The position numbers were made by a program, and so were the translations under genes. The notes below the pieces were generated by a model. That model did no database searches, was not told the DNA's origin, and worked only from the letters and a program-made list of their open reading frames with translations. DNA of 64,000 nt from an uncultured Mollicutes bacterium (GTDB lineage: Bacteria; Bacillota_I; Bacilli_A; Acholeplasmatales; Anaeroplasmataceae), in assembly GCA_947174785.1 (NCBI GenBank), contig CAMWKG010000006.1, positions 1-64,000 on the forward strand, in the 5' to 3' direction. Below are positions 1 through 64,000 of this stretch, one piece after another (the stretch's first letter is position 1; the number at the start of each line of letters is the position of its first letter).

Positions 1-23
1 ATATGAAAATGAATAAGATTTCC

Positions 24-57
24 CCTCTTAGTGAAAAACTAAGAGGTTTTTCTTTTT
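24..57 (+). terminator. Rho-independent terminator of an upstream gene
   Basis: A perfect 9-bp stem (CCTCTTAGT / ACTAAGAGG) with a GAAAA loop is followed by TTTTTCTTTTT. It must end a plus-strand gene lying before the window. Confidence 0.85.
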
Positions 58-82
58 AAAGTGGAATAATTTTTAAAAGTAT

Positions 83-104
83 ACATAGAGATATATCTCT
101 ATGT
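83..104. repeat. 22-bp perfect palindrome upstream of the nucleotidyltransferase gene
   Basis: Two 11-base half sites (ACATAGAGATA and its exact complement) meet without a spacer. There is no T-run after it, so it is not a typical terminator. It lies about 70 bases before the TATAAT at 175-180 and could be an operator or a cruciform-forming site. Confidence 0.4.
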
Positions 105-222
105 AAACGACAAAATTCGAGGAACGCTCCATAATTTTTACAAAAACAGGGTTTTTATTTCAAAATTTTTTTGTTATAATTATATTTAGATAAAAACAAT
201 GGAGAATAAAGGAGTGTAAAAA

Positions 223-2143
<1,921 letters not shown>

Positions 2144-2166
2144 GGCCCTAAAAGGGTCTTTTTTTT
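2144..2166 (+). terminator. Rho-independent terminator after the kinase gene
   Basis: GGCCCT pairs with AGGGTC (one G-T pair) around an AAA loop and is followed by eight T. It separates the kinase pair from the polysaccharide locus. Confidence 0.8.
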
Positions 2167-2217
2167 GCCAAAATTTGTCAAAAATGGAGCAAATCTTCAA
2201 TAAAATGTACAATTTTG

Positions 2218-2246
2218 TTGATATACTCCAAAATGTATGATATAAT
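2218..2246 (+). promoter_or_regulatory. sigma-A promoter of the polysaccharide-utilisation locus
   Basis: TTGATA (2218-2223) and TATAAT (2241-2246) are separated by exactly 17 bases. It is the only strong promoter seen before the first genes of the locus. Confidence 0.75.
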
Positions 2247-2279
2247 CATATCATAAAAGGGAGGAGTGCGCGCAAATTT

Positions 2280-2293
2280 AGAAAGCGCTTTCA
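2280..2293. promoter_or_regulatory. cre-like catabolite-control site
   Basis: AGAAAGCGCTTTCA contains a perfect 12-bp palindrome (2281-2292) and differs from the CcpA consensus TGWAANCGNTNWCA only at the first base. It lies about 30 bases downstream of the expected transcription start, where bound CcpA would block elongation. This fits glucose repression of a polysaccharide locus; CcpA itself is not in the window. Confidence 0.65.
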
Positions 2294-2315
2294 AATTAAG
2301 AAGGGGATGACATGT

Positions 2316-3137
2316 ATGATGAAACTAAAAATTGTCAATGAACAGAACAATGAATTACTTATAAGTTCCGCCCAAGATAGTATTTGCAGTATATATAATT
2401 TTGAGTATCAAGATGGGGATTGGCTTATTGTAGATTATGATAAAAAAGGTGGATTTTATAAAATTCGTTTAGAAGATACGATGCTTGAATCTATTGTCTA
2501 TGTTCCAAGCAATTGTCTTATCTATCACATCCCTATTAAAAGTCAAAGAAAAAATTACTCTCCAAAATCTTTTTACGGAGATTGTCATATTATAACCATT
2601 TCAGAAGCTACAGAAGAAGAGATATACCAAAGAAGAAATCTTGCATTTAATCCATATGATCAACACGAGAACGACAGTTTTTTCCCACATTCCTCTGCAA
2701 ATGTTGAAACGAGAAACGAATGTGTGTTTGCAAGCCGAAATGCAATAGATGGATATTTCTTCAATGAATCCCATGGAAGTTTTCCTTACCAAAGTTGGGG
2801 GATTAATAAAAACCCTAATGCTGAATTTAAAATAGATTTTGGTAGAGAAGTACTGATTGATGAAATTGTTTTGACTCTTAGAGCCGACTTTCCTCATGAC
2901 AACTATTGGAAATCTGCTACCCTAGTCTTTTCCGATGGTAGCGAAATTTTGATGCATCTGAATAAAACTGCAGAAAGGCAATCCATACGTTTTGAAAGCA
3001 AAAAGGTAAGAACCATTACTTTAAAAAATTTAATTAAGGGAGAAGAGCTATCTGATTTCCCGGCACTCACACAATTTGAGGCGTGGGGCTATGAAATAAA
3101 AAAAGTAAAGAAAGGAGAGAAAAATGAAAAAGGTTAA
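2316..3137 (+). CDS. cytoplasmic protein with a discoidin-like C-terminal half, function unknown
   Basis: I do not recognise the whole protein. The C-terminal half (about residues 130-265) reads like an F5/8 type C (discoidin) carbohydrate-binding fold: conserved ASRNAIDGYF, a WG pair, FKIDFGREVLIDEIVL and a terminal aromatic strand. There is no signal peptide or membrane segment, so it should be cytoplasmic, unusual for a discoidin module. ATG 2316 is preferred over ATG 2307 because AAGGGG (2301-2306) sits nine bases before it and directly abuts the other. It is first in the locus and overlaps the GH88 gene by 14 bases. It may bind or process imported oligosaccharide; that is inference. Confidence 0.55.
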   Translation: MMKLKIVNEQNNELLISSAQDSICSIYNFEYQDGDWLIVDYDKKGGFYKIRLEDTMLESIVYVPSNCLIYHIPIKSQRKNYSPKSFYGDCHIITISEATEEEIYQRRNLAFNPYDQHENDSFFPHSSANVETRNECVFASRNAIDGYFFNESHGSFPYQSWGINKNPNAEFKIDFGREVLIDEIVLTLRADFPHDNYWKSATLVFSDGSEILMHLNKTAERQSIRFESKKVRTITLKNLIKGEELSDFPALTQFEAWGYEIKKVKKGEKNEKG

Positions 3138-4350
3138 TTTAGAAAAGATTCAAAGAGAAGAATTTAAGATTTGCCCTGAATTTTCTAAAGAGGATATTAA
3201 AGCTGTTTTAGACAAAGTTGTAAAAATTGTAGACCATATGTTACTTAAATTCCATGGGGATTCCTTTCCTAGAGCATGTAGTAAGGGATATGTATATGAC
3301 TCGGTTGGAAATTTAAAATGGGATAGTAGCAATAACGAAAGTATATGGACAACATCCTTTTGGACAGGAATTTTGTGGTTGGTTTATGAGTACACAAATG
3401 ATGATAAGTACAAAATAGAAGCTCAAAAACATTCAGAATCTTTCCGGCAAAGAATAGACAATTATTATAACAAAAACGAAGAAGAAGCTGGTTTGAATCA
3501 TCATGATTTGGGATTTCTTTATAGCCTCTCTACTGTGGCAGATTATAAACTGACAGGGTCGAAACGAGCCTTAGAAACCTCACTTATGGCAGCCAACCTC
3601 TTATCTAAGCGTTACATAGATAAAGCTAAGATTTTACAAGCGTGGGGAGATATGAACGATGAAAATCAAAGAGGACGTATGATTATTGATTGTAATTTAA
3701 ATATTCCACTTCTATATTTCGCAAATGAATTTAAAGAAGATAATGAGTATTACTGGATGGCTTACAATCATGCAAAAACGGCAAGCCAATATATAATTCG
3801 AGAGGATGCCTCGACCTTCCATACCTTCCACATGGATACGGAAACAGGAAAACCAAGATTTGGATCTACGCATCAAGGATATAGCGATGATTCCTGTTGG
3901 GCTAGAGGACAGGCGTGGGGAATTATGGGATTTCCAATTTCCTATCGCTACACCAAAGATTTAGAGTTTATTGATAAGGCAAAGTGCTTAGCAAATTACT
4001 TCCTGAATCGATTACCTAAAGATTATGTATGTAATTGGGATTTGATTTTTTTAGGAGAAGATGATCAAAGAGATACAAGTGCGGCAGCAATTGCAGCAAT
4101 AGGTCTTTTAGAACTTTCAGAATTTCTTCCTAAGACAGATGAAACTAAGACCATGTATAAAAATGCTAGCTTGTATATAGCAAAGTCGTTATCAGAAAAA
4201 TACCTAGGAGATAATTTAGAAGGCATTTTAAAAAGTGGAGTATATTTTTACCATGGCGGTCTAGGTATTGACGAATATGTAATATTTGGGGATTACTTCT
4301 TCGTTGAACTATTATTAAGATTATATAAGAAATGGAATTCATATTGGTAG
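3124..4350 (+). CDS. glycoside hydrolase family 88, unsaturated glucuronyl hydrolase
   Basis: A 408-residue cytoplasmic enzyme (no signal peptide) of the size and alpha/alpha-barrel character of GH88. It would hydrate the 4,5 double bond of the terminal unsaturated uronic acid left by polysaccharide lyases, releasing the amino sugar. NHHDLGF (residues 125-131) carries Asp128, matching the catalytic Asp of the family's HD[IL]GF motif, and RGQAWGIMGF (261-270) is the other family hallmark. The start follows AAAGGAGAG inside the preceding gene. Lyases, an amino-sugar pathway and an ABC importer in the same locus support action on glycosaminoglycan-type disaccharides. The exact linkage is not known. 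Confidence 0.88.
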   Translation: MKKVNLEKIQREEFKICPEFSKEDIKAVLDKVVKIVDHMLLKFHGDSFPRACSKGYVYDSVGNLKWDSSNNESIWTTSFWTGILWLVYEYTNDDKYKIEAQKHSESFRQRIDNYYNKNEEEAGLNHHDLGFLYSLSTVADYKLTGSKRALETSLMAANLLSKRYIDKAKILQAWGDMNDENQRGRMIIDCNLNIPLLYFANEFKEDNEYYWMAYNHAKTASQYIIREDASTFHTFHMDTETGKPRFGSTHQGYSDDSCWARGQAWGIMGFPISYRYTKDLEFIDKAKCLANYFLNRLPKDYVCNWDLIFLGEDDQRDTSAAAIAAIGLLELSEFLPKTDETKTMYKNASLYIAKSLSEKYLGDNLEGILKSGVYFYHGGLGIDEYVIFGDYFFVELLLRLYKKWNSYW

Positions 4351-4360
4351 GAGGGGAAAT

Positions 4361-5383
4361 ATGGAAGCAGAAATCTTAGAAAACCCTGAAGTAATACAAC
4401 CTGATGAAGGTAAGGAATCTTCAGAACAAAAGTTAAAAACAAACACTTTCAAAGATAAAATGAAAAAGTATATCAAATATAACTGGCAAATCTATTTATT
4501 ATTTTTACCAGCATTTATTTGGATGATCATGTTTGTGTTTGTTCCATTTATTTCCAATGTTTATATGTCCTTTATGGATTATAGTACAGAAAAGGGATTA
4601 ATTGGTAGCCCGTTTGTGGGAGTAAGTAATTATGTAGAATTCTTCACAATGGATGGATTCTGGGGACTGTTGGGAAATACGTTACTATTAAACGTGTTAG
4701 TTTTAGTAATAGGCTTCCCTGCAGCAATTTTACTAGCAATTATGATTTATGAATCTAGAAGTAAAGTGGTAAAGGGTATTGCCCAAACAACAACCTTCTT
4801 GCCTTTCTTTATTTCAGCAGTAGTCGTTTGTAATTTAGTGATTGAGTTTTTAAAGTCTGACACAGGTATGATTGTGAACATCCTAGCAGCTTTGCATATT
4901 GTCGATCCAGAGAACAAGCCAGAGCTTTTAGAGAATCCGGCAGCCTTTAGATGGATTTATGCACTTATGGAACTATGGCAAACGATAGGATACAATTCCT
5001 TAATTTATCTTGCAGCATTATCTGCGATAGACACATCTCTATACGAAGCTGCATCAATGGATGGTGCTGGAAAGTTTAGACAGATTTTCCATGTAACATT
5101 ACCTGGAATTGCACCAACAATCATTATCACTTTGATATTGAAAATTGGAAAATTATTATCCATGGGATATGAAAAGGTCTTGTTATTACAAAATGTTTAT
5201 AACAAGCCGACATCTGAAATTATAAGTACGTATGTATATACTGTTACCCTAGGCCAAGAATTGGGTATTCCAAACTATGGTCTAGCAGCAACGATAGGTC
5301 TATTTGATGCGGTAGTTGCAATTGTGTTGGTTACTATTGTAAACAAAGTTGCTAAGAAAGTATCGGATACTCAGTTATGGTAG
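4361..5383 (+). CDS. ABC sugar transporter permease, UgpA/LplB type
   Basis: A 340-residue inner-membrane permease with six predicted transmembrane segments after a charged N-terminal extension of about 40 residues. The cytoplasmic EAA loop is visible as EAASMDGAGKFRQIF (from residue 229), the site that docks the ATPase. It pairs with the next gene as the two-permease core of a carbohydrate uptake transporter whose binding protein (14474-16120) and ATPase (25961-27058) lie farther down the same locus. By context it should import unsaturated oligosaccharides. The SD is GAGGGG before the ATG. Confidence 0.9.
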   Translation: MEAEILENPEVIQPDEGKESSEQKLKTNTFKDKMKKYIKYNWQIYLLFLPAFIWMIMFVFVPFISNVYMSFMDYSTEKGLIGSPFVGVSNYVEFFTMDGFWGLLGNTLLLNVLVLVIGFPAAILLAIMIYESRSKVVKGIAQTTTFLPFFISAVVVCNLVIEFLKSDTGMIVNILAALHIVDPENKPELLENPAAFRWIYALMELWQTIGYNSLIYLAALSAIDTSLYEAASMDGAGKFRQIFHVTLPGIAPTIIITLILKIGKLLSMGYEKVLLLQNVYNKPTSEIISTYVYTVTLGQELGIPNYGLAATIGLFDAVVAIVLVTIVNKVAKKVSDTQLW

Positions 5384-5392
5384 GTGATTAAA

Positions 5393-6280
5393 GTGAAAAT
5401 GGATTTAAGTTTACAAAATTTCAAAAAAAGACTAACTGTAGATAATATCTTAGGTGTTGTCAATAATGTGTTATTAATCGTTTTATCCATAATAACACTT
5501 TATCCAATACTTTATATCTTTATCACTGCTGTAAGTAATCCGCAATCATTCACAAACGCGGTAAATCACAATAAGTTTTTACTTTTTCCACAAGGCTTTA
5601 CGGCAGAATTTTTAGTAGAACATTTAAAAAATATTGAAATATGGCGTGCTTATGGTAATACAATTCTCTATACTCTTTTAGGTACAGCTATCAGCTTATT
5701 CTTGAGTATCACTTGTGCTTATGTTTTATCCAGAAAAGGATTAAAGGCAATAAAGGTGATGAGTATTATTGTTGTATTAACTATGTGGTTAAAGCCAGGT
5801 ATGATAGCAACTTATACAAACATTTTAAATTTAGGACTAATGGGAAGTATATTTGGTATTTTATTACCATTTGCATTCTCAGCCTATAATGTAATTTTAT
5901 TAAGAACCTATTTTGCAGCAATTCCTCAAGATATTGATGAATCTGCACAAATAGATGGAGCATCTCACTTTAGAATGCTGACAAGCATTTATATTCCGGC
6001 AAGTGGACCTGCAATAACTACTGTTGGATTATTCTATGCTATTGAACGTTGGAATGGATATTTCTGGGCGGAGCTTGTCTTAACAGATCCAAACAAACAG
6101 CCTTTACAAGTAGTAGTTAAGAAGATGCTTGAAAATCAAGGAGATGCTGGCGGTCTATTCAATAATGGAACTGTATCAGCATTCGCATTAATTATAATCG
6201 CTATTGTTCCAATCATGTTAATATTCCCATTCATCCAGAAGTATTTCAAAAAGGGTGTCATGGTTGGATCAGTTAAATAA
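5393..6280 (+). CDS. ABC sugar transporter permease, UgpE/YtcP type
   Basis: The second permease, about 295 residues, six transmembrane helices, with the EAA loop ESAQIDGASHFRMLTSIYIP (from about residue 183). The gene is packed directly behind the first permease. GTG 5384, GTG 5393 and ATG 5399 are all in frame; AGGTGA (5382-5387) best serves GTG 5393. The protein resembles the YtcP/LplC group that works with large LipO/LplA-type binding proteins, which is what the locus encodes. Streptobacillus moniliformis is a known case of ABC import of unsaturated glycosaminoglycan disaccharides. Confidence 0.88.
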   Translation: MKMDLSLQNFKKRLTVDNILGVVNNVLLIVLSIITLYPILYIFITAVSNPQSFTNAVNHNKFLLFPQGFTAEFLVEHLKNIEIWRAYGNTILYTLLGTAISLFLSITCAYVLSRKGLKAIKVMSIIVVLTMWLKPGMIATYTNILNLGLMGSIFGILLPFAFSAYNVILLRTYFAAIPQDIDESAQIDGASHFRMLTSIYIPASGPAITTVGLFYAIERWNGYFWAELVLTDPNKQPLQVVVKKMLENQGDAGGLFNNGTVSAFALIIIAIVPIMLIFPFIQKYFKKGVMVGSVK

Positions 6281-6303
6281 TAAAAAAGAAAGGAATGAAA
6301 AAA

Positions 6304-9300
6304 ATGGCGAAATTCAAAAAATTATTTTTAAGTGCTGCAATGCTATTTGGCATTTGCGCCATAGGGGGGGGTCTTACATCTCATGCAGAAGAGGGAGACC
6401 AAGAAGAACCTGCAGAATTAACAGAACACTTTAGTTTTGATGAAGAATTTAATTATACTAATGAAGGTACAGTAACTACTGGTGCAGGTAGTAATGCCAG
6501 TCTTCAAAATATTAGTACAGCTGCGTATACTAACGAATTGGTTCATGATGAAGACCAAAACGAGGATTATTTGAAGATAAGCTTTCATGCAGAATCTCTA
6601 ACAAGTTGTGCTGGTACAAACTATGTTTTCAGACCAAATGGTGGTGCTGGAAATGTTATTGATTTAGCTTCTAGTAGCAATAAGGATGCAGTAATAAAAA
6701 TTAGATTTAAAACCGGAACTGAGAACAGAAAGACATTCCGTTTATATATGGCTGGTGGAAATTATGATGTTATCAATCTAATTAGCGGTCATCTTTATTA
6801 TACATTTAATAATAAGATTGATGGTAGTGATCCAGACTATGAGACGTTTGGCTCCGTATCTGTAAATCAATGGCATGAAGCTGTCATAGTTTTAAAAGAC
6901 AATGGTGCTCCAGCGGATGCTTCATCCCCTTCACCAGATAGAATTTACTTATATCTTGATAATCAATTCATATATGAAAAACCTTTTAAGGATGGAAAGA
7001 ATTATAATGGACAAGTATCACAATTGATTCACCTACTTCATGCAAGTACTAAAACGGATGAAGAAACTTGCATAGATTATATTAGAGTAGGACAATTTAA
7101 TGCACCTGTTGTAACTCAACTAAGTGATATGGAAGCTTACAAAAATATACCATTTGCATTTGAAGATTTTATTTCTGGAGCAAACAGTGCATATTTACCT
7201 TCTATTTTACCAACTTACGATGTAGATTTTACAGTTAAAGATAGTGGAGACGCATTAGAAAAAACAACATCTGGAAATATTACAACATATTCATTAGATG
7301 GAACTGACTATATGGAGTATTCAACTTTAACAAAGAAATATACTGCATTGACAGAAACTGAATTGACTGCAACAATTACATGTTCTAATGGTACTTCTGA
7401 ACCAATCGGGTTTGAACCAATTAGTTTTGATATTTCTGTTAGTGAATATACAGAACCAATTCCAGTAGAAGAAATTGTTGTCTCACAACCAAATATTGTA
7501 AAAAACGATTCAATAACTTTAGGTGCTGGAGAAAAATATGATTTAACCCAATTATTTGGAGCATACCCAACTACTGCTACTGATTTAGAAGTTTCTTATA
7601 CAGTAGAAGATGAAGAGATTGCACATGTTACAGATTCTACTTTAGAAGCTTTAGCAAATGGTTCTACAACGTTAACTATTACTGCTAATGGTGGTGGAGA
7701 AGAAGTTTCAAAAGAAATTACACTTAATGTAACAAAAGGATATTATTCAATATTAAACGGCTATACAACTGAAGACACATGTACAGCAGGTGGTCAAGAA
7801 TTTGCTGGATATGAAAGCTCTAAAGCTTCTACCAAAGATTTTGCACCAGTTACTGTTGTTACAGATCCTGTATTTGGTAATGTGATAAAGTTTACAGGTG
7901 TAGGTGAAACTACAAATGGTGCAGCAGCACATTTAAATCTACATATTCCTGCAGAAGAGCTTGTAGCAAATAAGGATTACAAACTTACTGGTTGGGTAAA
8001 GATGGAAAATGATGGAGCTGTAAACAAAGATGCAAGATTAGATGTTAAAATTATTATGTATTATCTTGAAGAAGGCAATTATGGCTATCCAAAGCAAGGT
8101 GTACTTCCTTATCGTGTTGAATATGCTACAATAAAAGTTAGTCAAGCAGGATCAGGATGGGTTCCTTTTGAAATGGAAATTCCTGCAAATTTCGATACAA
8201 ATGCAAACGGCTTTAATTTTGCTGGATTAAAAGTAGAAATTGCTGCTTGGAATGTACAAGACAAGATAGATAGTTATATTACTCACTTAAATTTAGTAGA
8301 ACAAGATAGTGTTAACCTTTCTAGCTGGGAATTAGCTGATGAAGAAGGACCTGTTAAAGAAGAATATACTTTAAGTGCAGGAAGCACTTTACAGTTAAAT
8401 GCAGTACCAGTTCCATCAACTGCAGTTGTTGAGGCAAATTATGAATCATCAGATCCTACAATTGCAACAGTTGATGAAAATGGATTAGTAACAACTTTAA
8501 ATAAAGCAGGCGAAACAACAATAACAGTTACTGTTGGAACAGTTGAAAAAACTGTTAAGATCATTGTAACTAAGGGTGCAACAGCTATTTCTGGTGATAA
8601 GAATAGCTTTGAAATGAACATTGATGAATTTGAAAAAGATGGACAATATGAAGCTGTTTGTGCGATTACAGTAACACCAGCCGACTCAACTAGTGTACTT
8701 GATGTTACAGTAGCAGATGAAACAGTTTGTAAAGCAGAATTAATTGATAATGAATTATGGTTAAGTGATGCTAAGGTTGGATCTACAACTGTTACAGTAT
8801 TCTCAAAAGATGATCCTACAGTTAAGTTTGAACTTACAGTTACCTTTACAAAAGGTGGCACTGAAAATCCAGATCCAGAAACTTATGCAATTACTTTCGA
8901 TATGCATGGACATGGAACTGCACCAACAAGTGTTGCACCAGCTATAGCATTACCAACACCACTACCTAGTGTAGCAGATGTAGATGGTTGGCATTTTGAG
9001 GGCTGGTACCTAGATGCAGAATATAAGACAGCAGCAGAAGCGGGAGCTTCAATTACAAGTGCAACAGTACTTCATGCAAAATGGTCAGCAGTAAGTGAAA
9101 ATCCAAATCCAGAAACTTATACCATTACTTATGATGTACAAGGACATGGAATAGCACCAACAATCGTTGCTAATGTTACAGCATTACCAGCAAAGCTTCC
9201 TGAGGTTACTGCAGAAGGTTATGTATTTGGTGGTTGGTATTTAGATGCTGATTGTACAACTAAGGCAGTAGAAGGTGCAGCAATCACAGCAAATACAACT

Positions 9301-9744
9301 CTTTATGCAAAGTGGACTCAAGTACCAGAAGTTACTTATACCATTACTTATGATGTACAAGGACATGGAACTGCACCAGCAAGTGTTACAGGAACAAAGC
9401 TTCCTGATCCATTACCTGTATTATCAGAAACAGGATATACATTTGGTGGCTGGTATTTAGATGCTAATTGTACTCAGGCAGCAGAAGCAGGAGCAGAGAT
9501 TACTGAAGATACAACATTATATGCAAAGTGGACTGAAAAACAAACAGTTACTCCAACTCCTGAAAAGCCAAAGAAGAATGGTCTTTCTGGAGGTGCTGTT
9601 GCCGGAATCGTTATTGGTGTAATTGCCGTTTTAGGTTTAGCTGGAGGCCTAGCATTCTTCTTTATTAAAAAGAATCAAGCTCCAAAAGCAGCTGAAAGCA
9701 AAGAAGAACCAGAAAATAAAGAAAACACAGAAGATAAGGAATAA
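6304..9744 (+). CDS. large surface protein with LamG-like, Ig-like, CBM-like and InlB-repeat domains
   Basis: About 1146 residues. In order: signal peptide ending near SHAEE; a LamG/concanavalin-like domain (about 36-275); Ig-like regions (to about 478); a CBM-like jelly roll (about 478-663); two further Ig-like domains; three InlB B-repeats (about 857-1077) with the GWYLDA...LYAKWT pattern; one transmembrane helix (about 1092-1123); a charged tail. No LPXTG is present, so it should be anchored by the helix with its bulk outside. No catalytic domain is recognised; it probably binds the polymer. ATG 6304 is chosen because AAAGGA directly abuts ATG 6295. Eight consecutive G (6364-6371) lie within the signal-peptide codons. 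Confidence 0.75.
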   Translation: MAKFKKLFLSAAMLFGICAIGGGLTSHAEEGDQEEPAELTEHFSFDEEFNYTNEGTVTTGAGSNASLQNISTAAYTNELVHDEDQNEDYLKISFHAESLTSCAGTNYVFRPNGGAGNVIDLASSSNKDAVIKIRFKTGTENRKTFRLYMAGGNYDVINLISGHLYYTFNNKIDGSDPDYETFGSVSVNQWHEAVIVLKDNGAPADASSPSPDRIYLYLDNQFIYEKPFKDGKNYNGQVSQLIHLLHASTKTDEETCIDYIRVGQFNAPVVTQLSDMEAYKNIPFAFEDFISGANSAYLPSILPTYDVDFTVKDSGDALEKTTSGNITTYSLDGTDYMEYSTLTKKYTALTETELTATITCSNGTSEPIGFEPISFDISVSEYTEPIPVEEIVVSQPNIVKNDSITLGAGEKYDLTQLFGAYPTTATDLEVSYTVEDEEIAHVTDSTLEALANGSTTLTITANGGGEEVSKEITLNVTKGYYSILNGYTTEDTCTAGGQEFAGYESSKASTKDFAPVTVVTDPVFGNVIKFTGVGETTNGAAAHLNLHIPAEELVANKDYKLTGWVKMENDGAVNKDARLDVKIIMYYLEEGNYGYPKQGVLPYRVEYATIKVSQAGSGWVPFEMEIPANFDTNANGFNFAGLKVEIAAWNVQDKIDSYITHLNLVEQDSVNLSSWELADEEGPVKEEYTLSAGSTLQLNAVPVPSTAVVEANYESSDPTIATVDENGLVTTLNKAGETTITVTVGTVEKTVKIIVTKGATAISGDKNSFEMNIDEFEKDGQYEAVCAITVTPADSTSVLDVTVADETVCKAELIDNELWLSDAKVGSTTVTVFSKDDPTVKFELTVTFTKGGTENPDPETYAITFDMHGHGTAPTSVAPAIALPTPLPSVADVDGWHFEGWYLDAEYKTAAEAGASITSATVLHAKWSAVSENPNPETYTITYDVQGHGIAPTIVANVTALPAKLPEVTAEGYVFGGWYLDADCTTKAVEGAAITANTTLYAKWTQVPEVTYTITYDVQGHGTAPASVTGTKLPDPLPVLSETGYTFGGWYLDANCTQAAEAGAEITEDTTLYAKWTEKQTVTPTPEKPKKNGLSGGAVAGIVIGVIAVLGLAGGLAFFFIKKNQAPKAAESKEEPENKENTEDKE
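6364..6371 (+). repeat. poly-G tract (8 G) in signal-peptide codons
   Basis: Eight G in a row encode the Gly-Gly-Gly at about residues 21-23 of the surface protein. Losing one G brings TAA at 6419-6421 into frame; gaining one brings TAG at 6432-6434. Either change would truncate the protein to fewer than 50 residues. I found no other G or C run longer than five when reading the window. Confidence 0.7.
8874..9536 (+). repeat. three InlB B-repeat (Listeria-Bacteroides) units
   Basis: Three roughly 70-residue units each show an opening strand of TYDVQGHG type, a central GWYLDA and a closing LYAKW. Two of them share a 37-base exact DNA match (9115-9151 and 9334-9370). Confidence 0.8.
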
Positions 9745-9752
9745 GCGAATTT

Positions 9753-12700
9753 ATGAAGAAAAAAGTTATTTTATTTAGTGCTTTATTTCTTCTGATTCTA
9801 ACATGTTTTATTGGAACTGCCATTTCTTTGGACTTAAGAGTACAGAAAAATGGCAGTACTTCTCCTTCCTTTGTAGCTACAAGTGAGAGGAGAAACCCTT
9901 TAAAGAATAAAGAAAATCAAACAATTGATGTTGGCGAAGAGTATGAGTTTACTTTTATGCCTTATGTCAAAGAGGAACAAAAGCAAAGTCTTCAATTTGA
10001 AATAGAAGATGAAGAAATATTATACTTAACAAAATCTAAATATAAAGTGATTGGTTTAAAGGCAGGTACCTCAAAGGTTACAATCTCTTCAGCTGATTAT
10101 TATGCAGAAGTTGAAATTGAAGTTCGATTGGAAAATCTTTCTCCAGATGGTGATTTCTCATCATTTTCCTCAGATGCTGAATGGAAAACTGGTAATCAAA
10201 CAGTTAATGGATGGCGACTTTATACGGGTTCTGGAAGTAATGATTTAGATGAAAAACAGATTGTTAAAATTGTTGAAATTGAAGAAACAAACGAAGCTAA
10301 CGAAACTGTTCAAAATAAAGTGGTTTATTATAATCACCAAAAGGAAGCACAATCTGTTTTATATAGAAGCTACAATGTGGGTCCAGGACAGTATTATGTT
10401 ACTGCCAAAATGAAAACGGAAAATGTTTCTAAAACAACATATTTGCGTGTAAATCAAGATAATAAAAATACTGTAGTAACGGATACTTTAACCGGAAGTA
10501 CAGATTGGGTTCAGGTGTCTACTCCAATATTTAGAATAGAAGAGGGAGAACCTAATGCTTTAAAAATTGAATTATATATTGCGGGTAGTACAGGTCAAAT
10601 TTGGTTTGATGATGTGCAGATTTATCGTATTATCAAACATGACTATTTGTCTATCTCTTCAGAAAATATGACAGAGGATTTAGAGATTGGAGAACAAAGA
10701 CAGATTAACTGTTATACAAATCCAGTTTCAAAGGTGGATTACCAGTTTATATATGAAGTAAAAGATGAAAATGTTGTTGAAGTTTCTTCAACGGGTATGA
10801 TGACTGCTAAAGCGGCAGGTATGACAACAATTACCATCAAGGATGAAATATTTGGTTATACAACAACGTTTGATGTTATTGTTGGATCAAAGGATGAAAT
10901 TTCAGCAAAGGTAAATGATAACAATAATTTAGTTTATGCTAAAGAAGATACAACTTTAGAAATCCCAGTTCAGGTTACAAATAGTACATCTTATAAAATT
11001 ATAAAATATACTAGTGCAACCTATGGTGATTACTATATTAGAAACAATAAGATTTACTACACCCCAAAATATAATGTTTTTACAACAAATGAAAGAGATT
11101 CATTTGCGGTAGTTGTTCTTGATGAAAAAGCGGGTGGATTCTGCATTCTAAATATAAACGTAGAAATCTCTCCAGAAAATGATCCTTGTGTAGCTACTGA
11201 TTTTTGGTTGACTACGCCAAAGAACACTGCATTAAAGTGGACAACAGGATCAAACAAGTATAATTATTCTGCAGGTGGAAGGTATGATGGATACTCTACA
11301 GATATGATATATAATGGAGCATACTTACAAATTAAATGTGATGATGTTGAAATTGTATATCCTTATACTACACGTAATCAATTTAGAGAAGCAGGAACAG
11401 AATCTGCTTTAAGAAAAGCAAAGGTTGCCCTTTACCAATCTATTTATGCGACTGCAGCAGATGGCACCTTTAAATTCACAACTCCAAATGGAGGTACAGT
11501 AGAAATTCTTCGAGATGGAAAGATCGATGAAATTCAAGATAGATATTATTCTCAAACTGGAAAGATTATTCACGGTTTATTATATAACTATACTCCTAAA
11601 GAAGGTTTCTATGGATATGACACTTTCAACTTTACTCTTCATAACGGAGAAAGAGAAGATGTTGTTTCTGCAACCATTTATGTTTTACCTGGAGATGAGG
11701 ATTTCAAATTTAAAGACTTAGATTTATCTGGTATATATTTACTAACAAATAATGCATGGTTAGAAGAAGTAAGAGACGGATATGAAAATGAGGATCCTTA
11801 CATCTATCGTTGGGTAGACTATTATGAAAATCAATTAAGTGGATATAATTTAACAGGTATTCCAGCAAATGGACGTTCTGCTATTGAACAATTTGCAATT
11901 CTTTATCAAGTAACTGGTAAAAAAGAATATGCAGAACGCTGTTGGGAGCAATTGGAATTAATGGTTGGTAAGAATAGAGGATTAGACTGGGGAGAAGCTT
12001 CTAACGGATTCTTAGATGCAGCAATGGTGACCTATAGTGTTGCTTTTGCATATAATTTTATTCGTGATACTTTAACAGAAGAACAAAAAGCTCAAACAAT
12101 TCGAGCTCTTTATGAAGAGGGATTCTATTATTTTAAGACCCTTACAAATGTAAACGTATTATTGCATGGTAACAATCACTGCTTATTAATTTGTGGTAAT
12201 TTAGCTCTAGCAGCCTTATCTACATTAAGCTATGAAGGTAAATTAGATGTAACTGTAAAAGGAAAAACTTCAACAATTGATGTTCAAGAAATGTCAGTTG
12301 AGGTCATTATTACAGCACTTAAATTTTTACAAACAGGATTAGTTCACTATTCTGAATCTGGTGGATTCCCTGAAGGTCCAGCATATTCAATTTATGCACA
12401 TAGAAATATGGTGCATTTACTTGCTACATTAAGAAATCTATATGGTGAAGAAAATGGCAAGATTTATTCCTTTGGATTAAGTGATATTAAAGGTATTATG
12501 GATTATACAAATTATCCACTTTATACATCTACTCCAAATTATGAAACCTTCTATTATGCAGAAAGTGAATATTCTAATAATCAGCCAGCACTTATGTGGT
12601 ATACGAGAATAGATGAATCTAATATCAATGCTGCTGTTTTAAGTAAATTAGCTGATGAAAACGAGCAATATAATATTTCAAATTTATTATGGTACACACC

Positions 12701-14477
12701 TGGATTATTTGATAAGATTAATCTACATGAAATGGATCCACTAGACTATTTACTAGAGGATCACGAGCTTGCAACCTTCCGTTCTGCCTTTGGAGATGAA
12801 ATGGCCATCTTTACTGGTTTGAAGGGGTTTGATAGTGACAGTGGAGCTTATACTCATAGAAACTTAGATAGTGGTACATTTGAAATATATGCATATGGAG
12901 AACGTTTTATAGGAAACTTCTCAGATGAAAAATATAGTGGTGAGTATTCTGTTCCAAATGGATTCTGGGACTATGATTACCAGAGATGGACTTATTATAG
13001 AAAGAGTGCTCAAGGACAAAATACGTTAGTATTTAATCCGGAGAAGAATCCTGTCTTACAACAAGATCCTTACAAATATGCATCAATCATTGATTTTAAA
13101 TCAAATCAAAACGGTGGTTACGCAATAATTAATTTGTCAGATGTATATAATTCAGAGGCTACATCTGTTTATCGTGGATTAAAATTCTTTGATAATCGTT
13201 CAAAGATTATGATTCAAGATGAATTTGAATTACGTGATCAATCCGTAGTTTATTGGAGTGCACATACAGAGGCTAGAATTGAAATTATTAATGAGAAGCT
13301 TGCCAGACTAATTCTAAATGGAAAGAGCTTGTATGCTTATATTAATAGTGAAGTTGGAACATTCTCTGTTATGCCTGCAACTGCATTACCAGGAACGATT
13401 GGAGAATTCTGTCATTTAGATAATACAGATATTAATAAGCTTATTATTAAATTAGAAAATGTTACATCTGGTGTTTTAAATGTAGTTTTCGTACCAACGT
13501 TAGACGAGATTACAGAATTTGAAAAATATGAAATTGTATCTCTTGCAGATTGGACATTAGAGGATTTACCTACAATACCTGATATTTCTGTCGAAAATAT
13601 TGAAGTAAATGCAGAGTTGGGTAATCAGTTTAAATATGTATTTAACCCTTATCAATATGATTATATTGTTAAATTGGACAATACAGTTAAAGAGGTTCCT
13701 GATCTTACAGTAAAATATGATACATCTAAATATGAAGTGACAATTGAAAAATCAAAGCAATTTAATCAATTTACTAAGGTCATAGTTACAGATATTGCAT
13801 CAAAGGAAACTAGAGAATATCATTACAGATTTATTGTGGATACGATTATTGATGAATATGAATATGAAGATTATACACAAATTCCTGTAGCAAATGTTTC
13901 AGGAAATGATGGAGCTTCAAATTTGATTGATGGACGCAATTCTACAACCTTTACATCAGAAGAACGCGAAACTGTGATATTTGAATTTGAAGAGGTTTCA
14001 ACATTTACAAACATATTGATGCGTTTTTCAGGAGGTTTATTAAATACATATTATTTTGATGTTTATTATAGCTTAGATGGAGAAACATGGACGACCTGTT
14101 ATTTTGCTGGTCAAAGCACAAATAATATGGGAAATGAAGTTTATACAGTTGGTATAGTTGAGGCTAAATTTGTTAAGGTAGTATTTAATGGAAACGATCA
14201 TAATGATAAAGTAACAATTTCAAGAGTTGAATTTTATCATAATAATTTTGATGTACAAGAAGAGCCTGAACCAGGAGAAGATCCTGGAAACGAACCTGGA
14301 AATGAACCGGGTAATGAACCTGGAAATGAACCGGGGTACAATCCTGGAGAGGAGCCAGGAATTGAAAAGAAGATTAATAATCTTCCAATCATTTTGGGAT
14401 CTCTTTTCGGTGTAATAGGTTTAGCAGCTTTAGCTATTGCTCTTTATATCATTATAAAAAGGAGGATAAGAAAATGA
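9753..14477 (+). CDS. membrane-anchored heparinase II/III-type polysaccharide lyase
   Basis: This 1574-residue surface enzyme would cut uronic-acid polymers by beta-elimination outside the cell. Layout: signal peptide; Ig-like domain (about 50-125); CBM-like jelly roll (128-290); BIG2-like domain (300-380); cadherin/Ig-like region (385-655); alpha/alpha toroid (about 658-1005) with LHGNNHCLLICGNLALAAL and GGFPEGPAYSIYAH; beta-sandwich with THRNLDSGTFEIYA, equivalent to the heparinase II/III H.(H/N).D.G.F motif; discoidin-like domain (about 1365-1500); Pro-Gly-Asn/Glu linker; a transmembrane helix; RRIRK tail. Its stop overlaps the next ATG as ATGA. The SD is weak (AAGGA, 12 bases away). Substrate (heparosan, hyaluronan or chondroitin) is not resolved. 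Confidence 0.78.
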   Translation: MKKKVILFSALFLLILTCFIGTAISLDLRVQKNGSTSPSFVATSERRNPLKNKENQTIDVGEEYEFTFMPYVKEEQKQSLQFEIEDEEILYLTKSKYKVIGLKAGTSKVTISSADYYAEVEIEVRLENLSPDGDFSSFSSDAEWKTGNQTVNGWRLYTGSGSNDLDEKQIVKIVEIEETNEANETVQNKVVYYNHQKEAQSVLYRSYNVGPGQYYVTAKMKTENVSKTTYLRVNQDNKNTVVTDTLTGSTDWVQVSTPIFRIEEGEPNALKIELYIAGSTGQIWFDDVQIYRIIKHDYLSISSENMTEDLEIGEQRQINCYTNPVSKVDYQFIYEVKDENVVEVSSTGMMTAKAAGMTTITIKDEIFGYTTTFDVIVGSKDEISAKVNDNNNLVYAKEDTTLEIPVQVTNSTSYKIIKYTSATYGDYYIRNNKIYYTPKYNVFTTNERDSFAVVVLDEKAGGFCILNINVEISPENDPCVATDFWLTTPKNTALKWTTGSNKYNYSAGGRYDGYSTDMIYNGAYLQIKCDDVEIVYPYTTRNQFREAGTESALRKAKVALYQSIYATAADGTFKFTTPNGGTVEILRDGKIDEIQDRYYSQTGKIIHGLLYNYTPKEGFYGYDTFNFTLHNGEREDVVSATIYVLPGDEDFKFKDLDLSGIYLLTNNAWLEEVRDGYENEDPYIYRWVDYYENQLSGYNLTGIPANGRSAIEQFAILYQVTGKKEYAERCWEQLELMVGKNRGLDWGEASNGFLDAAMVTYSVAFAYNFIRDTLTEEQKAQTIRALYEEGFYYFKTLTNVNVLLHGNNHCLLICGNLALAALSTLSYEGKLDVTVKGKTSTIDVQEMSVEVIITALKFLQTGLVHYSESGGFPEGPAYSIYAHRNMVHLLATLRNLYGEENGKIYSFGLSDIKGIMDYTNYPLYTSTPNYETFYYAESEYSNNQPALMWYTRIDESNINAAVLSKLADENEQYNISNLLWYTPGLFDKINLHEMDPLDYLLEDHELATFRSAFGDEMAIFTGLKGFDSDSGAYTHRNLDSGTFEIYAYGERFIGNFSDEKYSGEYSVPNGFWDYDYQRWTYYRKSAQGQNTLVFNPEKNPVLQQDPYKYASIIDFKSNQNGGYAIINLSDVYNSEATSVYRGLKFFDNRSKIMIQDEFELRDQSVVYWSAHTEARIEIINEKLARLILNGKSLYAYINSEVGTFSVMPATALPGTIGEFCHLDNTDINKLIIKLENVTSGVLNVVFVPTLDEITEFEKYEIVSLADWTLEDLPTIPDISVENIEVNAELGNQFKYVFNPYQYDYIVKLDNTVKEVPDLTVKYDTSKYEVTIEKSKQFNQFTKVIVTDIASKETREYHYRFIVDTIIDEYEYEDYTQIPVANVSGNDGASNLIDGRNSTTFTSEERETVIFEFEEVSTFTNILMRFSGGLLNTYYFDVYYSLDGETWTTCYFAGQSTNNMGNEVYTVGIVEAKFVKVVFNGNDHNDKVTISRVEFYHNNFDVQEEPEPGEDPGNEPGNEPGNEPGNEPGYNPGEEPGIEKKINNLPIILGSLFGVIGLAALAIALYIIIKRRIRK
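14269..14360 (+). repeat. Pro-Gly-rich tandem repeat in the lyase linker
   Basis: Short units of E/D-P-G-N/E type form the spacer before the membrane helix. Twenty bases at 14292-14311 recur exactly at 14316-14335, a 24-base period, so the copy number may change by slippage without breaking the frame. Confidence 0.7.
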
Positions 14478-16120
14478 AAAAATTTTTACTAATGATAGCA
14501 CTTGTAATTTGTAGTATTTTTACTCTTGCATCCTGCGGTGGAACAGATAATCCTGGTGGTGGAGGTGATACACCAGGCGGAACAGACACCCCAGGTGGCA
14601 CTGATACTCCGGGAGGAACAGATACTCCAGGCAATACCAATGTTAATAAAAAGGAGTTCACTATTTTCTTACAACAGGATGGAGTGATTTACCGTCCTGA
14701 TATGCCTGTTTTTCAAAAGGCAAATGATTATGCTGGAATAAAGTTAACAGGTATTTTACAAAAGTATGATACAAATTATGACACAATCTTTAATTTAAGA
14801 GGAAAAAATGCAAGCTTAGTAGTTAACGATCAAGATACAGTAGAGGCTTATGCTTTAAGAGATAAGCTTTATGTAGATTTAACTTCTTTAATCGAACAGC
14901 ATGCTCCTAATTTAAAGAAATTCTTTGATGAGAACCCAAAGCAGAAGGCTTGGGCAACTGCAAGCGACGGAAAGATTTATGGTATTCCATTCTATACTGA
15001 TGGAAAGACTGCAAAAGCTTTCTTCGTAAGACAGGACTGGGTGAATATTCTTGCAAGTAAGAATGCATTACCAAAGGGTGTTACAAAGGATAATTTGAAT
15101 GATATGACTGTTCAACAATTCCATGATTTATTAAAGGCATTCAAAGATAATAAGAAGGATTTAACATCATATTCTAAGATTTATCCATACTTTGATAGAG
15201 ATTCTGATTTTGCAATTTCTGAATTAGCTTCTTTATGGGGCGGGACTGCAGAGTATTATTTAGATAAGAATAATAAGGTTCAATATGGAGCTATTATGCC
15301 AGAATTTAGAACGGCTATAGATAATATTGCAGTATGGTTTAAAGAAGGATTAATTGATTCAACAATTTTAACATCATCTTCAAAAGATAAAAGAGAAACC
15401 TACTTCGCTCAAAATAGTGGTGGTGCTACACATGACTGGTTGGGTACTACTTACTCATTTAACGATGATGTTTATGCAGAAAATATGGTTGATGGATTTG
15501 AATTAGTATGTATTGCTCCACCTACAAGAAGTGATGGTACAAAGTATGAGCCTACTCTTCGTAAACAAATAGGTACAGTAACTGCAATAAATGCGGCAAC
15601 AAGCGCAGAAGATCAAATTCAATTAATTAAATGGATTGATTATTTCTTTACAGAAACAGGACATGATCAATTGAATTTTGGTATTGAAGGAGAACACTTT
15701 ACAAAGAACGGTTCTACATATCAATATACGAACAAGATTATTAATGATAACGGAACAGCGTTAGCAAATCTTTATAACATTGGATCTCAGCTTCAAACTC
15801 CAGGTCTTCAATCCTTTGCATATGAAAAGGCATGGTTATCTACTCCTGCAAGTGAAGCAATGGAGATGTATGAAAAGAACAACTATTTGAACTTAAAGTA
15901 CAATGATTTAATTTATCCAAATATTAAATTAAGTAATGCCGATTATCAGACAATCAACGCTGCAAGAACCGCTGTAAAGAAGGTTTATAATGATCAAGTT
16001 GCTAAATGGCTTAAGGCAGGAACTGCAGTTAGCGATAAAGATTGGAATGCATTTGTTGCAGCTATGGAAAAAGCAGGAACAAAGACAATTGTTGCTACAC
16101 TACAAAAATATGTAAAATAA
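14474..16120 (+). CDS. lipoprotein solute-binding protein of the ABC importer (LipO/LplA type)
   Basis: A 548-residue extracellular sugar-binding protein. The signal peptide ends in the lipobox LASC (Cys21), so it is lipid-anchored to the outer face of the membrane. A Gly/Thr/Asp/Pro spacer of repeated TPGGTD units follows, then the two-lobe binding fold with typical LplA-like segments such as ATASDGKIYGIPFYTD. It captures the oligosaccharide and delivers it to the permeases encoded at 4361-6280. GGAGG precedes the ATG, which overlaps the lyase stop codon (ATGA), indicating tight coupling between the lyase and its receptor. The ligand is inferred from context. Confidence 0.9.
   Translation: MKKFLLMIALVICSIFTLASCGGTDNPGGGGDTPGGTDTPGGTDTPGGTDTPGNTNVNKKEFTIFLQQDGVIYRPDMPVFQKANDYAGIKLTGILQKYDTNYDTIFNLRGKNASLVVNDQDTVEAYALRDKLYVDLTSLIEQHAPNLKKFFDENPKQKAWATASDGKIYGIPFYTDGKTAKAFFVRQDWVNILASKNALPKGVTKDNLNDMTVQQFHDLLKAFKDNKKDLTSYSKIYPYFDRDSDFAISELASLWGGTAEYYLDKNNKVQYGAIMPEFRTAIDNIAVWFKEGLIDSTILTSSSKDKRETYFAQNSGGATHDWLGTTYSFNDDVYAENMVDGFELVCIAPPTRSDGTKYEPTLRKQIGTVTAINAATSAEDQIQLIKWIDYFFTETGHDQLNFGIEGEHFTKNGSTYQYTNKIINDNGTALANLYNIGSQLQTPGLQSFAYEKAWLSTPASEAMEMYEKNNYLNLKYNDLIYPNIKLSNADYQTINAARTAVKKVYNDQVAKWLKAGTAVSDKDWNAFVAAMEKAGTKTIVATLQKYVK
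14545..14636 (+). repeat. TPGGTD tandem repeat in the binding-protein spacer
   Basis: Six-residue units (18 bases each) repeat about 3.5 times just after the lipobox. Codons differ at third positions, so the repeat is older than the 24-base one in the preceding lyase. It forms a flexible tether. Confidence 0.7.
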
Positions 16121-16150
16121 TTTAAAAATCATAAGAAAGGAGATGATCTA

Positions 16151-18244
16151 GTGATTTTTCATAATAACCAGCAAGGAAGCTTTTATCTAGAGGTCAAGGT
16201 TTTAAAGACTCTTGATTGTACTGATATAAAGTATCGAGTGGATGAAAGAGCTGGTGTTCTTCCTATATCCAATCAAGGTGCTTATGCAATCTACTTAGGT
16301 CATTTCTCCTTTTGTGAAGTAGAAGAGTGTGAAAATGTTACTTTCGAGTTAAAGGCTTGGAACCCTAAGCTGGAGACGGCCATAAGAACTTATAGAAAAT
16401 CCTTATTAGAGACGATTGAGTCCAATGTATCAGAAATTCAAGATGTTTATAAGAATTTACCGAAAGAAAACACAGAAAGAATTTATCACACCTTTAAAAG
16501 ATTATTAAGCTTAGCAAAATACGGCTTAATTTCTAAGGATGAAGCTTTAATTCAAGAAGTGTTAAAGGAATTGCGAATTAATATTCAAGCTGAATATAGT
16601 GGAAAGAAAAATTATGTAGGAAATTGGTGGGTCTTTGAAATTGGTGTTTCAAGATGCTTGAATGAATTGATGATTTTACTCTTTGAGTATCTTTCTAAAG
16701 AAGAAATATTCTACTTTATGGCTATAGAGAATTTTTACTTGCCAAATGCAGAATATGAATACTTTAGAAGAAATTATCCAAATGTAAATCCTTTCAAAAC
16801 AAATTATGCGAATTTAGCAGATAACATTTATATTTGTCTTTTAAGAAATTTATTGATTCAAAACAAAGAAGAAATCATGACTTTACATTCTCTTGTACCG
16901 AATTTAGTACAAATTACAAAGGAGGGCAATGGATTTTATAAGGATGGTGGTTTCATTTATCATACCAATATTCCTTATACAGCGTCCTATGGAGAAGTGC
17001 TTTTAAGTTCTATTGCTAAAATTCTTGAAGTGTATGCTTTATTAGAGGTGGATTGTACAAAACACTTTGAGGAATTATATATACTTCTTGAAAAGGCTTA
17101 TATGCCATTTCTGTATCGACAAAGAGCTTTAGATTGTGTTCGTGGAAGATCATCGAGTAGGAAAAAAGGAGCGCATTATAGCTTTAACACCATAATGACT
17201 TCCTTCCGTAAGCTCTCAAAATTGTTTTGCAAGCAAGGCTTTATAGACTATATTTTCAATGAAGAAATGTGCTTTGATTATAAGCCAAAAGCCTATGCCT
17301 TTAATTCAATGAATCGATATGTTAAGAGAAATAAAGAGTATCTTCTAGCGATATCCTCATATTCTGATCGGATAGCAAACTTTGAAAGTATTAATAACGA
17401 AAATTTACTGGGATATTACCAATCCAATTTCACATTAGATGTATATTATAATGAACCATTTACTGAAGATGAAATTTTGAAAATCAATCCTTATTATCGT
17501 AACGGGTCAACAAATATACTAAAACCAGAGGCAGCAAATACTCCTATGGAAAATTTGATTTCAGCAGGTGTAGCTTTTGATACAGTTTTAAATACTTGTT
17601 TTCATCAAAACAATACAGTAAAAGGATATTTTTCTAAAATCGTTTTAGAGAATTCTATAGTAGCAGTTGGTACTAACATCTCTTCGAATGAGGATTATGT
17701 TTCAACAGTTTATAGCTTTGATGAGCCATATTCCTTTCATAAAGATGCAGTAGAAGCAAGCTTTAAACTGATTTGTAAGCAAAAACCTATATTTGAAAAA
17801 TTTGAAGAGAAGCGTTCTTATTATGATTTAAATTTAAATGAGGATGATACTCCTAAGCATTTTAAAGGAACTAGAATATATTTTAAGAATCCTAAAAAAT
17901 ACGAATATCAATTTTATCCAAAGATTAAATGCATACAGGATGAGTATAAGCTAACAACTCTTTCCAATGCACATATTCTAGAGTATAAAAATTATTGTTT
18001 TATAAATAGTTTTAACGATTCTTCCTGGAAATATGATAGATTTGATATTCGGGGGCGTGTTTCTATGATAGCGTCATTGAAAGATGATTATATCACAATT
18101 AAATTTGCAAGTGTCCCTAATCAAAAGCTAATCGTAAATATTAAAGGGTATGAATGTGTTCAAACAGATGTCGCAATGGAAAAGGATACATTTATAGTTG
18201 ATGATTATTTTGAACATACATTGATTTTTAGGAGAAGCCTATGA
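16151..18244 (+). CDS. polysaccharide lyase family 8-like enzyme without a signal peptide
   Basis: This 697-residue protein carries the landmarks of PL8 hyaluronate/chondroitin lyases: NWWVFEIG (about 157-164, the aromatic patch), NYANLAD (the region of the catalytic Asn), DGGFIYHTNIPYTASYG (His and Tyr of the catalytic set, from about 264), RGRSSSR (from about 330) and RIANFESINNENLLGYY (equivalent to the R..YE..N.EN..GW region). The usual GDGM after the last motif is replaced. It starts with GTG behind AAAGGAG; an in-frame stop lies 30 bases upstream, so no signal peptide is hidden. It should therefore act in the cytoplasm on imported oligosaccharides. The next gene overlaps by ATGA. Confidence 0.82.
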   Translation: MIFHNNQQGSFYLEVKVLKTLDCTDIKYRVDERAGVLPISNQGAYAIYLGHFSFCEVEECENVTFELKAWNPKLETAIRTYRKSLLETIESNVSEIQDVYKNLPKENTERIYHTFKRLLSLAKYGLISKDEALIQEVLKELRINIQAEYSGKKNYVGNWWVFEIGVSRCLNELMILLFEYLSKEEIFYFMAIENFYLPNAEYEYFRRNYPNVNPFKTNYANLADNIYICLLRNLLIQNKEEIMTLHSLVPNLVQITKEGNGFYKDGGFIYHTNIPYTASYGEVLLSSIAKILEVYALLEVDCTKHFEELYILLEKAYMPFLYRQRALDCVRGRSSSRKKGAHYSFNTIMTSFRKLSKLFCKQGFIDYIFNEEMCFDYKPKAYAFNSMNRYVKRNKEYLLAISSYSDRIANFESINNENLLGYYQSNFTLDVYYNEPFTEDEILKINPYYRNGSTNILKPEAANTPMENLISAGVAFDTVLNTCFHQNNTVKGYFSKIVLENSIVAVGTNISSNEDYVSTVYSFDEPYSFHKDAVEASFKLICKQKPIFEKFEEKRSYYDLNLNEDDTPKHFKGTRIYFKNPKKYEYQFYPKIKCIQDEYKLTTLSNAHILEYKNYCFINSFNDSSWKYDRFDIRGRVSMIASLKDDYITIKFASVPNQKLIVNIKGYECVQTDVAMEKDTFIVDDYFEHTLIFRRSL

Positions 18245-21200
18245 AGATAGCAAAGAAGATATTTAGTTTGTTTATTTTATTGGGGGCTCTCATTTTAGGC
18301 GTTTCAGTAAATGCGGCAGAAAAGAAACGCTTAGATGCAAAGGATTTTATTTCTGAAACTTCAGTAGATCAAACCAGTGAAATCAACGCGTTCTTGACTA
18401 CTTGTAAAAACAGAAAAATGGATGCCTTCTTTAGTAAAGGCGTATATAAATTTAATGGAACAATAGCTTTAGCAGAGGGAGTGTCCTTGTTCGGTGAAGA
18501 AGGAACTATCTTCAGGGGAACAGATACAACCTATCAAAGCTATATTAGAGATACAAAAGAAAAAGTAACGAATATAACGATTAATCATATTATATTTGAT
18601 AACGTTACAATGTATTATCAAAATAGTAACTCTACAAATATAACGATAGAGCATTGTATCTTTGCGAATGCGAAGAGAGTAGATTTGTCTATATCTACAG
18701 GTCTTCAACCAGTGAATAATCAAAATGGTGGAGAAGCTACAGGATTTTATGTAGCTAAGAATTATAAAAAAATTACAATAAAATCCAACTTGTTTTTTAG
18801 AGATGAAAACAGCTGTGGTAGAGGTATTTCTATATACAAGACAGAAAACGCATTGATTCAAGATAACTATTTTGGAATTCTGGAGGATATGGATAATAGT
18901 ATTGTCAGTCTAGAAACAAAAGCTTTAAAACAAGAGGTGATAGACTCAGGCATTCTATCTACAACATCCAATCAGGGATATTTCATGACTGCGATCAATG
19001 TAATTAATTCTGATGTGAATGCTAAGATTATTGGAAATCATTTCTCTCTCAACACAGATATTTTTGAACAGGGCTACGAGGATAGATCTCAATCTACAGA
19101 TGGATATAATAGAGATCATATTATCTATGCTAAAATGTTTAATGGATTAGAGGTTGTTGGGAACTACTTTAAAGGAATGAATAAGAATCAGGATGGTGGT
19201 ATTAAATTTAGAAACGGTGAAAATCTTTTAATTCATAAAAATGTATTAGAGGATACACTGATTCTACTTTATGTACAAGATGCACCCAATAATCTTTGGT
19301 TTAGAAACATCTATATTAAAGAGAATATATTTATTAATAAGTTTTACACTACAGATTCCTTTACCTCTAGTATTACAAATATAAAAAAGAGTTTTAGTAT
19401 TGATTATTTGATTCTTTTATTGAACTACAAGCAAGAGGCTGATGTAACGAATATTACTATAGAATCAAATAAAATGATATCACCAAAATTTGCAAACGAA
19501 GAAGTAAGGATAGATAATCGTAGCTTTGCAATGCCTACAAATGTTACTGTAAGAAACAATATCAACGGCATTTTAAATCAATCTATAAGAACACGTATTG
19601 TCAATACGGATGGTCTATCTAACTGGTATGATTCTAACACTGCAGAGCCGAATTTTAGTAATGTTGCGGCAGGAACAGAAGCATTCCGTATGGATACTTC
19701 TGCATACGATACTATTTCTGTAGATGCGTTAGGACAACTGAATGAAGTAGAATTTGAACTTCAGGAAAGGAAACTTATCACAGAAGCAGAGCGTGTTTTT
19801 GTTGATGGTGCTTTTTATACACAAGGAGAAGAACTAGAGTATGGAGAGCATTATATTTTCCTAACTGCCCCTACTACAGTTCCATTAGTGGTGGAAGGAA
19901 CCAAGCGTATGCTTCAAACCAATTTGATAACTGTTTGTAAAATCAGTGTTGAGAGGCTTTATAAAATAACCTTTGAAAACAATCAGCATGGCGCTGTGAT
20001 TGAAGAAATTCATTCTTCTAGATTACCTGACGAATTACCGCTATTAAGCGAAGAAGGATATATTTTTGAAGGCTGGTTCTTAGATGAAAGCTTAACTCAA
20101 AAGGCAATTGCTGGAGAAGAAATACAAGAAAACACAATTTTATATGCAAAGTGGACCCAACTCCATAATGTAACCTATAACACATTAGATCATGGAAAAA
20201 AACCAGAAAACCTTTTAAATGTATTAGCATTACCTGAAAGTTTTCCTATATTAAGTGAGAATGGATATATCTTTGAAGGCTGGTATTTAGATGCCGAGTT
20301 TACTACAAGAGCTATAGAAAATACGATAATTACTGAAGATACAACACTATATGCAAAGTGGACTAAAATACCTGTATATACTGTAAGCTTTGATAGTCAA
20401 GGAGGAACCTTAGTAGATTCCATATCCCTATTAAAAGGAAGTAAGCTAAGTGAATTAAAGGAACCGACAAAGGCTGGATATATATTTAAGGGTTGGTATG
20501 TTGATGAGGCTTATACGGTCTTGTGGAATATAGTGGATGTCATTGAAAAGGATATTACTCTATATGCGAAATGGGATGCCCTTCCTCGCCAATTTAAAGT
20601 AACGTTTTGGTATGTTGGCGGAGGAGTATTTACTGAGATTGTAGCGATAGAAAAAGAACTCATTACAAGACCAGAAGATCCAACAATTTCTGGTTATCGC
20701 ATAGATGGTTGGTATATCGATGAACAGTGTAAAACTCTATTTGATTTTGAAAAAGATTATATAGAAGAGGATACCATTTTATACGGTAAATGGATATCTG
20801 CAGAGGAATGGTACACCATTACTTATGATGTACAAGGACATGGTGGCACACTCGCAATGGTAAATGAGGCGAAAAAACTTCCTAATCCTTTGCCTGTGTT
20901 GACAGCAGATGGATATACCTTTGAAGGCTGGTATTTAGATCAAGAGTTTAAAATAGAAGCTATAGCTGGGACTGAAATTAAAGCTAACACAACGCTATAT
21001 GCAAAATGGACTAAAAATATCATCTATTATACGGTCACTTATTATGTAGATGATATAGAATATGATACAGTTTCTGTTTTAAAAAACGGAAAACTAACGA
21101 GACCTGAAAATCCCCAAAAGGAAGGATTCACATTCTATGGTTGGTATGAGGATGAGTCTTATACTACACAATGGGACTTTGATCAAGATGCAGTAACGAA

Positions 21201-21363
21201 GCATATATCTTTATATGGAATGTTTGTAAAAAACGAACCAGTTACTACTGAAAATGATTTTAGTATCTTACTATATATTCTCATTCCAACGCTTTGTGTT
21301 TTAGTATTTGGCGGAGCTATGGGAATAGCAATTTATAAAAAAAGAAAAAATAAGAGTTTGTAA
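18241..21363 (+). CDS. surface beta-helix protein with six InlB repeats and a membrane anchor
   Basis: 1040 residues: a signal peptide ending near VNAAEKK; a right-handed parallel beta-helix (about 30-460) with many N-x-T/I-x-I rungs and an opening GVYKFNGTIALAEGVSLFGE typical of pectate-lyase-like folds; a linker; six InlB B-repeats (about 573-996); a transmembrane helix (about 1008-1030); a Lys/Arg tail. The helix could be a lyase or hydrolase (PL6 chondroitinase B and GH28 share this fold) or only a binding module; I see no motif that decides. It closes the extracellular part of the locus. A GGGGG run lies in its signal-peptide codons. Confidence 0.7.
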   Translation: MKIAKKIFSLFILLGALILGVSVNAAEKKRLDAKDFISETSVDQTSEINAFLTTCKNRKMDAFFSKGVYKFNGTIALAEGVSLFGEEGTIFRGTDTTYQSYIRDTKEKVTNITINHIIFDNVTMYYQNSNSTNITIEHCIFANAKRVDLSISTGLQPVNNQNGGEATGFYVAKNYKKITIKSNLFFRDENSCGRGISIYKTENALIQDNYFGILEDMDNSIVSLETKALKQEVIDSGILSTTSNQGYFMTAINVINSDVNAKIIGNHFSLNTDIFEQGYEDRSQSTDGYNRDHIIYAKMFNGLEVVGNYFKGMNKNQDGGIKFRNGENLLIHKNVLEDTLILLYVQDAPNNLWFRNIYIKENIFINKFYTTDSFTSSITNIKKSFSIDYLILLLNYKQEADVTNITIESNKMISPKFANEEVRIDNRSFAMPTNVTVRNNINGILNQSIRTRIVNTDGLSNWYDSNTAEPNFSNVAAGTEAFRMDTSAYDTISVDALGQLNEVEFELQERKLITEAERVFVDGAFYTQGEELEYGEHYIFLTAPTTVPLVVEGTKRMLQTNLITVCKISVERLYKITFENNQHGAVIEEIHSSRLPDELPLLSEEGYIFEGWFLDESLTQKAIAGEEIQENTILYAKWTQLHNVTYNTLDHGKKPENLLNVLALPESFPILSENGYIFEGWYLDAEFTTRAIENTIITEDTTLYAKWTKIPVYTVSFDSQGGTLVDSISLLKGSKLSELKEPTKAGYIFKGWYVDEAYTVLWNIVDVIEKDITLYAKWDALPRQFKVTFWYVGGGVFTEIVAIEKELITRPEDPTISGYRIDGWYIDEQCKTLFDFEKDYIEEDTILYGKWISAEEWYTITYDVQGHGGTLAMVNEAKKLPNPLPVLTADGYTFEGWYLDQEFKIEAIAGTEIKANTTLYAKWTKNIIYYTVTYYVDDIEYDTVSVLKNGKLTRPENPQKEGFTFYGWYEDESYTTQWDFDQDAVTKHISLYGMFVKNEPVTTENDFSILLYILIPTLCVLVFGGAMGIAIYKKRKNKSL
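19957..21230 (+). repeat. six InlB B-repeat (Listeria-Bacteroides) units
   Basis: Six units of about 70 residues with GW(Y/F)(L/V/I/E)D and LYAKW-type ends. The fifth unit shares 29 identical bases (20815-20843) with two repeats of the surface gene 11 kb upstream. Confidence 0.8.
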
Positions 21364-21444
21364 TGCTTTAAAAAAACGACATATTTTGATATAATAGGTA
21401 TAAATTTAGAAGTTAAAAATATATCGTAAAGGCTGTGGTTATAA

Positions 21445-22263
21445 ATGATAATTGATAAGATTAAATTTGAAAGCATACTTGTAAAGGAGCACATTTCTTT
21501 TTCAAAAACAGAAAAAAGGATACATGATTATATAGTAAATAATCCAGAACAAGTGATTTATGATACATTAAATAGTATCACTAATAAGCTTCATGTAGGA
21601 GAAGCATCTATCGTTCGTTATTTTAAAAAACTGGGATATTCTAATTTCATTACCTTTAAAATGAATATATATAAGGCTTTACAGGAATTAAGTATTAAAA
21701 ACGGATTGCCTTATATTGATAATATAACAGATAATATGATAGATGTAATACAAAAAACAAAAGCTTCTATTGATATGAAAGCAGTAGAGAAGGCTACAGA
21801 TTTAATTTTATCATCCAAACAAGTAATTATAGCTGGTATGGGAACCAGTCACACCACTGCTTTAGATATGTTTAGTAAAATTATACGTACTGGTGTGAAT
21901 GCGATAGTTGTAAATGATTCTCACTTTAGTTATATGTATACAGCAATTCTAAATGAAGAATCATGTGCAATCATTTATTCCTTCAGTGGTGAAACTGAAG
22001 AAATGATTAAGTTTGCTGTAAACTGTAAGGAAAAAAATGTAAAAATCATTGTAATTTCAAACTATACCAATTCAACATTATATCAGCTTGCAGATGTATT
22101 TTTAAAAACAAACGGATTTGAAAATGAAATTAGTGGTGGCTTCTTTTGTTCTAAAATATCTCAAGTTTATGTGTGTGATATTTTAGTAACAAATTGTGCA
22201 TTACGTGACATTGAAAAGACAAAAAAATATGTTCAAGAGGTTACAAACACGGTATTAAAATAA
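21445..22263 (+). CDS. RpiR/MurR-family transcriptional regulator
   Basis: A 272-residue regulator: an N-terminal HTH_6 domain (about 1-75, with SIVRYFKKLGYSNFITFK as the recognition region) and a C-terminal SIS sugar-phosphate-binding domain (from about 110, IIAGMGTSHTTALD and IIYSFSGETEEMIK). It should sense a phosphorylated sugar, plausibly GlcNAc-6-P or GlcN-6-P made by the enzymes that follow, and control the locus. A TATAAT-like box lies in the 81-base gap before it, so it may have a weak promoter of its own. SD AAAGG is about 13 bases from the ATG. Confidence 0.88.
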   Translation: MIIDKIKFESILVKEHISFSKTEKRIHDYIVNNPEQVIYDTLNSITNKLHVGEASIVRYFKKLGYSNFITFKMNIYKALQELSIKNGLPYIDNITDNMIDVIQKTKASIDMKAVEKATDLILSSKQVIIAGMGTSHTTALDMFSKIIRTGVNAIVVNDSHFSYMYTAILNEESCAIIYSFSGETEEMIKFAVNCKEKNVKIIVISNYTNSTLYQLADVFLKTNGFENEISGGFFCSKISQVYVCDILVTNCALRDIEKTKKYVQEVTNTVLK

Positions 22264-22273
22264 AGGAGATTGT

Positions 22274-23131
22274 ATGTATAAAATACAAAACGAAATCTTT
22301 TGTTTGAGTGTTTCAGAATTTGGAGCTGAACCAGAAAAAATAATAATTAAAGATGTCAATGTTCTTTGGAACGGAAATGAACCTTGGCAAGAAAAAAGCC
22401 CATTATTATTTCCTATTATAGGGAATTTAAAGGATGGCTATTTTAAGTACGGAAAACAAAATTATTTTATGAAAACTCATGGTTTTCTAAAGGACCAACA
22501 GTTTCAAGTGGTTAACCATAAAGATAATAGTATAACATTGAAGTCTACGTATACAGAACAGACTTTGGCACAGTATCCATTTCTTTATGAATTTTATATA
22601 ACCTATTCGCTTATAGATCACCAAATTAAGATTTCTATTGAGGTTTGTAATTTAGGTGAAAAGGAAATGTTATTCTCTGTAGGTTTGCATCCAGGCTTTG
22701 ATTATAATGGATTAAGAACGCTTTTAGGGGATAACATCGAGATTTTATTTTCTCCCACTCAAGTAAACTCTATTTTATTTAATCCTAATTTTGTAAAGAA
22801 GATAGAAAACATTACATTGCCTAATTCTTTAAATCTGGCCAGTCTATCTTTAGAGTTGCTTAGCAAAAAGACAATTTGCTATCAAGGAGTAAATCAAATC
22901 GATTTGAAATCTCAAACAAACAGTTTAAGAATTAAGCATTCGATGCCTTTTATATCATTATGGCAAAGCACTCCAGAGAATCCTCAATTTCTTTGTATAG
23001 AACCTTGGTATGGTTTGCCAGACAAATGTAGAACAAATCATAGATTAGAAGATAAATTACATATTCAAAAACTAAAAAGTAATGAATCTTTTAAAACAGA
23101 AATTATAATTGAATATATTGAAGGAGTTTAA
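22274..23131 (+). CDS. aldose 1-epimerase family protein
   Basis: A 285-residue galactose-mutarotase-fold protein. The family core is visible: LLFPIIGNLKDGYF near the N-terminus, KTHGFLKDQQFQVV, the GLHPGFDYN loop containing a conserved His, and CIEPWYGLPD near the C-terminus. It would interconvert anomers of a sugar or sugar phosphate so that the lyase/hydrolase products can be phosphorylated. It sits between the RpiR regulator and nagB with gaps of 10 and 2 bases, clearly in the same operon; the SD is AAAGGAG. LacX/YphB-type members share this length. Substrate unknown. Confidence 0.85.
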   Translation: MYKIQNEIFCLSVSEFGAEPEKIIIKDVNVLWNGNEPWQEKSPLLFPIIGNLKDGYFKYGKQNYFMKTHGFLKDQQFQVVNHKDNSITLKSTYTEQTLAQYPFLYEFYITYSLIDHQIKISIEVCNLGEKEMLFSVGLHPGFDYNGLRTLLGDNIEILFSPTQVNSILFNPNFVKKIENITLPNSLNLASLSLELLSKKTICYQGVNQIDLKSQTNSLRIKHSMPFISLWQSTPENPQFLCIEPWYGLPDKCRTNHRLEDKLHIQKLKSNESFKTEIIIEYIEGV

Positions 23132-23133
23132 GA

Positions 23134-23862
23134 ATGAAAATCATTCGTTGTAAGAATTATGAAGAGGCCAGCAAGGTTGCGGGCGAAATTATTTCAGCTT
23201 CTATTAAAACCAAACCTGATATTGTTTTGGGATTGGCTACTGGCTCTTCTCCAATTGGCACATATAAAAATTTAATAAAAGATTATGAAAATAATAATAT
23301 TTCTTTTAAAGATGTTAAAACCTATAACTTGGATGAATACGTTGGTTTAGATAGAAGCAATCCTCAAAGCTATTATTATTTTATGAATGAAAATCTTTTT
23401 GATCATATTGATATCAATAAGGAAAACGTGCATATTCCTTATGCACTTCCGAGCGCTTTAGAGGAATCCTGTGAGAAGTATTCAGAAGCTCTAGAGAAGG
23501 TTGTAGTAGATATTCAATTGCTTGGTATAGGAGCAAATGGACATATCGGCTTTAATGAGCCAAAAACACCATTTGAACAAAAAACATTTATTGTAAATCT
23601 TACCGAGAAGACTAGAGAAGACAATAAGAGATTTTTTAAATCTATTGATGAGGTTCCTACAAAGGCAATCACGATGGGAATTGCAGAAATTATGAAAGCT
23701 AAAAAGATTATTTTGATTGCTACAGGAAAAGGCAAGGCAGAAGCAGTAAAGCGCCTCTTATCTAAAGAGGTTACCACAGATTTCCCTGCAAGTGCTTTAC
23801 ATCTTCATCAGGATGTGGTTGTCATTACAGATGAAGAAGCAATGAGTTTGGTGAATTGCTAA
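23134..23862 (+). CDS. nagB: glucosamine-6-phosphate deaminase
   Basis: 242 residues, normal length for the short bacterial NagB. It converts glucosamine-6-phosphate to fructose-6-phosphate and ammonia. LGLATGSSPIGTYKNL (about 32-47) is the phosphate-binding loop, TYNLDEYVGL carries the catalytic Asp, and LGIGANGHIGFNEP is the family signature containing the active-site His. It is directly followed by nagA one base after its stop. This enzyme ends the amino-sugar branch of the locus and feeds glycolysis. Confidence 0.96.
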   Translation: MKIIRCKNYEEASKVAGEIISASIKTKPDIVLGLATGSSPIGTYKNLIKDYENNNISFKDVKTYNLDEYVGLDRSNPQSYYYFMNENLFDHIDINKENVHIPYALPSALEESCEKYSEALEKVVVDIQLLGIGANGHIGFNEPKTPFEQKTFIVNLTEKTREDNKRFFKSIDEVPTKAITMGIAEIMKAKKIILIATGKGKAEAVKRLLSKEVTTDFPASALHLHQDVVVITDEEAMSLVNC

Positions 23863-23863
23863 A

Positions 23864-25015
23864 ATGAAATGTTTTGGTTTTAAGCATTCAAACATCTACG
23901 TTTTCGGAAAAGGTATAGAAAAAACATCTTTGTGTATTGATAATGGAAAAATAAAAGAAATTGGCAATGATTTGAAAAATAAAGAGTTCATAGAACTTGA
24001 TGATAAATACATTGTTCTTCCCGGATTCATTGACAAGCATACACATGGTGCTAATTCTGCAGATTTTATGAACCCTTCTAAAGAAAAGATAAAACTTATT
24101 TTATCTGCAATTGCCAAGGAGGGAACGACAAGCTGCCTGGCAACCACTATGACTCAAAGCAAAGAAAACATAATTCTAAGCTTACAAACGATAGCAAGCT
24201 ATATTGAAGAAAAGCCTGCAGGAGTAGAGATACTAGGAGTGCATTTAGAAGGGCCATTTATAAGTCCTAAGCATGCAGGAGCACAGCCTTTAAAATATAT
24301 TATACCTTGTGATATCAGAACCTTTGATGAATTGAATAAAAAAGCTATGAATCACATTAAACAAGTCACTTTGGCTGTGGAAGAGAACGGATTAGATTTA
24401 GTAAAGCATTTAAAATCAAAAGGCATTGTTGCTTCCTTAGGCCACACAGATTGTTCCTATGAAGAAGCAATAGAAGCTGTAAATCAAGGAGCAACCTCCA
24501 CATCTCATATGTTCAATGCAATGCATGGTTTACATCATAGAAATGCAGGGACTGTTGGAGCTGGGCTTTTGAGTGATGAACTAAATTGTGAATTGATTTG
24601 CGACATGATACACGTTTCAAAGCCTGTTGTTCAATTGTTGTATAAGAATAAAGGAAAAGATGGAATCTGTTTAATTACAGATGCCATGGAGGCAAAGTGG
24701 ATGCCTGATGGAGATTATCAGCTAGGTGGTCAAAAGGTCATTGTGAAAAATGGTGAGGCAAGACTTGAGGATGGTACACTTGCAGGTTCTACGTTGAAGA
24801 TGAATGAAGCAATTCATAATTTTATAAAAGCTACAGGAGTAACTTTAATAGATGCTGTGGATCTTGCAACCATTAATCCTGCTAGGTGCTTACATGTAGA
24901 GGATAAAAAGGGAAGTATTGAGGTTGGCAAGGATGCTGATTTTGTAGTTGTAGATAAGGATTTAAATGTCTATATGACAATATGCCGAGGAGAAATTGTG
25001 TATTCAAAATTCTAG
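23864..25015 (+). CDS. nagA: N-acetylglucosamine-6-phosphate deacetylase
   Basis: A 383-residue amidohydrolase that removes acetate from GlcNAc-6-P. GFIDKHTHGAN carries the metal-binding H-x-H; HLEGPFIS, SLGHTDCSYEEA and TSHMFNAMHGLHHRN give the remaining metal and substrate residues; LITDAMEA holds the catalytic Asp. It begins one base after nagB and depends on coupled translation, since no clear SD precedes it. It supplies the substrate of NagB. A GalNAc-type (Aga) set is absent, which favours a GlcNAc-containing polymer. Confidence 0.95.
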   Translation: MKCFGFKHSNIYVFGKGIEKTSLCIDNGKIKEIGNDLKNKEFIELDDKYIVLPGFIDKHTHGANSADFMNPSKEKIKLILSAIAKEGTTSCLATTMTQSKENIILSLQTIASYIEEKPAGVEILGVHLEGPFISPKHAGAQPLKYIIPCDIRTFDELNKKAMNHIKQVTLAVEENGLDLVKHLKSKGIVASLGHTDCSYEEAIEAVNQGATSTSHMFNAMHGLHHRNAGTVGAGLLSDELNCELICDMIHVSKPVVQLLYKNKGKDGICLITDAMEAKWMPDGDYQLGGQKVIVKNGEARLEDGTLAGSTLKMNEAIHNFIKATGVTLIDAVDLATINPARCLHVEDKKGSIEVGKDADFVVVDKDLNVYMTICRGEIVYSKF

Positions 25016-25026
25016 GAGTGTGAGAT

Positions 25027-25974
25027 ATGTATATATTTGGAATCGATATAGGTGGAACTTCTGTAAAGATAGGATTGTTCAAGGATACTTTTGAACTTTT
25101 AGAACAATGGGAAATATCCACACATCCAGAAAGCTTGTTTGAAGAGGTTTCAGAAAGTATAAAAAAATTTTTGAAGAAGCAAGAAATTTCTTTTGCACAA
25201 ATATTCGGATATGGAGTAGGAGTTCCTGGCATGGTTAAGAATGGAATTGCATTAAGCTGTGTAAATCTTGGATGGCAGAATGTGGATGTAAAAGAAGAAT
25301 TTTCTAAAGCTTTGGGGTATGATGCAAGAGTATATGTCTTTAATGATGCAAATATTGCTGCCTTCGGTGAAGCGGCCTATTTGAATTCAAAATGGGATTC
25401 AGTTATTTTTATAACATTGGGAACTGGCGTTGGCGGAGGAATTATATTTCATCATGAAATCATTGAAGGTGCAGATGGCCTTGGTGGAGAAATTGGACAT
25501 ATTTGCATAGATGATAAATATCATTTAACCTGTGGATGTGGAAAGATAGGATGCTTAGAAACAATTGCATCCGCCACAGGAATGCTTAGATTAGCACAGT
25601 ATTATAGGGACAAGCTACCTACTAAACTTGATCTTAATGGCAAGCTAGCAGCGAAAGATATTATTGATGCAGCAAAGGAGGAAGATCCTCTTGCTTCTTG
25701 TGTGTTTGATGAAGCCTGTCAAGCACTTGCAAAGGCAATGGCAAATCTTTCAGTTATAATCAATCCAGATGCCTTTATTATTGGCGGAGGAGTAAGTAAT
25801 GCGGGAGCATTTTTGTTAGAAAGAATAAAAAAGCATTATGCGAATGTTTGTATAAAACAAGCAGCACATACGAATATTAATTTAGCAGTATTAAAAAATA
25901 ATGCAGGCATATATGGTGCTTGTGCTTATTTAATAAATAAAAAACACGAGGTGGAAAAAAATGGCAAATGTTAG
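25027..25974 (+). CDS. ROK-family sugar kinase, probable N-acetylglucosamine or glucose kinase
   Basis: A 315-residue cytoplasmic kinase. DIGGTSVKIGLF (residues 6-17) is the ATP-binding phosphate-1 loop, GTGVGGGII the sugar-domain loop, and GEIGHICID followed by CGCGKIGCLE is the ROK zinc motif. Because NagA and NagB lie immediately upstream, it most likely phosphorylates GlcNAc released by the GH88 enzyme; ROK glucokinases look the same, so specificity is an inference. It overlaps the ABC ATPase gene by 14 bases. Confidence 0.88.
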   Translation: MYIFGIDIGGTSVKIGLFKDTFELLEQWEISTHPESLFEEVSESIKKFLKKQEISFAQIFGYGVGVPGMVKNGIALSCVNLGWQNVDVKEEFSKALGYDARVYVFNDANIAAFGEAAYLNSKWDSVIFITLGTGVGGGIIFHHEIIEGADGLGGEIGHICIDDKYHLTCGCGKIGCLETIASATGMLRLAQYYRDKLPTKLDLNGKLAAKDIIDAAKEEDPLASCVFDEACQALAKAMANLSVIINPDAFIIGGGVSNAGAFLLERIKKHYANVCIKQAAHTNINLAVLKNNAGIYGACAYLINKKHEVEKNGKC

Positions 25975-27058
25975 TTTAAAGAATATTAATAAAATATATC
26001 CTAATGGAGTTCAGGCGGTATTTGATTTTAACTTAGAAATTGAGGATAAGGATTTCATTGTTTTAGTAGGTCCTTCAGGCTGTGGAAAATCTACAACCTT
26101 ACGTATGGTTGCAGGACTAGAAGAAATAACAAGCGGGGAATTACTCATTGATGGCGAATTAATGAATGATGTTCCAGCAAAAAATCGTAGTATTGCGATG
26201 GTATTCCAATCTTATGCATTATATCCTCATATGACTGTATTTGATAATATGGCCTTCGGATTAAAGCTTAGAAAAATCCCTAAGAATGAAATTAAAAGAA
26301 GAATTGAAGAGGTTGCAACCACATTAGGTTTGACAGCATTTTTAGATAGAAAACCAAAGGCTTTATCTGGTGGACAAAGACAAAGAGTTGCTTTAGGTAG
26401 AGCAATTGTACGAGATGCTAAGGTGTTCTTGTTTGATGAGCCGCTTTCTAACTTGGATGCAAAGCTGAGAGTTCAAATGCGTACAGAAATTGCAAGAATT
26501 CATAAAAATATAGGCGCCACTTCACTATATGTAACACATGACCAAATAGAAGCGATGACTATGGCATCAAGAATTGTTGTAATGAAGGATGGGTATATTC
26601 AACAAATTGGCACACCAAAAGAAATTTATAATTTTCCTGCCAATGTATTTGTGGGAAGCTTTATCGGCACGCCATCTATGAACTTTTTACCAGGTTCTAT
26701 CAATGAAGAAGGAAATTTTGTTTCTAGTGAAAAGACAGTAACACTTCCTTTAAATAAAAATCATAAAAAGTCCATTAAAGAACAGAATTTATATGGAAAA
26801 GAAGTTCTATTAGGTATCCGACCAGAGGACGTAGTTTATGAAAGCGGAAAAGAAAAAGCAACAACAATTGAAGTGAATGTTGACCTTTTAGAAATGCTTG
26901 GACATGAAGCTAACCTTCATTTTAAAATTGATGAAACTTCTTTGATTTCAATTGTGAATTCAAGAACCCCTATTGATGAGGGAACTAAGGTTAAGCTTAC
27001 ATTTGATATGGAGCATTGCCATTTATTTGATGCTGAAACACAATTAAGATTATGCTGA
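25961..27058 (+). CDS. ugpC: ABC sugar transporter ATPase, UgpC/MsmX type
   Basis: A 365-residue ATPase: Walker A GPSGCGKST (near residue 37), Q-loop VFQSYALYPHMT, signature LSGGQRQRVALGRA, Walker B VFLFDEPLSNLD, H-loop VTHD, then a C-terminal TOBE/OB domain (from about 240), the mark of the carbohydrate-uptake-1 group. It should energise the two permeases at 4361-6280; MsmX-type ATPases often serve several sugar transporters. It is the last gene of the locus, followed by two hairpins. The SD GAGGTGG lies within the end of the kinase gene. Confidence 0.93.
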   Translation: MANVSLKNINKIYPNGVQAVFDFNLEIEDKDFIVLVGPSGCGKSTTLRMVAGLEEITSGELLIDGELMNDVPAKNRSIAMVFQSYALYPHMTVFDNMAFGLKLRKIPKNEIKRRIEEVATTLGLTAFLDRKPKALSGGQRQRVALGRAIVRDAKVFLFDEPLSNLDAKLRVQMRTEIARIHKNIGATSLYVTHDQIEAMTMASRIVVMKDGYIQQIGTPKEIYNFPANVFVGSFIGTPSMNFLPGSINEEGNFVSSEKTVTLPLNKNHKKSIKEQNLYGKEVLLGIRPEDVVYESGKEKATTIEVNVDLLEMLGHEANLHFKIDETSLISIVNSRTPIDEGTKVKLTFDMEHCHLFDAETQLRLC

Positions 27059-27062
27059 TTTT

Positions 27063-27139
27063 AAGTCTTTCGACTTTTTATATGTAGGTATTAACAAAAA
27101 TATACTATTTAAATAGGGATAGAAGTCTATCCCTTTTTT
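27063..27139 (+). terminator. tandem Rho-independent terminators closing the locus
   Basis: A small hairpin AAGTC-TTTC-GACTT with a short T-run (about 27063-27080) is followed by a stronger one, GGGATAG (27116-27122), loop AAGT, CTATCCC (27127-27133), then six T. The second is a classical terminator. Confidence 0.85.
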
Positions 27140-27230
27140 AATTTTAAAGTATATTGATGTATGTAGGGTTTTATATGACTTGCTGTAACGTTATATAAAA
27201 TTATAAAACAGGCTATTGCTAAAAAGCGTA

Positions 27231-27259
27231 TTGACAATAAACAATTTATGTAATAAAGT
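27231..27259 (+). promoter_or_regulatory. promoter of a stand-alone RNA
   Basis: A consensus TTGACA (27231-27236) and TAAAGT (27254-27259) are spaced by 17 bases. No open reading frame follows before the terminator at 27357-27413. Confidence 0.6.
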
Positions 27260-27265
27260 AAAGCT

Positions 27266-27413
27266 GAGCTAGCAAAAGTCTATAGGTAAGAGCTCTACTT
27301 CTTATAGATGGCTTAAGACAACTGAATTGTCGTAGAGTGGTTTTCCGTAATGGATAGCGTGATTGAAAATGATAAGTGCGAAAGTACTATCACTATAATC
27401 ACGCCTTTTTTTA
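27266..27413 (+). ncRNA. candidate structured small RNA, family not recognised
   Basis: The 480-base gap 27059-27537 has no gene; this is its main content. About 148 bases lie between a good promoter and a strong terminator. Paired elements are CTATA/TATAG (27280-27284 with 27303-27307); CTCTAC/GTAGAG (27293-27298 with 27332-27337) enclosing GACAA-CTGAA-TTGTC (27317-27331); and the closing hairpin GCGTGATT...AATCACGC with an inner GAAA-capped stem, then seven T. The first two stems overlap in sequence, suggesting alternative folds. It does not match a tRNA, tmRNA, SRP RNA or riboswitch core that I know. The next gene has its own promoter, so this is more likely an sRNA than a leader. Confidence 0.5.
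27357..27413 (+). terminator. terminator hairpin of the candidate RNA
   Basis: An eight-base outer stem (GCGTGATT / AATCACGC) and an inner stem capped by GAAA are followed by CTTTTTTT. It is the strongest hairpin in the 27059-27537 gap. Confidence 0.75.
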
Positions 27414-27484
27414 ATCTTAAAGAGGGAGGGATATTCAAAAAAGCATAAAAAATCATTAGTTACTTAGAAATTAAAGCGTGTGGC

Positions 27485-27513
27485 TTAACAAATTTAACAA
27501 GTTGTGATATAGT
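27485..27513 (+). promoter_or_regulatory. promoter of the AbrB-like small gene
   Basis: TTAACA (27485-27490) and TATAGT (27508-27513), spacing 17 bases, start a short transcript before the ATG at 27538. Confidence 0.55.
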
Positions 27514-27537
27514 AATTTTAGTAAGGAGTTGTAAAAA

Positions 27538-27717
27538 ATGGAAAGAAAAACAAAAAACTTAATTTTGAAAAAAGGAAACATTATCGAATTACCAGAAGAG
27601 GTAATCAACATTTTGAAAGCTAAGGAAGGGGAAGAGATAAAGCTTATTTATACAGAAGAAATGGTTGTTTTAATGAGCCCTGGCAAGTTTGGAGAACTAC
27701 TTTTACAAAAATTTTAA
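27538..27717 (+). CDS. small AbrB/MazE-like protein
   Basis: A 59-residue basic protein behind TAAGGAGTTG. The core LKKGNIIELPEEVINIL, followed by GEEIKLIY, resembles one swapped-hairpin DNA-binding unit of the SpoVT/AbrB/MazE type (usual pattern: strand, G-x-I-x-L-P, helix, GD/GE-x-I). No toxin gene lies beside it: downstream is the Hsp20 promoter. It may be an orphan antitoxin-like or transition-state regulator. The fold call rests on pattern only. Confidence 0.55.
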   Translation: MERKTKNLILKKGNIIELPEEVINILKAKEGEEIKLIYTEEMVVLMSPGKFGELLLQKF

Positions 27718-27721
27718 AAAA

Positions 27722-27748
27722 TTAGCACTCCGGTGTTGACATTGCCAA
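27722..27748. promoter_or_regulatory. CIRCE-like element 1 over the Hsp20 promoter
   Basis: TTAGCACTC, exactly the left arm of CIRCE, then nine bases, then CATTGCCAA, which matches six of nine bases of the right arm. It overlaps the -35 box (27736-27741), so HrcA binding would block the promoter. Confidence 0.55.
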
Positions 27749-27763
27749 AAAATGTGGTATACT
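27736..27763 (+). promoter_or_regulatory. promoter of the Hsp20 operon
   Basis: A consensus TTGACA (27736-27741) and TATACT (27758-27763), spacing 16 bases, lie between two CIRCE-like elements. Confidence 0.75.
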
Positions 27764-27772
27764 ATAATTGTG

Positions 27773-27799
27773 TTGGCAATATAGTATATAGAGTGCCAA
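27773..27799. promoter_or_regulatory. CIRCE-like element 2 downstream of the Hsp20 promoter
   Basis: TTGGCAATA, nine bases, GAGTGCCAA: the 9-9-9 geometry of CIRCE. The right arm differs from GAGTGCTAA at one base and the left arm carries the compensating change, keeping the outer arms paired (TTGGCA/TGCCAA). Confidence 0.65.
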
Positions 27800-27817
27800 C
27801 GAGAAAGGGTGAACAAA

Positions 27818-28195
27818 ATGTTGATATTTAACAATGTATTTGATGAATTAAACGATTTCTTTTATGGACAGGGAGGATATAAGAGTTTTCCTGTTGATAT
27901 GGTTGAAATTGAAAATGGATTTAAAGTAATAGCTGAAATGCCTGGCGTTCAAAAGGCAGATGTACAAATGAGCTTTGAAGATGGTGTTCTAACCATTGAG
28001 GCTGATCGTAAGAAAAACGAGGATGAAAAATATCTAATCAATGAGCGTGATACTACGCATCTAAAACGCAGTATTAGCTTTGGGGATATTCATGAGGATT
28101 CTATTCAAGCCAAATTAGAGAATGGTTTATTGATTGTCACTATCTTAACGAAAAAACCAGAAGAAAAGGTTAAGAGAAAAATCATCATTGAATAA
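27818..28195 (+). CDS. Hsp20-family small heat-shock chaperone (first copy)
   Basis: About 125 residues with an alpha-crystallin core: VDMVEIENGFKVIAEMPGV, then QMSFEDGVLTIEADR and the closing strand ENGLLIVTI followed by KRKIIIE. It holds unfolding proteins for refolding by other chaperones. ATG 27818 is preferred over GTG 27809, because GAAAGGGTG overlaps the GTG and is correctly spaced from the ATG. The CIRCE-like elements upstream point to HrcA control. It heads a two-gene operon with a second, diverged Hsp20. Confidence 0.92.
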   Translation: MLIFNNVFDELNDFFYGQGGYKSFPVDMVEIENGFKVIAEMPGVQKADVQMSFEDGVLTIEADRKKNEDEKYLINERDTTHLKRSISFGDIHEDSIQAKLENGLLIVTILTKKPEEKVKRKIIIE

Positions 28196-28236
28196 AAGTA
28201 GTATTTTCGACATAAAATAAGATTGGAGTGAAGATT

Positions 28237-28644
28237 ATGTATTTTATTAAGAAAAATAACGAAGATAAGAAAAATAATTTAGTAGATGATTTTCAAAATT
28301 TCTTTATGGATTCATTCTTTTCCAACAAAGCTTTAAAAACAGATATTGTGGAAACGGAAAATTCATATGTTTTAAAAGTTGACCTTCCAGGTGTTGAGAA
28401 GAAGGATGTAAATCTAGATTTCAACAATCAGTATTTGACTTTATCTGTAAACCAAGAGGAAGATAAAGAGGATAAGGATCAACACTATATTCGTAAAGAA
28501 AGAAGTCGTTTTTCTTATTCTAGAAGCTATTATTTAGATAAGGCTGATGAAACCAATATCAAGGCCAAATTGGATAATGGAATTCTAACGATAACAATTG
28601 GCAAAAACGAAGAAGACATCAAAAAAACAATAACAATTGACTAA
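28237..28644 (+). CDS. Hsp20-family small heat-shock chaperone (second copy)
   Basis: About 135 residues. The alpha-crystallin domain starts at TDIVETENSYVLKVDLPGV and ends with DNGILTITIGK. The N-terminal arm (IKKNNEDKKNNLVDDFQNFF) and the charged insert EEDKEDKDQHY differ from the first copy, so the pair may form mixed oligomers. ATG 28237 is chosen over GTG 28228, which is part of the GGAG ribosome site. No promoter separates the copies; a terminator follows. Confidence 0.92.
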   Translation: MYFIKKNNEDKKNNLVDDFQNFFMDSFFSNKALKTDIVETENSYVLKVDLPGVEKKDVNLDFNNQYLTLSVNQEEDKEDKDQHYIRKERSRFSYSRSYYLDKADETNIKAKLDNGILTITIGKNEEDIKKTITID

Positions 28645-28655
28645 GAAAAATATAA

Positions 28656-28689
28656 AAGACATATCAACAAACAAGATATGTCTTTTTTT
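28656..28689 (+). terminator. Rho-independent terminator of the Hsp20 operon
   Basis: AAGACATATC and its exact complement GATATGTCTT flank a nine-base loop, followed by seven T. Confidence 0.9.
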
Positions 28690-28737
28690 CTTGTTTTAGA
28701 AATAGTATAATTATAAAAGATTAGAGGAGGATTGTAT

Positions 28738-29982
28738 ATGAAATTACTTGCAGAACATAGTATTCCTAAAGAGGATAGAAGCAATATATTAGTATTAGGT
28801 GGTATTGCTAAAGAAATGAAGGCAAAGGATTCAAGTGTCGTTAATGCAACAATTGGTATGTTGTATGATGAGAAAGGGAAATTATTTACCTTTCAAAGCG
28901 TTGATGAGGTTTTGAAAAATTTAACTGCAGAAGAAAAATACGCTTATTCTTCAACACCAGGAAACAAGGATTATCATGAAGCGTTAAAGCACTGGATTTT
29001 TAAGGAATATTACGATGAAATTTTATCTACAATGAAATGTTCTGTTATTGCAACGCCTGGTGGAACGGGTGCTGTAGCTAATACATTTTCAAACTATTTA
29101 AATCCTGATGACCTAGTATTATTGCCTGATTATATGTGGGGCAACTATAAGCAAATGGCATATGAATGCTTTGCAGGGTTTACAACTTATTCTTTATTTG
29201 AAGAAGATCATTTTAATTTGGATTCTGTTCAAAACAAAATTAATGAATTAAAAAAATTACAGAAAAGAGTGGTTTTGGTTATCAATGATCCTTGTCATAA
29301 TCCTACAGGCTATACGATGAGCTACGAGGAGTGGCAGAAGCTGATAGATATTATTAATGCAGCTACAGAAGATGGGACCCCTTTTGTTCTTTTGTATGAT
29401 ATGGCATATATTGATTATGATAGTAGAGGCTTTGAGGCTACAAGACAAAATATAAGATTATTCCAAAAATTAAATTCCTCTGTTCTGGCTATCTTAGCTT
29501 TTAGTGGTTCAAAGACAATGGCTCTTTACGGATTACGTATAGGAGCACAGGTAGCCTTAGCAAAGGAGCAGTCTGTAATTGATGAGTTTATTCCTGCCAA
29601 TGCTTTTTCGGCAAGAACAAAATGGTCTATGGCTACCAATTTAGGAATGCATCTAGTATCTAAAGTCTTGTTGACAGAAACTTATCGTAAGCAATTTGAA
29701 ATTGAATTAAAACAGGCAAGCAATATGCTTACCTCCAGAGCCAATGCTTTCTTGGAGGAAAGTAAGCGAGTTGGACTCAAAACTTTGCCTTTTATGTGTG
29801 GCTTTTTTATAACAATTCCTTGCCAAAACCCAGAAGAAGTATATCGTAAACTCGTTGAAAGAAAAATACATATTATTCCTTTAGATAATGTTTTACGTGT
29901 TACGATTGCTGCGATATCCTTAGAAGAATGTAAAAGACTTCCAAGAGAAATTAAAATGGCCATAGATAACATTTTAGAATAG
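28738..29982 (+). CDS. class I/II pyridoxal-phosphate aminotransferase
   Basis: About 414 residues. The fold-type I markers are present: an ATPGGTGAVAN loop that grips the phosphate, NDPCHNPTGYTM (cofactor-binding Asn and substrate loop), YDMAYIDYD (Asp/Tyr), and FSGSKTMALYGLRIGA with the Schiff-base Lys. It should transaminate an amino acid, perhaps an aromatic one. ATG 28738 sits seven bases after GAGGAGG; TTG 28732 is less likely. Monocistronic. Confidence 0.88.
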   Translation: MKLLAEHSIPKEDRSNILVLGGIAKEMKAKDSSVVNATIGMLYDEKGKLFTFQSVDEVLKNLTAEEKYAYSSTPGNKDYHEALKHWIFKEYYDEILSTMKCSVIATPGGTGAVANTFSNYLNPDDLVLLPDYMWGNYKQMAYECFAGFTTYSLFEEDHFNLDSVQNKINELKKLQKRVVLVINDPCHNPTGYTMSYEEWQKLIDIINAATEDGTPFVLLYDMAYIDYDSRGFEATRQNIRLFQKLNSSVLAILAFSGSKTMALYGLRIGAQVALAKEQSVIDEFIPANAFSARTKWSMATNLGMHLVSKVLLTETYRKQFEIELKQASNMLTSRANAFLEESKRVGLKTLPFMCGFFITIPCQNPEEVYRKLVERKIHIIPLDNVLRVTIAAISLEECKRLPREIKMAIDNILE

Positions 29983-29999
29983 TTTTGAATTTTTTTGAA

Positions 30000-30028
30000 T
30001 TGACAATAATTGAATATAGTGTTATACT
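30000..30028 (+). promoter_or_regulatory. promoter of the ABC exporter pair
   Basis: A consensus TTGACA (30000-30005) and TATACT (30023-30028) with a 17-base spacer precede GGAGGG and the ATG at 30053. Confidence 0.8.
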
Positions 30029-30052
30029 AGAAGTATAGCAGGAGGGATAAGT

Positions 30053-30763
30053 ATGCTTGAAATAAAATCTGTTTCAAAAACTTATAAAAAATCAAAGGTA
30101 AAGGCTATAGAGGATATCACACTTACTATAGAAGAAGGAGACATCTATGGATTTATTGGACCGAATGGTGCAGGTAAATCTACAACAATTAAATGTGTTA
30201 CTGGCATTCATCCGTTTGAAGAAGGGGACATTTTATTAGATGGTATATCCATAAAAACAGACCCTATTGGCTGCAAGAAAAAAATGGCTTATGTTCCAGA
30301 CAATCCAGATGTTTATGAGAATTTAAGCGGTATAGCCTATATTCATTTTATTTGCGATATCTATGGTGTGGGTGAAGAAAGAAATGCCTTGATACGACAG
30401 TATGCAGAAATGTTTGGTATTACTGATAGACTTTCTGACAGCATTAAGAATTATTCTCATGGCATGAAGCAAAAGATTGTGCTCATTGCTGCATTAGTTC
30501 ACAAGCCAAAGCTTTTAGTATTAGATGAACCTTTTGTTGGACTGGATCCAAAGGCTGCCTATGATTTAAAAGAGATTATGAAGGAGCTTTGTGAAAATGG
30601 CACAATGATTTTCTTTTCCTCACACGTTTTAGAAGTAGTGGAGAAATTGTGTAATAAAATTGCAATTATAAAGAATGGTAGAATTATAGCAAGCGGAGAA
30701 CTAGAGGCTGTACGTGGAGATAAGTCCTTAGAAAATGTATTCTTGGAGTTATTCAATGAGTAA
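30053..30763 (+). CDS. ABC exporter-type ATPase
   Basis: A 236-residue ATPase: Walker A GPNGAGKST, signature YSHGMKQKIVLIAALV, Walker B LLVLDEPFVGLDP and the H-loop SSHVLE. The YSHGMKQK form of the signature is that of the CcmA/DrrA/EcsA group of exporters. It overlaps the next gene, a 529-residue membrane protein, by eight bases, giving a two-component transporter. Cargo unknown. Confidence 0.9.
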   Translation: MLEIKSVSKTYKKSKVKAIEDITLTIEEGDIYGFIGPNGAGKSTTIKCVTGIHPFEEGDILLDGISIKTDPIGCKKKMAYVPDNPDVYENLSGIAYIHFICDIYGVGEERNALIRQYAEMFGITDRLSDSIKNYSHGMKQKIVLIAALVHKPKLLVLDEPFVGLDPKAAYDLKEIMKELCENGTMIFFSSHVLEVVEKLCNKIAIIKNGRIIASGELEAVRGDKSLENVFLELFNE

Positions 30764-32345
30764 ATCCTTTAAAGCGTTATTTAAGGTTAGCTTGTCTCAA
30801 AGCTTTGACTTCAGAAGGAAGGATAAAGCGAAAAATGCCTCCATTCTCGTACCACTCATTTTAATTTTTATATTTGGTCTATTTTTATCTACAATTTATA
30901 GTTTTATTTTTAGTATTGGATTATATAGTGCAGGATATGTGGAAAAAATCAATTTAGTCCTTTATGCTATGGCAGGACTTTCTTCTATGCTAGCTTTAGT
31001 TACTGGAATAACAAAGGTAAAGGGAGCTCTATTTGGAGGATATGATTACGACTTATTGGCTTCTCTTCCTATTGCCAAGAAAAATATAATATTTGTGAAA
31101 TTCATTAGTCTTTATTTGATGCAAGCCTTTTATACATTTATCTTTGTTTTTCCTGCCACAATGATCGTAACCATTCTAGGGAAAAATCCATTATGGGTAT
31201 TAGATGGTTTTCTACTTATAGTATTTACTCCAATCGTCCCTTTATTTCTTGCGGGACTTTTGGGGACACTAGTAAGCTTTATATCCGATCGCTTTAAATT
31301 TGGAAATATCATATCCATTATCTTTTATATTGCTTTTTTAGGGGCAGTAATGTACTCATCCTTTATAATGAATAGTAGTAATAGTGGGGATGAAATGGAT
31401 GTTACAGGGATATTAAATCTTTTAAATGTGTTTGGTTGGTTTAATCCTTCTACAAAGCTTTTCAGTTTAAATTATGTTATATTGCCACATCTTATCTATG
31501 TAGCTGCAAACCTTTGCTTATTAGGAGCAATGGTTTGGTTGTTCGCTCGTTGTTATGATTCGATTCATTTTCTAATGACTGCAACTAGGTCTCATCAAAA
31601 ATATGTAGAGAAGGACATCAAGCAAAAAGGGCAATTCAAAGCATTATTAATTCTCGATTTTAAGCGTTATTTTTCCTCTAAAATGTATTTGCTTAATACA
31701 ATGACAGGAGGAGTCATATCTATTTTGTGTCTTGTCGTTATGATTGTTACTTTCCAGTCAATAGATGACCCTCAAGCAATTGTTATATTAAATCAAATAG
31801 CACCCTTCTTTGTATTATTAATTGTTTGGTGTATTGGCATGTCAGTTCCATCAGCAGTAGCAATTAACTTTGAAGGAAAAACTATGTGGCAGATGAAATC
31901 TTTGCCTATCAGTTATAAGCTCTATGCTAAAAGTAAAATTGTTATGTCCTATCTGATATTAGCACCATTTGTATTGATTGCATCTAGTGTCTTAACAGCT
32001 TTTATGGAAAAAAATTTTATCAATATTTTTACAGCATTTGTTTTACCTCAGATTTATTTATTTAGTATGTGCTCTATTGCCTTTTGGATTAATTCTGTGT
32101 TTTATAAATTGAAATGGTCGAATGAAACAGAGGCAGTAAAAAATTCGGCAGGAATGTTAATTTCTATGCTAATTGATTTTGTCTATACGGCACTGCTTTG
32201 TGTTGTCTTAATTATTCCGGGCATTTTTGGGTATTTCTTCGTTGGAGCAATATTAACTATTCTTATTGTTTTGATAGTAGCAATCAGTTTTTATAGTATT
32301 GTTAGAAAAACATGCTCAAGAAATATAAATGCCATTGAAGTTTAA
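30756..32345 (+). CDS. ABC exporter membrane subunit
   Basis: About 529 residues with roughly 12 hydrophobic segments, of the large Firmicutes permease type (EcsB/YhaP-like in size and spacing). ATG 30756 is preferred because GGAG (30745-30748) lies seven bases before it, while the in-frame ATG 30735 has no ribosome site. It works with the preceding ATPase. I see no catalytic or substrate-specific motif. A weak hairpin GGGTA/TACCC (about 32359-32379) lies after the gene. Confidence 0.8.
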   Translation: MSKSFKALFKVSLSQSFDFRRKDKAKNASILVPLILIFIFGLFLSTIYSFIFSIGLYSAGYVEKINLVLYAMAGLSSMLALVTGITKVKGALFGGYDYDLLASLPIAKKNIIFVKFISLYLMQAFYTFIFVFPATMIVTILGKNPLWVLDGFLLIVFTPIVPLFLAGLLGTLVSFISDRFKFGNIISIIFYIAFLGAVMYSSFIMNSSNSGDEMDVTGILNLLNVFGWFNPSTKLFSLNYVILPHLIYVAANLCLLGAMVWLFARCYDSIHFLMTATRSHQKYVEKDIKQKGQFKALLILDFKRYFSSKMYLLNTMTGGVISILCLVVMIVTFQSIDDPQAIVILNQIAPFFVLLIVWCIGMSVPSAVAINFEGKTMWQMKSLPISYKLYAKSKIVMSYLILAPFVLIASSVLTAFMEKNFINIFTAFVLPQIYLFSMCSIAFWINSVFYKLKWSNETEAVKNSAGMLISMLIDFVYTALLCVVLIIPGIFGYFFVGAILTILIVLIVAISFYSIVRKTCSRNINAIEV

Positions 32346-32406
32346 TAGAATATATAAAGGGTAGTCATTTGGATTACCCTATTTATTTTATAGAAGGAGA
32401 AAGTAT

Positions 32407-33636
32407 ATGAAACATTTAATAGAAGATCAAGAATTATATTTGGCGATAACAAAAGAACAGGAAAGGCAAAATTATCATATTGAACTTATTGCTTCAGAGA
32501 ATTTTGTTTCTCAAGCGGTATTAGAGGCACAGGGAAGCATACTTACAAATAAATATGCAGAAGGATATTGTGGAAGAAGATATTATGGCGGCTGTGAATT
32601 TATAGATGAAGTAGAGAATATAGCTATGGAGCGTGCATGTAAATTATTTCATGCGAAATATGCAAATGTTCAACCACATTCAGGATCTTCTGCAAATATG
32701 GGAGCTTATGGGGCATTACTTTCTGTGGGCGATGTTATTTTAGGAATGTCCTTAGATGCTGGAGGTCATTTGACTCATGGATATGATAAAAGCTTTAGTG
32801 GTAGATTATATAAGTCCTATTCTTATGGACTAGATGAAAATGGGTATATTGACTACAACGAGGTAGACCGTATTGCCAATGAGGTTCATCCCAAGCTCAT
32901 TATTGCTGGAGCAAGTGCTTATTCTAGAATCATTGATTTTAAAAAGTTTAGAAAAATAGCAGATTCTGTAGGGGCTTATCTTATGGTAGATATGGCACAT
33001 ATTGCAGGGTTAGTAGCCGCAGGGTTACATCCAAATCCAATGGAATATGCGGATATAGTGACAACCACAACGCATAAAACTCTACGTGGTCCACGCGGAG
33101 GTATGATTTTAACCAATGATAAAGAAATAGCTAAAAAGGTGAACTCTTATGTATTTCCAGGAATCCAGGGTGGGCCTTTAATGCATGTCATCGCCGCTAA
33201 GGCAGTAGCATTTAAAGAGGCATTAGAGCCACAGTTTAAAGAGTATGCCAAACAAGTTATTTTAAATTGCAAAGCTTTGGCAGATGAATTAGTTAAATTA
33301 GGATACACGCTTATTTCTGGCGGAACAGATAATCATTTAATCTTGGTTGATATTTATAATAGTGTTGGTGTGACAGGAAAGCAGGCAGAAGATATATTAT
33401 ATTCAGTAAATATTACATGTAATAAAAATGCAATACCCAAGGATACACTTAAACCAACAATTACTTCAGGGGTGCGTTTAGGTACTGCAGCTATTACAAC
33501 CAGAGGATTTAAAGAAGAAGATTGTAGAATGGTTGCAAGGTGGATAGATCAGGCCCTAAGAAATTACACTGATGAGTTTATACTAAATAATATAAGAGAA
33601 CAAGTAATCGAAAGAATGAAAAAATCTTTAAAGTAA
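32407..33636 (+). CDS. glyA: serine hydroxymethyltransferase
   Basis: A 409-residue PLP enzyme making glycine and methylene-THF from serine. [60 protein letters not shown] and the Lys-containing [14 protein letters not shown] are all diagnostic. The length is normal. GAAGGAGAAAG precedes the ATG. It converges with the minus-strand RhuM gene, separated by only 13 bases. Confidence 0.98.
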
Positions 33637-33649
33637 TAAGAGTTTTTAA

Positions 33650-34522
33650 TTAAGTCAATTGATTGATTAGCTCATTAGTTTTTATAAAATCAATTTTAGT
33701 TAAAATAAATCTTTTCTTACCCACATCCTTAATAGAAGAACCACATAGATAAATCCCATCATCTATAATGATGAATCTGTCATGTATTTTATTTGTTTTA
33801 ATTATAGTCAGATGATGTTGAGTATTAAACTTATCTATGTCTTGATGAGATAATGGTGCTGATGGATACGTATAAATGGTAATAGGTAAAGCTATACCTA
33901 CTAGCATATCTAAAACGGATAAATCTATATAGCCATCAATAAGAGTAATAGAGACCCTTGCAGAAAGAAATAACTGTTTAATATAAGAATAGGCTTCAAA
34001 GATTTCACCATCAAAGAATAGCTTATCCGAGAGAAGAGTTTCGGTTTGTTCTAAAGAATTTAATCTTTGAAGAGTAGATTGGCTTTCATTGAGTAAGTAT
34101 TCTACTTTGTTATTTAAGCTAACAAGGTTTTCTTGACAATCTAAACACCGCTTCTCATTGACTGAGAAACCATTTAGCATATATTGTTTTAAGATAGAGG
34201 TAGCCCACTTTCTAAAGAGGATACCTCTTTTTGAATTCACACGATAGCCTACTGCTAGAACCATATCTAAATTATATAAAGAAATTTGTTTGTCTGAATG
34301 AGGAAAGTGCGTTTTCCGCACATTCCTTTCTTTTTCTATTTCTTTATTTTCTAATATGTTTTTGATATGCCTTGTGATTCTTGTTCTGTCCACATCAAAT
34401 AATAAAGCCATCTCTGCTTGAGTAAGCCATACAGTATCCTCATTAGGACTCACATTTACATCTAAAGAGAACTCACCATCTTCGAATTTGATTAAATCGT
34501 AATTGTTTTTGCTATTTAACAT
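33650..34522 (-). CDS. RhuM-family DNA-binding protein with a PLD-like C-terminal domain
   Basis: About 290 residues. The N-terminal part carries the RhuM signature: VWLTQAEMALLFDVDRTRIT, KTHFPHSDKQISLYNLDMVL, VGYRVNSKRGILFRKWA. After a short coiled stretch, the C-terminal 120 residues look like half a phospholipase-D nuclease fold: KIHDRFIIIDDGIYLCGSS gives one H-x(n)-D/GSS unit, but the usual HxK Lys is Arg. ATG at 34522 is preferred: AGAAAGGATG lies five bases before it, whereas the longer reading has none. RhuM proteins occur near mobile and defence genes, but no mobile element is visible here. Role unknown. Confidence 0.75.
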   Translation of the reverse strand: MLNSKNNYDLIKFEDGEFSLDVNVSPNEDTVWLTQAEMALLFDVDRTRITRHIKNILENKEIEKERNVRKTHFPHSDKQISLYNLDMVLAVGYRVNSKRGILFRKWATSILKQYMLNGFSVNEKRCLDCQENLVSLNNKVEYLLNESQSTLQRLNSLEQTETLLSDKLFFDGEIFEAYSYIKQLFLSARVSITLIDGYIDLSVLDMLVGIALPITIYTYPSAPLSHQDIDKFNTQHHLTIIKTNKIHDRFIIIDDGIYLCGSSIKDVGKKRFILTKIDFIKTNELINQLT

Positions 34523-34550
34523 AGTAACATCCTTTCTTTTTGAGAAATAA

Positions 34551-34590
34551 TAAAGGCTTACCCTTTCGGATAAGCCTTTAGTGTTTTTTT
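34551..34590. terminator. ten-base-pair hairpin with a T-run, upstream of the RhuM gene
   Basis: TAAAGGCTTA and its exact complement TAAGCCTTTA flank CCCTTTCGGA, followed on the plus strand by GTGTTTTTTTT. As a plus-strand terminator it would stop antisense read-through into the 34686 gene. On the minus strand it lies in the RhuM leader. Confidence 0.6.
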
Positions 34591-34685
34591 TGAAGTTGTA
34601 AAACAAAATTCACAATATTATCTCTCATAGATTTATTATATCATATATCTAATAAATATGCTATAATAATTTTGGAGGGAATGAT

Positions 34686-35351
34686 ATGAGCATTGAATCT
34701 GAAGTTTTAAAAAAAATGAAGTTTTGTGAAGATAAACTAATAGCATATGGATTTAAATTTGAAAACAATTGTTATAAGTATAATATTGAAATGAAGAATG
34801 GTTTTATAATAAATCTTATATATGATAAATCTCATGGTGTTATTGGAAAAATATATGATCCGACTTTAGATGAAGAATATACGAATTTTCGTATTGAAAG
34901 TCTTAAAGGCGAGTTTGTAAATTCTATTAGAGAAGAATATAGAAGTACATTAATGGATATTTCAGATAAGTGCTGTGAGAAACAATATTTCATAACACCG
35001 CAAGCAAACCGTGTTGCGAAAAAGATTATAGAGATATATCATAATGAACCAGAGTTTCTTTGGGAATCTGCTCCAGACCATGCAATCTTTAGACATCCAG
35101 AAAATCAAAAATGGTATGCACTTATTGCATATATAGATAGAAGTAGAATAGATAAAAATGCTTCTGGTATGATTGAAATACTCAATTTAAAAATCAAAGA
35201 AGATGAACTCGATTTACTTTTGAAGCAAGAAGGCTTTTATTTAGCCTATCATATGAACAAAAAAAGTTGGATAACAATTACTCTAGATGAGACACTTTCT
35301 GATATAGAAGTAATGGAATATATTAAAAAAAGTCATATTTATACAAGTTAG
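34686..35351 (+). CDS. MmcQ/YjbR-family protein
   Basis: A 221-residue protein. The C-terminal 110 residues match the MmcQ/YjbR double-wing pattern: APDHAIFRHPENQKWYALI, then a hydrophobic strand, GFYLAYHMNKKSWITITLDE and the terminal helix. The N-terminal 90 residues are an alpha/beta domain I do not recognise. Family members bind DNA in some hosts, but the function is generally unknown. It has its own TATAAT box shortly upstream and a strong terminator downstream. Confidence 0.75.
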   Translation: MSIESEVLKKMKFCEDKLIAYGFKFENNCYKYNIEMKNGFIINLIYDKSHGVIGKIYDPTLDEEYTNFRIESLKGEFVNSIREEYRSTLMDISDKCCEKQYFITPQANRVAKKIIEIYHNEPEFLWESAPDHAIFRHPENQKWYALIAYIDRSRIDKNASGMIEILNLKIKEDELDLLLKQEGFYLAYHMNKKSWITITLDETLSDIEVMEYIKKSHIYTS

Positions 35352-35360
35352 TAAAGTTTT

Positions 35361-35395
35361 TCTAGGAAAATATGTTTTTTTCCTAGATTTTCTTG
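35361..35395 (+). terminator. Rho-independent terminator
   Basis: TCTAGGAAAA pairs exactly with TTTTCCTAGA and is followed by TTTTCTT. Confidence 0.85.
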
Positions 35396-35457
35396 TTTAA
35401 ATGTTTTAAAATAGTAATGTAAGCGTTATTATTTAATAACAAGAAGGAAGAGATGTT

Positions 35458-36246
35458 ATGGTTGTTGATCATCTTTTAAAAGAACTGAATCAATGTGTTG
35501 GGGTAGAAGCAATAGCAATAGGTGGGTCTAGAGCTAGTGGCTATGCAGATAAGGCATCAGATTATGATGTTTACGTTTACTATACTACGCCCATTACACC
35601 AGAGGAAAGATTGCCTATTTTAAAAAAATATTGTAAGCAAATAGAATGTAATAATACCTTTTGGGAAACTGAAGATAATTGCATAATGAATGATGATATT
35701 CCTATTGATATTATCTATAGGAATTTAAAATCCTTTGAAGAAGGGCTAGAGGCTGTTGTTTTTAAACACTATGCTTCTAACGGGTATACTACATGTCTTT
35801 GGCATAACGTATTACATTCTGTTGTTTTTAGTGATAAAACGGGTAGCTTTAAAAAAATGCAAGATAAATTTAATGTAGCCTATCCACAACAATTACGTTC
35901 AAATATTATTACTAAAAATAGCGCATTGTTAAATGGATTTTTGCCGAGTTATTTTGACCAAATTAAAAAGGCAATAGCTAGAGATGACAAAGTAAGCATC
36001 AATCACAGAACTACAGAATTTCTAGCTAGTTATTTTGATATTATTTTTGCCTTAAATTACATGACACATCCAGGAGAGAAGAGACTTATCTCTATTTGTA
36101 AAAAAGAATGTAAAATATTGCCTGAAAAATTTGAAGAAAACTTAAATATGTTATTTGATACTATGTTTAAGGATACTAAAATGTTTATGCATATTTTGAG
36201 AGATATTATTGATAAACTTGAGATTATCATTGTAGAAAAGAAGTAA
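35458..36246 (+). CDS. nucleotidyltransferase-fold protein (DUF4037-like)
   Basis: A 262-residue protein. IAIGGSRASGYADKASDYDVYVYY near the N-terminus is the GS...D.D core of the DNA polymerase beta/antibiotic-nucleotidyltransferase superfamily, with a third acidic residue probably in DDIPIDIIY. The rest is helical, like DUF4037. It may modify a small molecule or an RNA; the target is unknown. It stands 15 bases before rnfC and may be co-transcribed with the Rnf genes. Confidence 0.7.
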   Translation: MVVDHLLKELNQCVGVEAIAIGGSRASGYADKASDYDVYVYYTTPITPEERLPILKKYCKQIECNNTFWETEDNCIMNDDIPIDIIYRNLKSFEEGLEAVVFKHYASNGYTTCLWHNVLHSVVFSDKTGSFKKMQDKFNVAYPQQLRSNIITKNSALLNGFLPSYFDQIKKAIARDDKVSINHRTTEFLASYFDIIFALNYMTHPGEKRLISICKKECKILPEKFEENLNMLFDTMFKDTKMFMHILRDIIDKLEIIIVEKK

Positions 36247-36261
36247 GAAGGAGGGATTATA

Positions 36262-37551
36262 GTGATAGCTAAAACAAGACAAATAACTGGTGCAGTTTCT
36301 ACGACTAGCTTACCTACACTTAGATATTTAGAGCCAGAATATATTTATATGGCTATAACAAATGCCAGATGTGCTGATAGTGATATCTTTGTTAAGGTTG
36401 GTGATAGAGTTAAAATCGGTCAAAAACTAGGAATAAGAAAAGGCCCATTTTTTGAACAGCCTATCCATTCAACCGTTTCGGGAGAGGTGGTAGGATTTGT
36501 TAAGAAATTCCATCGTAGTGGAAAATTAACCGAGTTTATACAAATTAAAAATGATAAAAAGGACGAATGGATTAGTCCTGAAATTCCAAGAAGTGATGAG
36601 GAAATTGATCAATTAACCTTAGAGGATTTTGCAAGAATTACAAAGGATGTTTCTTTAGTTGGTTTGGGTGGTAGTTCTTTCCCAACATATATTAAGTTCC
36701 AGACCAAGGATCCAATCCACACAATATTAATTAATGGTGTTGAATGTGAGCCATATATTTCTTCCGATCACCGTATGATGCTAGAACATCCTAGACGTGT
36801 CATTTTAGGTGCAAGCTATGCAATGAAGGCATTTAAGGCAAAGAAGGGTTTAATCTGTATTAAGAAGAAATATCAGGATTTATATGATTGTTTAACTGCA
36901 GAGCTAACAAGATTTCCAGATTTAAACATTGAGGTATGTCGTGTTGGAAATTATTACCCACAAGGCTGGGAAATTGAAATGATTAAATCAGCTTTAGGAA
37001 TCAAAGTTCCTGCAGGAGTTTTACCTGCCAAGCTTGGGTTAATGGTATTTAACGTTTCAACGACTGTTGGTTTATATCGTGCGATTAAATATAACCAGCC
37101 TGTTACAAAAAGAAACTACACTCTCTCAGGTGATGGAATTAATATTCCTCAGAACATTCGTTTGAGAATAGGAACTTCTTTAAAAGAATTAATAGATGTT
37201 TGTGGTGGATATAAGGGTGATGAAAATAAGGTTCTTATTATGGGTGGACCTATGATGGGAGCGAACCTAGTAAGAGATGATGCGGTCATCACAAAGACTT
37301 GTACATCAACCATTGTTTTAAATGAACGACCAATTCAAGAAGAACCTTGTGTGAGATGTGCTTCCTGTGTATATTCCTGCCCTGCAGGCTTACAGCCAAT
37401 CCAAATTATGCAAGCAGTAAAGAACAAGGATAAGGATGCATTAAACAAGTTAAATATTAAGGCTTGTATTTTATGTGGTATGTGTTCTTATACCTGTACA
37501 TCTAAAATACATTTAACAGATTATTGTCGTAAGGCAAAGAGAATGGTATAG
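36262..37551 (+). CDS. rnfC: Rnf complex subunit C
   Basis: 429 residues: the peripheral NADH- and FMN-binding subunit of the ferredoxin:NAD+ oxidoreductase, an ion-pumping membrane complex. LVGLGGSSFPTYIKF and LINGVECEPYISSDHRMM are the nucleotide/FMN loops. Two [4Fe-4S] sets are visible: Cys363/366/369/373 and Cys402/405/408/412. It starts at GTG behind GGAGGG. The genes that follow run D-G-E-A-x-B, the order usual in Bacillota. Confidence 0.95.
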   Translation: MIAKTRQITGAVSTTSLPTLRYLEPEYIYMAITNARCADSDIFVKVGDRVKIGQKLGIRKGPFFEQPIHSTVSGEVVGFVKKFHRSGKLTEFIQIKNDKKDEWISPEIPRSDEEIDQLTLEDFARITKDVSLVGLGGSSFPTYIKFQTKDPIHTILINGVECEPYISSDHRMMLEHPRRVILGASYAMKAFKAKKGLICIKKKYQDLYDCLTAELTRFPDLNIEVCRVGNYYPQGWEIEMIKSALGIKVPAGVLPAKLGLMVFNVSTTVGLYRAIKYNQPVTKRNYTLSGDGINIPQNIRLRIGTSLKELIDVCGGYKGDENKVLIMGGPMMGANLVRDDAVITKTCTSTIVLNERPIQEEPCVRCASCVYSCPAGLQPIQIMQAVKNKDKDALNKLNIKACILCGMCSYTCTSKIHLTDYCRKAKRMV

Positions 37552-37562
37552 GAGGGATCGAT

Positions 37563-38708
37563 ATGAAGTTAGTTGCTCAAAGTGCTCCATACATTCGTAA
37601 GCCAGTATCTGTTAAGCGAATGATGCTTGATGTTTTAATTGCGTTAATACCCGTATTATTATTCGCTTGTATTCAAAATGGATGGAGTGGAATTTATGTT
37701 GTCTTAATCTCAGTAGCCACTATGCTTGTTACAGAGCTTGTTTGTCATATGTTTATTAAATGGCCAAGTGGTATGAAGATTAAAGAACTCTTTAGTAAAG
37801 AAGGATTTATAAAATTAAAGAATCAGTATACGATTAATAATATTATTGCTCCACTAATTTCTGCAATAATCTATGCACTCATCATGCCGGCAGGCTGTAA
37901 CTGGTATGTGGTATTGATTGGTGCATTATTTGGAATGTTAATTGGTAAAATGATATTTGGTGGTTTAGGTAGTAATATCTTTAACCCAGCTGCCACAGGA
38001 CGTGTATTTGTTGGTGTATGCTTTGGTTCTAAACTTGTTTATGGACAAGGTGGAGTTGATGTTGCAGCATCTGGTACACCACTTGCTGCAATCAAAGGTA
38101 ATCTAGGAATGGTTGGACAAGCATTAAATGAATATAGCTTGCTAGATTTATTCTTAGGACAGATTCCAGGATCCATGGGTGAGGTTTGTTCCTTACTAAT
38201 TATCATTGGTGGAATTTATTTGTTTGTAAGAAGAAGTGCTGATTTGAGAGCATGTTTATCTATGATAGGAAGCTTTGCCATAATTTCTTTAGTTGTAAGT
38301 ATTACAGCATACTGTGTTTGGAGTAATCAAGGACACGATGCAGTCGTTGGTGCAGACTGGAGTATATTTGATTTATTTATGTATGAAATGCTTTCTGGTG
38401 GCTTGTTATTTGGTGCTGTGTTTATGATTACAGACCCTGTAACTTCTCCAACCACAAAGTTTGGTAGAATTGCATTTGGTGCAATGGCTGGTATTATTAC
38501 AGCATTAGTTAGATATTGTGGAGCATATCCAGAGGGTGTTGCCTTCTCTATTCTAATTGCGAATATGTTTGCTCCAGCAATGGATTATTTAATGCGTGGC
38601 AAAAAGAATACCTATACTTGGAAACAACTATTAGGCTTAGGAATAGCAATGGTAGTGATCTGTTTAATTGTAGGGTTCTCTGTTGCCTCACAAATGGGAG
38701 GGCTATAA
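37563..38708 (+). CDS. rnfD: Rnf complex subunit D
   Basis: 381 residues with nine or ten transmembrane helices. GSNIFNPAATGR and TDPVTSPTTKFG are the conserved RnfD/NqrB segments; the latter contains the Thr region that carries covalent FMN in relatives. The subunit forms part of the ion path. SD GGAGG, 11 bases after rnfC. Confidence 0.94.
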   Translation: MKLVAQSAPYIRKPVSVKRMMLDVLIALIPVLLFACIQNGWSGIYVVLISVATMLVTELVCHMFIKWPSGMKIKELFSKEGFIKLKNQYTINNIIAPLISAIIYALIMPAGCNWYVVLIGALFGMLIGKMIFGGLGSNIFNPAATGRVFVGVCFGSKLVYGQGGVDVAASGTPLAAIKGNLGMVGQALNEYSLLDLFLGQIPGSMGEVCSLLIIIGGIYLFVRRSADLRACLSMIGSFAIISLVVSITAYCVWSNQGHDAVVGADWSIFDLFMYEMLSGGLLFGAVFMITDPVTSPTTKFGRIAFGAMAGIITALVRYCGAYPEGVAFSILIANMFAPAMDYLMRGKKNTYTWKQLLGLGIAMVVICLIVGFSVASQMGGL

Positions 38709-38709
38709 G

Positions 38710-39261
38710 ATGAAAAAATATACTATAACTGCTCTTATTCTAACTTTAATTGCTGGTGTTTGTGCAGCATTAATTGCTTGCGTAAATTTACTAACAGCGC
38801 CGATTATTACCAAAAATAATGATGCAAAGAAAGCTAGACTTTGCCAAGAAGTATTTGAAACCTATGATGCAAGCAAATCTACAACAATTACAGAAGGCTT
38901 TTCTTCTAGTAATATTGAAGAGGTTATTGTTGCTTATGATGCAAGTGGAAAATTCTTAGGATTTATTTATACGGTAGATGGTTCAAACGCTTATGGTGAA
39001 ATTGAATTATTATTAGGTATTACTTCTGATTCTAAACTTGCAGGTGTGCGTTTTATTACAAACGGACAATCCTTCTCTAGTGAGGCAGATACACATTTGA
39101 ACAATCAGTATAAAGAGAATATGACAGAATCAGATGTAGATAATCTAGACTTAACAAAATCAGATGTTACTGCAGGTGCTACTTTTGCATCAAAATTAAT
39201 TCGTAGTCTAGTTAAGTCAGCATTCGATGATGCAAAGACAAGACAAGGAGGTGCGAACTAA
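38710..39261 (+). CDS. rnfG: Rnf complex subunit G
   Basis: About 183 residues: one N-terminal transmembrane helix and an extracytoplasmic FMN domain. DVTAGATFASKLI holds the FMN-accepting Thr158 (consensus S/T-G-A-T). ATG 38710 follows GGGAGG at the end of rnfD; the longer frame from 38683 has no ribosome site. Its stop overlaps the rnfE start by one base. Confidence 0.93.
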   Translation: MKKYTITALILTLIAGVCAALIACVNLLTAPIITKNNDAKKARLCQEVFETYDASKSTTITEGFSSSNIEEVIVAYDASGKFLGFIYTVDGSNAYGEIELLLGITSDSKLAGVRFITNGQSFSSEADTHLNNQYKENMTESDVDNLDLTKSDVTAGATFASKLIRSLVKSAFDDAKTRQGGAN

Positions 39262-40016
39262 TGGAACAGACAAAAGAAAAACCAGTAAAAGAAAAATCTA
39301 ATCGATTAAAAGCATTCTTGGCTGGTATTATAAAAGAAAACCCTGTATTGGTTGGTTTGCTTGGTATGTGTCCAACATTGGCAACAACTAAGTCTTTAGA
39401 GTCAGCCTTTGGTATGGGTATATTAGTTATTCTTACATTAATTGGTTCAAATGTTTTGATTTCTTTATTAAGAAAGATTATTCCTTCAGAAGTAAAGATT
39501 CCTTGTTACATTGTAATTATCGCAACCTTCGTTACGATCATTAAGATGTTTGCAGAAGCATTCTTGCCAGAACTATATGCTAGCTTGGGTGTGTTTATTT
39601 CTCTAATTGTTGTAAACTGTATCATCCTAGGGCGTGCAGAAGCCTTTGCTTCTAAAAATGGACCGCTATTATCTTTATTAGATGCATTAGGTATGGGAAT
39701 TGGATTTACAATGGCTTTATGTATTATGGGTATCATTCGTGAGATATTAGGTACTGGCGGATTAACCTTTGGGGTATATTTCACCTTTATTCCTTATACG
39801 AGTATAACCCCTTTATCTGAATATGCAATTAAGCTATTTGTTCTTCCAGCTGGTGGTTTCTTAACCTTAGGTTGTATCTTAGCTGTTATGGCATTTTATA
39901 GAAATCATAAGGAAGAAAAAAAGCTTTTAGCAGAAAAGAAAAGAATAGAAGAATTAAAAGCTAAAAAAGCAGCTGAATTAGCTGCTAAGCAGGCTGAAGT
40001 AAAGGAGGACAAGTAA
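39261..40016 (+). CDS. rnfE: Rnf complex subunit E
   Basis: 251 residues, six transmembrane helices. GMCPTLATTKSLESAFGMG and NCIILGRAEAFASKNG hold the two Cys that, with those of RnfA, bind the intramembrane [2Fe-2S] cluster in structurally studied Rnf/Nqr complexes. A Lys/Glu/Ala-rich cytoplasmic tail of about 40 residues makes it slightly longer than usual. Confidence 0.95.
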   Translation: MEQTKEKPVKEKSNRLKAFLAGIIKENPVLVGLLGMCPTLATTKSLESAFGMGILVILTLIGSNVLISLLRKIIPSEVKIPCYIVIIATFVTIIKMFAEAFLPELYASLGVFISLIVVNCIILGRAEAFASKNGPLLSLLDALGMGIGFTMALCIMGIIREILGTGGLTFGVYFTFIPYTSITPLSEYAIKLFVLPAGGFLTLGCILAVMAFYRNHKEEKKLLAEKKRIEELKAKKAAELAAKQAEVKEDK

Positions 40017-40017
40017 A

Positions 40018-40608
40018 ATGATTTGGAATTTAATTGTTGCATTTTTATTAGCTGTTGCAAATGCAATGCTAATCAATAACGTTACACTTTCAAGATTTTA
40101 TGGTGTATGTCCTTTCTTAGGTGTTTCTAAAAAATCTTCATCTGCTTTGGGTATGGGTGTTGCAGTTACATTTGTTATTGTTCTTGCAGCAGCAATCTGC
40201 TGGCCAATTTATCAGCTTTTAGATTTCTGTGGTATTGCTTATATGGATACAATTACTTATATCCTTGTTATTGCATCTATTGTTCAATTGGTTGAAATGT
40301 TCATTAAAAAGTTTTCACCTTCTCTATATAAGTCTCTAGGTGTATATTTACCATTGATTACTACAAACTGTGCTGTATTGGGTGTTGCTCAAGGAAACTC
40401 ATCTCAAGGCTTAAACTTCGGTATGTCTATGGCAGAAGCTATTGGTACAGGCTTAGGATTTGCTTTGATTATCTTCGTATTTTCATGTATTCGTTATCGT
40501 TTGGATGCTGCCAATGTTCCTAAGGCATTTAAGGGAATTCCTATTGCTTTAGCAACCGCAGCTCTAATGAGCTTAGCCTTCTTAGGCTTGTCAGGAATGA
40601 TTGGATAG
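40018..40608 (+). CDS. rnfA: Rnf complex subunit A
   Basis: 196 residues, six transmembrane helices, paralogous to RnfE in inverted topology. NNVTLSRFYGVCPFLGVSKK and TTNCAVLGVA supply its two cluster Cys. AAAGGAGGACAAGTAA overlaps the end of rnfE and places this ATG in good register. Confidence 0.95.
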   Translation: MIWNLIVAFLLAVANAMLINNVTLSRFYGVCPFLGVSKKSSSALGMGVAVTFVIVLAAAICWPIYQLLDFCGIAYMDTITYILVIASIVQLVEMFIKKFSPSLYKSLGVYLPLITTNCAVLGVAQGNSSQGLNFGMSMAEAIGTGLGFALIIFVFSCIRYRLDAANVPKAFKGIPIALATAALMSLAFLGLSGMIG

Positions 40609-40609
40609 T

Positions 40610-40843
40610 ATGAATCCATTTTTAGGATTAGCTATTGCAATTATAGCCTGTTTAGTTGTACTGTTCATTGTGTCCTATGTTTTAAACAAAAGAACACCAG
40701 TTCCTAAGGGATGTGAAAACATTAAAATCTCTGAGGAGTTTTGCTTGAATTGTACAAATACAGAATGTAAAATACATGAAAAACTGGATTTAGAAAAACT
40801 CAAAAAAGAACTAGAAACAGAAAGCGAGGATAAAGAAGAATGA
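40610..40843 (+). CDS. small cysteine-rich membrane protein within the Rnf operon
   Basis: About 77 residues. One N-terminal membrane helix (residues 4-25) is followed by a soluble part with Cys35, Cys45, Cys48 and Cys53 (C-x9-C-x2-C-x4-C) and a charged C-terminal helix. I do not recognise a family. It begins directly after the rnfA stop and overlaps rnfB by four bases (ATGA). The four Cys could bind an Fe-S cluster or zinc, and the position suggests a role with the shortened RnfB. The start at ATG 40610 is chosen over TTG 40601, which lies inside rnfA. Confidence 0.7.
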   Translation: MNPFLGLAIAIIACLVVLFIVSYVLNKRTPVPKGCENIKISEEFCLNCTNTECKIHEKLDLEKLKKELETESEDKEE

Positions 40844-41163
40844 AAGAAGTATTTATCGCAATAGGAATATTAGCTGGATTGGGATTGCTCTTTGGATTTG
40901 GTCTTGCTATAGCTGCAAAGTTCTTGTATGTTAAAGTAGATACAAGAATAGAAGATATTACAGGTATCCTTCCTAATGCAAACTGTGGTGCATGTGGATA
41001 TCCTGGATGTGCAGGTTTTGCAGAGGCAATTGTAAATCAAACGGCTGAAAATTTAAGTCTTTGTAAACCAGGATTAAAATCTGGAAAGCCAGAGGCAATC
41101 AGAAAATATTTGGATGAACATCCCAATGATGATGGTTCAGTTAATCCAATAAAGTTAAAATAA
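40840..41163 (+). CDS. rnfB: short Rnf complex subunit B, lacking ferredoxin domains
   Basis: 107 residues only. A membrane helix (about 4-25) is followed by the RnfB-specific [4Fe-4S] motif with Cys49, Cys52, Cys57 and Cys75 (NCGACGYPGC and LCKPG). RnfB of Escherichia coli (about 190 residues) and of clostridia (270 or more) continues with two to several [4Fe-4S] ferredoxin modules; here the frame stops after GSVNPIKLK, and no further Cys-rich frame follows before the terminator at 41230. It is therefore a genuinely short protein or an old truncation, not a fresh frameshift. Electron entry from ferredoxin must use this single cluster or a partner. Confidence 0.85.
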   Translation: MKEVFIAIGILAGLGLLFGFGLAIAAKFLYVKVDTRIEDITGILPNANCGACGYPGCAGFAEAIVNQTAENLSLCKPGLKSGKPEAIRKYLDEHPNDDGSVNPIKLK

Positions 41164-41229
41164 GACAAATAAAGGGAAAGCATATCACCATAGTCCCTAT
41201 AGGGGATTTCAGTAATATGAAAAAGAATT

Positions 41230-41256
41230 AGGCATAACTTTACGTTATGCCTTTTC
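41230..41256 (+). terminator. terminator of the Rnf operon
   Basis: AGGCATAAC / GTTATGCCT, a nine-base-pair perfect stem with a five-base loop, followed by TTTTCT. Confidence 0.85.
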
Positions 41257-41303
41257 TGATTTTACATAGACGAAAGAATCGCAGGGCGAACGGAACTTAT
41301 AAA

Positions 41304-41327
41304 ATAAGTGTTGTGAGTTACACTTAT
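41304..41327. repeat. inverted repeat in the gap before the methyltransferase gene
   Basis: ATAAGTGT and ACACTTAT, eight bases each and exact, flank an eight-base loop. There is no T-run. It sits about 55 bases before the -35 box at 41381 and may be an operator or marks the edge of an acquired segment. Confidence 0.3.
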
Positions 41328-41380
41328 GCTTGCTGAATGGTATAAGAAGAGTCTAGTTAGTGTCATTAAATATCATCCGC

Positions 41381-41409
41381 TTGTTATTTTGTTTTCAAAA
41401 TGATATAAT
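41381..41409 (+). promoter_or_regulatory. promoter of the methyltransferase gene
   Basis: TTGTTA (41381-41386) and TATAAT (41404-41409), spacing 17 bases. Confidence 0.55.
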
Positions 41410-41446
41410 GACTTTACGAAAAATAATGAATTAGAGGTAGCACAAT

Positions 41447-42124
41447 ATGGGAAAAAAATATTATGAAGCTTACGATGATCGTTATAAGCAAATTCACAAA
41501 CTAGATTTGCAATGGTCGAGTGAAACGCCATCGAAAATCGTATTTGAAACATTACAATCATTTTCATTGCTTACTAACTCTAAAATCTTGGAAATTGGTT
41601 GCGGTGAAGGCCGTGATGCGTATTTGCTTTTAAAACAAGGCTTTGATGTCTTGGCAACTGACGTATCGTATGAAGCTGTAAGTTATTGTAAAAAGAAGTT
41701 TCCCAATTTTTCAGAGCATTTTCAAGTTGTTGATTGTGTAACCGAAAAACTTGGAAAAAAATTCGATTTCATTTATGCAGTTGCCGTTATTCATATGCTT
41801 GTTTCAGACAACGATAGAATTGCATTTTATCGTTTTATTCGTGAGCATTTGAGTTCCAATGGTATAGCCTTAATTTGTACTATGGGCGATGGCAGTTTTG
41901 AGCGTAAAACAGATATTCATACGGCGTTTGATATTATGGAGCGTGTTCACGGAGAAACAGGAAAAACTGTACAAATCGCAAACACTTCATGTAGAATAGT
42001 TGGTTTTGCGACCTTTGAAGAAGAAATTAGTCGCAACGGTCTTGAAATAATTAAAAAAGGAATTACAGCGGTTGAGCCTGATTTTCCGCAGATGATGTTT
42101 GCAGTAGTGAAAAGCAAAAGATAA
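41447..42124 (+). CDS. class I SAM-dependent methyltransferase
   Basis: A 225-residue Rossmann methyltransferase. ILEIGCGEGRDAYLLL (about 47-62) is the SAM-binding motif I, and VLATDVSYEAVSYC holds the acidic residue after strand 2. It resembles TehB/UbiE-like small-molecule methyltransferases; the acceptor is unknown. With the GNAT gene 25 bases downstream it forms a two-gene cassette between the Rnf operon and fic. Its codons are richer in GCG, CGT and GCC than those of its neighbours, which hints at acquisition. Confidence 0.85.
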   Translation: MGKKYYEAYDDRYKQIHKLDLQWSSETPSKIVFETLQSFSLLTNSKILEIGCGEGRDAYLLLKQGFDVLATDVSYEAVSYCKKKFPNFSEHFQVVDCVTEKLGKKFDFIYAVAVIHMLVSDNDRIAFYRFIREHLSSNGIALICTMGDGSFERKTDIHTAFDIMERVHGETGKTVQIANTSCRIVGFATFEEEISRNGLEIIKKGITAVEPDFPQMMFAVVKSKR

Positions 42125-42149
42125 AAATTAATTAGAGTGGGGATAATCA

Positions 42150-42620
42150 ATGATAATACGTAATCTAAAACTAGAAGATTTTGATGATGTTAATAATCTT
42201 TTTATGCAGTTGCACAACTCGGAAATGGAACACCGTCCAGATTTGTTTAGAAAAATAGAAAAACCAACGACTTCAAGAGCGTGGGACTTTGAAACATCGC
42301 TAACTAATAATAGTAAAATAATGATTGGAGCAGAAGTTGATGGCAAAATTGTCGGTTTTGTTATTGTACAAATTAGGCGATCAGAATATAAAATACAAAC
42401 ACCGCGTACGTATGCCTATTTTGAAAATATTGTTGTGGACGATAATTATCGTCGAAGAGGAATTGGAACTGCAATTTATCATGAAGGGGTAAAATGTGCC
42501 AAAGAACAAGGTGCAACATCTATGGAATTAAAAGTGTGGAATTTCAATACTGGTGCAATAAATTTTTATCAATCGTTGGGTATGTCTGTGCAAAGTTTAA
42601 CAATGGAAAAGGCACTATAA
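42150..42620 (+). CDS. GNAT-family N-acetyltransferase
   Basis: 156 residues. YFENIVVDDNYRRRGIGTAIYHEG contains the acetyl-CoA pyrophosphate loop R-R-R-G-I-G-T-A, and ELKVWNFNTGAINFYQSLGM is the conserved C-terminal strand-helix. It would transfer acetyl to an amine of a small molecule or protein. It shares the base-usage character of the methyltransferase before it. Confidence 0.88.
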   Translation: MIIRNLKLEDFDDVNNLFMQLHNSEMEHRPDLFRKIEKPTTSRAWDFETSLTNNSKIMIGAEVDGKIVGFVIVQIRRSEYKIQTPRTYAYFENIVVDDNYRRRGIGTAIYHEGVKCAKEQGATSMELKVWNFNTGAINFYQSLGMSVQSLTMEKAL

Positions 42621-42666
42621 CGCTATAAATTTATTGCAATTAGTACATTCAATTATATTTAGTTAC

Positions 42667-42698
42667 AAGCTCTTGAACAAATTGTTTGAGGGCTTTTT
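42667..42698 (+). terminator. terminator after the GNAT gene
   Basis: A 13-bp stem with three G-T pairs (from AAGCTCTTGAACA to TGTTTGAGGGCTT), followed by TTTT. Confidence 0.7.
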
Positions 42699-42757
42699 AA
42701 AAAACCACTATCTAGGCTGGCGGTTAATTTTTAGCAAAATTGAAATATTAAATTTAA

Positions 42758-42801
42758 AATAGTGAAAAAATAGTGAAAAAATAGTGAAATTATGGTATAC
42801 T
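42758..42801 (+). promoter_or_regulatory. three tandem 11-bp repeats overlapping the fic promoter
   Basis: AATAGTGAAAA occurs at 42758-42768 and 42769-42779 and, with a single last-base change, at 42780-42790. The -10 box TATACT is at 42796-42801, so the repeats cover the -35 region. The 11-base period puts each copy on nearly the same face of the helix, as iterated operators do. Confidence 0.6.
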
Positions 42802-42818
42802 ATTATAGGGGTGCGAAA

Positions 42819-43883
42819 ATGATAAGAGTAGTATTAGATAATGAAATACTTGATTCAATTATAAAGATTGAAAAAAATAAAGATGCTATAAATCTAGTTA
42901 ATATACCAGTTTTCTTATCAAATAGATTTCGTAAAAATACAAAGAAAAGAAGCTCATATGCTTCTAATAAGATTGAAGGTAATCCTTTAACATTTGATCA
43001 AGCAAGTGAAATTTTAGAAGCTCAAGAACGACATTTTCTTAAGCCCGAACAAGAAATTAGGAACTATTATTTGGCTTTAACTTTTTTAGAAAAGAAGTTA
43101 AGCAAAAAAGACCCCTTTTCTATTGAAATGCTTTTAGAGGTTCAAAAATTGATTTGTTATGGAGAACCAAAAGAAAAAATCGGAATAAGAGGGGCAATGC
43201 CACCAGGTGTTTTATTTGCTGTATGGAATCAACAAACCCATCAACCTGAATATATTCCGCCTGAGTATAATGAAATTGTAGATTTACTAAAAGAATTGGT
43301 TAAGTATATAAAAGACTCTACCGACCATCCACTTTTAAAGGCAGCAGTACTACATTATCAATTGGTTACTATACATCCATTTGAGGATGGAAATGGTAGA
43401 ACAGCAAGAATATTATCCAATTATATTCTTTCCTATTATGGGTATGGATTTAAGGATATTGGTTCATTAGAAGAATATTTTGCCTATGATATAGATGAAT
43501 ATTATGCTTGCTTGCAAATGGGATTACCAGTATTGTATTATGATGGAAGAAACAATCCTCCTCATCCAGAAATATGGATAAAGTATTTCTTAAAGGTGTT
43601 TTTATTATATGCAAATAAAGTTTTACAAATTGTAAATAAAGAAGTAAAGGAAGATAAGCAAGTAAGAGAATCTCATCTTTCAGCTAAAAGTAAAACATTT
43701 CTATCTTATCTTAGAAAAAATCAAATAGATAGATTTACTCCTATTGATTTATCTAAGAACTTGGGCGTGACCAATAGAACCATTATAAATTGGTGTACAG
43801 AGTTATCTAAAAATGGGTTTTTAAAGCCTATACTCGTAAATTCTAGAATCCGGCATTATGAAGTTGTAAAAGATAATGAATAG
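42819..43883 (+). CDS. Fic-domain AMPylase (class II, N-terminal inhibitory motif)
   Basis: About 354 residues. HPFEDGNGRTARIL is the full catalytic Fic motif HxFx(D/E)GNGRxxR. SNKIEG in the N-terminal part fits the (S/T)xxxE(G/N) inhibitory helix, which makes it a self-inhibited class II Fic protein that transfers AMP (or another nucleotide) to a target. The C-terminal 80 residues form a winged helix (DLSKNLGVTNRTIINWCTEL). ATG 42819 is chosen because AGGGGTG precedes it; the longer frame from 42792 would begin inside the promoter. No separate antitoxin gene is adjacent. Confidence 0.92.
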   Translation: MIRVVLDNEILDSIIKIEKNKDAINLVNIPVFLSNRFRKNTKKRSSYASNKIEGNPLTFDQASEILEAQERHFLKPEQEIRNYYLALTFLEKKLSKKDPFSIEMLLEVQKLICYGEPKEKIGIRGAMPPGVLFAVWNQQTHQPEYIPPEYNEIVDLLKELVKYIKDSTDHPLLKAAVLHYQLVTIHPFEDGNGRTARILSNYILSYYGYGFKDIGSLEEYFAYDIDEYYACLQMGLPVLYYDGRNNPPHPEIWIKYFLKVFLLYANKVLQIVNKEVKEDKQVRESHLSAKSKTFLSYLRKNQIDRFTPIDLSKNLGVTNRTIINWCTELSKNGFLKPILVNSRIRHYEVVKDNE

Positions 43884-43915
43884 TTTTTTTGAGGTATACT
43901 TAAAAATAATTAACT

Positions 43916-43943
43916 TTGACTAAAGTATAAATTGTGATATAAT
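43916..43943 (+). promoter_or_regulatory. promoter of a small membrane-protein gene
   Basis: TTGACT (43916-43921), a 16-base spacer, then TATAAT (43938-43943). Confidence 0.65.
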
Positions 43944-43960
43944 ATGCATAGGTGATAAAA

Positions 43961-44200
43961 ATGCTAGAACATATTAAGAAAAACTATGTTAATATTTGCA
44001 TAGCCATTGTTTATACGATCCTGGCTTCCTTAGTATATGGAATTTGGACGTATTCGGCATGGCATTTATGGTATGTTACGCTAATCATTGTCATCGCTAT
44101 TGTGGGCATTGGTTTTGTTATAGGATACTTTTGGATTAGAAGTGAAATTAGAAAGACTCAACCAAAAGTAGAAAGTAAAGAAGAAACAATTGTCCAATAA
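43961..44200 (+). CDS. small membrane protein, function unknown
   Basis: 79 residues with two transmembrane helices (about 9-31 and 37-59) and a charged C-terminal tail. I do not recognise a family. ATG 43961 follows AGGTGAT; GTG 43952 is part of the ribosome site. It has its own promoter and no operon partner: the T-box leader of serS starts next. Confidence 0.6.
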   Translation: MLEHIKKNYVNICIAIVYTILASLVYGIWTYSAWHLWYVTLIIVIAIVGIGFVIGYFWIRSEIRKTQPKVESKEETIVQ

Positions 44201-44207
44201 TTTCCAA

Positions 44208-44236
44208 TTGAATTATACTTAGAATAATGGTATAAT
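44208..44236 (+). promoter_or_regulatory. promoter of serS
   Basis: TTGAAT (44208-44213) and TATAAT (44231-44236), spacing 17 bases, upstream of the T-box leader. Confidence 0.65.
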
Positions 44237-44242
44237 TTCAGT

Positions 44243-44455
44243 AATCTTAAGTGAAGAGACTAAGTAGTCTAATGAAAGATTAGATAGAGAGCTAGCGGTT
44301 GGTGGAAGCTAGTTAATCACATTAGGTGAATCTACCTCGGATAAGAATCGTATTTCTGCGTTAAAGGATTTAAGTGCTAGTAATTACTAGAATTAAGGTG
44401 GCACCACGGTTATTATCGTCCTTAGGTTTTTATACTTAAGGACTTTTATTTTTAG
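44243..44455 (+). promoter_or_regulatory. T-box riboswitch, serine specific
   Basis: The antiterminator T-box sequence AAGGTGGCACCACGG (44395-44409) is unmistakable, its bulge pairing with the NCCA end of uncharged tRNA. The specifier loop appears to read GAA-TCT-ACC with TCT, a serine codon, at 44331-44333. The terminator GTCCTTA (44418-44424) / TAAGGAC (44437-44443) followed by a T-rich tail is mutually exclusive with the antiterminator. Uncharged tRNA-Ser would switch on the seryl-tRNA synthetase gene that follows. Confidence 0.92.
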
Positions 44456-44476
44456 AAAAAAGAGAGGGAAAGAAAA

Positions 44477-45763
44477 ATGTTAGATATTAAGTTTATCAGA
44501 GAAAATCCAGAAGTAGTAAAGGAAAATTTAAAAAAGAAATTTCAAGATGCAAAATTACCTTTAGTAGATGAGGTTATTGCGTTAGATAAGGATATTCGTG
44601 CTTTAAAGTTGGAGGCAGAAACCTTAAGAGCATCTAGAAATGAAATCAGTAAACAGATTGGCTTTTACATGAAGAACAAAGAAATAGATAAGGCCAACGA
44701 AGCTAAAACTACGGTAACGAAGAACAATGAAAGAATTGCAGAAATTGAACCTAAACTAGAAGAACTTCAAGCAGAGTTAAACAAGAAGATGCTTGTGATT
44801 CCTCAAATTGTAGATGCGAGTGTTCCAGTAGGTAAGGATGATTCTGAGAATGTAGAAATTGAAAAATATGGTGATCCTGTTGTACCTGCCTATGAAATTC
44901 CATATCATGCAGATATCATTGCAAGATTTAATGGCTTAGATAAGGATGCATCAGGTAGAACAAGCGGAAATGGCTTTTATTATCTTGTAGGAGATATTGC
45001 TAGACTACATTCTGCCATGCTAAGCTACGCTAGAGATTTTATGATTAATAAAGGCTTTACGTATTGTATTCCACCTTTTATGATTCGTTCAGATGTTGTT
45101 ACTGGTGTTATGAGTTTTGCTGAAATGGAAAACATGATGTATAAGATTGAAGGAGAAGATTTGTATTTAATCGGAACTTCTGAGCATTCTATGATTGGTC
45201 GTTTTAAAGGACAAATTGTTAAAGAAGCTGAGCTTCCTATTACACTTACCTCATATTCTCCATGCTTTAGAAAAGAAGTTGGTGCTCATGGTATAGAAGA
45301 AAGAGGAATTTATCGTGTACATCAATTTGAAAAACAGGAAATGATTGTTTTATGTAAGCCAGAAGAAAGTATGGATTGGTATAACAAGATGTGGAGCTAT
45401 ACTGTAGAATTCTTTAGAAGTCTAGATGTTCCTGTTCGTACTTTAGAGTGCTGTACAGGAGATTTGGCAGATTTAAAGGTAAAATCCTGTGATGTTGAGG
45501 CTTGGAGCCCTAGACAACAAAAGTACTTTGAGGTTGGTTCTTGTTCAACTTTAGGTGATGCCCAAGCTAGACGTTTAGGAATTCGTACGAAAAATGAAAA
45601 TGGTACTTATTTAGTACATACATTAAATAATACAGTTCTTGCAACACCTAGAGGGTTAATTGCAGTTTTAGAGAACAATTATAATGCAGATGGAAGTGTA
45701 TCTGTTCCAAAGGCATTACAACCTTATATGGGTGGAGTAGCAGTTTTAAAACCAGTGAAATAA
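44477..45763 (+). CDS. serS: seryl-tRNA synthetase
   Basis: 428 residues: an N-terminal tRNA-binding coiled coil (about 28-100), then the class II catalytic core. Motif 2 is CFRKEVGAHGIEERGIYRVHQFEKQE and motif 3 is HTLNNTVLATPRGLIAVLEN. In ordinary bacterial SerRS these read [21 protein letters not shown] and LNGSGLAVGR; the forms here are closer to archaeal and eukaryotic SerRS (HTLNSTAIATSR, LNATMCATTR). Charging of tRNA-Ser is still the expected job, because the T-box leader is serine specific. SD GAGAGGGA before the ATG. No second serS is in the window. Confidence 0.93.
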   Translation: MLDIKFIRENPEVVKENLKKKFQDAKLPLVDEVIALDKDIRALKLEAETLRASRNEISKQIGFYMKNKEIDKANEAKTTVTKNNERIAEIEPKLEELQAELNKKMLVIPQIVDASVPVGKDDSENVEIEKYGDPVVPAYEIPYHADIIARFNGLDKDASGRTSGNGFYYLVGDIARLHSAMLSYARDFMINKGFTYCIPPFMIRSDVVTGVMSFAEMENMMYKIEGEDLYLIGTSEHSMIGRFKGQIVKEAELPITLTSYSPCFRKEVGAHGIEERGIYRVHQFEKQEMIVLCKPEESMDWYNKMWSYTVEFFRSLDVPVRTLECCTGDLADLKVKSCDVEAWSPRQQKYFEVGSCSTLGDAQARRLGIRTKNENGTYLVHTLNNTVLATPRGLIAVLENNYNADGSVSVPKALQPYMGGVAVLKPVK

Positions 45764-45766
45764 AAA

Positions 45767-45861
45767 AGCTCTAGTTTCCTAGAGCACAATATATCGACTT
45801 TATAAAGGGGAGATTGTAGTTGTCGATAAAGTTTTAAAACTCCTTTCTGTCTTTTTGACAG
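45767..45861 (+). promoter_or_regulatory. cluster of inverted repeats between serS and mscS
   Basis: In order: GCTCTAG/CTAGAGC (45768-45785, no T-run), TATCGAC/GTCGATA (45792-45798 with 45822-45828), overlapping ACTTTAT/ATAAAGT, and CTGTC/GACAG (45847-45861). The second and third pairings exclude one another. The cluster could be the serS end signal plus a leader of mscS; I do not recognise a class. Confidence 0.3.
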
Positions 45862-45934
45862 ATATAGTATATATAATATTTATCTTAGAATTAAGAGATT
45901 AAAATGTGAAATTATGTAAAGGATGAAGCAAATT

Positions 45935-46777
45935 ATGTTTTTAGCAGAAGAGACAAATCCGATTGACTGGAAGGCTTTTTGGAATACTTTATTAAATTGG
46001 GCGACATCAACTGGGATAAAACTTGTTATAGGTTTGATTCTTTTGTTTATTATTTTTAAAATAACAAACATATTAACGAAAAAACTTTATAAACGTTTAC
46101 AGAAGAAACATGCAGATGAAACTCTTTCTAGAGTGGGAACACAAGTGATTCGTGTAGTAATCAAAGTGATTTGTTTGATTTGTTTTGTGGGATATATTGG
46201 AATAGAGACAGCTTCTATTACAGCACTCATAGCTTCTGCAGGAGTGTCAGTTGGTTTGGCTCTTCAAGGCTCACTATCCAATTTTGCAGGTGGTATTATC
46301 ATTATTTTAATGAGACCATTTCGTATCGGAGATAAGATTACGTCAAATGATCAAACTGGAACTGTAGAAGATATTCATATGTTTTATACAGTATTAGTTA
46401 CTGCAGATAATAAGGTGGTTCATATTCCTAATGGAGCACTTGCGAATAATGTTATTGTGAATACATCTATCAAAGAAACAAGAAGAGTAGAGGTTGTAAT
46501 GTCTATTGCTTATGATGCCGATTTAAATAAGGCTACGGATGTGATTAACGATGTATGTAAACAAAATCCACTTATTTTTACAGATCCTGCCCCATTTGTA
46601 GGAATTAGAGAATACTCTAGTTCTAGTGTAGATTTAAATATTCGTGCATGGTGTAACAATAAGGATTATTGGACTATTCAAAATTATTTATTAGTTGAGA
46701 TTAAAAAGGCCTTTGATGAAAATGGTATCGTAATCCCATTCAACCAGTTAGAGGTTGCTATAAAAAATAAGGAGTAA
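45935..46777 (+). CDS. small-conductance mechanosensitive channel (MscS family)
   Basis: About 280 residues, the length of the simple MscS type: three N-terminal transmembrane helices, then the pore helix and beta domain. GVSVGLALQGSLSNFAGGII is the Gly/Ala-rich TM3 pore pattern and RPFRIGDKI begins the cytoplasmic beta domain. It opens on membrane tension to release solutes after osmotic downshock. AAAGG abuts ATG 45923, so ATG 45935 is preferred. The lipoprotein gene follows two bases later. Confidence 0.92.
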   Translation: MFLAEETNPIDWKAFWNTLLNWATSTGIKLVIGLILLFIIFKITNILTKKLYKRLQKKHADETLSRVGTQVIRVVIKVICLICFVGYIGIETASITALIASAGVSVGLALQGSLSNFAGGIIIILMRPFRIGDKITSNDQTGTVEDIHMFYTVLVTADNKVVHIPNGALANNVIVNTSIKETRRVEVVMSIAYDADLNKATDVINDVCKQNPLIFTDPAPFVGIREYSSSSVDLNIRAWCNNKDYWTIQNYLLVEIKKAFDENGIVIPFNQLEVAIKNKE

Positions 46778-46779
46778 GT

Positions 46780-47739
46780 ATGAAAAAAATACTATTATCC
46801 TTCTTGATGATATTCTTTTTGGTTTGTGGTTGTGCTCCTAAAGAGACACCAGCAGAAATCACCATTATAGATGAAAATCAAGAAGAGGTAAACTACCAAA
46901 TCACTAAAACAGATAATCTGGATGAAGTGAAAGAGGTATTTAATCAATTAAATAAAGTTAAGATAAATTCAAATTATAATGGAATTTCTGTTGATTTAAA
47001 AACAGAGCTTGAAGGAAAAATCATTGTTACCAATCAAGAGGTAAGAACGATAGATTTAGGGTATACGCTTAATTTAGATGGCATTGTGAATTTAAAAAAA
47101 TATAGAATGAGTGGATCTGTATTGCTTGATGGCTATACGAATACAGATTCTGTAAGCTTATCTTTAAAAACAAAGAATAAGCTTTCTGTAGATTTTACGA
47201 ACGATGATGATTTTACTTATATAAAAGGAAGTCTGGAGGAAGGAAACAATCATGTTACTTTAAAAAACAAGGTAAACATACAAGAGGTTACAAAAGAGTA
47301 TAAAACACTTCTAACCTCATATTTGGATTTAATGAAATACTATAATCCTTTAGATTTTATCCCAGACTACGCTTCCCTAATTGATGATTATCATATTACA
47401 ATTTGTAAGACAACAAAGGATTCCTTTACCTTAAGGTTGCAGGTTCCTGCAAATTTAGTTTTTAAAGAATTAGACACAGATTTGACAATGAGTATTGATG
47501 TGCAAATGTCTTGTGCAAATCTTTTACCTATTCGTTTAGAACTTCAAGCAGATGATATTATTTCTTTGATTTTAGAAAACGAATATGTGGAACAATACTT
47601 ATCAAGCATAATCGAAGTGAAAAAGGCTAAGCTAAAGGTAGATTTAAAATTTAAGTATGATTACTTTGAAGTTAAAGAACTTTCTAATGAAGAAAAAATA
47701 AATTATAAGGAATATATAATAACAAACTATGACAGATGA
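46780..47739 (+). CDS. lipoprotein of unknown function
   Basis: 319 residues. The signal peptide ends in the lipobox VCGC, so it is tethered to the membrane outside. The mature part is rich in beta strands with repeated polar/hydrophobic alternation, somewhat like LolA/LppX-type half-barrels, but I cannot assign a family. It lies two bases after mscS and overlaps the next membrane-protein gene by 11 bases, so the three probably form one operon. Confidence 0.7.
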   Translation: MKKILLSFLMIFFLVCGCAPKETPAEITIIDENQEEVNYQITKTDNLDEVKEVFNQLNKVKINSNYNGISVDLKTELEGKIIVTNQEVRTIDLGYTLNLDGIVNLKKYRMSGSVLLDGYTNTDSVSLSLKTKNKLSVDFTNDDDFTYIKGSLEEGNNHVTLKNKVNIQEVTKEYKTLLTSYLDLMKYYNPLDFIPDYASLIDDYHITICKTTKDSFTLRLQVPANLVFKELDTDLTMSIDVQMSCANLLPIRLELQADDIISLILENEYVEQYLSSIIEVKKAKLKVDLKFKYDYFEVKELSNEEKINYKEYIITNYDR

Positions 47740-48175
47740 GACCTTAAGAAAATTACATCGTATTTGTAATTTAATATTAGCTTGTATAACTTTTTTGTTA
47801 ACAATTTTGACGCTTGCTCAATTTATATATGTTCGTAATCTTTATTACTTTATTATTTCCTTTTTGGTTCATCTTGGGATTGTATTTATATATCAAATTG
47901 TGTTTTATTATATTGATAAAAAAAGAGGTTTTCTTTTTATTACCAAAGATAGAGGCTTTAAAATAATTTGGCTAGTTATATATTGTATAAGGGTAATTTC
48001 TTGTTGTACTATTCTTACAATGATTCATCTTGGTAATTTGTTTTTAGTAGAAGAGGTTGCTTTAGCACAGGATCCTTTTTCTATTACATATATGGTATTT
48101 GTATTTGTTTTATTATTTTTAGAGTTTTTCTCGATTTTTGTAAGGTTTATAGAAAAATCAGAGAAAGCAGAATAG
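47729..48175 (+). CDS. integral membrane protein, function unknown
   Basis: 148 residues with four hydrophobic helices (about 12-32, 36-57, 79-101, 113-136). No recognised motif. It is the last gene of the mscS-lipoprotein group and is followed by a strong terminator. No clear SD precedes it; translation is probably coupled to the overlapping lipoprotein gene. Confidence 0.6.
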   Translation: MTDETLRKLHRICNLILACITFLLTILTLAQFIYVRNLYYFIISFLVHLGIVFIYQIVFYYIDKKRGFLFITKDRGFKIIWLVIYCIRVISCCTILTMIHLGNLFLVEEVALAQDPFSITYMVFVFVLLFLEFFSIFVRFIEKSEKAE

Positions 48176-48187
48176 AGACCGTATAGA

Positions 48188-48219
48188 GGGAAGATTTTAT
48201 ATATAATCTTCCCTTTTTT
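48188..48219 (+). terminator. Rho-independent terminator
   Basis: GGGAAGATT (48188-48196) pairs exactly with AATCTTCCC (48205-48213), followed by six T. Confidence 0.92.
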
Positions 48220-48301
48220 GACAACTTGAGTCATAGAGAAATGAATCTTTTGTACACAAAAATATAGAAGTATATTGAATATTCAAGAATGAAAAAAACT
48301 C

Positions 48302-48330
48302 TTGACAATGACTTTGAAATTTTATAAAAT
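48302..48330 (+). promoter_or_regulatory. promoter of rplM-rpsI
   Basis: A consensus TTGACA (48302-48307) and TAAAAT (48325-48330), spacing 17 bases. Confidence 0.75.
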
Positions 48331-48336
48331 ATTTAT

Positions 48337-48404
48337 TGGTACATTTTTAAAGCAATTATCCACGATTGCCCTATATTATGAATATAATTTAGGAGGAAAA
48401 AACA
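48337..48404 (+). promoter_or_regulatory. probable L13 leader (ribosomal-protein autoregulatory site)
   Basis: Two short hairpins, GCAAT/ATTGC (48352-48356 with 48365-48369) and TATATT/AATATA (48372-48377 with 48381-48386), stand directly before AGGAGG. An L13 leader at this place is known in Bacilli; assignment here rests on position and the paired-hairpin shape, not on an alignment. Confidence 0.45.
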
Positions 48405-48842
48405 ATGAATAATACATTCATGGCAAACAATCAAACTGTACAACATGGTTGGTATGTTGTAGATGCAGCTGGTTTAACATTAGGACGTTTAGCAACTGTA
48501 GTAGCTTCTCTATTAAGAGGAAAGCATAAACCAATTTATACTCCACATGTAAACTGCGGAGATAATGTCATCGTAATTAACGCTGACAAAGTCGTATTAA
48601 CTGGTCATAAGTGGCAAGATAAGCTTTATCACAATCACTCTGAGTACAATGGTGGTTTAAGAACACTTACTGCTGAGACTGTGATGGCAAAGTATCCTAC
48701 TAGAATGGTAGAGCATGCAATCTATGGTATGCTTCCACATACTAAGCTAGGAGACCAAATGAGAAAGCAATTGTATGTGTATGCATCAGCAACACATCCA
48801 CATGCTGCACAAAAACCAGTAGAATTCGTAGTAAAGGCATAA
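48405..48842 (+). CDS. rplM: 50S ribosomal protein L13
   Basis: 145 residues. [26 protein letters not shown] opens the L13 fold, and [20 protein letters not shown] is the family signature. It is an early-assembling 23S rRNA-binding protein. AGGAGG lies eight bases before the ATG; the second in-frame Met (residue 6) is an alternative without its own site. rpsI follows 16 bases later. Confidence 0.98.
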
Positions 48843-48858
48843 TAGGAGGAAAAGGTTA

Positions 48859-49257
48859 ATGGCAAAGAATTTAGTTCAATATCATGGAACAGGTCGTCGT
48901 AAGAGCTCAGTTGCTAGAGTATATTTACGCTCAGGCAAAGGAACTATTACTATTAATGGTCGTTCATTTGAGGAATATATTCCTTCAGCAGCAGTTCGTC
49001 TAGATGTACTACAACCACTTGAGGCTACAGAAACAACTAATAAGTTTGATGTTTTAGTTAACGTTTATGGTGGAGGAACAACCGGCCAAGCAGGAGCTAT
49101 CCGTTTGGGTATTTCTCGTGCTTTAATGGAAGTTAATCCAGAGTATCGTGCCATCTTAAAACCTGCAGGCTTAATTACACGTGATTCACGTTGTAAAGAG
49201 CGTAAGAAGTATGGTTTAAAGAAAGCAAGACGTGCTCCACAATTCTCTAAGCGTTAA
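48859..49257 (+). CDS. rpsI: 30S ribosomal protein S9
   Basis: 132 residues. [39 protein letters not shown] and the basic tail ending [14 protein letters not shown] are typical. The C-terminal Arg reaches the P-site tRNA. The SD is AGGAGG. It is co-transcribed with rplM, and the transcript ends at the hairpin at 49292-49326. Confidence 0.98.
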
Positions 49258-49291
49258 TTTTGCATATTGGAAATTGTATAAAAATAATGAA

Positions 49292-49326
49292 AAAGTCCCA
49301 AAAATTCTCGGTTTGGGGCTTTTTTG
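49292..49326. terminator. bidirectional terminator between rpsI and the ABC-F gene
   Basis: AAAGTCCCAAA pairs with TTTGGGGCTTT (one G-T pair) around a nine-base loop. T-runs flank it on both strands, serving the two convergent genes. Confidence 0.75.
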
Positions 49327-49332
49327 TTTTTG

Positions 49333-50880
49333 TTAGTTTAATGTTTTTAAATTAAGACCAGCTTCATTTAATTCATAGATTTCTTCCGCGACTTCATTTA
49401 TGAATTTTCTATCATGTGATATGGCAATGATAGCTCCCTTATATTCTTTTAATATATCTCTTATTACAGGATTAGATAAAGGAGATAAATTTCTAGTAGG
49501 CTCATCTAATAATAGCACATTGTATTCTAAGAGTATCATTTTGATTAAGAAAAACTTAGCCTTTTGTCCGCCAGAAAGATCTCGAATTTTATTTTCCATC
49601 TCACAGGCCTGAAAATTCATTGCTGCCAAACAGGACATAATTTTGCTTTTAATTTCTTTATCATATCCCATAAAGCTTTGTAAATATGCAACAGGTGTAA
49701 GATCAATTGTGAGTTCATCTTCATAGTTCTGTGGCATATATCCTAGTTTTATATCCAATCGATTCTTTAATTGCTGATAAATATGACGCATTAATGTGGT
49801 TTTACCACAACCATTCTTTCCTATAATACAAAGATGCTTAGGACCTGTGAGTTTAATATTGATAGAAGAAATAAGAGTTTTATCTTCAATAGTCAAAGTG
49901 AAATCTTTAAGTTCAAGCAATATTTTCCCATTAGGAAACTTTATATCAGGATTGAAAAATACATCGATTGCCTCTTCAGGTTGAGCATAGTCAACAACAG
50001 GCATTTTTTCTAGTTTCTTTTCCATTGCCTTAATATTTTTCATTTTCTTGGCAAGAATACTTCCCCATCCAGGTTGTCTAACTGCCCTGTCCAAATCATT
50101 TTCTACAAGAAGATGTTGATGCATCAGGTTTTGTCTTTTTTCTTCCTTTTCTTTTCTTGTGCGGTAGGCCTCTTTATTTTGTCGGATAAGCTGCCTTGAT
50201 CTTAAGTCAATATAGGAAGAATAGTCGGTTTTTAAATAAGTAAACTTCATTTCGGTTTTTCTTTTTATTTGTTCAAGATGTAGGATAATGTTTGCAGTGT
50301 TTGCTAGAAGCTCTTCATCATGACTCACATAGATGATAGGAGTAGAAGTTGTTTTTATAAAATTTTCTAAAAGTAAAATAGTATCCAAATCAATATCATT
50401 TGTCGGCTCATCTAGTAGAATGAGCTCTGGTTCATTAATCAGTATTTTTATGAATTGCAATTTGATTTTTTCTCCACCAGATAAAGTCTCTATGATTTGA
50501 TTTTCAGATAATATGCTAAGATTTAAATTATAGGTTTTAAAAAGTGTCTCTATTTGATATAGCTTATTATATAGTTCATAAAAAGGTTCTTCGCCTACAT
50601 TAGGCGTAATTATATAATCTAAAGCTCCATAGGCATTCCAGGAATTGTCTAAGGACTGTTCTAAGTAGCCAATCCGTTCTTTAGAGATATCCTTTACTCC
50701 TGAATAATAACAATAGACTTCTATTAATTTTTCATCATAAACGTATTTTAAAAGAGTTGATTTACCATTGCCCTCTTCGCCAATAATTGCTAACTTATCA
50801 TTATCATTTAAAGTGAAACTTAAATTTTTCACAATTTTTCTTCCGCTTTTCAATTCTAATGTAATATCATTTAATTTCAT
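49333..50880 (-). CDS. ABC-F family ATPase
   Basis: About 515 residues with two ATPase domains and no membrane segment, so a ribosome-acting ABC-F protein. First domain: GEEGNGKST, LSGGEKIKLQFIKI, LILLDEPTNDIDLD. A charged linker (about 205-300) lies between the domains. Second domain: GKNGCGKTT, LSGGQKAKFFLIKM, VLLLDEPTRNLSPLS, the last differing from the common DEPTNHLD. Such proteins protect or tune ribosomes, and several confer antibiotic resistance; this one cannot be assigned. ATG at 50880 follows GAGGTG, part of which is paired in a hairpin. Confidence 0.88.
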   Translation of the reverse strand: MKLNDITLELKSGRKIVKNLSFTLNDNDKLAIIGEEGNGKSTLLKYVYDEKLIEVYCYYSGVKDISKERIGYLEQSLDNSWNAYGALDYIITPNVGEEPFYELYNKLYQIETLFKTYNLNLSILSENQIIETLSGGEKIKLQFIKILINEPELILLDEPTNDIDLDTILLLENFIKTTSTPIIYVSHDEELLANTANIILHLEQIKRKTEMKFTYLKTDYSSYIDLRSRQLIRQNKEAYRTRKEKEEKRQNLMHQHLLVENDLDRAVRQPGWGSILAKKMKNIKAMEKKLEKMPVVDYAQPEEAIDVFFNPDIKFPNGKILLELKDFTLTIEDKTLISSINIKLTGPKHLCIIGKNGCGKTTLMRHIYQQLKNRLDIKLGYMPQNYEDELTIDLTPVAYLQSFMGYDKEIKSKIMSCLAAMNFQACEMENKIRDLSGGQKAKFFLIKMILLEYNVLLLDEPTRNLSPLSNPVIRDILKEYKGAIIAISHDRKFINEVAEEIYELNEAGLNLKTLN

Positions 50881-50890
50881 AGTTAAACAC

Positions 50891-50905
50891 CTCATTTCTA
50901 ATGAG
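50891..50905 (-). promoter_or_regulatory. hairpin overlapping the ABC-F ribosome-binding site
   Basis: On the minus strand CTCATT-AGA-AATGAG folds so that the GAG of the SD GAGGTG is paired. This could lower translation until the stem opens, as in attenuator-controlled resistance genes. The six-base-pair stem is weak. Confidence 0.35.
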
Positions 50906-51046
50906 ACATTTTAAAACCATAATTCTTAGCATAAATATTGGCTTAGTTTTTCATGATGAATCAACACCCCTTTCCATTGATACAATTATAGTATAGAATG
51001 GGTCGAATTTCAACATATTTTAAGAGATAAAAGATGTTAAATATGT

Positions 51047-51075
51047 TTGGATAAACACTTAAAACATGCTATAAT
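51047..51075 (+). promoter_or_regulatory. promoter of the PAP2 gene
   Basis: TTGGAT (51047-51052) and TATAAT (51070-51075) with a 17-base spacer. Confidence 0.65.
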
Positions 51076-51109
51076 TGTAAAAAAGAAAATGTTTTATAGG
51101 AGTGTGGCC

Positions 51110-51808
51110 ATGAAAAAGATATTTAATAAATATGTAGTAATCGGAATAAGCTGTATAGGAATATTTCTTTTCTTGTTGATTTTGTTATTAACTGTAGATA
51201 AAAAAACAAATGTAGAAGGTCAAATAGGATTATATGGTTTCAATAAAGCATTTTTAGTTGACAGATATAAAGAAAGCTGGGATGGACTTTCAGATGTTAT
51301 ATTATATATTAGTTTGGGTTTTTTATTAGGACTTGCCATATATGGTTTATATCAGCTTACCAATAAGAAGAACTTATTTAAAGTGGATTATGATATTTTG
51401 CTTGTCGGAGGAGGAATCCTAATTATTATCTTGATTTGGATTTTATTTGATGCAATGCTAATTGTTAACTATAGACCTATATTAATTGATATGGAAGCAA
51501 GCTCCTCTTTTCCATCTACTCATGTTATGCTGACCACGTTTATATTATTGTCTAGTGGATATTGCATAACTAAAAGAGAGTCTAAGAAGCTCATCCATAC
51601 CATTTTGGGATACGGAGGTTTTTCTGTATTAGTCTTTATTTGTTTTCTTGGTAGAGTCTTATCCTCTATGCACTGGATGACAGATGTATTAGGTGGATTT
51701 TTAATAGGGTTTGGTTTATTTAGTTTGGTAGTTGGTTTAGATAAAGCATTGATTTCAAAAGAAAGAACAATAGCGCTTGAAACAAATCATGGAAATGAGA
51801 CTTGCTAA
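51110..51808 (+). CDS. PAP2-family membrane phosphatase
   Basis: About 232 residues with six transmembrane helices. The phosphatase motifs appear in order: NYRPI (reduced first motif), SSSFPSTHVM (the PSxH motif) and GRVLSSMHWMTD (third motif with the nucleophilic His). It would remove phosphate from a lipid phosphate such as undecaprenyl diphosphate or phosphatidic acid on the outer face. ATG 51110 follows AGGAGTG; the longer frame starts within the promoter. Confidence 0.85.
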   Translation: MKKIFNKYVVIGISCIGIFLFLLILLLTVDKKTNVEGQIGLYGFNKAFLVDRYKESWDGLSDVILYISLGFLLGLAIYGLYQLTNKKNLFKVDYDILLVGGGILIIILIWILFDAMLIVNYRPILIDMEASSSFPSTHVMLTTFILLSSGYCITKRESKKLIHTILGYGGFSVLVFICFLGRVLSSMHWMTDVLGGFLIGFGLFSLVVGLDKALISKERTIALETNHGNETC

Positions 51809-51840
51809 TTTATACACATCTACAAATTGAATATACTAAG

Positions 51841-51865
51841 AGGCTATGCTATATAGCCTTTTTTC
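51841..51865 (+). terminator. Rho-independent terminator after the PAP2 gene
   Basis: AGGCTAT / ATAGCCT with a five-base loop, followed by TTTTTT. Confidence 0.85.
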
Positions 51866-51919
51866 TTTGAAAATATAAAAAACACTTTTCTTTTCCAAAT
51901 TTCTTTAGTATAATATGAA

Positions 51920-51936
51920 TGTTCACAAAGTGAACA
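51920..51936. promoter_or_regulatory. palindromic operator at the MarR-operon start
   Basis: TGTTCAC-AAA-GTGAACA is a perfect seven-base inverted repeat just after the -10 box TATAAT (51909-51914) and 15 bases before the MarR-like start codon. Its position suits autoregulation. Confidence 0.65.
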
Positions 51937-51950
51937 ACAGAGGTGAAAGA

Positions 51951-52355
51951 ATGAAAGAGGAATTGATTCAAAGCTGGATAGAGCTTACTGCTATTATAAA
52001 AAATAATCGTGTGACTAAGAAGGTAAGCTACAACGAAGCAATCATTTTAAATTATGCATATCATGCCTACTTGAAAGATGAAGGTCTTTATATGCAGGAA
52101 ATTATAAAAAAAACAAAGATGTTGAAATCCTTATGCAATAGAACAATTCATTTACTCATAGAAAAGGACTTCTTAAGAAGAGAATTAGATGGAAATCAAG
52201 TGGTTGTTTATTTAAATCCCGATAAAGTACAGGACTATTTGGAAATTCACAAAGAGACCTTTACTTATTTAGAACCCATATTTGAGGTTTTAGATGAAAA
52301 GGATCAACAAGACTTTATAAGAATATCTCAAAAGATATCAAGGAGATTATCATGA
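51951..52355 (+). CDS. MarR-like winged-helix regulator
   Basis: About 134 residues with a MarR-type layout: a dimer helix, then a winged helix around MQEIIKKTKMLKSLCNRTIHLLIEKDFLRRE and the wing DGNQVVVYLNPD. It presumably represses its own operon through the palindrome at 51920-51936 and senses a reactive aldehyde or a related compound, since alcohol and aldehyde dehydrogenase genes follow with a four-base overlap. ATG 51951 follows AGAGGTG. The inducer is not known. Confidence 0.8.
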   Translation: MKEELIQSWIELTAIIKNNRVTKKVSYNEAIILNYAYHAYLKDEGLYMQEIIKKTKMLKSLCNRTIHLLIEKDFLRRELDGNQVVVYLNPDKVQDYLEIHKETFTYLEPIFEVLDEKDQQDFIRISQKISRRLS

Positions 52356-53551
52356 ATCTATTTAAGAGAATATATTGTAGAAGCTTTCAGTTTGTGATGA
52401 AAATAGCTATTCCTTTTCTACCTTATCGAATACCTAAGATATTAGGTAGGTTGGAGGATATCATTCCTATTTTGAAAAGTAAGAAAATTAAACATATATG
52501 CATTATTACAGATCAAGGTATACAAAAGAACCATCTATTAGATGAATTTTACAAAATATTAGTGGATAATGAAATTGTATATTCCGCATATGATAAAACC
52601 ATACCTAATCCAACAATTGAACAGGTGGAAGAGGCTAGGACACTTTATTTAGAAGAACATTGTCAGGCCATAGTAGCGGTTGGTGGTGGAAGTCCTATGG
52701 ATTTAGCCAAAGCTATGGGAGCTAGAATCGTACGTCCTAAAAAATCTGTAAAGAAAATGAAGGGATTACTTCATGTAAGAAAGAAGCTTCCTTTACTTTT
52801 TGCAGTACCAACTACTGCAGGAACAGGAAGTGAAACGACTCTTGCTGCGGTTATTGTTGATAGTACTACGCATCACAAATATCCAATCAATGATTTTTCT
52901 TTAATTCCTAAGTATGCTGTTTTGGATTATCATATGACTTTGACTTTACCTGCAGCAATTACCTCGACTACAGGTATGGATGCATTAACCCATGCAGTGG
53001 AGGCTTTTATTGGGAAATCTAGAACACCTCAAACAAAGAGAATGTCTATAGAAGCAGTTCGCTTAATTCACAAGCATTTATTAAACTGTTATTTGCATCC
53101 TGAAAGTGTAGAGGATAGAAGAGGTATGCTTTATGCTGCACATTATGCAGGAATTGCTTTTACAAAAAGTTATGTAGGCTATATTCACGCTATTGCACAT
53201 TCTTTAGGTGGACAATATCATCTACCTCATGGACTTGCTAATGCGATATTACTTCCCCTGATTTTAGAGGAATATGGACATAAAGTATATAGGCGGTTAT
53301 CTGTTCTATCAAAGAAGTGTGAGATTGCAGAAGCTAAGGATTCTAAAAAGATAGCTGCCCAAAAGTTTATTTCTTGGATTTATGAAATGAATGCGGCTAT
53401 GAACATTCCAAGAAAGGTACCAGGTATTATCGAAAGTGATATCTGCCAAATGGCAACCTATGCTAATCAAGAAGGAAATCCATTATATCCAGTTCCTGTA
53501 CTAATGGACAAAAAGCAATTAATGAAATTATATTATAAGGTGAAAGAGTAA
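52352..53551 (+). CDS. iron-containing alcohol dehydrogenase
   Basis: A 399-residue group III alcohol dehydrogenase. VGGGSPMDLAKAMG is the NAD(P) diphosphate loop, FAVPTTAGTGSETT is the family signature, and the metal ligands lie in DALTHAVE and HAIAHSLGGQYHLPHG. It reduces aldehydes or oxidises alcohols with a bound divalent metal. The first 35 residues (LFKRIYCRSFQFVMK...) extend beyond the usual start and may be a membrane-contacting segment. It shares one base (52352-53551 ends at 53551) with the start of the next gene. Confidence 0.92.
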   Translation: MNLFKRIYCRSFQFVMKIAIPFLPYRIPKILGRLEDIIPILKSKKIKHICIITDQGIQKNHLLDEFYKILVDNEIVYSAYDKTIPNPTIEQVEEARTLYLEEHCQAIVAVGGGSPMDLAKAMGARIVRPKKSVKKMKGLLHVRKKLPLLFAVPTTAGTGSETTLAAVIVDSTTHHKYPINDFSLIPKYAVLDYHMTLTLPAAITSTTGMDALTHAVEAFIGKSRTPQTKRMSIEAVRLIHKHLLNCYLHPESVEDRRGMLYAAHYAGIAFTKSYVGYIHAIAHSLGGQYHLPHGLANAILLPLILEEYGHKVYRRLSVLSKKCEIAEAKDSKKIAAQKFISWIYEMNAAMNIPRKVPGIIESDICQMATYANQEGNPLYPVPVLMDKKQLMKLYYKVKE

Positions 53552-54918
53552 TGGAAATAGAAGAACTAATCAAGAAGCAAAAAGAGTTTTTTGAACAAGG
53601 AAAAACCTTAAGCTATAAAACAAGAAAAAATATTTTAATCCAGTTGAAAAAAACAATACTAAAGTATGAGCCTAAGCTATATCAAGCTTTATATAAAGAT
53701 TTAAATAAATCCGAAACAGAAAGCTTTATGTGTGAAATAGGACTAGTTTTAAGTGATTTAAATTATCAGATTAAGCACTTAAAAAAGAATATGAAAAGAA
53801 GACATAAGAAAACTCCTTTAGCACAATTCAAAGGGAAGAGCTATATTGAACCAGCTCCTTATGGAAATACCCTTGTGATTGCCCCTTGGAATTATCCTAT
53901 CTTATTATCCTTAGAGCCTTTTGTAGGGGCAATAGCTGCGGGAAATACAGTCATTTTAAAGCCATCTGAATATTCTGAAGAGACAAGTTTGGTTTTAAAA
54001 GAATTAATTTCTGAGGTGTTTCCTAAAGAATATGCAACAGTAGTGTTAGGAGCTGCAGATGTAGCTTCTAAGCTATTAGATAATGAATTTGATTATATTT
54101 TCTTTACAGGTGGAACAAAGATTGGACAAAAGGTAGCACTCGCTGCTAGTAAGTATTTAACACCGACGACATTAGAACTAGGTGGGAAAAGCCCAGTTGT
54201 TGTAGATCCTTCTGCAAAGATGAATTTGGCTGCCAAAAGAATCGTGTTTGGTAAATTCTTAAATGCCGGTCAGACATGTGTAGCTCCAGATTATATTTTA
54301 GTTCATGAATCTAAAAAAGAAGAATTAGTAAAGGCTCTAAAACATTGGATGGATAAGCTTTATCCTAATTGTTTAGAAAATCCTAGCTACGTAAAAATAA
54401 TTAATGAAAGACATTTTAACAGAATTTTAAATTATATAAATACATCTAGTAAAGTGTTATATGGCGGGAAGTCTTCTTTAGAGACATTTAAAATAGAACC
54501 TACTCTAGTGGAGGCAGCTTTAGACGATCCTGTTATGCAGGAAGAAATCTTTGGACCTATATTACCAATATTAACATATAGGACAAATGAGGAGTTAATC
54601 AGTATTATCCGTAAGCATCCCAATCCTTTAGCCTTTTATATTTTCTCTACGAAGAAGAAAAATATTGACTGGATTACTGCTCATGTTCAATTTGGTGGTG
54701 GCTGTGTAAATGATACCATTATTCACTTGGCAACAAACGAATTGCCATTTGGTGGTGTGCGTCAATCAGGAATTGGTAGCTATCATGGAAAGAAGACCTT
54801 TGAAACCTTTAGTCATTATAAATCTATCCTTTCAAAAGCCAACTGGATTGATATGCCTATTCGTTATACGCCTTATACAAAAAAGAAAAGAAAGCTGATT
54901 CAATTCTTTATGAAGTAA
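53551..54918 (+). CDS. aldehyde dehydrogenase, class 3 type
   Basis: A 455-residue NAD(P)-dependent dehydrogenase that oxidises aldehydes to acids. IAPWNYPILLSLEP, FFTGGTKIGQ (nucleotide loop), LELGGKSPVVVD (general base Glu) and GQTCVAPDY (nucleophilic Cys) are all present, and the length matches class 3 fatty-aldehyde enzymes rather than the roughly 490-residue class. The basic C-terminus resembles membrane-associated members. With the alcohol dehydrogenase and the MarR gene it forms a three-gene aldehyde-handling operon. Confidence 0.93.
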   Translation: MEIEELIKKQKEFFEQGKTLSYKTRKNILIQLKKTILKYEPKLYQALYKDLNKSETESFMCEIGLVLSDLNYQIKHLKKNMKRRHKKTPLAQFKGKSYIEPAPYGNTLVIAPWNYPILLSLEPFVGAIAAGNTVILKPSEYSEETSLVLKELISEVFPKEYATVVLGAADVASKLLDNEFDYIFFTGGTKIGQKVALAASKYLTPTTLELGGKSPVVVDPSAKMNLAAKRIVFGKFLNAGQTCVAPDYILVHESKKEELVKALKHWMDKLYPNCLENPSYVKIINERHFNRILNYINTSSKVLYGGKSSLETFKIEPTLVEAALDDPVMQEEIFGPILPILTYRTNEELISIIRKHPNPLAFYIFSTKKKNIDWITAHVQFGGGCVNDTIIHLATNELPFGGVRQSGIGSYHGKKTFETFSHYKSILSKANWIDMPIRYTPYTKKKRKLIQFFMK

Positions 54919-54925
54919 TACTATT

Positions 54926-54955
54926 AGAAACTCTAGGGATAGAGTTTCTTTTTTA
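54926..54955 (+). terminator. terminator of the dehydrogenase operon
   Basis: AGAAACTCTA / TAGAGTTTCT, a ten-base-pair perfect stem with a GGGA loop, then six T. Confidence 0.92.
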
Positions 54956-55104
54956 TGGAGTGGAAAACCACTTATTTATTCTTAAATACAACACCTTATA
55001 TAATGATTCGTTATTTTTTTACAAAATTTTTACATTTCTTAAATAATTATTTAAATTATCTATTGTAAAATCATTATACATCATAGGTGTTAGGAGTGGA
55101 GTAT

Positions 55105-55746
55105 ATGAAGAATATTAAAGAGTTTATACCTAGTTTATTAGGATTGATACTGTCTATCATAGCCTTTGTTGTGTATGTGATTACAACAGAAAAGATACTG
55201 CCTTTAACTTGTGTACAAATTTTTGTTGTACCCTTATTATTATTTATAATCCAAGGACTCAATTGGACAAACAAAATACGTATTCCTATAGTTTTTCAAT
55301 ATTTGTTATGCATTCATTTAGTACTTGCATTAATCCTAGGAAGCGGATTTGACTTTTATGATAAATTTTCCTGGTGGGATTTGCTTCTTCATGGATATTT
55401 TGGTTTTCTTTTTAGCTTTTTAGTTTTTATTATCTTATTCAATTATGATGGAGAAAAGATGAAGCCCATTTTGTTTTTGGTAATTATATTCTTTATAACT
55501 ATGGGGGCAGCAGGCTTATGGGAAATATATGAATTTACTATGGATAGACTATTAAATGGGGATGCTCAAAGAATTCAGGAGTCTATTGCTCAAGGACATA
55601 CACCTGTGTATGATACAATGATGGATTTAATTATAGCCATATCTGGAATTCTAGGATTTTATGCAATTCTTTTTGTAGATAAATGCCATAATTATCGAAT
55701 TTCAAAATACATTTATAAAGCAATAAAAAAAGAAAATAAAGAGTGA
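55105..55746 (+). CDS. integral membrane protein (YjdF/DUF2238-like)
   Basis: About 213 residues with six or seven membrane helices. WWDLLLHGYFGF, GLWEIYEFTMDRL and a late DTMMDLIIAISG match the pattern of YjdF/DUF2238 proteins. The function of the family is unknown. ATG 55105 follows GGAGTGGAG; the GTG at 55087 lacks a site. Single gene with its own terminator. Confidence 0.75.
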   Translation: MKNIKEFIPSLLGLILSIIAFVVYVITTEKILPLTCVQIFVVPLLLFIIQGLNWTNKIRIPIVFQYLLCIHLVLALILGSGFDFYDKFSWWDLLLHGYFGFLFSFLVFIILFNYDGEKMKPILFLVIIFFITMGAAGLWEIYEFTMDRLLNGDAQRIQESIAQGHTPVYDTMMDLIIAISGILGFYAILFVDKCHNYRISKYIYKAIKKENKE

Positions 55747-55749
55747 AAT

Positions 55750-55776
55750 AAGCACCATTTGGTGCTTTATTTATTT
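55750..55776 (+). terminator. terminator after the YjdF-like gene
   Basis: AAGCACC-ATTT-GGTGCTT followed by TATTTATTT. Confidence 0.75.
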
Positions 55777-55816
55777 GTCTAAATGTGGTAAGATAATAGG
55801 TGAGTGAGGTTGTCTT

Positions 55817-56596
55817 ATGAAAGAGTTTAAAAAGACTAAAAAACGATACAACATATTAACTGTTATTTTGTTTATTTTGGCAGGCATAGCATTAGTTGCA
55901 GGAATTGCTTTAGAATTTCTTGCAGAGATTGAAAATGATATTGCTTTAATATTTTTTATTGTCGCATTGGCTTTGGTTGTTCTTAGCTTTCCTTTACTTA
56001 TTTTTATTTACAAATTTCAAAACAAAATAGCTAAAAAAATGATTGAGGAATTAAATAAGTCTTTGGATAGAGAATATACCTATCAAGAAGGGACATCTAT
56101 CTTGGATATAGTAGATGATAGTATGCATCCTTATGAATTAAATATGAAGCCTTTCTCAAAGGATGGAATTGTTGGAAAGTATGAGGATATTGATTTTGAA
56201 TACTATCTTTGTACATTTGAAAAGGAATCTTTATTTTCACAAGATAATAAGAATCGATATGAATTATACGTATTTAAAAATGTAAGTGTATTTTCAAAAA
56301 GCTTTTTTGTAACTGCAAAGAAATTAAAAAATGTTGAACAATATAAAGTAACTCCTACAAGGGGAATGGCCTCTATTTACACAACAAGAAATGATGATAT
56401 CATCTTAGATGATTTACCTAAGGATGTTTTGTTTTTAAGTGTAAATGAGCACACTTTATATGTTTATAAAACTCCAGAACGTAAAAAGCCATTATTTCAA
56501 TTGGCAGATGATGCAGATGATTTTAAAGAGCTATTTGCTAAAGAAATAGAAAAAATCAAGGATACGTATGAAGAAACAAAAGCTTGGATAAAATGA
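55817..56596 (+). CDS. membrane protein resembling DUF3137, function unknown
   Basis: 259 residues: two N-terminal transmembrane helices (about 12-35 and 40-66), then a long cytoplasmic domain. The segment with YEDIDFEYYLCTFEKES followed by YELYVFKNV recalls DUF3137/galanin-like proteins, but the match is loose. It overlaps no gene, but the next start lies only 14 bases after its stop, so it may be co-transcribed with tmk. Confidence 0.6.
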   Translation: MKEFKKTKKRYNILTVILFILAGIALVAGIALEFLAEIENDIALIFFIVALALVVLSFPLLIFIYKFQNKIAKKMIEELNKSLDREYTYQEGTSILDIVDDSMHPYELNMKPFSKDGIVGKYEDIDFEYYLCTFEKESLFSQDNKNRYELYVFKNVSVFSKSFFVTAKKLKNVEQYKVTPTRGMASIYTTRNDDIILDDLPKDVLFLSVNEHTLYVYKTPERKKPLFQLADDADDFKELFAKEIEKIKDTYEETKAWIK

Positions 56597-56610
56597 AAGA
56601 GGTAGCTAAT

Positions 56611-57231
56611 ATGAAGGGATTATTTATCACATTTGAAGGTGGAGAATGTAGTGGCAAAACCACGATTATACAAAAGCTATGTAAGACATTAGAGGAAAAA
56701 GGAATCTCTTATATATCTACTAGGGAACCTGGCGGTATTGACATTGCCGAGCAAATTCGTAGTATTATTCTTGATGTGAATAATACGGCTATGACAGAAG
56801 AGACAGAAGCTTTACTTTATGCAGCAAGTAGAATGCAGCATTTAAAAGAACGCGTTATACCTGCAATAGAACGTGGCGACATTGTGATTTGTGATCGTTT
56901 CTTAGATTCCTCTTTAGCTTACCAGGGTTATGCAAGAAAATTAGGTATGGATGCTATTTTAAAGATAAATCACTTTGCGTTAGACCATTTACCTGATTTA
57001 ACTTTATTTATTGATGTTAAGCCTGAGGTTGCTTTAAAGCGTTTGGGAAACAGAAACAAATCAGATCGTTTGGATTTGGAGGAGCTAGAGTTTCATCAAA
57101 ATGTTTATGATGGATATCATCAGGTATGTCAGATGTATCCAGAGCGTATTAGAAGAATTGATGGAAATAGATCACTAGAAGTGATTATTGAGGAATGCAT
57201 TTCAATAATATTAGAATTTATAGGTAGGTGA
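56611..57231 (+). CDS. tmk: thymidylate kinase
   Basis: About 206 residues. FEGGECSGKTT is the P-loop, REPGG and DRFLDSSLAYQG bind dTMP, and LGNRNKSDRLD is the lid. It makes dTDP for DNA synthesis. ATG 56611 follows GAGGTAG; the longer frame overlaps the upstream gene and lacks a site. tmk followed by holB is the order found in Bacillus, but the two small genes (yaaQ, yaaR) that separate them there are missing. Confidence 0.96.
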   Translation: MKGLFITFEGGECSGKTTIIQKLCKTLEEKGISYISTREPGGIDIAEQIRSIILDVNNTAMTEETEALLYAASRMQHLKERVIPAIERGDIVICDRFLDSSLAYQGYARKLGMDAILKINHFALDHLPDLTLFIDVKPEVALKRLGNRNKSDRLDLEELEFHQNVYDGYHQVCQMYPERIRRIDGNRSLEVIIEECISIILEFIGR

Positions 57232-57236
57232 TAGTG

Positions 57237-58196
57237 GTGAATGTTTTAGATATGATTTCAAATCAGCAGCATATCTATGATGTATTAAAACAAAATAAAA
57301 TCAATGACCGCTTATCACATGCTTATCTATTTTATGGAGATGAAGGTGTTGGCAAGAAGGAAATGGCTTATGCTTTAGCCTGCTTATTTTATTGTGAGCA
57401 TGATGGTTGTCTATCCTGTGAGACTTGTCAAAACATTTTAAATGACCAGCATTTAAATGTTACCTATATTGGAGTGTTAGAATCTAAGAAACTTATTTCT
57501 AAGGAACAAATCACAGACCTTCAGGAAGAGTTTTCTAAAACCTCTTTGTTAGAAGGACCGAGAATATATATTGTAGATGGGATAGATACTGCTTCAGCAT
57601 CTGCTCAAAATAGCCTTTTAAAGTTTATAGAAGAACCCATCAATAATACACCTACCATTGGTATATTTATTGCTACAGATTTAGCAAATGTTGTTTCTAC
57701 AATTGTATCACGTTGTTCCTTAATTCATTTTCCTTCTATTGAAGTAAAAAAATTGATAGGGCAACTTGAAAAAGAAGGAATAGACAGCTTAGATGCTGCA
57801 CTTTCTAGTGTGACAACAAATAATATTATGGAGGCTAAGGAGCTCATTCAGACAAAAGATTTTGAGGATATGAAAGGCTTCTTTTTAGAGTTTCTTTCTT
57901 TGAAAAATAAAAAACAAGCTGTCTTGTTATATATTAATCAAATGTCTAAATTAAATATTGAAAATATGAGATTGTTTTTTAAATGGTTGATTGCTTTTTA
58001 CGAGGATATCTTCAGGATAGAAGATAAAGAAGATTTGATTTTAACAAGCTTATATGATAAAATATTAATATATGCAAAAATGGAAAATTCAATTGTTTAT
58101 GGACAATTTCAACTCATTTTAGATTTATATTCAAAACTGAATTATAACGTTTCTGCAAAAAATATATTTCATGAATTAATTTCTAAATTATTTTAG
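57237..58196 (+). CDS. holB: DNA polymerase III delta-prime subunit
   Basis: About 319 residues of the clamp-loader AAA+ type. LFYGDEGVGKKEMAYALA is the degenerate P-loop, CEHDGCLSCETC gives the four zinc-module Cys, SLLKFIEEP and SRCSLIHFP are sensor regions. GTG 57228, 57234 and 57237 and ATG 57252 are possible; TAGGTGAT best serves GTG 57237. Confidence 0.9.
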   Translation: MNVLDMISNQQHIYDVLKQNKINDRLSHAYLFYGDEGVGKKEMAYALACLFYCEHDGCLSCETCQNILNDQHLNVTYIGVLESKKLISKEQITDLQEEFSKTSLLEGPRIYIVDGIDTASASAQNSLLKFIEEPINNTPTIGIFIATDLANVVSTIVSRCSLIHFPSIEVKKLIGQLEKEGIDSLDAALSSVTTNNIMEAKELIQTKDFEDMKGFFLEFLSLKNKKQAVLLYINQMSKLNIENMRLFFKWLIAFYEDIFRIEDKEDLILTSLYDKILIYAKMENSIVYGQFQLILDLYSKLNYNVSAKNIFHELISKLF

Positions 58197-58208
58197 GATG
58201 TGATAAAT

Positions 58209-59057
58209 TTGAAAGCAATACGTGTGAAATTTAAGCCAGTTGGCAAACGCTATTTCTTCGGTACTGCAAACTATGAGCTGAAGGATGGAGCCCCTGTAAT
58301 CGTAAGTACGATAAGAGGAACAGAGCTTGGCTTTTGTTGTGGTGAAATATTTAACTTAGATGAAAAAGATTTAACTGCTGAGCTTAAGGATATTGTGCGA
58401 CTTGCAACCAAACAGGATTTGGAAGCACACGAAAAAAACAAAAAAGATCAGCCAGAGATTATAGCTAAGACAAAAGAAATTTCAAAAGAGCTTGAACTTT
58501 CTATAAAGGTTTTAGAAGCAGAGTATACTCTAGACCGCTCTAAGCTAATCATTTATTTTGAAGCTGAGAATAGGATAGACTTCCGTGAGCTAGTAAAACG
58601 ACTTGCCGAAATCTATCATACGAGAATTGAGCTTCGTCAGGTAGGATCTAGAGATGGTGCTAAGGTGTTTGGCGGTATCGGACCATGTGGATTAATTGTA
58701 TGCTGTCGTACCTTTATTACTGAGTTTGATAATGTAAGTGTGAAGATGGCAAAAAATCAAAACCTTTCCTTAAACCCTGTAAAAATCAGTGGAAATTGTG
58801 GAAAGCTACTTTGCTGTATTAATTATGAAAATGAACTCTATAAGGAGTTAAAGAAGTTTGCTCCTGATATAGGAGATATAGTAAAAACAGAAGAGGGACC
58901 TGCAAAGGTATTATCCTGTGATGTACTCAATAAAACCTGTAAAGTAAAATACATAGAAGAAGAAAATAAATTTGGTTATTTAAAATTAGATGAAATCGAA
59001 TTTGTTCGTTCTATGGATAAACGTAAGGGTGATGATGATGCCGATAGTGAAGAATGA
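58209..59057 (+). CDS. yaaT: PSP1-domain protein YaaT/RicT
   Basis: About 282 residues. GGIGPCGLIVCCRTF and ISGNCGKLLCCINYENE carry the conserved Cys that in Bacillus RicAFT bind Fe-S clusters. That complex promotes RNA maturation and development; partners RicA and RicF are not in this window. TTG 58209 is preferred because AGGATG precedes it and GTG 58200 overlaps that site; the resulting N-terminus (MKAIRVKFKPVGKRYFF) aligns in register with Bacillus YaaT. The next gene starts inside its 3' end. Confidence 0.9.
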   Translation: MKAIRVKFKPVGKRYFFGTANYELKDGAPVIVSTIRGTELGFCCGEIFNLDEKDLTAELKDIVRLATKQDLEAHEKNKKDQPEIIAKTKEISKELELSIKVLEAEYTLDRSKLIIYFEAENRIDFRELVKRLAEIYHTRIELRQVGSRDGAKVFGGIGPCGLIVCCRTFITEFDNVSVKMAKNQNLSLNPVKISGNCGKLLCCINYENELYKELKKFAPDIGDIVKTEEGPAKVLSCDVLNKTCKVKYIEEENKFGYLKLDEIEFVRSMDKRKGDDDADSEE

Positions 59058-59772
59058 TTTACTTGGGCATCCTGCATTAGAAATATATCAGGATACTGAT
59101 GGATTTAACTTTTCTATCGATACAATGCTTCTTGCTGATTTCGTAACTGTTACGACAAGAACGAAGCATATTTGCGATTTATGTAGTGGGAATGCACCTA
59201 TTCCTTTATATTTAACATTAAGAACGAATGCACATATTATAGGTGTAGAGGTTCAAAGAGAATCTTATGATTTGGCAATCAAATCCGTAGAAGAAAATCA
59301 TTTAGAAAATCAAATTTCTATGGTATTAGATAATCTGATTGGAATATCTTCTAAAATTGGGAAGAATTGCTTTGAGGTTGTCACATGCAATCCTCCATTT
59401 TTCAAAGTAGGAGATAACAATATAAATCCTAACGATAAGAAGGCGATAGCTAGACACGAGGTATTAGCTACGCTAGAGGATATTGTTTGCGAATCTGCAA
59501 GATTGCTTAATTCCAAAGGAAGACTTGCAATGGTGCATAGACCAGACCGTCTATTAGAAATTATAGAAGTCTTTAGAAAATATCATATTGAACCTAAGCG
59601 TTTAAGATTTTGTTATCCTAAGCTAGGGAGTCCTTGTAATCATATTTTGATTGAAGGAATTAAGGATGGTTCTTCTGGAGGACTTGTTGTATTACCGCCA
59701 CTCATCGTATATGATGAAAATAATCAGTGGACAAAAGAAGTATTAAGAATATATAATTATGAAAAGGAGTGA
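59038..59772 (+). CDS. trmN6: tRNA1(Val) adenine-37 N6-methyltransferase
   Basis: About 244 residues. ICDLCSGNAPIPLYL is the SAM loop and VVTCNPPFFKVG the N6-adenine NPP(Y/F) catalytic motif; FNFSIDTMLLADFV near the N-terminus is shared with YfiC/YabB proteins. It modifies A37 of a tRNA. Several starts (59032, 59035, 59038) follow AAGGGTG; the third gives the most usual distance. It overlaps yaaT by 20 bases. Confidence 0.88.
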   Translation: MPIVKNDLLGHPALEIYQDTDGFNFSIDTMLLADFVTVTTRTKHICDLCSGNAPIPLYLTLRTNAHIIGVEVQRESYDLAIKSVEENHLENQISMVLDNLIGISSKIGKNCFEVVTCNPPFFKVGDNNINPNDKKAIARHEVLATLEDIVCESARLLNSKGRLAMVHRPDRLLEIIEVFRKYHIEPKRLRFCYPKLGSPCNHILIEGIKDGSSGGLVVLPPLIVYDENNQWTKEVLRIYNYEKE

Positions 59773-59777
59773 GGATT

Positions 59778-60185
59778 ATGTTCTTAAGTTTATTAAATAA
59801 AAAGGAAATGCTTAAATTTTTAGACTTAGCCATCTATATGGTAGATATTGATGGAGAGCCTACACAATATGAAAAGCGTATCCTAAACAAGATGATTGCT
59901 GAGCTAGATGAAATCAAGGATGAATATTCCTTCCGTTTGACAGACTCTGTTGAAAACACAATTGATTTCTTTGCTCATACAAACAAGGTTGTAAAGAATG
60001 TTGTTTATTTAAATCTTGTAATTATATCTATGGAGGATGATTTATATAATACCTCTGAGCTTTTATTCTTGGAAAAGATTCAAAAGAAGCTAGATATTTC
60101 TGCCGAAAAGCGTCGTGAGTTAATCTCAATAGTTTATGCAGAGCGTGATTTAAGAGAAAAGGCAAATCGTATTATTAAGAACTAA
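59778..60185 (+). CDS. TerB-like helical protein, function unknown
   Basis: About 135 residues, almost all helical. LDLAIYMVDIDGEPTQYEKR near the N-terminus resembles the first acidic helix pair of TerB-like domains (A..D..G...E), although the full metal-site pattern is not clear. ATG 59778 is nine bases after GGAG. It stands where Bacillus has yazA between the trmN6 homologue and rsmI, but is not a GIY-YIG protein. Its stop overlaps the rsmI start. Confidence 0.55.
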   Translation: MFLSLLNKKEMLKFLDLAIYMVDIDGEPTQYEKRILNKMIAELDEIKDEYSFRLTDSVENTIDFFAHTNKVVKNVVYLNLVIISMEDDLYNTSELLFLEKIQKKLDISAEKRRELISIVYAERDLREKANRIIKN

Positions 60186-61027
60186 TGAAGATACGTAGTT
60201 TTGATGTGGATAAGGCAATTCTTTATTTGGTAGCAACACCAATAGGGAATTTAAAGGATATGACCTTTAGAGCAATAGAAATTTTACAGAGTGTAGATAA
60301 AATATATGCTGAGGATACTAGAACCTCTGGTGTTTTATTATCGCATTATGATATTCATACGAAGCTTGAAAGCTATCATGAATATAATCAAGATTTAAAA
60401 TCAGATCAGGTATTAAAGGAATTACAGTCAGGTATGAAACTGGCAATTATATCTGATGCTGGACTTCCTGTAATATCAGATCCAGGCTATAAGCTCGTTA
60501 CCCTTGCAATAGAGAATGGTATTGCTGTTTCAACTATACCTGGAGCATCAGCGGGGATTAGCGCTCTCATTGCTTCTGGTCTTGCCCCTATGCCTTATAC
60601 CTTTTATGGTTTTTTAGATGCAAAGCATACAAAAAGAATAAAAGAGTTAGAGGAAGTAAAATATCTTTCTCATACTATAATATTTTATGAAGCTCCTCAT
60701 CGAATTGCCGAAACATTAAAGGACATGCTAGATGTTTTAGGAAATAGGCATATAGTTCTTGCAAGAGAATTGACCAAAACCTTTGAAGAATATTCTAGAG
60801 GTACAATAGAAGAGATTTTAGTAGACTTACCTTTAAAAGGGGAAATGGTTCTTATTGTGGAAGGGTATAAAGAAGCTGGTCAAATTGATAATCCTTTTCA
60901 AAAAATTGATGAATTGATATCTTTAGGAACTAAGCCGAATGAAGCTATTAAAGAGGTTGCAAAATTGACCAACTCTAATAGAAGCGAGCTTTATAAGAAG
61001 TATTTACAATATAAAAATGAACAATAA
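60185..61027 (+). CDS. rsmI: 16S rRNA (cytidine-1402 2'-O) methyltransferase
   Basis: 280 residues. LYLVATPIGNLKDMTFRAIE is the RsmI signature, AEDTRTSGVLL and SDAGLPVISDPGYKLV are the SAM-binding tetrapyrrole-methylase loops, and IFYEAPHRI is conserved. It methylates the ribose of C1402 in the decoding centre. It begins at TAATG, sharing one base with the preceding stop. Synteny tmk-holB-yaaT-trmN6-rsmI supports the assignment. Confidence 0.96.
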   Translation: MKIRSFDVDKAILYLVATPIGNLKDMTFRAIEILQSVDKIYAEDTRTSGVLLSHYDIHTKLESYHEYNQDLKSDQVLKELQSGMKLAIISDAGLPVISDPGYKLVTLAIENGIAVSTIPGASAGISALIASGLAPMPYTFYGFLDAKHTKRIKELEEVKYLSHTIIFYEAPHRIAETLKDMLDVLGNRHIVLARELTKTFEEYSRGTIEEILVDLPLKGEMVLIVEGYKEAGQIDNPFQKIDELISLGTKPNEAIKEVAKLTNSNRSELYKKYLQYKNEQ

Positions 61028-61041
61028 AGGAGGTTTTTCCT

Positions 61042-61599
61042 TTGAGTTATAATGATGAGTATCCATTATTAAAGGATAAATTTAATGTATTTCGTAGTGC
61101 CACCTATGATAAGGTAATGCAAATGTTTTATAAATTTAAAACAGGTGTTATTTACATAGGAGGAGCATGGTGTAAAAATTGTCAGGCAGTCATTTCTATC
61201 ATCAATAAGACCGCTAAAAAAAATAAGATAAGAACAATTCTTCATTACGATCCTCATTTTATAGATGTATTTAAAGAAGAGGTAGATTTAAGAGATTGTG
61301 GAGATTTAGAAACGAAATTAAATTATTATTATCTTATAGAAAAGCTTGAATACAAAAGTGATACACTTGTACAAGACACATTAATACCAAGATTAAATGT
61401 ACCTGCAGTTATAGGAATTAAAAATGGAAAATGTGTTGGTGTAATTGATGAAGAGTATATATTAGATGCAGCAGGACTTCATAAAGAAGGAGATTCTGTA
61501 GATTGTTCTGAAGATTACACAAATCGATTAACGGAATTATTCCAAGCTGTAAGGGAAAAGGAAAAAAGACATCATTTTTTTCGCAAAAAGAAAGAATAG
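61042..61599 (+). CDS. thioredoxin-like protein
   Basis: 185 residues starting with TTG behind a near-perfect AAAGGAGG (seven-base spacing), which decides the start. YIGGAWCKNCQAV gives a CxxC at the place of the thioredoxin active site, and LIPRLNVPAVIGIKNGK gives the cis-Pro strand. It lacks a signal peptide, so it would act in the cytoplasm. The basic C-terminal tail is unusual. Partner unknown. Confidence 0.75.
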   Translation: MSYNDEYPLLKDKFNVFRSATYDKVMQMFYKFKTGVIYIGGAWCKNCQAVISIINKTAKKNKIRTILHYDPHFIDVFKEEVDLRDCGDLETKLNYYYLIEKLEYKSDTLVQDTLIPRLNVPAVIGIKNGKCVGVIDEEYILDAAGLHKEGDSVDCSEDYTNRLTELFQAVREKEKRHHFFRKKKE

Positions 61600-61608
61600 T
61601 TTTTATAT

Positions 61609-61640
61609 GCACTTATTATAAAAAATAGGTGCTTTTCTTT
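61609..61640 (+). terminator. Rho-independent terminator after the thioredoxin-like gene
   Basis: GCACTTATT / AATAGGTGC (one G-T pair) followed by TTTTCTTTT. It closes the tmk-rsmI block. Confidence 0.75.
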
Positions 61641-61710
61641 TATCAAATTATTCAAAATAAATTTGTATATAAAAGTGTAATAACAAATGTTGGGAAATGG
61701 AGGAAGGATT

Positions 61711-62223
61711 ATGAAAAGCTTAATCGTGTATTATTCTAGAAAGGGAGAAAACTATTGGAATGGTACTATAAAAAATCTGGAAAAAGGAAATACAGAAATC
61801 ATTGCTGAAATGATTAGCAAGCTTACAGCTGGAGATTTATTTGAAATTGAAACAGTTAAAAGTTATTCTAATGACTATTATAAATGCATAAATGAGGCTC
61901 AAACAGAGTTACATGCTAGTGAACGTCCTGCCCTTAAATCCTTTGTAGATAGCATTAAGGAATATGATACAATATTTGTGGGTTATCCAAATTGGTGGGG
62001 AACTATGCCTATGGCTGTGTTTACTTTCTTAGAGCATTATGATTTATCGGGTAAAACTATTTTACCATTTTGTACTAACGAAGGTAGTGGAATGGGAAGT
62101 AGTGAGAAAGACTTAAAAAGGATTTGTAAAGGTGCTGTTGTGAAACTGGGTTTATCGATTCATGGTGCTGAAGCAAAGGAATCTGAGGCAAAGGTTAAAG
62201 CTTGGCTTGATAAATCTCTATAA
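61711..62223 (+). CDS. flavodoxin
   Basis: About 170 residues. VYYSRKGENYWNG near the N-terminus is the FMN phosphate loop of the YSRxGENY flavodoxin group, GYPNWWGTMPMAVFTFLE the isoalloxazine loop, and FCTNEGSGMGSS the third FMN contact. It carries low-potential electrons. ATG 61711 follows GGAGGA. The Fe-S aldo/keto reductase 23 bases downstream may be its redox partner. Confidence 0.9.
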   Translation: MKSLIVYYSRKGENYWNGTIKNLEKGNTEIIAEMISKLTAGDLFEIETVKSYSNDYYKCINEAQTELHASERPALKSFVDSIKEYDTIFVGYPNWWGTMPMAVFTFLEHYDLSGKTILPFCTNEGSGMGSSEKDLKRICKGAVVKLGLSIHGAEAKESEAKVKAWLDKSL

Positions 62224-62246
62224 AAAAATAAGAAGAGGTAATAAGA

Positions 62247-63356
62247 ATGTATTTTGAAAATGTAAAGAAAAATTTTGGATTTGGGTGTATGCGGCTTCCA
62301 ATGAAAAACAAGGAAGTAGATTATGAAGAATTAAATAAAATGGTAGATACGTTTATAGAAAATGGATTTAACTATTTTGATACTGCTCATGGATATGTGG
62401 ATAAAATGAGTGAAATTGCAGTAAGAGAGTGTCTTTCCAAAAGACATCCAAGAGAAAGTTTTATTTTGACAAATAAGCTTACAGATTTCTATTTTAAATG
62501 TCAAGAGGATATTCGCCCTTTATTTGAAAGTCAATTAGAGGCGTGTGGAGTAGACTATTTTGACTTCTATTTGATGCACGCTCAAAATAAAAATAATTTT
62601 CAATTCTTTAAAGATTGTCATGCTTATGAAATTGCTTTTGAGTTAAAAGCAGAAGGAAAGATTAAGCATGTCGGAATTTCCTTCCACGATACAGCAGATG
62701 TATTAGATCAAATTTTAATAGAATATCCTCAAATTGAAGTGGTTCAAATTCAACTGAATTATGTAGATTTTGATGATGTTGCTGTACAATCGAGAAAATG
62801 CTATGAGGTATGTAGAAAGCATAATAAACCAGTAATCATCATGGAACCGGTAAAGGGTGGGAATCTAGTCAATCTTCCAACCGATGCCCAAAAGATTTTC
62901 GATGAACTAAAGGGTGGAAGTAATGCAAGCTATGCGATTAGGTTTGCTGCTGGATTTGAAGGAGTATTTATGGTTTTATCTGGCATGAGTAATATGGAAC
63001 AAATGTTAGATAATATTTCATATATGAAGGACTTTAAGCCTTTAACTGATAAAGAAAAAGAAGCAGTTGCTAAAGTTTGTAATGTATTTAAGAATATGCA
63101 TTTAATTGCTTGTACAGCTTGTCGTTATTGTATAGATGGATGTCCTAAACATATTTTTATTCCAGATTTGTTTTCTTGTATGAATTCTAAAAATATGTAT
63201 CATGATTGGAATGCAAATTTCTATTATAATTTGCATACAAAAAAGGGTGGTAAGGCATCTGATTGTATTGCATGTGGAAAATGTGAGAAGGCTTGTCCAC
63301 AGCATTTACCAATTCGTAAATTGTTAAAAGATGTTGCTAAGGAGTTTGAAGCTTAA
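62247..63356 (+). CDS. aldo/keto reductase with C-terminal ferredoxin domain
   Basis: 369 residues. The TIM-barrel part shows GFGCMRLPM, YFDTAHGYV (catalytic Asp/Tyr region), HVGISFHDT and IMEPVKGG. The C-terminal 100 residues carry CTACRYCIDGCP and CIACGKCEKACP, two [4Fe-4S] clusters, as in the large group of anaerobic Fe-S aldo/keto reductases. Electrons may come from flavodoxin or ferredoxin rather than NADPH alone. Substrate unknown. Confidence 0.9.
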   Translation: MYFENVKKNFGFGCMRLPMKNKEVDYEELNKMVDTFIENGFNYFDTAHGYVDKMSEIAVRECLSKRHPRESFILTNKLTDFYFKCQEDIRPLFESQLEACGVDYFDFYLMHAQNKNNFQFFKDCHAYEIAFELKAEGKIKHVGISFHDTADVLDQILIEYPQIEVVQIQLNYVDFDDVAVQSRKCYEVCRKHNKPVIIMEPVKGGNLVNLPTDAQKIFDELKGGSNASYAIRFAAGFEGVFMVLSGMSNMEQMLDNISYMKDFKPLTDKEKEAVAKVCNVFKNMHLIACTACRYCIDGCPKHIFIPDLFSCMNSKNMYHDWNANFYYNLHTKKGGKASDCIACGKCEKACPQHLPIRKLLKDVAKEFEA

Positions 63357-63357
63357 A

Positions 63358-64000
63358 ATGGAGTATAGAATTTTACCTCGTGGAAAAGAAAAAATCAGCA
63401 CACTTGGTCTTGGAATGGGCGGCATACAAAATAGCTCACCAGAAGAAATTGAAAAAGTAATTCAAAAGGCAATAGAGTATGGGATTACTTTCTTTGATCT
63501 TTGTGCGGGTGGAAAAAGTGTATATGAGCCTTTTGGTAAAGGGATGCTTGGGAAAAGAGAACAGGTCTATTTACAGGTTCACTTTGGGGCAGTATACAAG
63601 GAAAATGGAGAATATGGTTGGTCTCGGGATTTAAAGACAATTAAGGATACTTTTGAATGGGAGTTAAAAGCATTACAAACTAATTATGTTGATTTTGGTT
63701 TCTTACACTGTATTGATGAGGAAAGTGATTTTGAAGATATTCAGAAAAATGGAATTTTGGATTATGTTAAGGATTTAAAGGAAAAAGGAATTGTAAAGCA
63801 TATTGGTTTTTCTTCTCATACTCCAGCTGTTGCTCAAAAGGTATTAGATACTAAGCTTATCGATTTGATGATGTTTTCTATTAATCCAGCTTACGATTTA
63901 GAGTGTGGTGATGAATATGGAATAGGAACCACTCTAGAACGCTCTACTCTTTTCAAAAGATGTGAAAAGGAAGGTGTTGGTATTTCTGTGATGAAACCAT
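63358..64000 (+). CDS. aldo/keto reductase, partial at window edge
   Basis: The frame opens at ATG 63358, one base after the previous stop, and remains open for 214 codons to the window end. STLGLGMGG at the start, TFFDLCAGGKSVYEPFG (Asp and substrate loop), LKALQTNYVDFGFLHC and IVKHIGFSSHTP are aldo/keto-reductase strands. The usual catalytic Tyr after DTA is not obvious (DLCAGG...YEPFG). The C-terminal part, which may hold another ferredoxin domain, lies outside. Confidence 0.85.
   Translation, partial: MEYRILPRGKEKISTLGLGMGGIQNSSPEEIEKVIQKAIEYGITFFDLCAGGKSVYEPFGKGMLGKREQVYLQVHFGAVYKENGEYGWSRDLKTIKDTFEWELKALQTNYVDFGFLHCIDEESDFEDIQKNGILDYVKDLKEKGIVKHIGFSSHTPAVAQKVLDTKLIDLMMFSINPAYDLECGDEYGIGTTLERSTLFKRCEKEGVGISVMKP

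What the first reader, a model, noticed from the sequence alone, without database searches (positions are those of the whole stretch)
40610..41163. Minimal RnfB without ferredoxin domains next to a new four-cysteine membrane protein
The Rnf operon is otherwise intact, but RnfB stops at 107 residues after its single RnfB-type [4Fe-4S] motif. No lost frame follows it. A 77-residue membrane protein with C-x9-C-x2-C-x4-C is inserted directly before it with an ATGA overlap. The pair could be a different electron-entry module, perhaps using flavodoxin (one is encoded at 61711) instead of ferredoxin.
Basis: partly seen in the sequence, partly recalled or inferred. Interest (0 to 1): 0.6.

Follow-up and report, generated by a model that had tools for sequence, protein, structure and literature searches.

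The report
Stripped-down RnfB with four-cysteine membrane partner
A large group of gut and mollicute-related bacteria builds the ion-pumping Rnf complex with an RnfB subunit that has lost its whole ferredoxin-receiving domain and is almost always accompanied by a tiny uncharacterised cysteine-rich membrane protein; electrons must therefore enter this pump by a simpler route than in any Rnf structure solved so far.

Summary
The window carries rnfC-D-G-E-A, then a 77-aa one-helix protein (C-x9-C-x2-C-x4-C; here 'sm4C'), then a 107-aa RnfB. This is the only RnfB-type FeS gene in a 96%-complete genome. The short RnfB matches solved RnfB only over the membrane helix and the small flexible [4Fe-4S] domain; the part holding 2-7 further clusters in the solved complexes is absent. 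This is a conserved variant: 80 of 80 loci from a pattern scan of ~85,000 species genomes have the order CDGEA-sm4C-shortB. In 296 genomes of the class, sm4C occurs in 143 of 153 with Rnf and non-full-length RnfB, 0 of 5 with full-length RnfB, and 0 of 12 with only other RnfA-family (NQR-type) genes. Sampled short-RnfB complexes form one clade (97/86), so the association probably arose once.

The flavodoxin idea fails: the cited gene is a Flavodoxin_4 protein, and the genome encodes a 2[4Fe-4S] ferredoxin and [FeFe] hydrogenases. Most likely soluble ferredoxin reduces the membrane-tethered RnfB cluster directly. Whether sm4C handles iron/cluster assembly (NqrM-like architecture) or is a redox/docking subunit is undecided; I lean to the former. 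sm4C matches no curated Pfam, NCBIfam or PDB family. New variant of a known kind.

The parts
36262..37551 (+). rnfC (429 aa), FMN/NADH subunit with two C-terminal [4Fe-4S] motifs
   Evidence: TIGR01945 E 7.6e-104; PF01512, PF13375, PF10531, Fer4; aligns nearly end to end with solved RnfC chains 7zc6_C, 9eri_C
37563..38708 (+). rnfD (381 aa)
   Evidence: PF03116 E 1.2e-82
38710..39261 (+). rnfG (183 aa), FMN-binding
   Evidence: PF04205 22.2 bits, cut-off 22; TIGR01947 E 3e-10, below its cut-off
39261..40016 (+). rnfE (251 aa), keeps both [2Fe-2S] Cys ligands (C37, C120)
   Evidence: TIGR01948 E 1.9e-67; invariant Cys columns
40018..40608 (+). rnfA (196 aa), keeps both [2Fe-2S] Cys ligands (C31, C118)
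   Evidence: TIGR01943 over cut-off; invariant Cys columns; aligned to A. woodii RnfA 9eri_A
40610..40843 (+). sm4C: 77-aa single-helix membrane protein, N-[KR]-[KR]-T-P-x-P-x-x-C-x9-C-x2-C-x4-C then a charged tail
   Evidence: Conserved in 40 of 55 family genomes, 92 of 160 order genomes, 80/80 pattern-scan loci; no Pfam/NCBIfam/PDB family
40840..41163 (+). short rnfB (107 aa): membrane helix + one RnfB-type [4Fe-4S] domain, no Fer4 domain
   Evidence: PF04060 only; profile matches solved RnfB only over residues 5-97 of 333 (9eri_B) and 5-89 of 274 (7zc6_B); dN/dS 0.03-0.08
41231..41257 (+). terminator-like hairpin GGCATAAC-TTTAC-GTTATGCC followed by T-rich stretch, end of operon
   Evidence: read directly from the sequence

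Best explanation
This is a lineage-specific variant of the Rnf complex. Shown by sequence: RnfB has been reduced to its membrane helix and the small flexible [4Fe-4S] domain that in solved complexes passes electrons to the RnfA/E [2Fe-2S] cluster; the other redox sites examined (RnfA/E cysteines, RnfC FMN and FeS domains) are kept; the reduced RnfB is accompanied by a one-helix, four-Cys membrane protein, sm4C. Inferred: soluble 2[4Fe-4S] ferredoxin takes the place of the missing RnfB domain and reduces the tethered RnfB cluster directly, after which the usual path through RnfA/E, RnfG, RnfD and RnfC to NAD+ is unchanged. Inferred, less certain: sm4C, with its cysteines just inside the membrane, is an accessory iron- or cluster-handling factor for this Rnf type (working like NqrM does for Na+-NQR) rather than an electron carrier.
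For: RnfB anatomy. In A. woodii the terminal domain (residues 30-100 of RnfB) docks between RnfA and RnfE, and the 7-cluster part receives ferredoxin (PMC11889175); solved RnfB C-terminal domains hold 2-7 clusters (PMC12174285). Intact rest. Purifying selection. Ferredoxin in the genome. Conserved operon. Association with the short-RnfB type, 143/153 versus 0/5 (full length) and 0/12 (other RnfA-family genes only). Short-RnfB Rnf as one clade. For an accessory role: sm4C is encoded away from rnf, beside housekeeping genes, in several families; some members lack the first Cys; weak affinity to FeoB-associated Cys-rich proteins (16 of 24 members, best E 0.0015); helix-plus-four-Cys layout shared with NqrM, with only a weak profile alignment.
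Against: No biochemistry of any member was found. The RnfA/E [2Fe-2S] ligands are also invariant in genomes with full-length RnfB or NQR-type clusters that lack sm4C, so sm4C is not generally needed to build that cluster; any maturation role must be specific to this lineage or to the RnfB cluster. Operon position and absence outside the short-RnfB clade fit a structural or redox partner of RnfB equally well. Ten genomes with non-full-length RnfB have no detected sm4C: four are reduced 0.8-0.9 Mb genomes, several are incomplete, but at least G368 (99% complete, one contig) is not.
Confidence: 0.6

Rival explanations
1. sm4C is a true subunit and part of a new electron-entry port: its cysteines bind an Fe or Fe-S centre at the cytoplasmic membrane face that relays electrons from, or docks, ferredoxin to the short RnfB, replacing the lost Fer4 domain.
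For: Gene between rnfA and rnfB with overlapping stop/start; presence tracks the short RnfB type and not the other types; the inspected genomes with a second short-RnfB Rnf cluster lacking its own sm4C have a further sm4C elsewhere.
Against: Unlinked from rnf in several families; some lineages have three Cys or only two, unusual for a required electron relay; Cys loop modelled with low confidence and no fold match in the PDB.
Confidence: 0.33
2. RnfB is simply minimal and sm4C is a lineage-specific structural (for example zinc-binding) or regulatory protein with no role in electron entry or cluster assembly.
For: Single origin of both features means the correlation has little independent replication; related one-helix Cys proteins sit next to copper-type or pyruvate dehydrogenase genes in some genomes.
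Against: Retained in nearly all short-RnfB genomes even when unlinked, and missing from those with full-length RnfB or NQR-type clusters.
Confidence: 0.2
3. RnfB is truncated by mutation or assembly error, or the Fer4 domain is encoded in a neighbouring gene.
For: RnfB is less than half the usual length.
Against: Similar length (92-142 aa frames) in 80 loci; dN/dS 0.03-0.08; no Fer4 gene following RnfB on its strand in 77 loci; no second PF04060 gene in the genome.
Confidence: 0.02
4. Flavodoxin replaces ferredoxin as the donor.
For: A flavodoxin-fold gene at 61711.
Against: It is PF12682 Flavodoxin_4 next to aldo/keto reductases, and a standard 2[4Fe-4S] ferredoxin plus [FeFe] hydrogenases are encoded.
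Confidence: 0.04

Closest known systems
Rnf complex of Acetobacterium woodii / Clostridium tetanomorphum (PDB 9eri, 7zc6)
   Same: Subunits A, B, C, D, E, G; gene order CDGEA-B; four RnfA/E cysteines for the [2Fe-2S] cluster; RnfC with FMN domain and two FeS motifs; RnfB membrane helix and terminal [4Fe-4S] domain
   Different: RnfB lacks the ferredoxin-receiving multi-cluster domain; an extra one-helix four-Cys protein is encoded before rnfB
NqrM (PF04400, DUF539), maturation protein of Na+-NQR
   Same: One membrane helix followed by a positive patch and four cysteines; encoded with an Rnf/NQR-family pump
   Different: No PF04400 match and no GSCGGL motif; Cys spacing x3-9, x2, x4 rather than a C-x-C plus PC pattern; sits inside the operon before rnfB; profile alignment weak (probability 23%)
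FeoB-associated Cys-rich membrane protein (PF12669)
   Same: Small, one helix, Cys-rich; weak profile affinity (16 of 24 members, best E 0.0015)
   Different: Not next to feoB in the loci read; only weak matches
Azotobacter vinelandii Rnf1 (PDB 8ahx)
   Same: Core subunits; smallest RnfB among the solved complexes
   Different: Its RnfB still has 2 further [4Fe-4S] clusters, and it has RnfH, for which no relation to sm4C was seen

Membership tests
Rnf complex (RnfABCDGE) | All six subunit genes in one operon | tested here: met
Rnf complex (RnfABCDGE) | Four RnfA/RnfE cysteines binding the membrane [2Fe-2S] cluster | tested here: met
   invariant columns; RnfA aligned to 9eri_A
Rnf complex (RnfABCDGE) | RnfB membrane helix plus RnfB-type [4Fe-4S] domain | tested here: met
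Rnf complex (RnfABCDGE) | RnfB C-terminal multi-cluster (Fer4) domain, as in all solved Rnf | tested here: not met
   no Fer4 match in RnfB; protein ends at residue 107; present in the contrast genomes, e.g. L216. So this is filed as a variant, not as a typical Rnf
Rnf complex (RnfABCDGE) | Ferredoxin:NAD+ oxidoreductase activity coupled to ion transport | not testable with these tools
   needs biochemistry
NqrM (PF04400) | PF04400 profile match / GSCGGL motif | tested here: not met
   no PF04400 hit for the window protein or among the listed families for 24 members; a probe NqrM sequence written from memory does hit PF04400 at E 1.6e-23
NqrM (PF04400) | One N-terminal helix, positive patch, then four Cys | tested here: met
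   A1, A3, A4 alignments; helix 3-28 in the AF2 model
NqrM (PF04400) | Required for cluster assembly of the pump | not testable with these tools
   needs a deletion mutant
FeoB-associated Cys-rich protein (PF12669) | PF12669 match for the window protein | tested here: not met
   not among the window protein's hits at E <= 10; best other member E 0.0015

The most novel reading that the evidence does not exclude
sm4C plus the short RnfB form a new electron-entry port: a membrane-tethered Cys-ligated Fe or Fe-S centre working with the lone RnfB cluster, replacing the polyferredoxin arm found in every solved Rnf complex.
Probability: 0.27. Interest if true: 0.75.

Novelty: new variant of a known kind. 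Interest (0 to 1): 0.55.

Why it matters
The ferredoxin-receiving arm of RnfB is treated as a standard part of the Rnf machine. A widespread natural variant without it offers a minimal Rnf for asking what that arm contributes and how ferredoxin meets the terminal cluster, and it adds an uncharacterised conserved partner protein in common gut genera (Holdemanella, Faecalicoccus, Allobaculum, Solobacterium).

Tried and rejected
Split-off Fer4 gene downstream of RnfB: none on its strand in 77 loci. Second or full-length RnfB in the genome: none. Flavodoxin donor: rejected. sm4C as a general [2Fe-2S] maturation factor for all Rnf/NQR in these bacteria: contradicted, since clusters without sm4C keep all four Cys ligands. 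Short RnfC tail as a sign of the lost RnfB contact: 17-30 residues against 32-36 in the full-length group, but the solved complexes appear to overlap this range, so inconclusive. NqrM homology by profile alignment: weak, probability 23%, and the NqrM template was a single sequence written from memory, so a lead only. AF2 of sm4C: confident helix, low-confidence Cys region, no PDB fold match. dN/dS of sm4C mostly saturated; one value 0.14. A literature search in the held open-access library found no report of a Fer4-less RnfB; the NqrM primary paper was not held. The 'phylum' sample listed only members of the same class, so Clostridia were not surveyed genome by genome.

Full report
Observation. 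The rnf operon at 36262-41163 (+) encodes C, D, G, E, A, a 77-aa membrane protein (sm4C) and a 107-aa RnfB. RnfB holds one PF04060 domain and no Fer4 domain. It matches solved RnfB only over the first 84-97 residues: 9eri_B 5-97 of 333, 7zc6_B 5-89 of 274, 8ahx_B 1-84 of 174. In A. woodii, residues 30-100 form the flexible terminal-cluster domain that docks between RnfA and RnfE, and the rest carries seven clusters and receives ferredoxin (PMC11889175). The window RnfB is therefore helix plus terminal-cluster domain and nothing else. The AF2 model of it is confident throughout (mean pLDDT 89.7).

Not an accident. RnfB dN/dS within the genus is 0.03-0.08, similar to RnfA. The genome (G000, 96% complete) has no other PF04060 gene. 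In the family (55 genomes) the RnfB frames linked to rnf are 106-129 aa, with sm4C directly upstream. In the order (160 genomes) 92 have an sm4C match and 93 a PF04060 match; the rnf-linked frames are 102-136 aa. A pattern scan of one genome per species for 84,980 species kept 80 loci (of 93 relatives), and all 80 show sm4C directly before a short RnfB, in an rnf operon wherever the contig reaches that far. They include Anaeroplasmataceae, Holdemanella, Faecalicoccus, Faecalitalea, Allobaculum, Solobacterium, Beduini and two Leptotrichiaceae MAGs. The window's RnfA is nearest to Anaeroplasmataceae (99% identity).

Contrast groups. In 296 genomes of the class (refined; tally), sm4C occurs in 143 of 153 genomes with RnfA and an RnfB not known to be full length, in 0 of 5 with full-length RnfB (genus g85 of family f9; four inspected, RnfB 267-277 aa where complete, with Fer4 domains shown for L216; the fifth, G326, assigned by genus), in 0 of 12 with RnfA-family genes but no PF04060, and in 5 of 126 without RnfA. 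Five RnfB-less loci were read: D-G-E-A followed, in the two read gene by gene (L236, L238), by an NqrF-like protein (TIGR01941 over cut-off for L238); their RnfA homologues group with NqrE. All four [2Fe-2S] cysteines are invariant in the short, full-length and NQR-type groups, so sm4C is not a general requirement for that cluster. The RnfA tree puts the 51 sampled short-RnfB clusters in one clade (97/86) with the full-length g85 group outside. The association thus rests on one origin with long retention, not on many independent events.

Caveats on the tally. It was assembled by hand from printed tables. Frame lengths were printed only for the stronger PF04060 matches; weaker ones were counted as short unless inspected. 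Of the ten exceptions, four are 0.8-0.9 Mb genomes with a divergent RnfB where seen (L220, L221), others are incomplete or contaminated, and at least G368 is complete with short RnfB and no recognisable sm4C.

The small protein. Layout: a few residues, one helix (AF2 residues 3-28), N-[KR]-[KR]-T-P-x-P-x-G-C-E, then C-x2-C-x4-C and a charged tail. The positive patch after the helix suggests a cytoplasmic Cys region (positive-inside rule, general knowledge). It matches no curated family in Pfam, NCBIfam or PDB sequences; the nearest weak affinity is PF12669 FeoB-associated. In families f19, f24 and part of f9 it is encoded away from rnf beside unrelated housekeeping genes, and some members there have lost the first Cys. 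In f16, where extra Rnf clusters lack an adjacent sm4C, further sm4C copies occur elsewhere, mostly of the three-Cys type.

Mechanism. Shown: loss of the RnfB receiving domain, retention of the other redox sites examined, and presence in the genome of a 2[4Fe-4S] ferredoxin and of [FeFe] hydrogenases of groups A6 and B1. Inferred: soluble ferredoxin reduces the RnfB terminal cluster directly. For sm4C, unlinked housekeeping contexts, tolerance of Cys loss, weak iron-protein affinity and the NqrM-like layout favour an accessory iron/cluster role; strict association with the short type and the position next to rnfB favour a direct partner. I weigh these about 0.45 to 0.33, with the remainder for other roles.

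Known or new. Published descriptions of solved Rnf give RnfB 2-7 clusters in the C-terminal domain (PMC12174285); I found no report of a zero-cluster form or of sm4C in the held open-access library, which misses most subscription papers. By sequence the complex is an Rnf lacking one otherwise standard part: a new variant of a known kind, with one new small protein family attached.

Noticed in passing
L236:2551-7810 (G059), L238:4431-8226 (G079); related clusters in L237, L239, L240: NQR-type cluster without an nqrA/rnfC gene beside it: D/B-G/C-E/D-A/E-NqrF-like (about 360 aa; TIGR01941 over cut-off for L238). RnfA homologues group with V. cholerae NqrE.
   Followed up: partly
L213:5625-6188, L214:6004-6558 (family f12): RnfB with two tandem RnfB-type FeS motifs (184-187 aa) and no Fer4 domain where scanned (L213); sm4C precedes it, and L213 has a second sm4C after it.
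   Followed up: partly
L152:2389-6678 and L154:2404-6678: RnfG frames of 1424-1429 aa in the same rnf operon type; possibly multi-domain extracytosolic flavoproteins. RnfG of 577-610 aa in L227 and L145.
   Followed up: no
L147, L163, L164, L178, L184 and others: RnfD frames of 480-780 aa, much longer than the usual ~330-380: insertion or fusion.
   Followed up: no
L158, L168: Two Leptotrichiaceae (Fusobacteriota) MAGs carry the CDGEA-sm4C-shortB operon, nested within the Bacilli clade in the RnfA tree: lateral transfer or mis-binning.
   Followed up: partly
L302:4708-4851, L307:4769-4960, L301, L304, L305: sm4C-like proteins with altered Cys sets beside heavy-metal-domain/copper-type genes or pyruvate dehydrogenase genes, suggesting a wider one-helix metal-binding family.
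   Followed up: partly
L220:65-349, L221:216-500 (0.8-0.9 Mb genomes, family f14): Highly divergent 94-aa RnfB about 100 bases after rnfA, with no recognisable sm4C.
   Followed up: partly
window 61711-62223: The gene called flavodoxin is PF12682 Flavodoxin_4, next to two aldo/keto-reductase-like genes, one with a C-terminal Fer4-type motif.
   Followed up: partly
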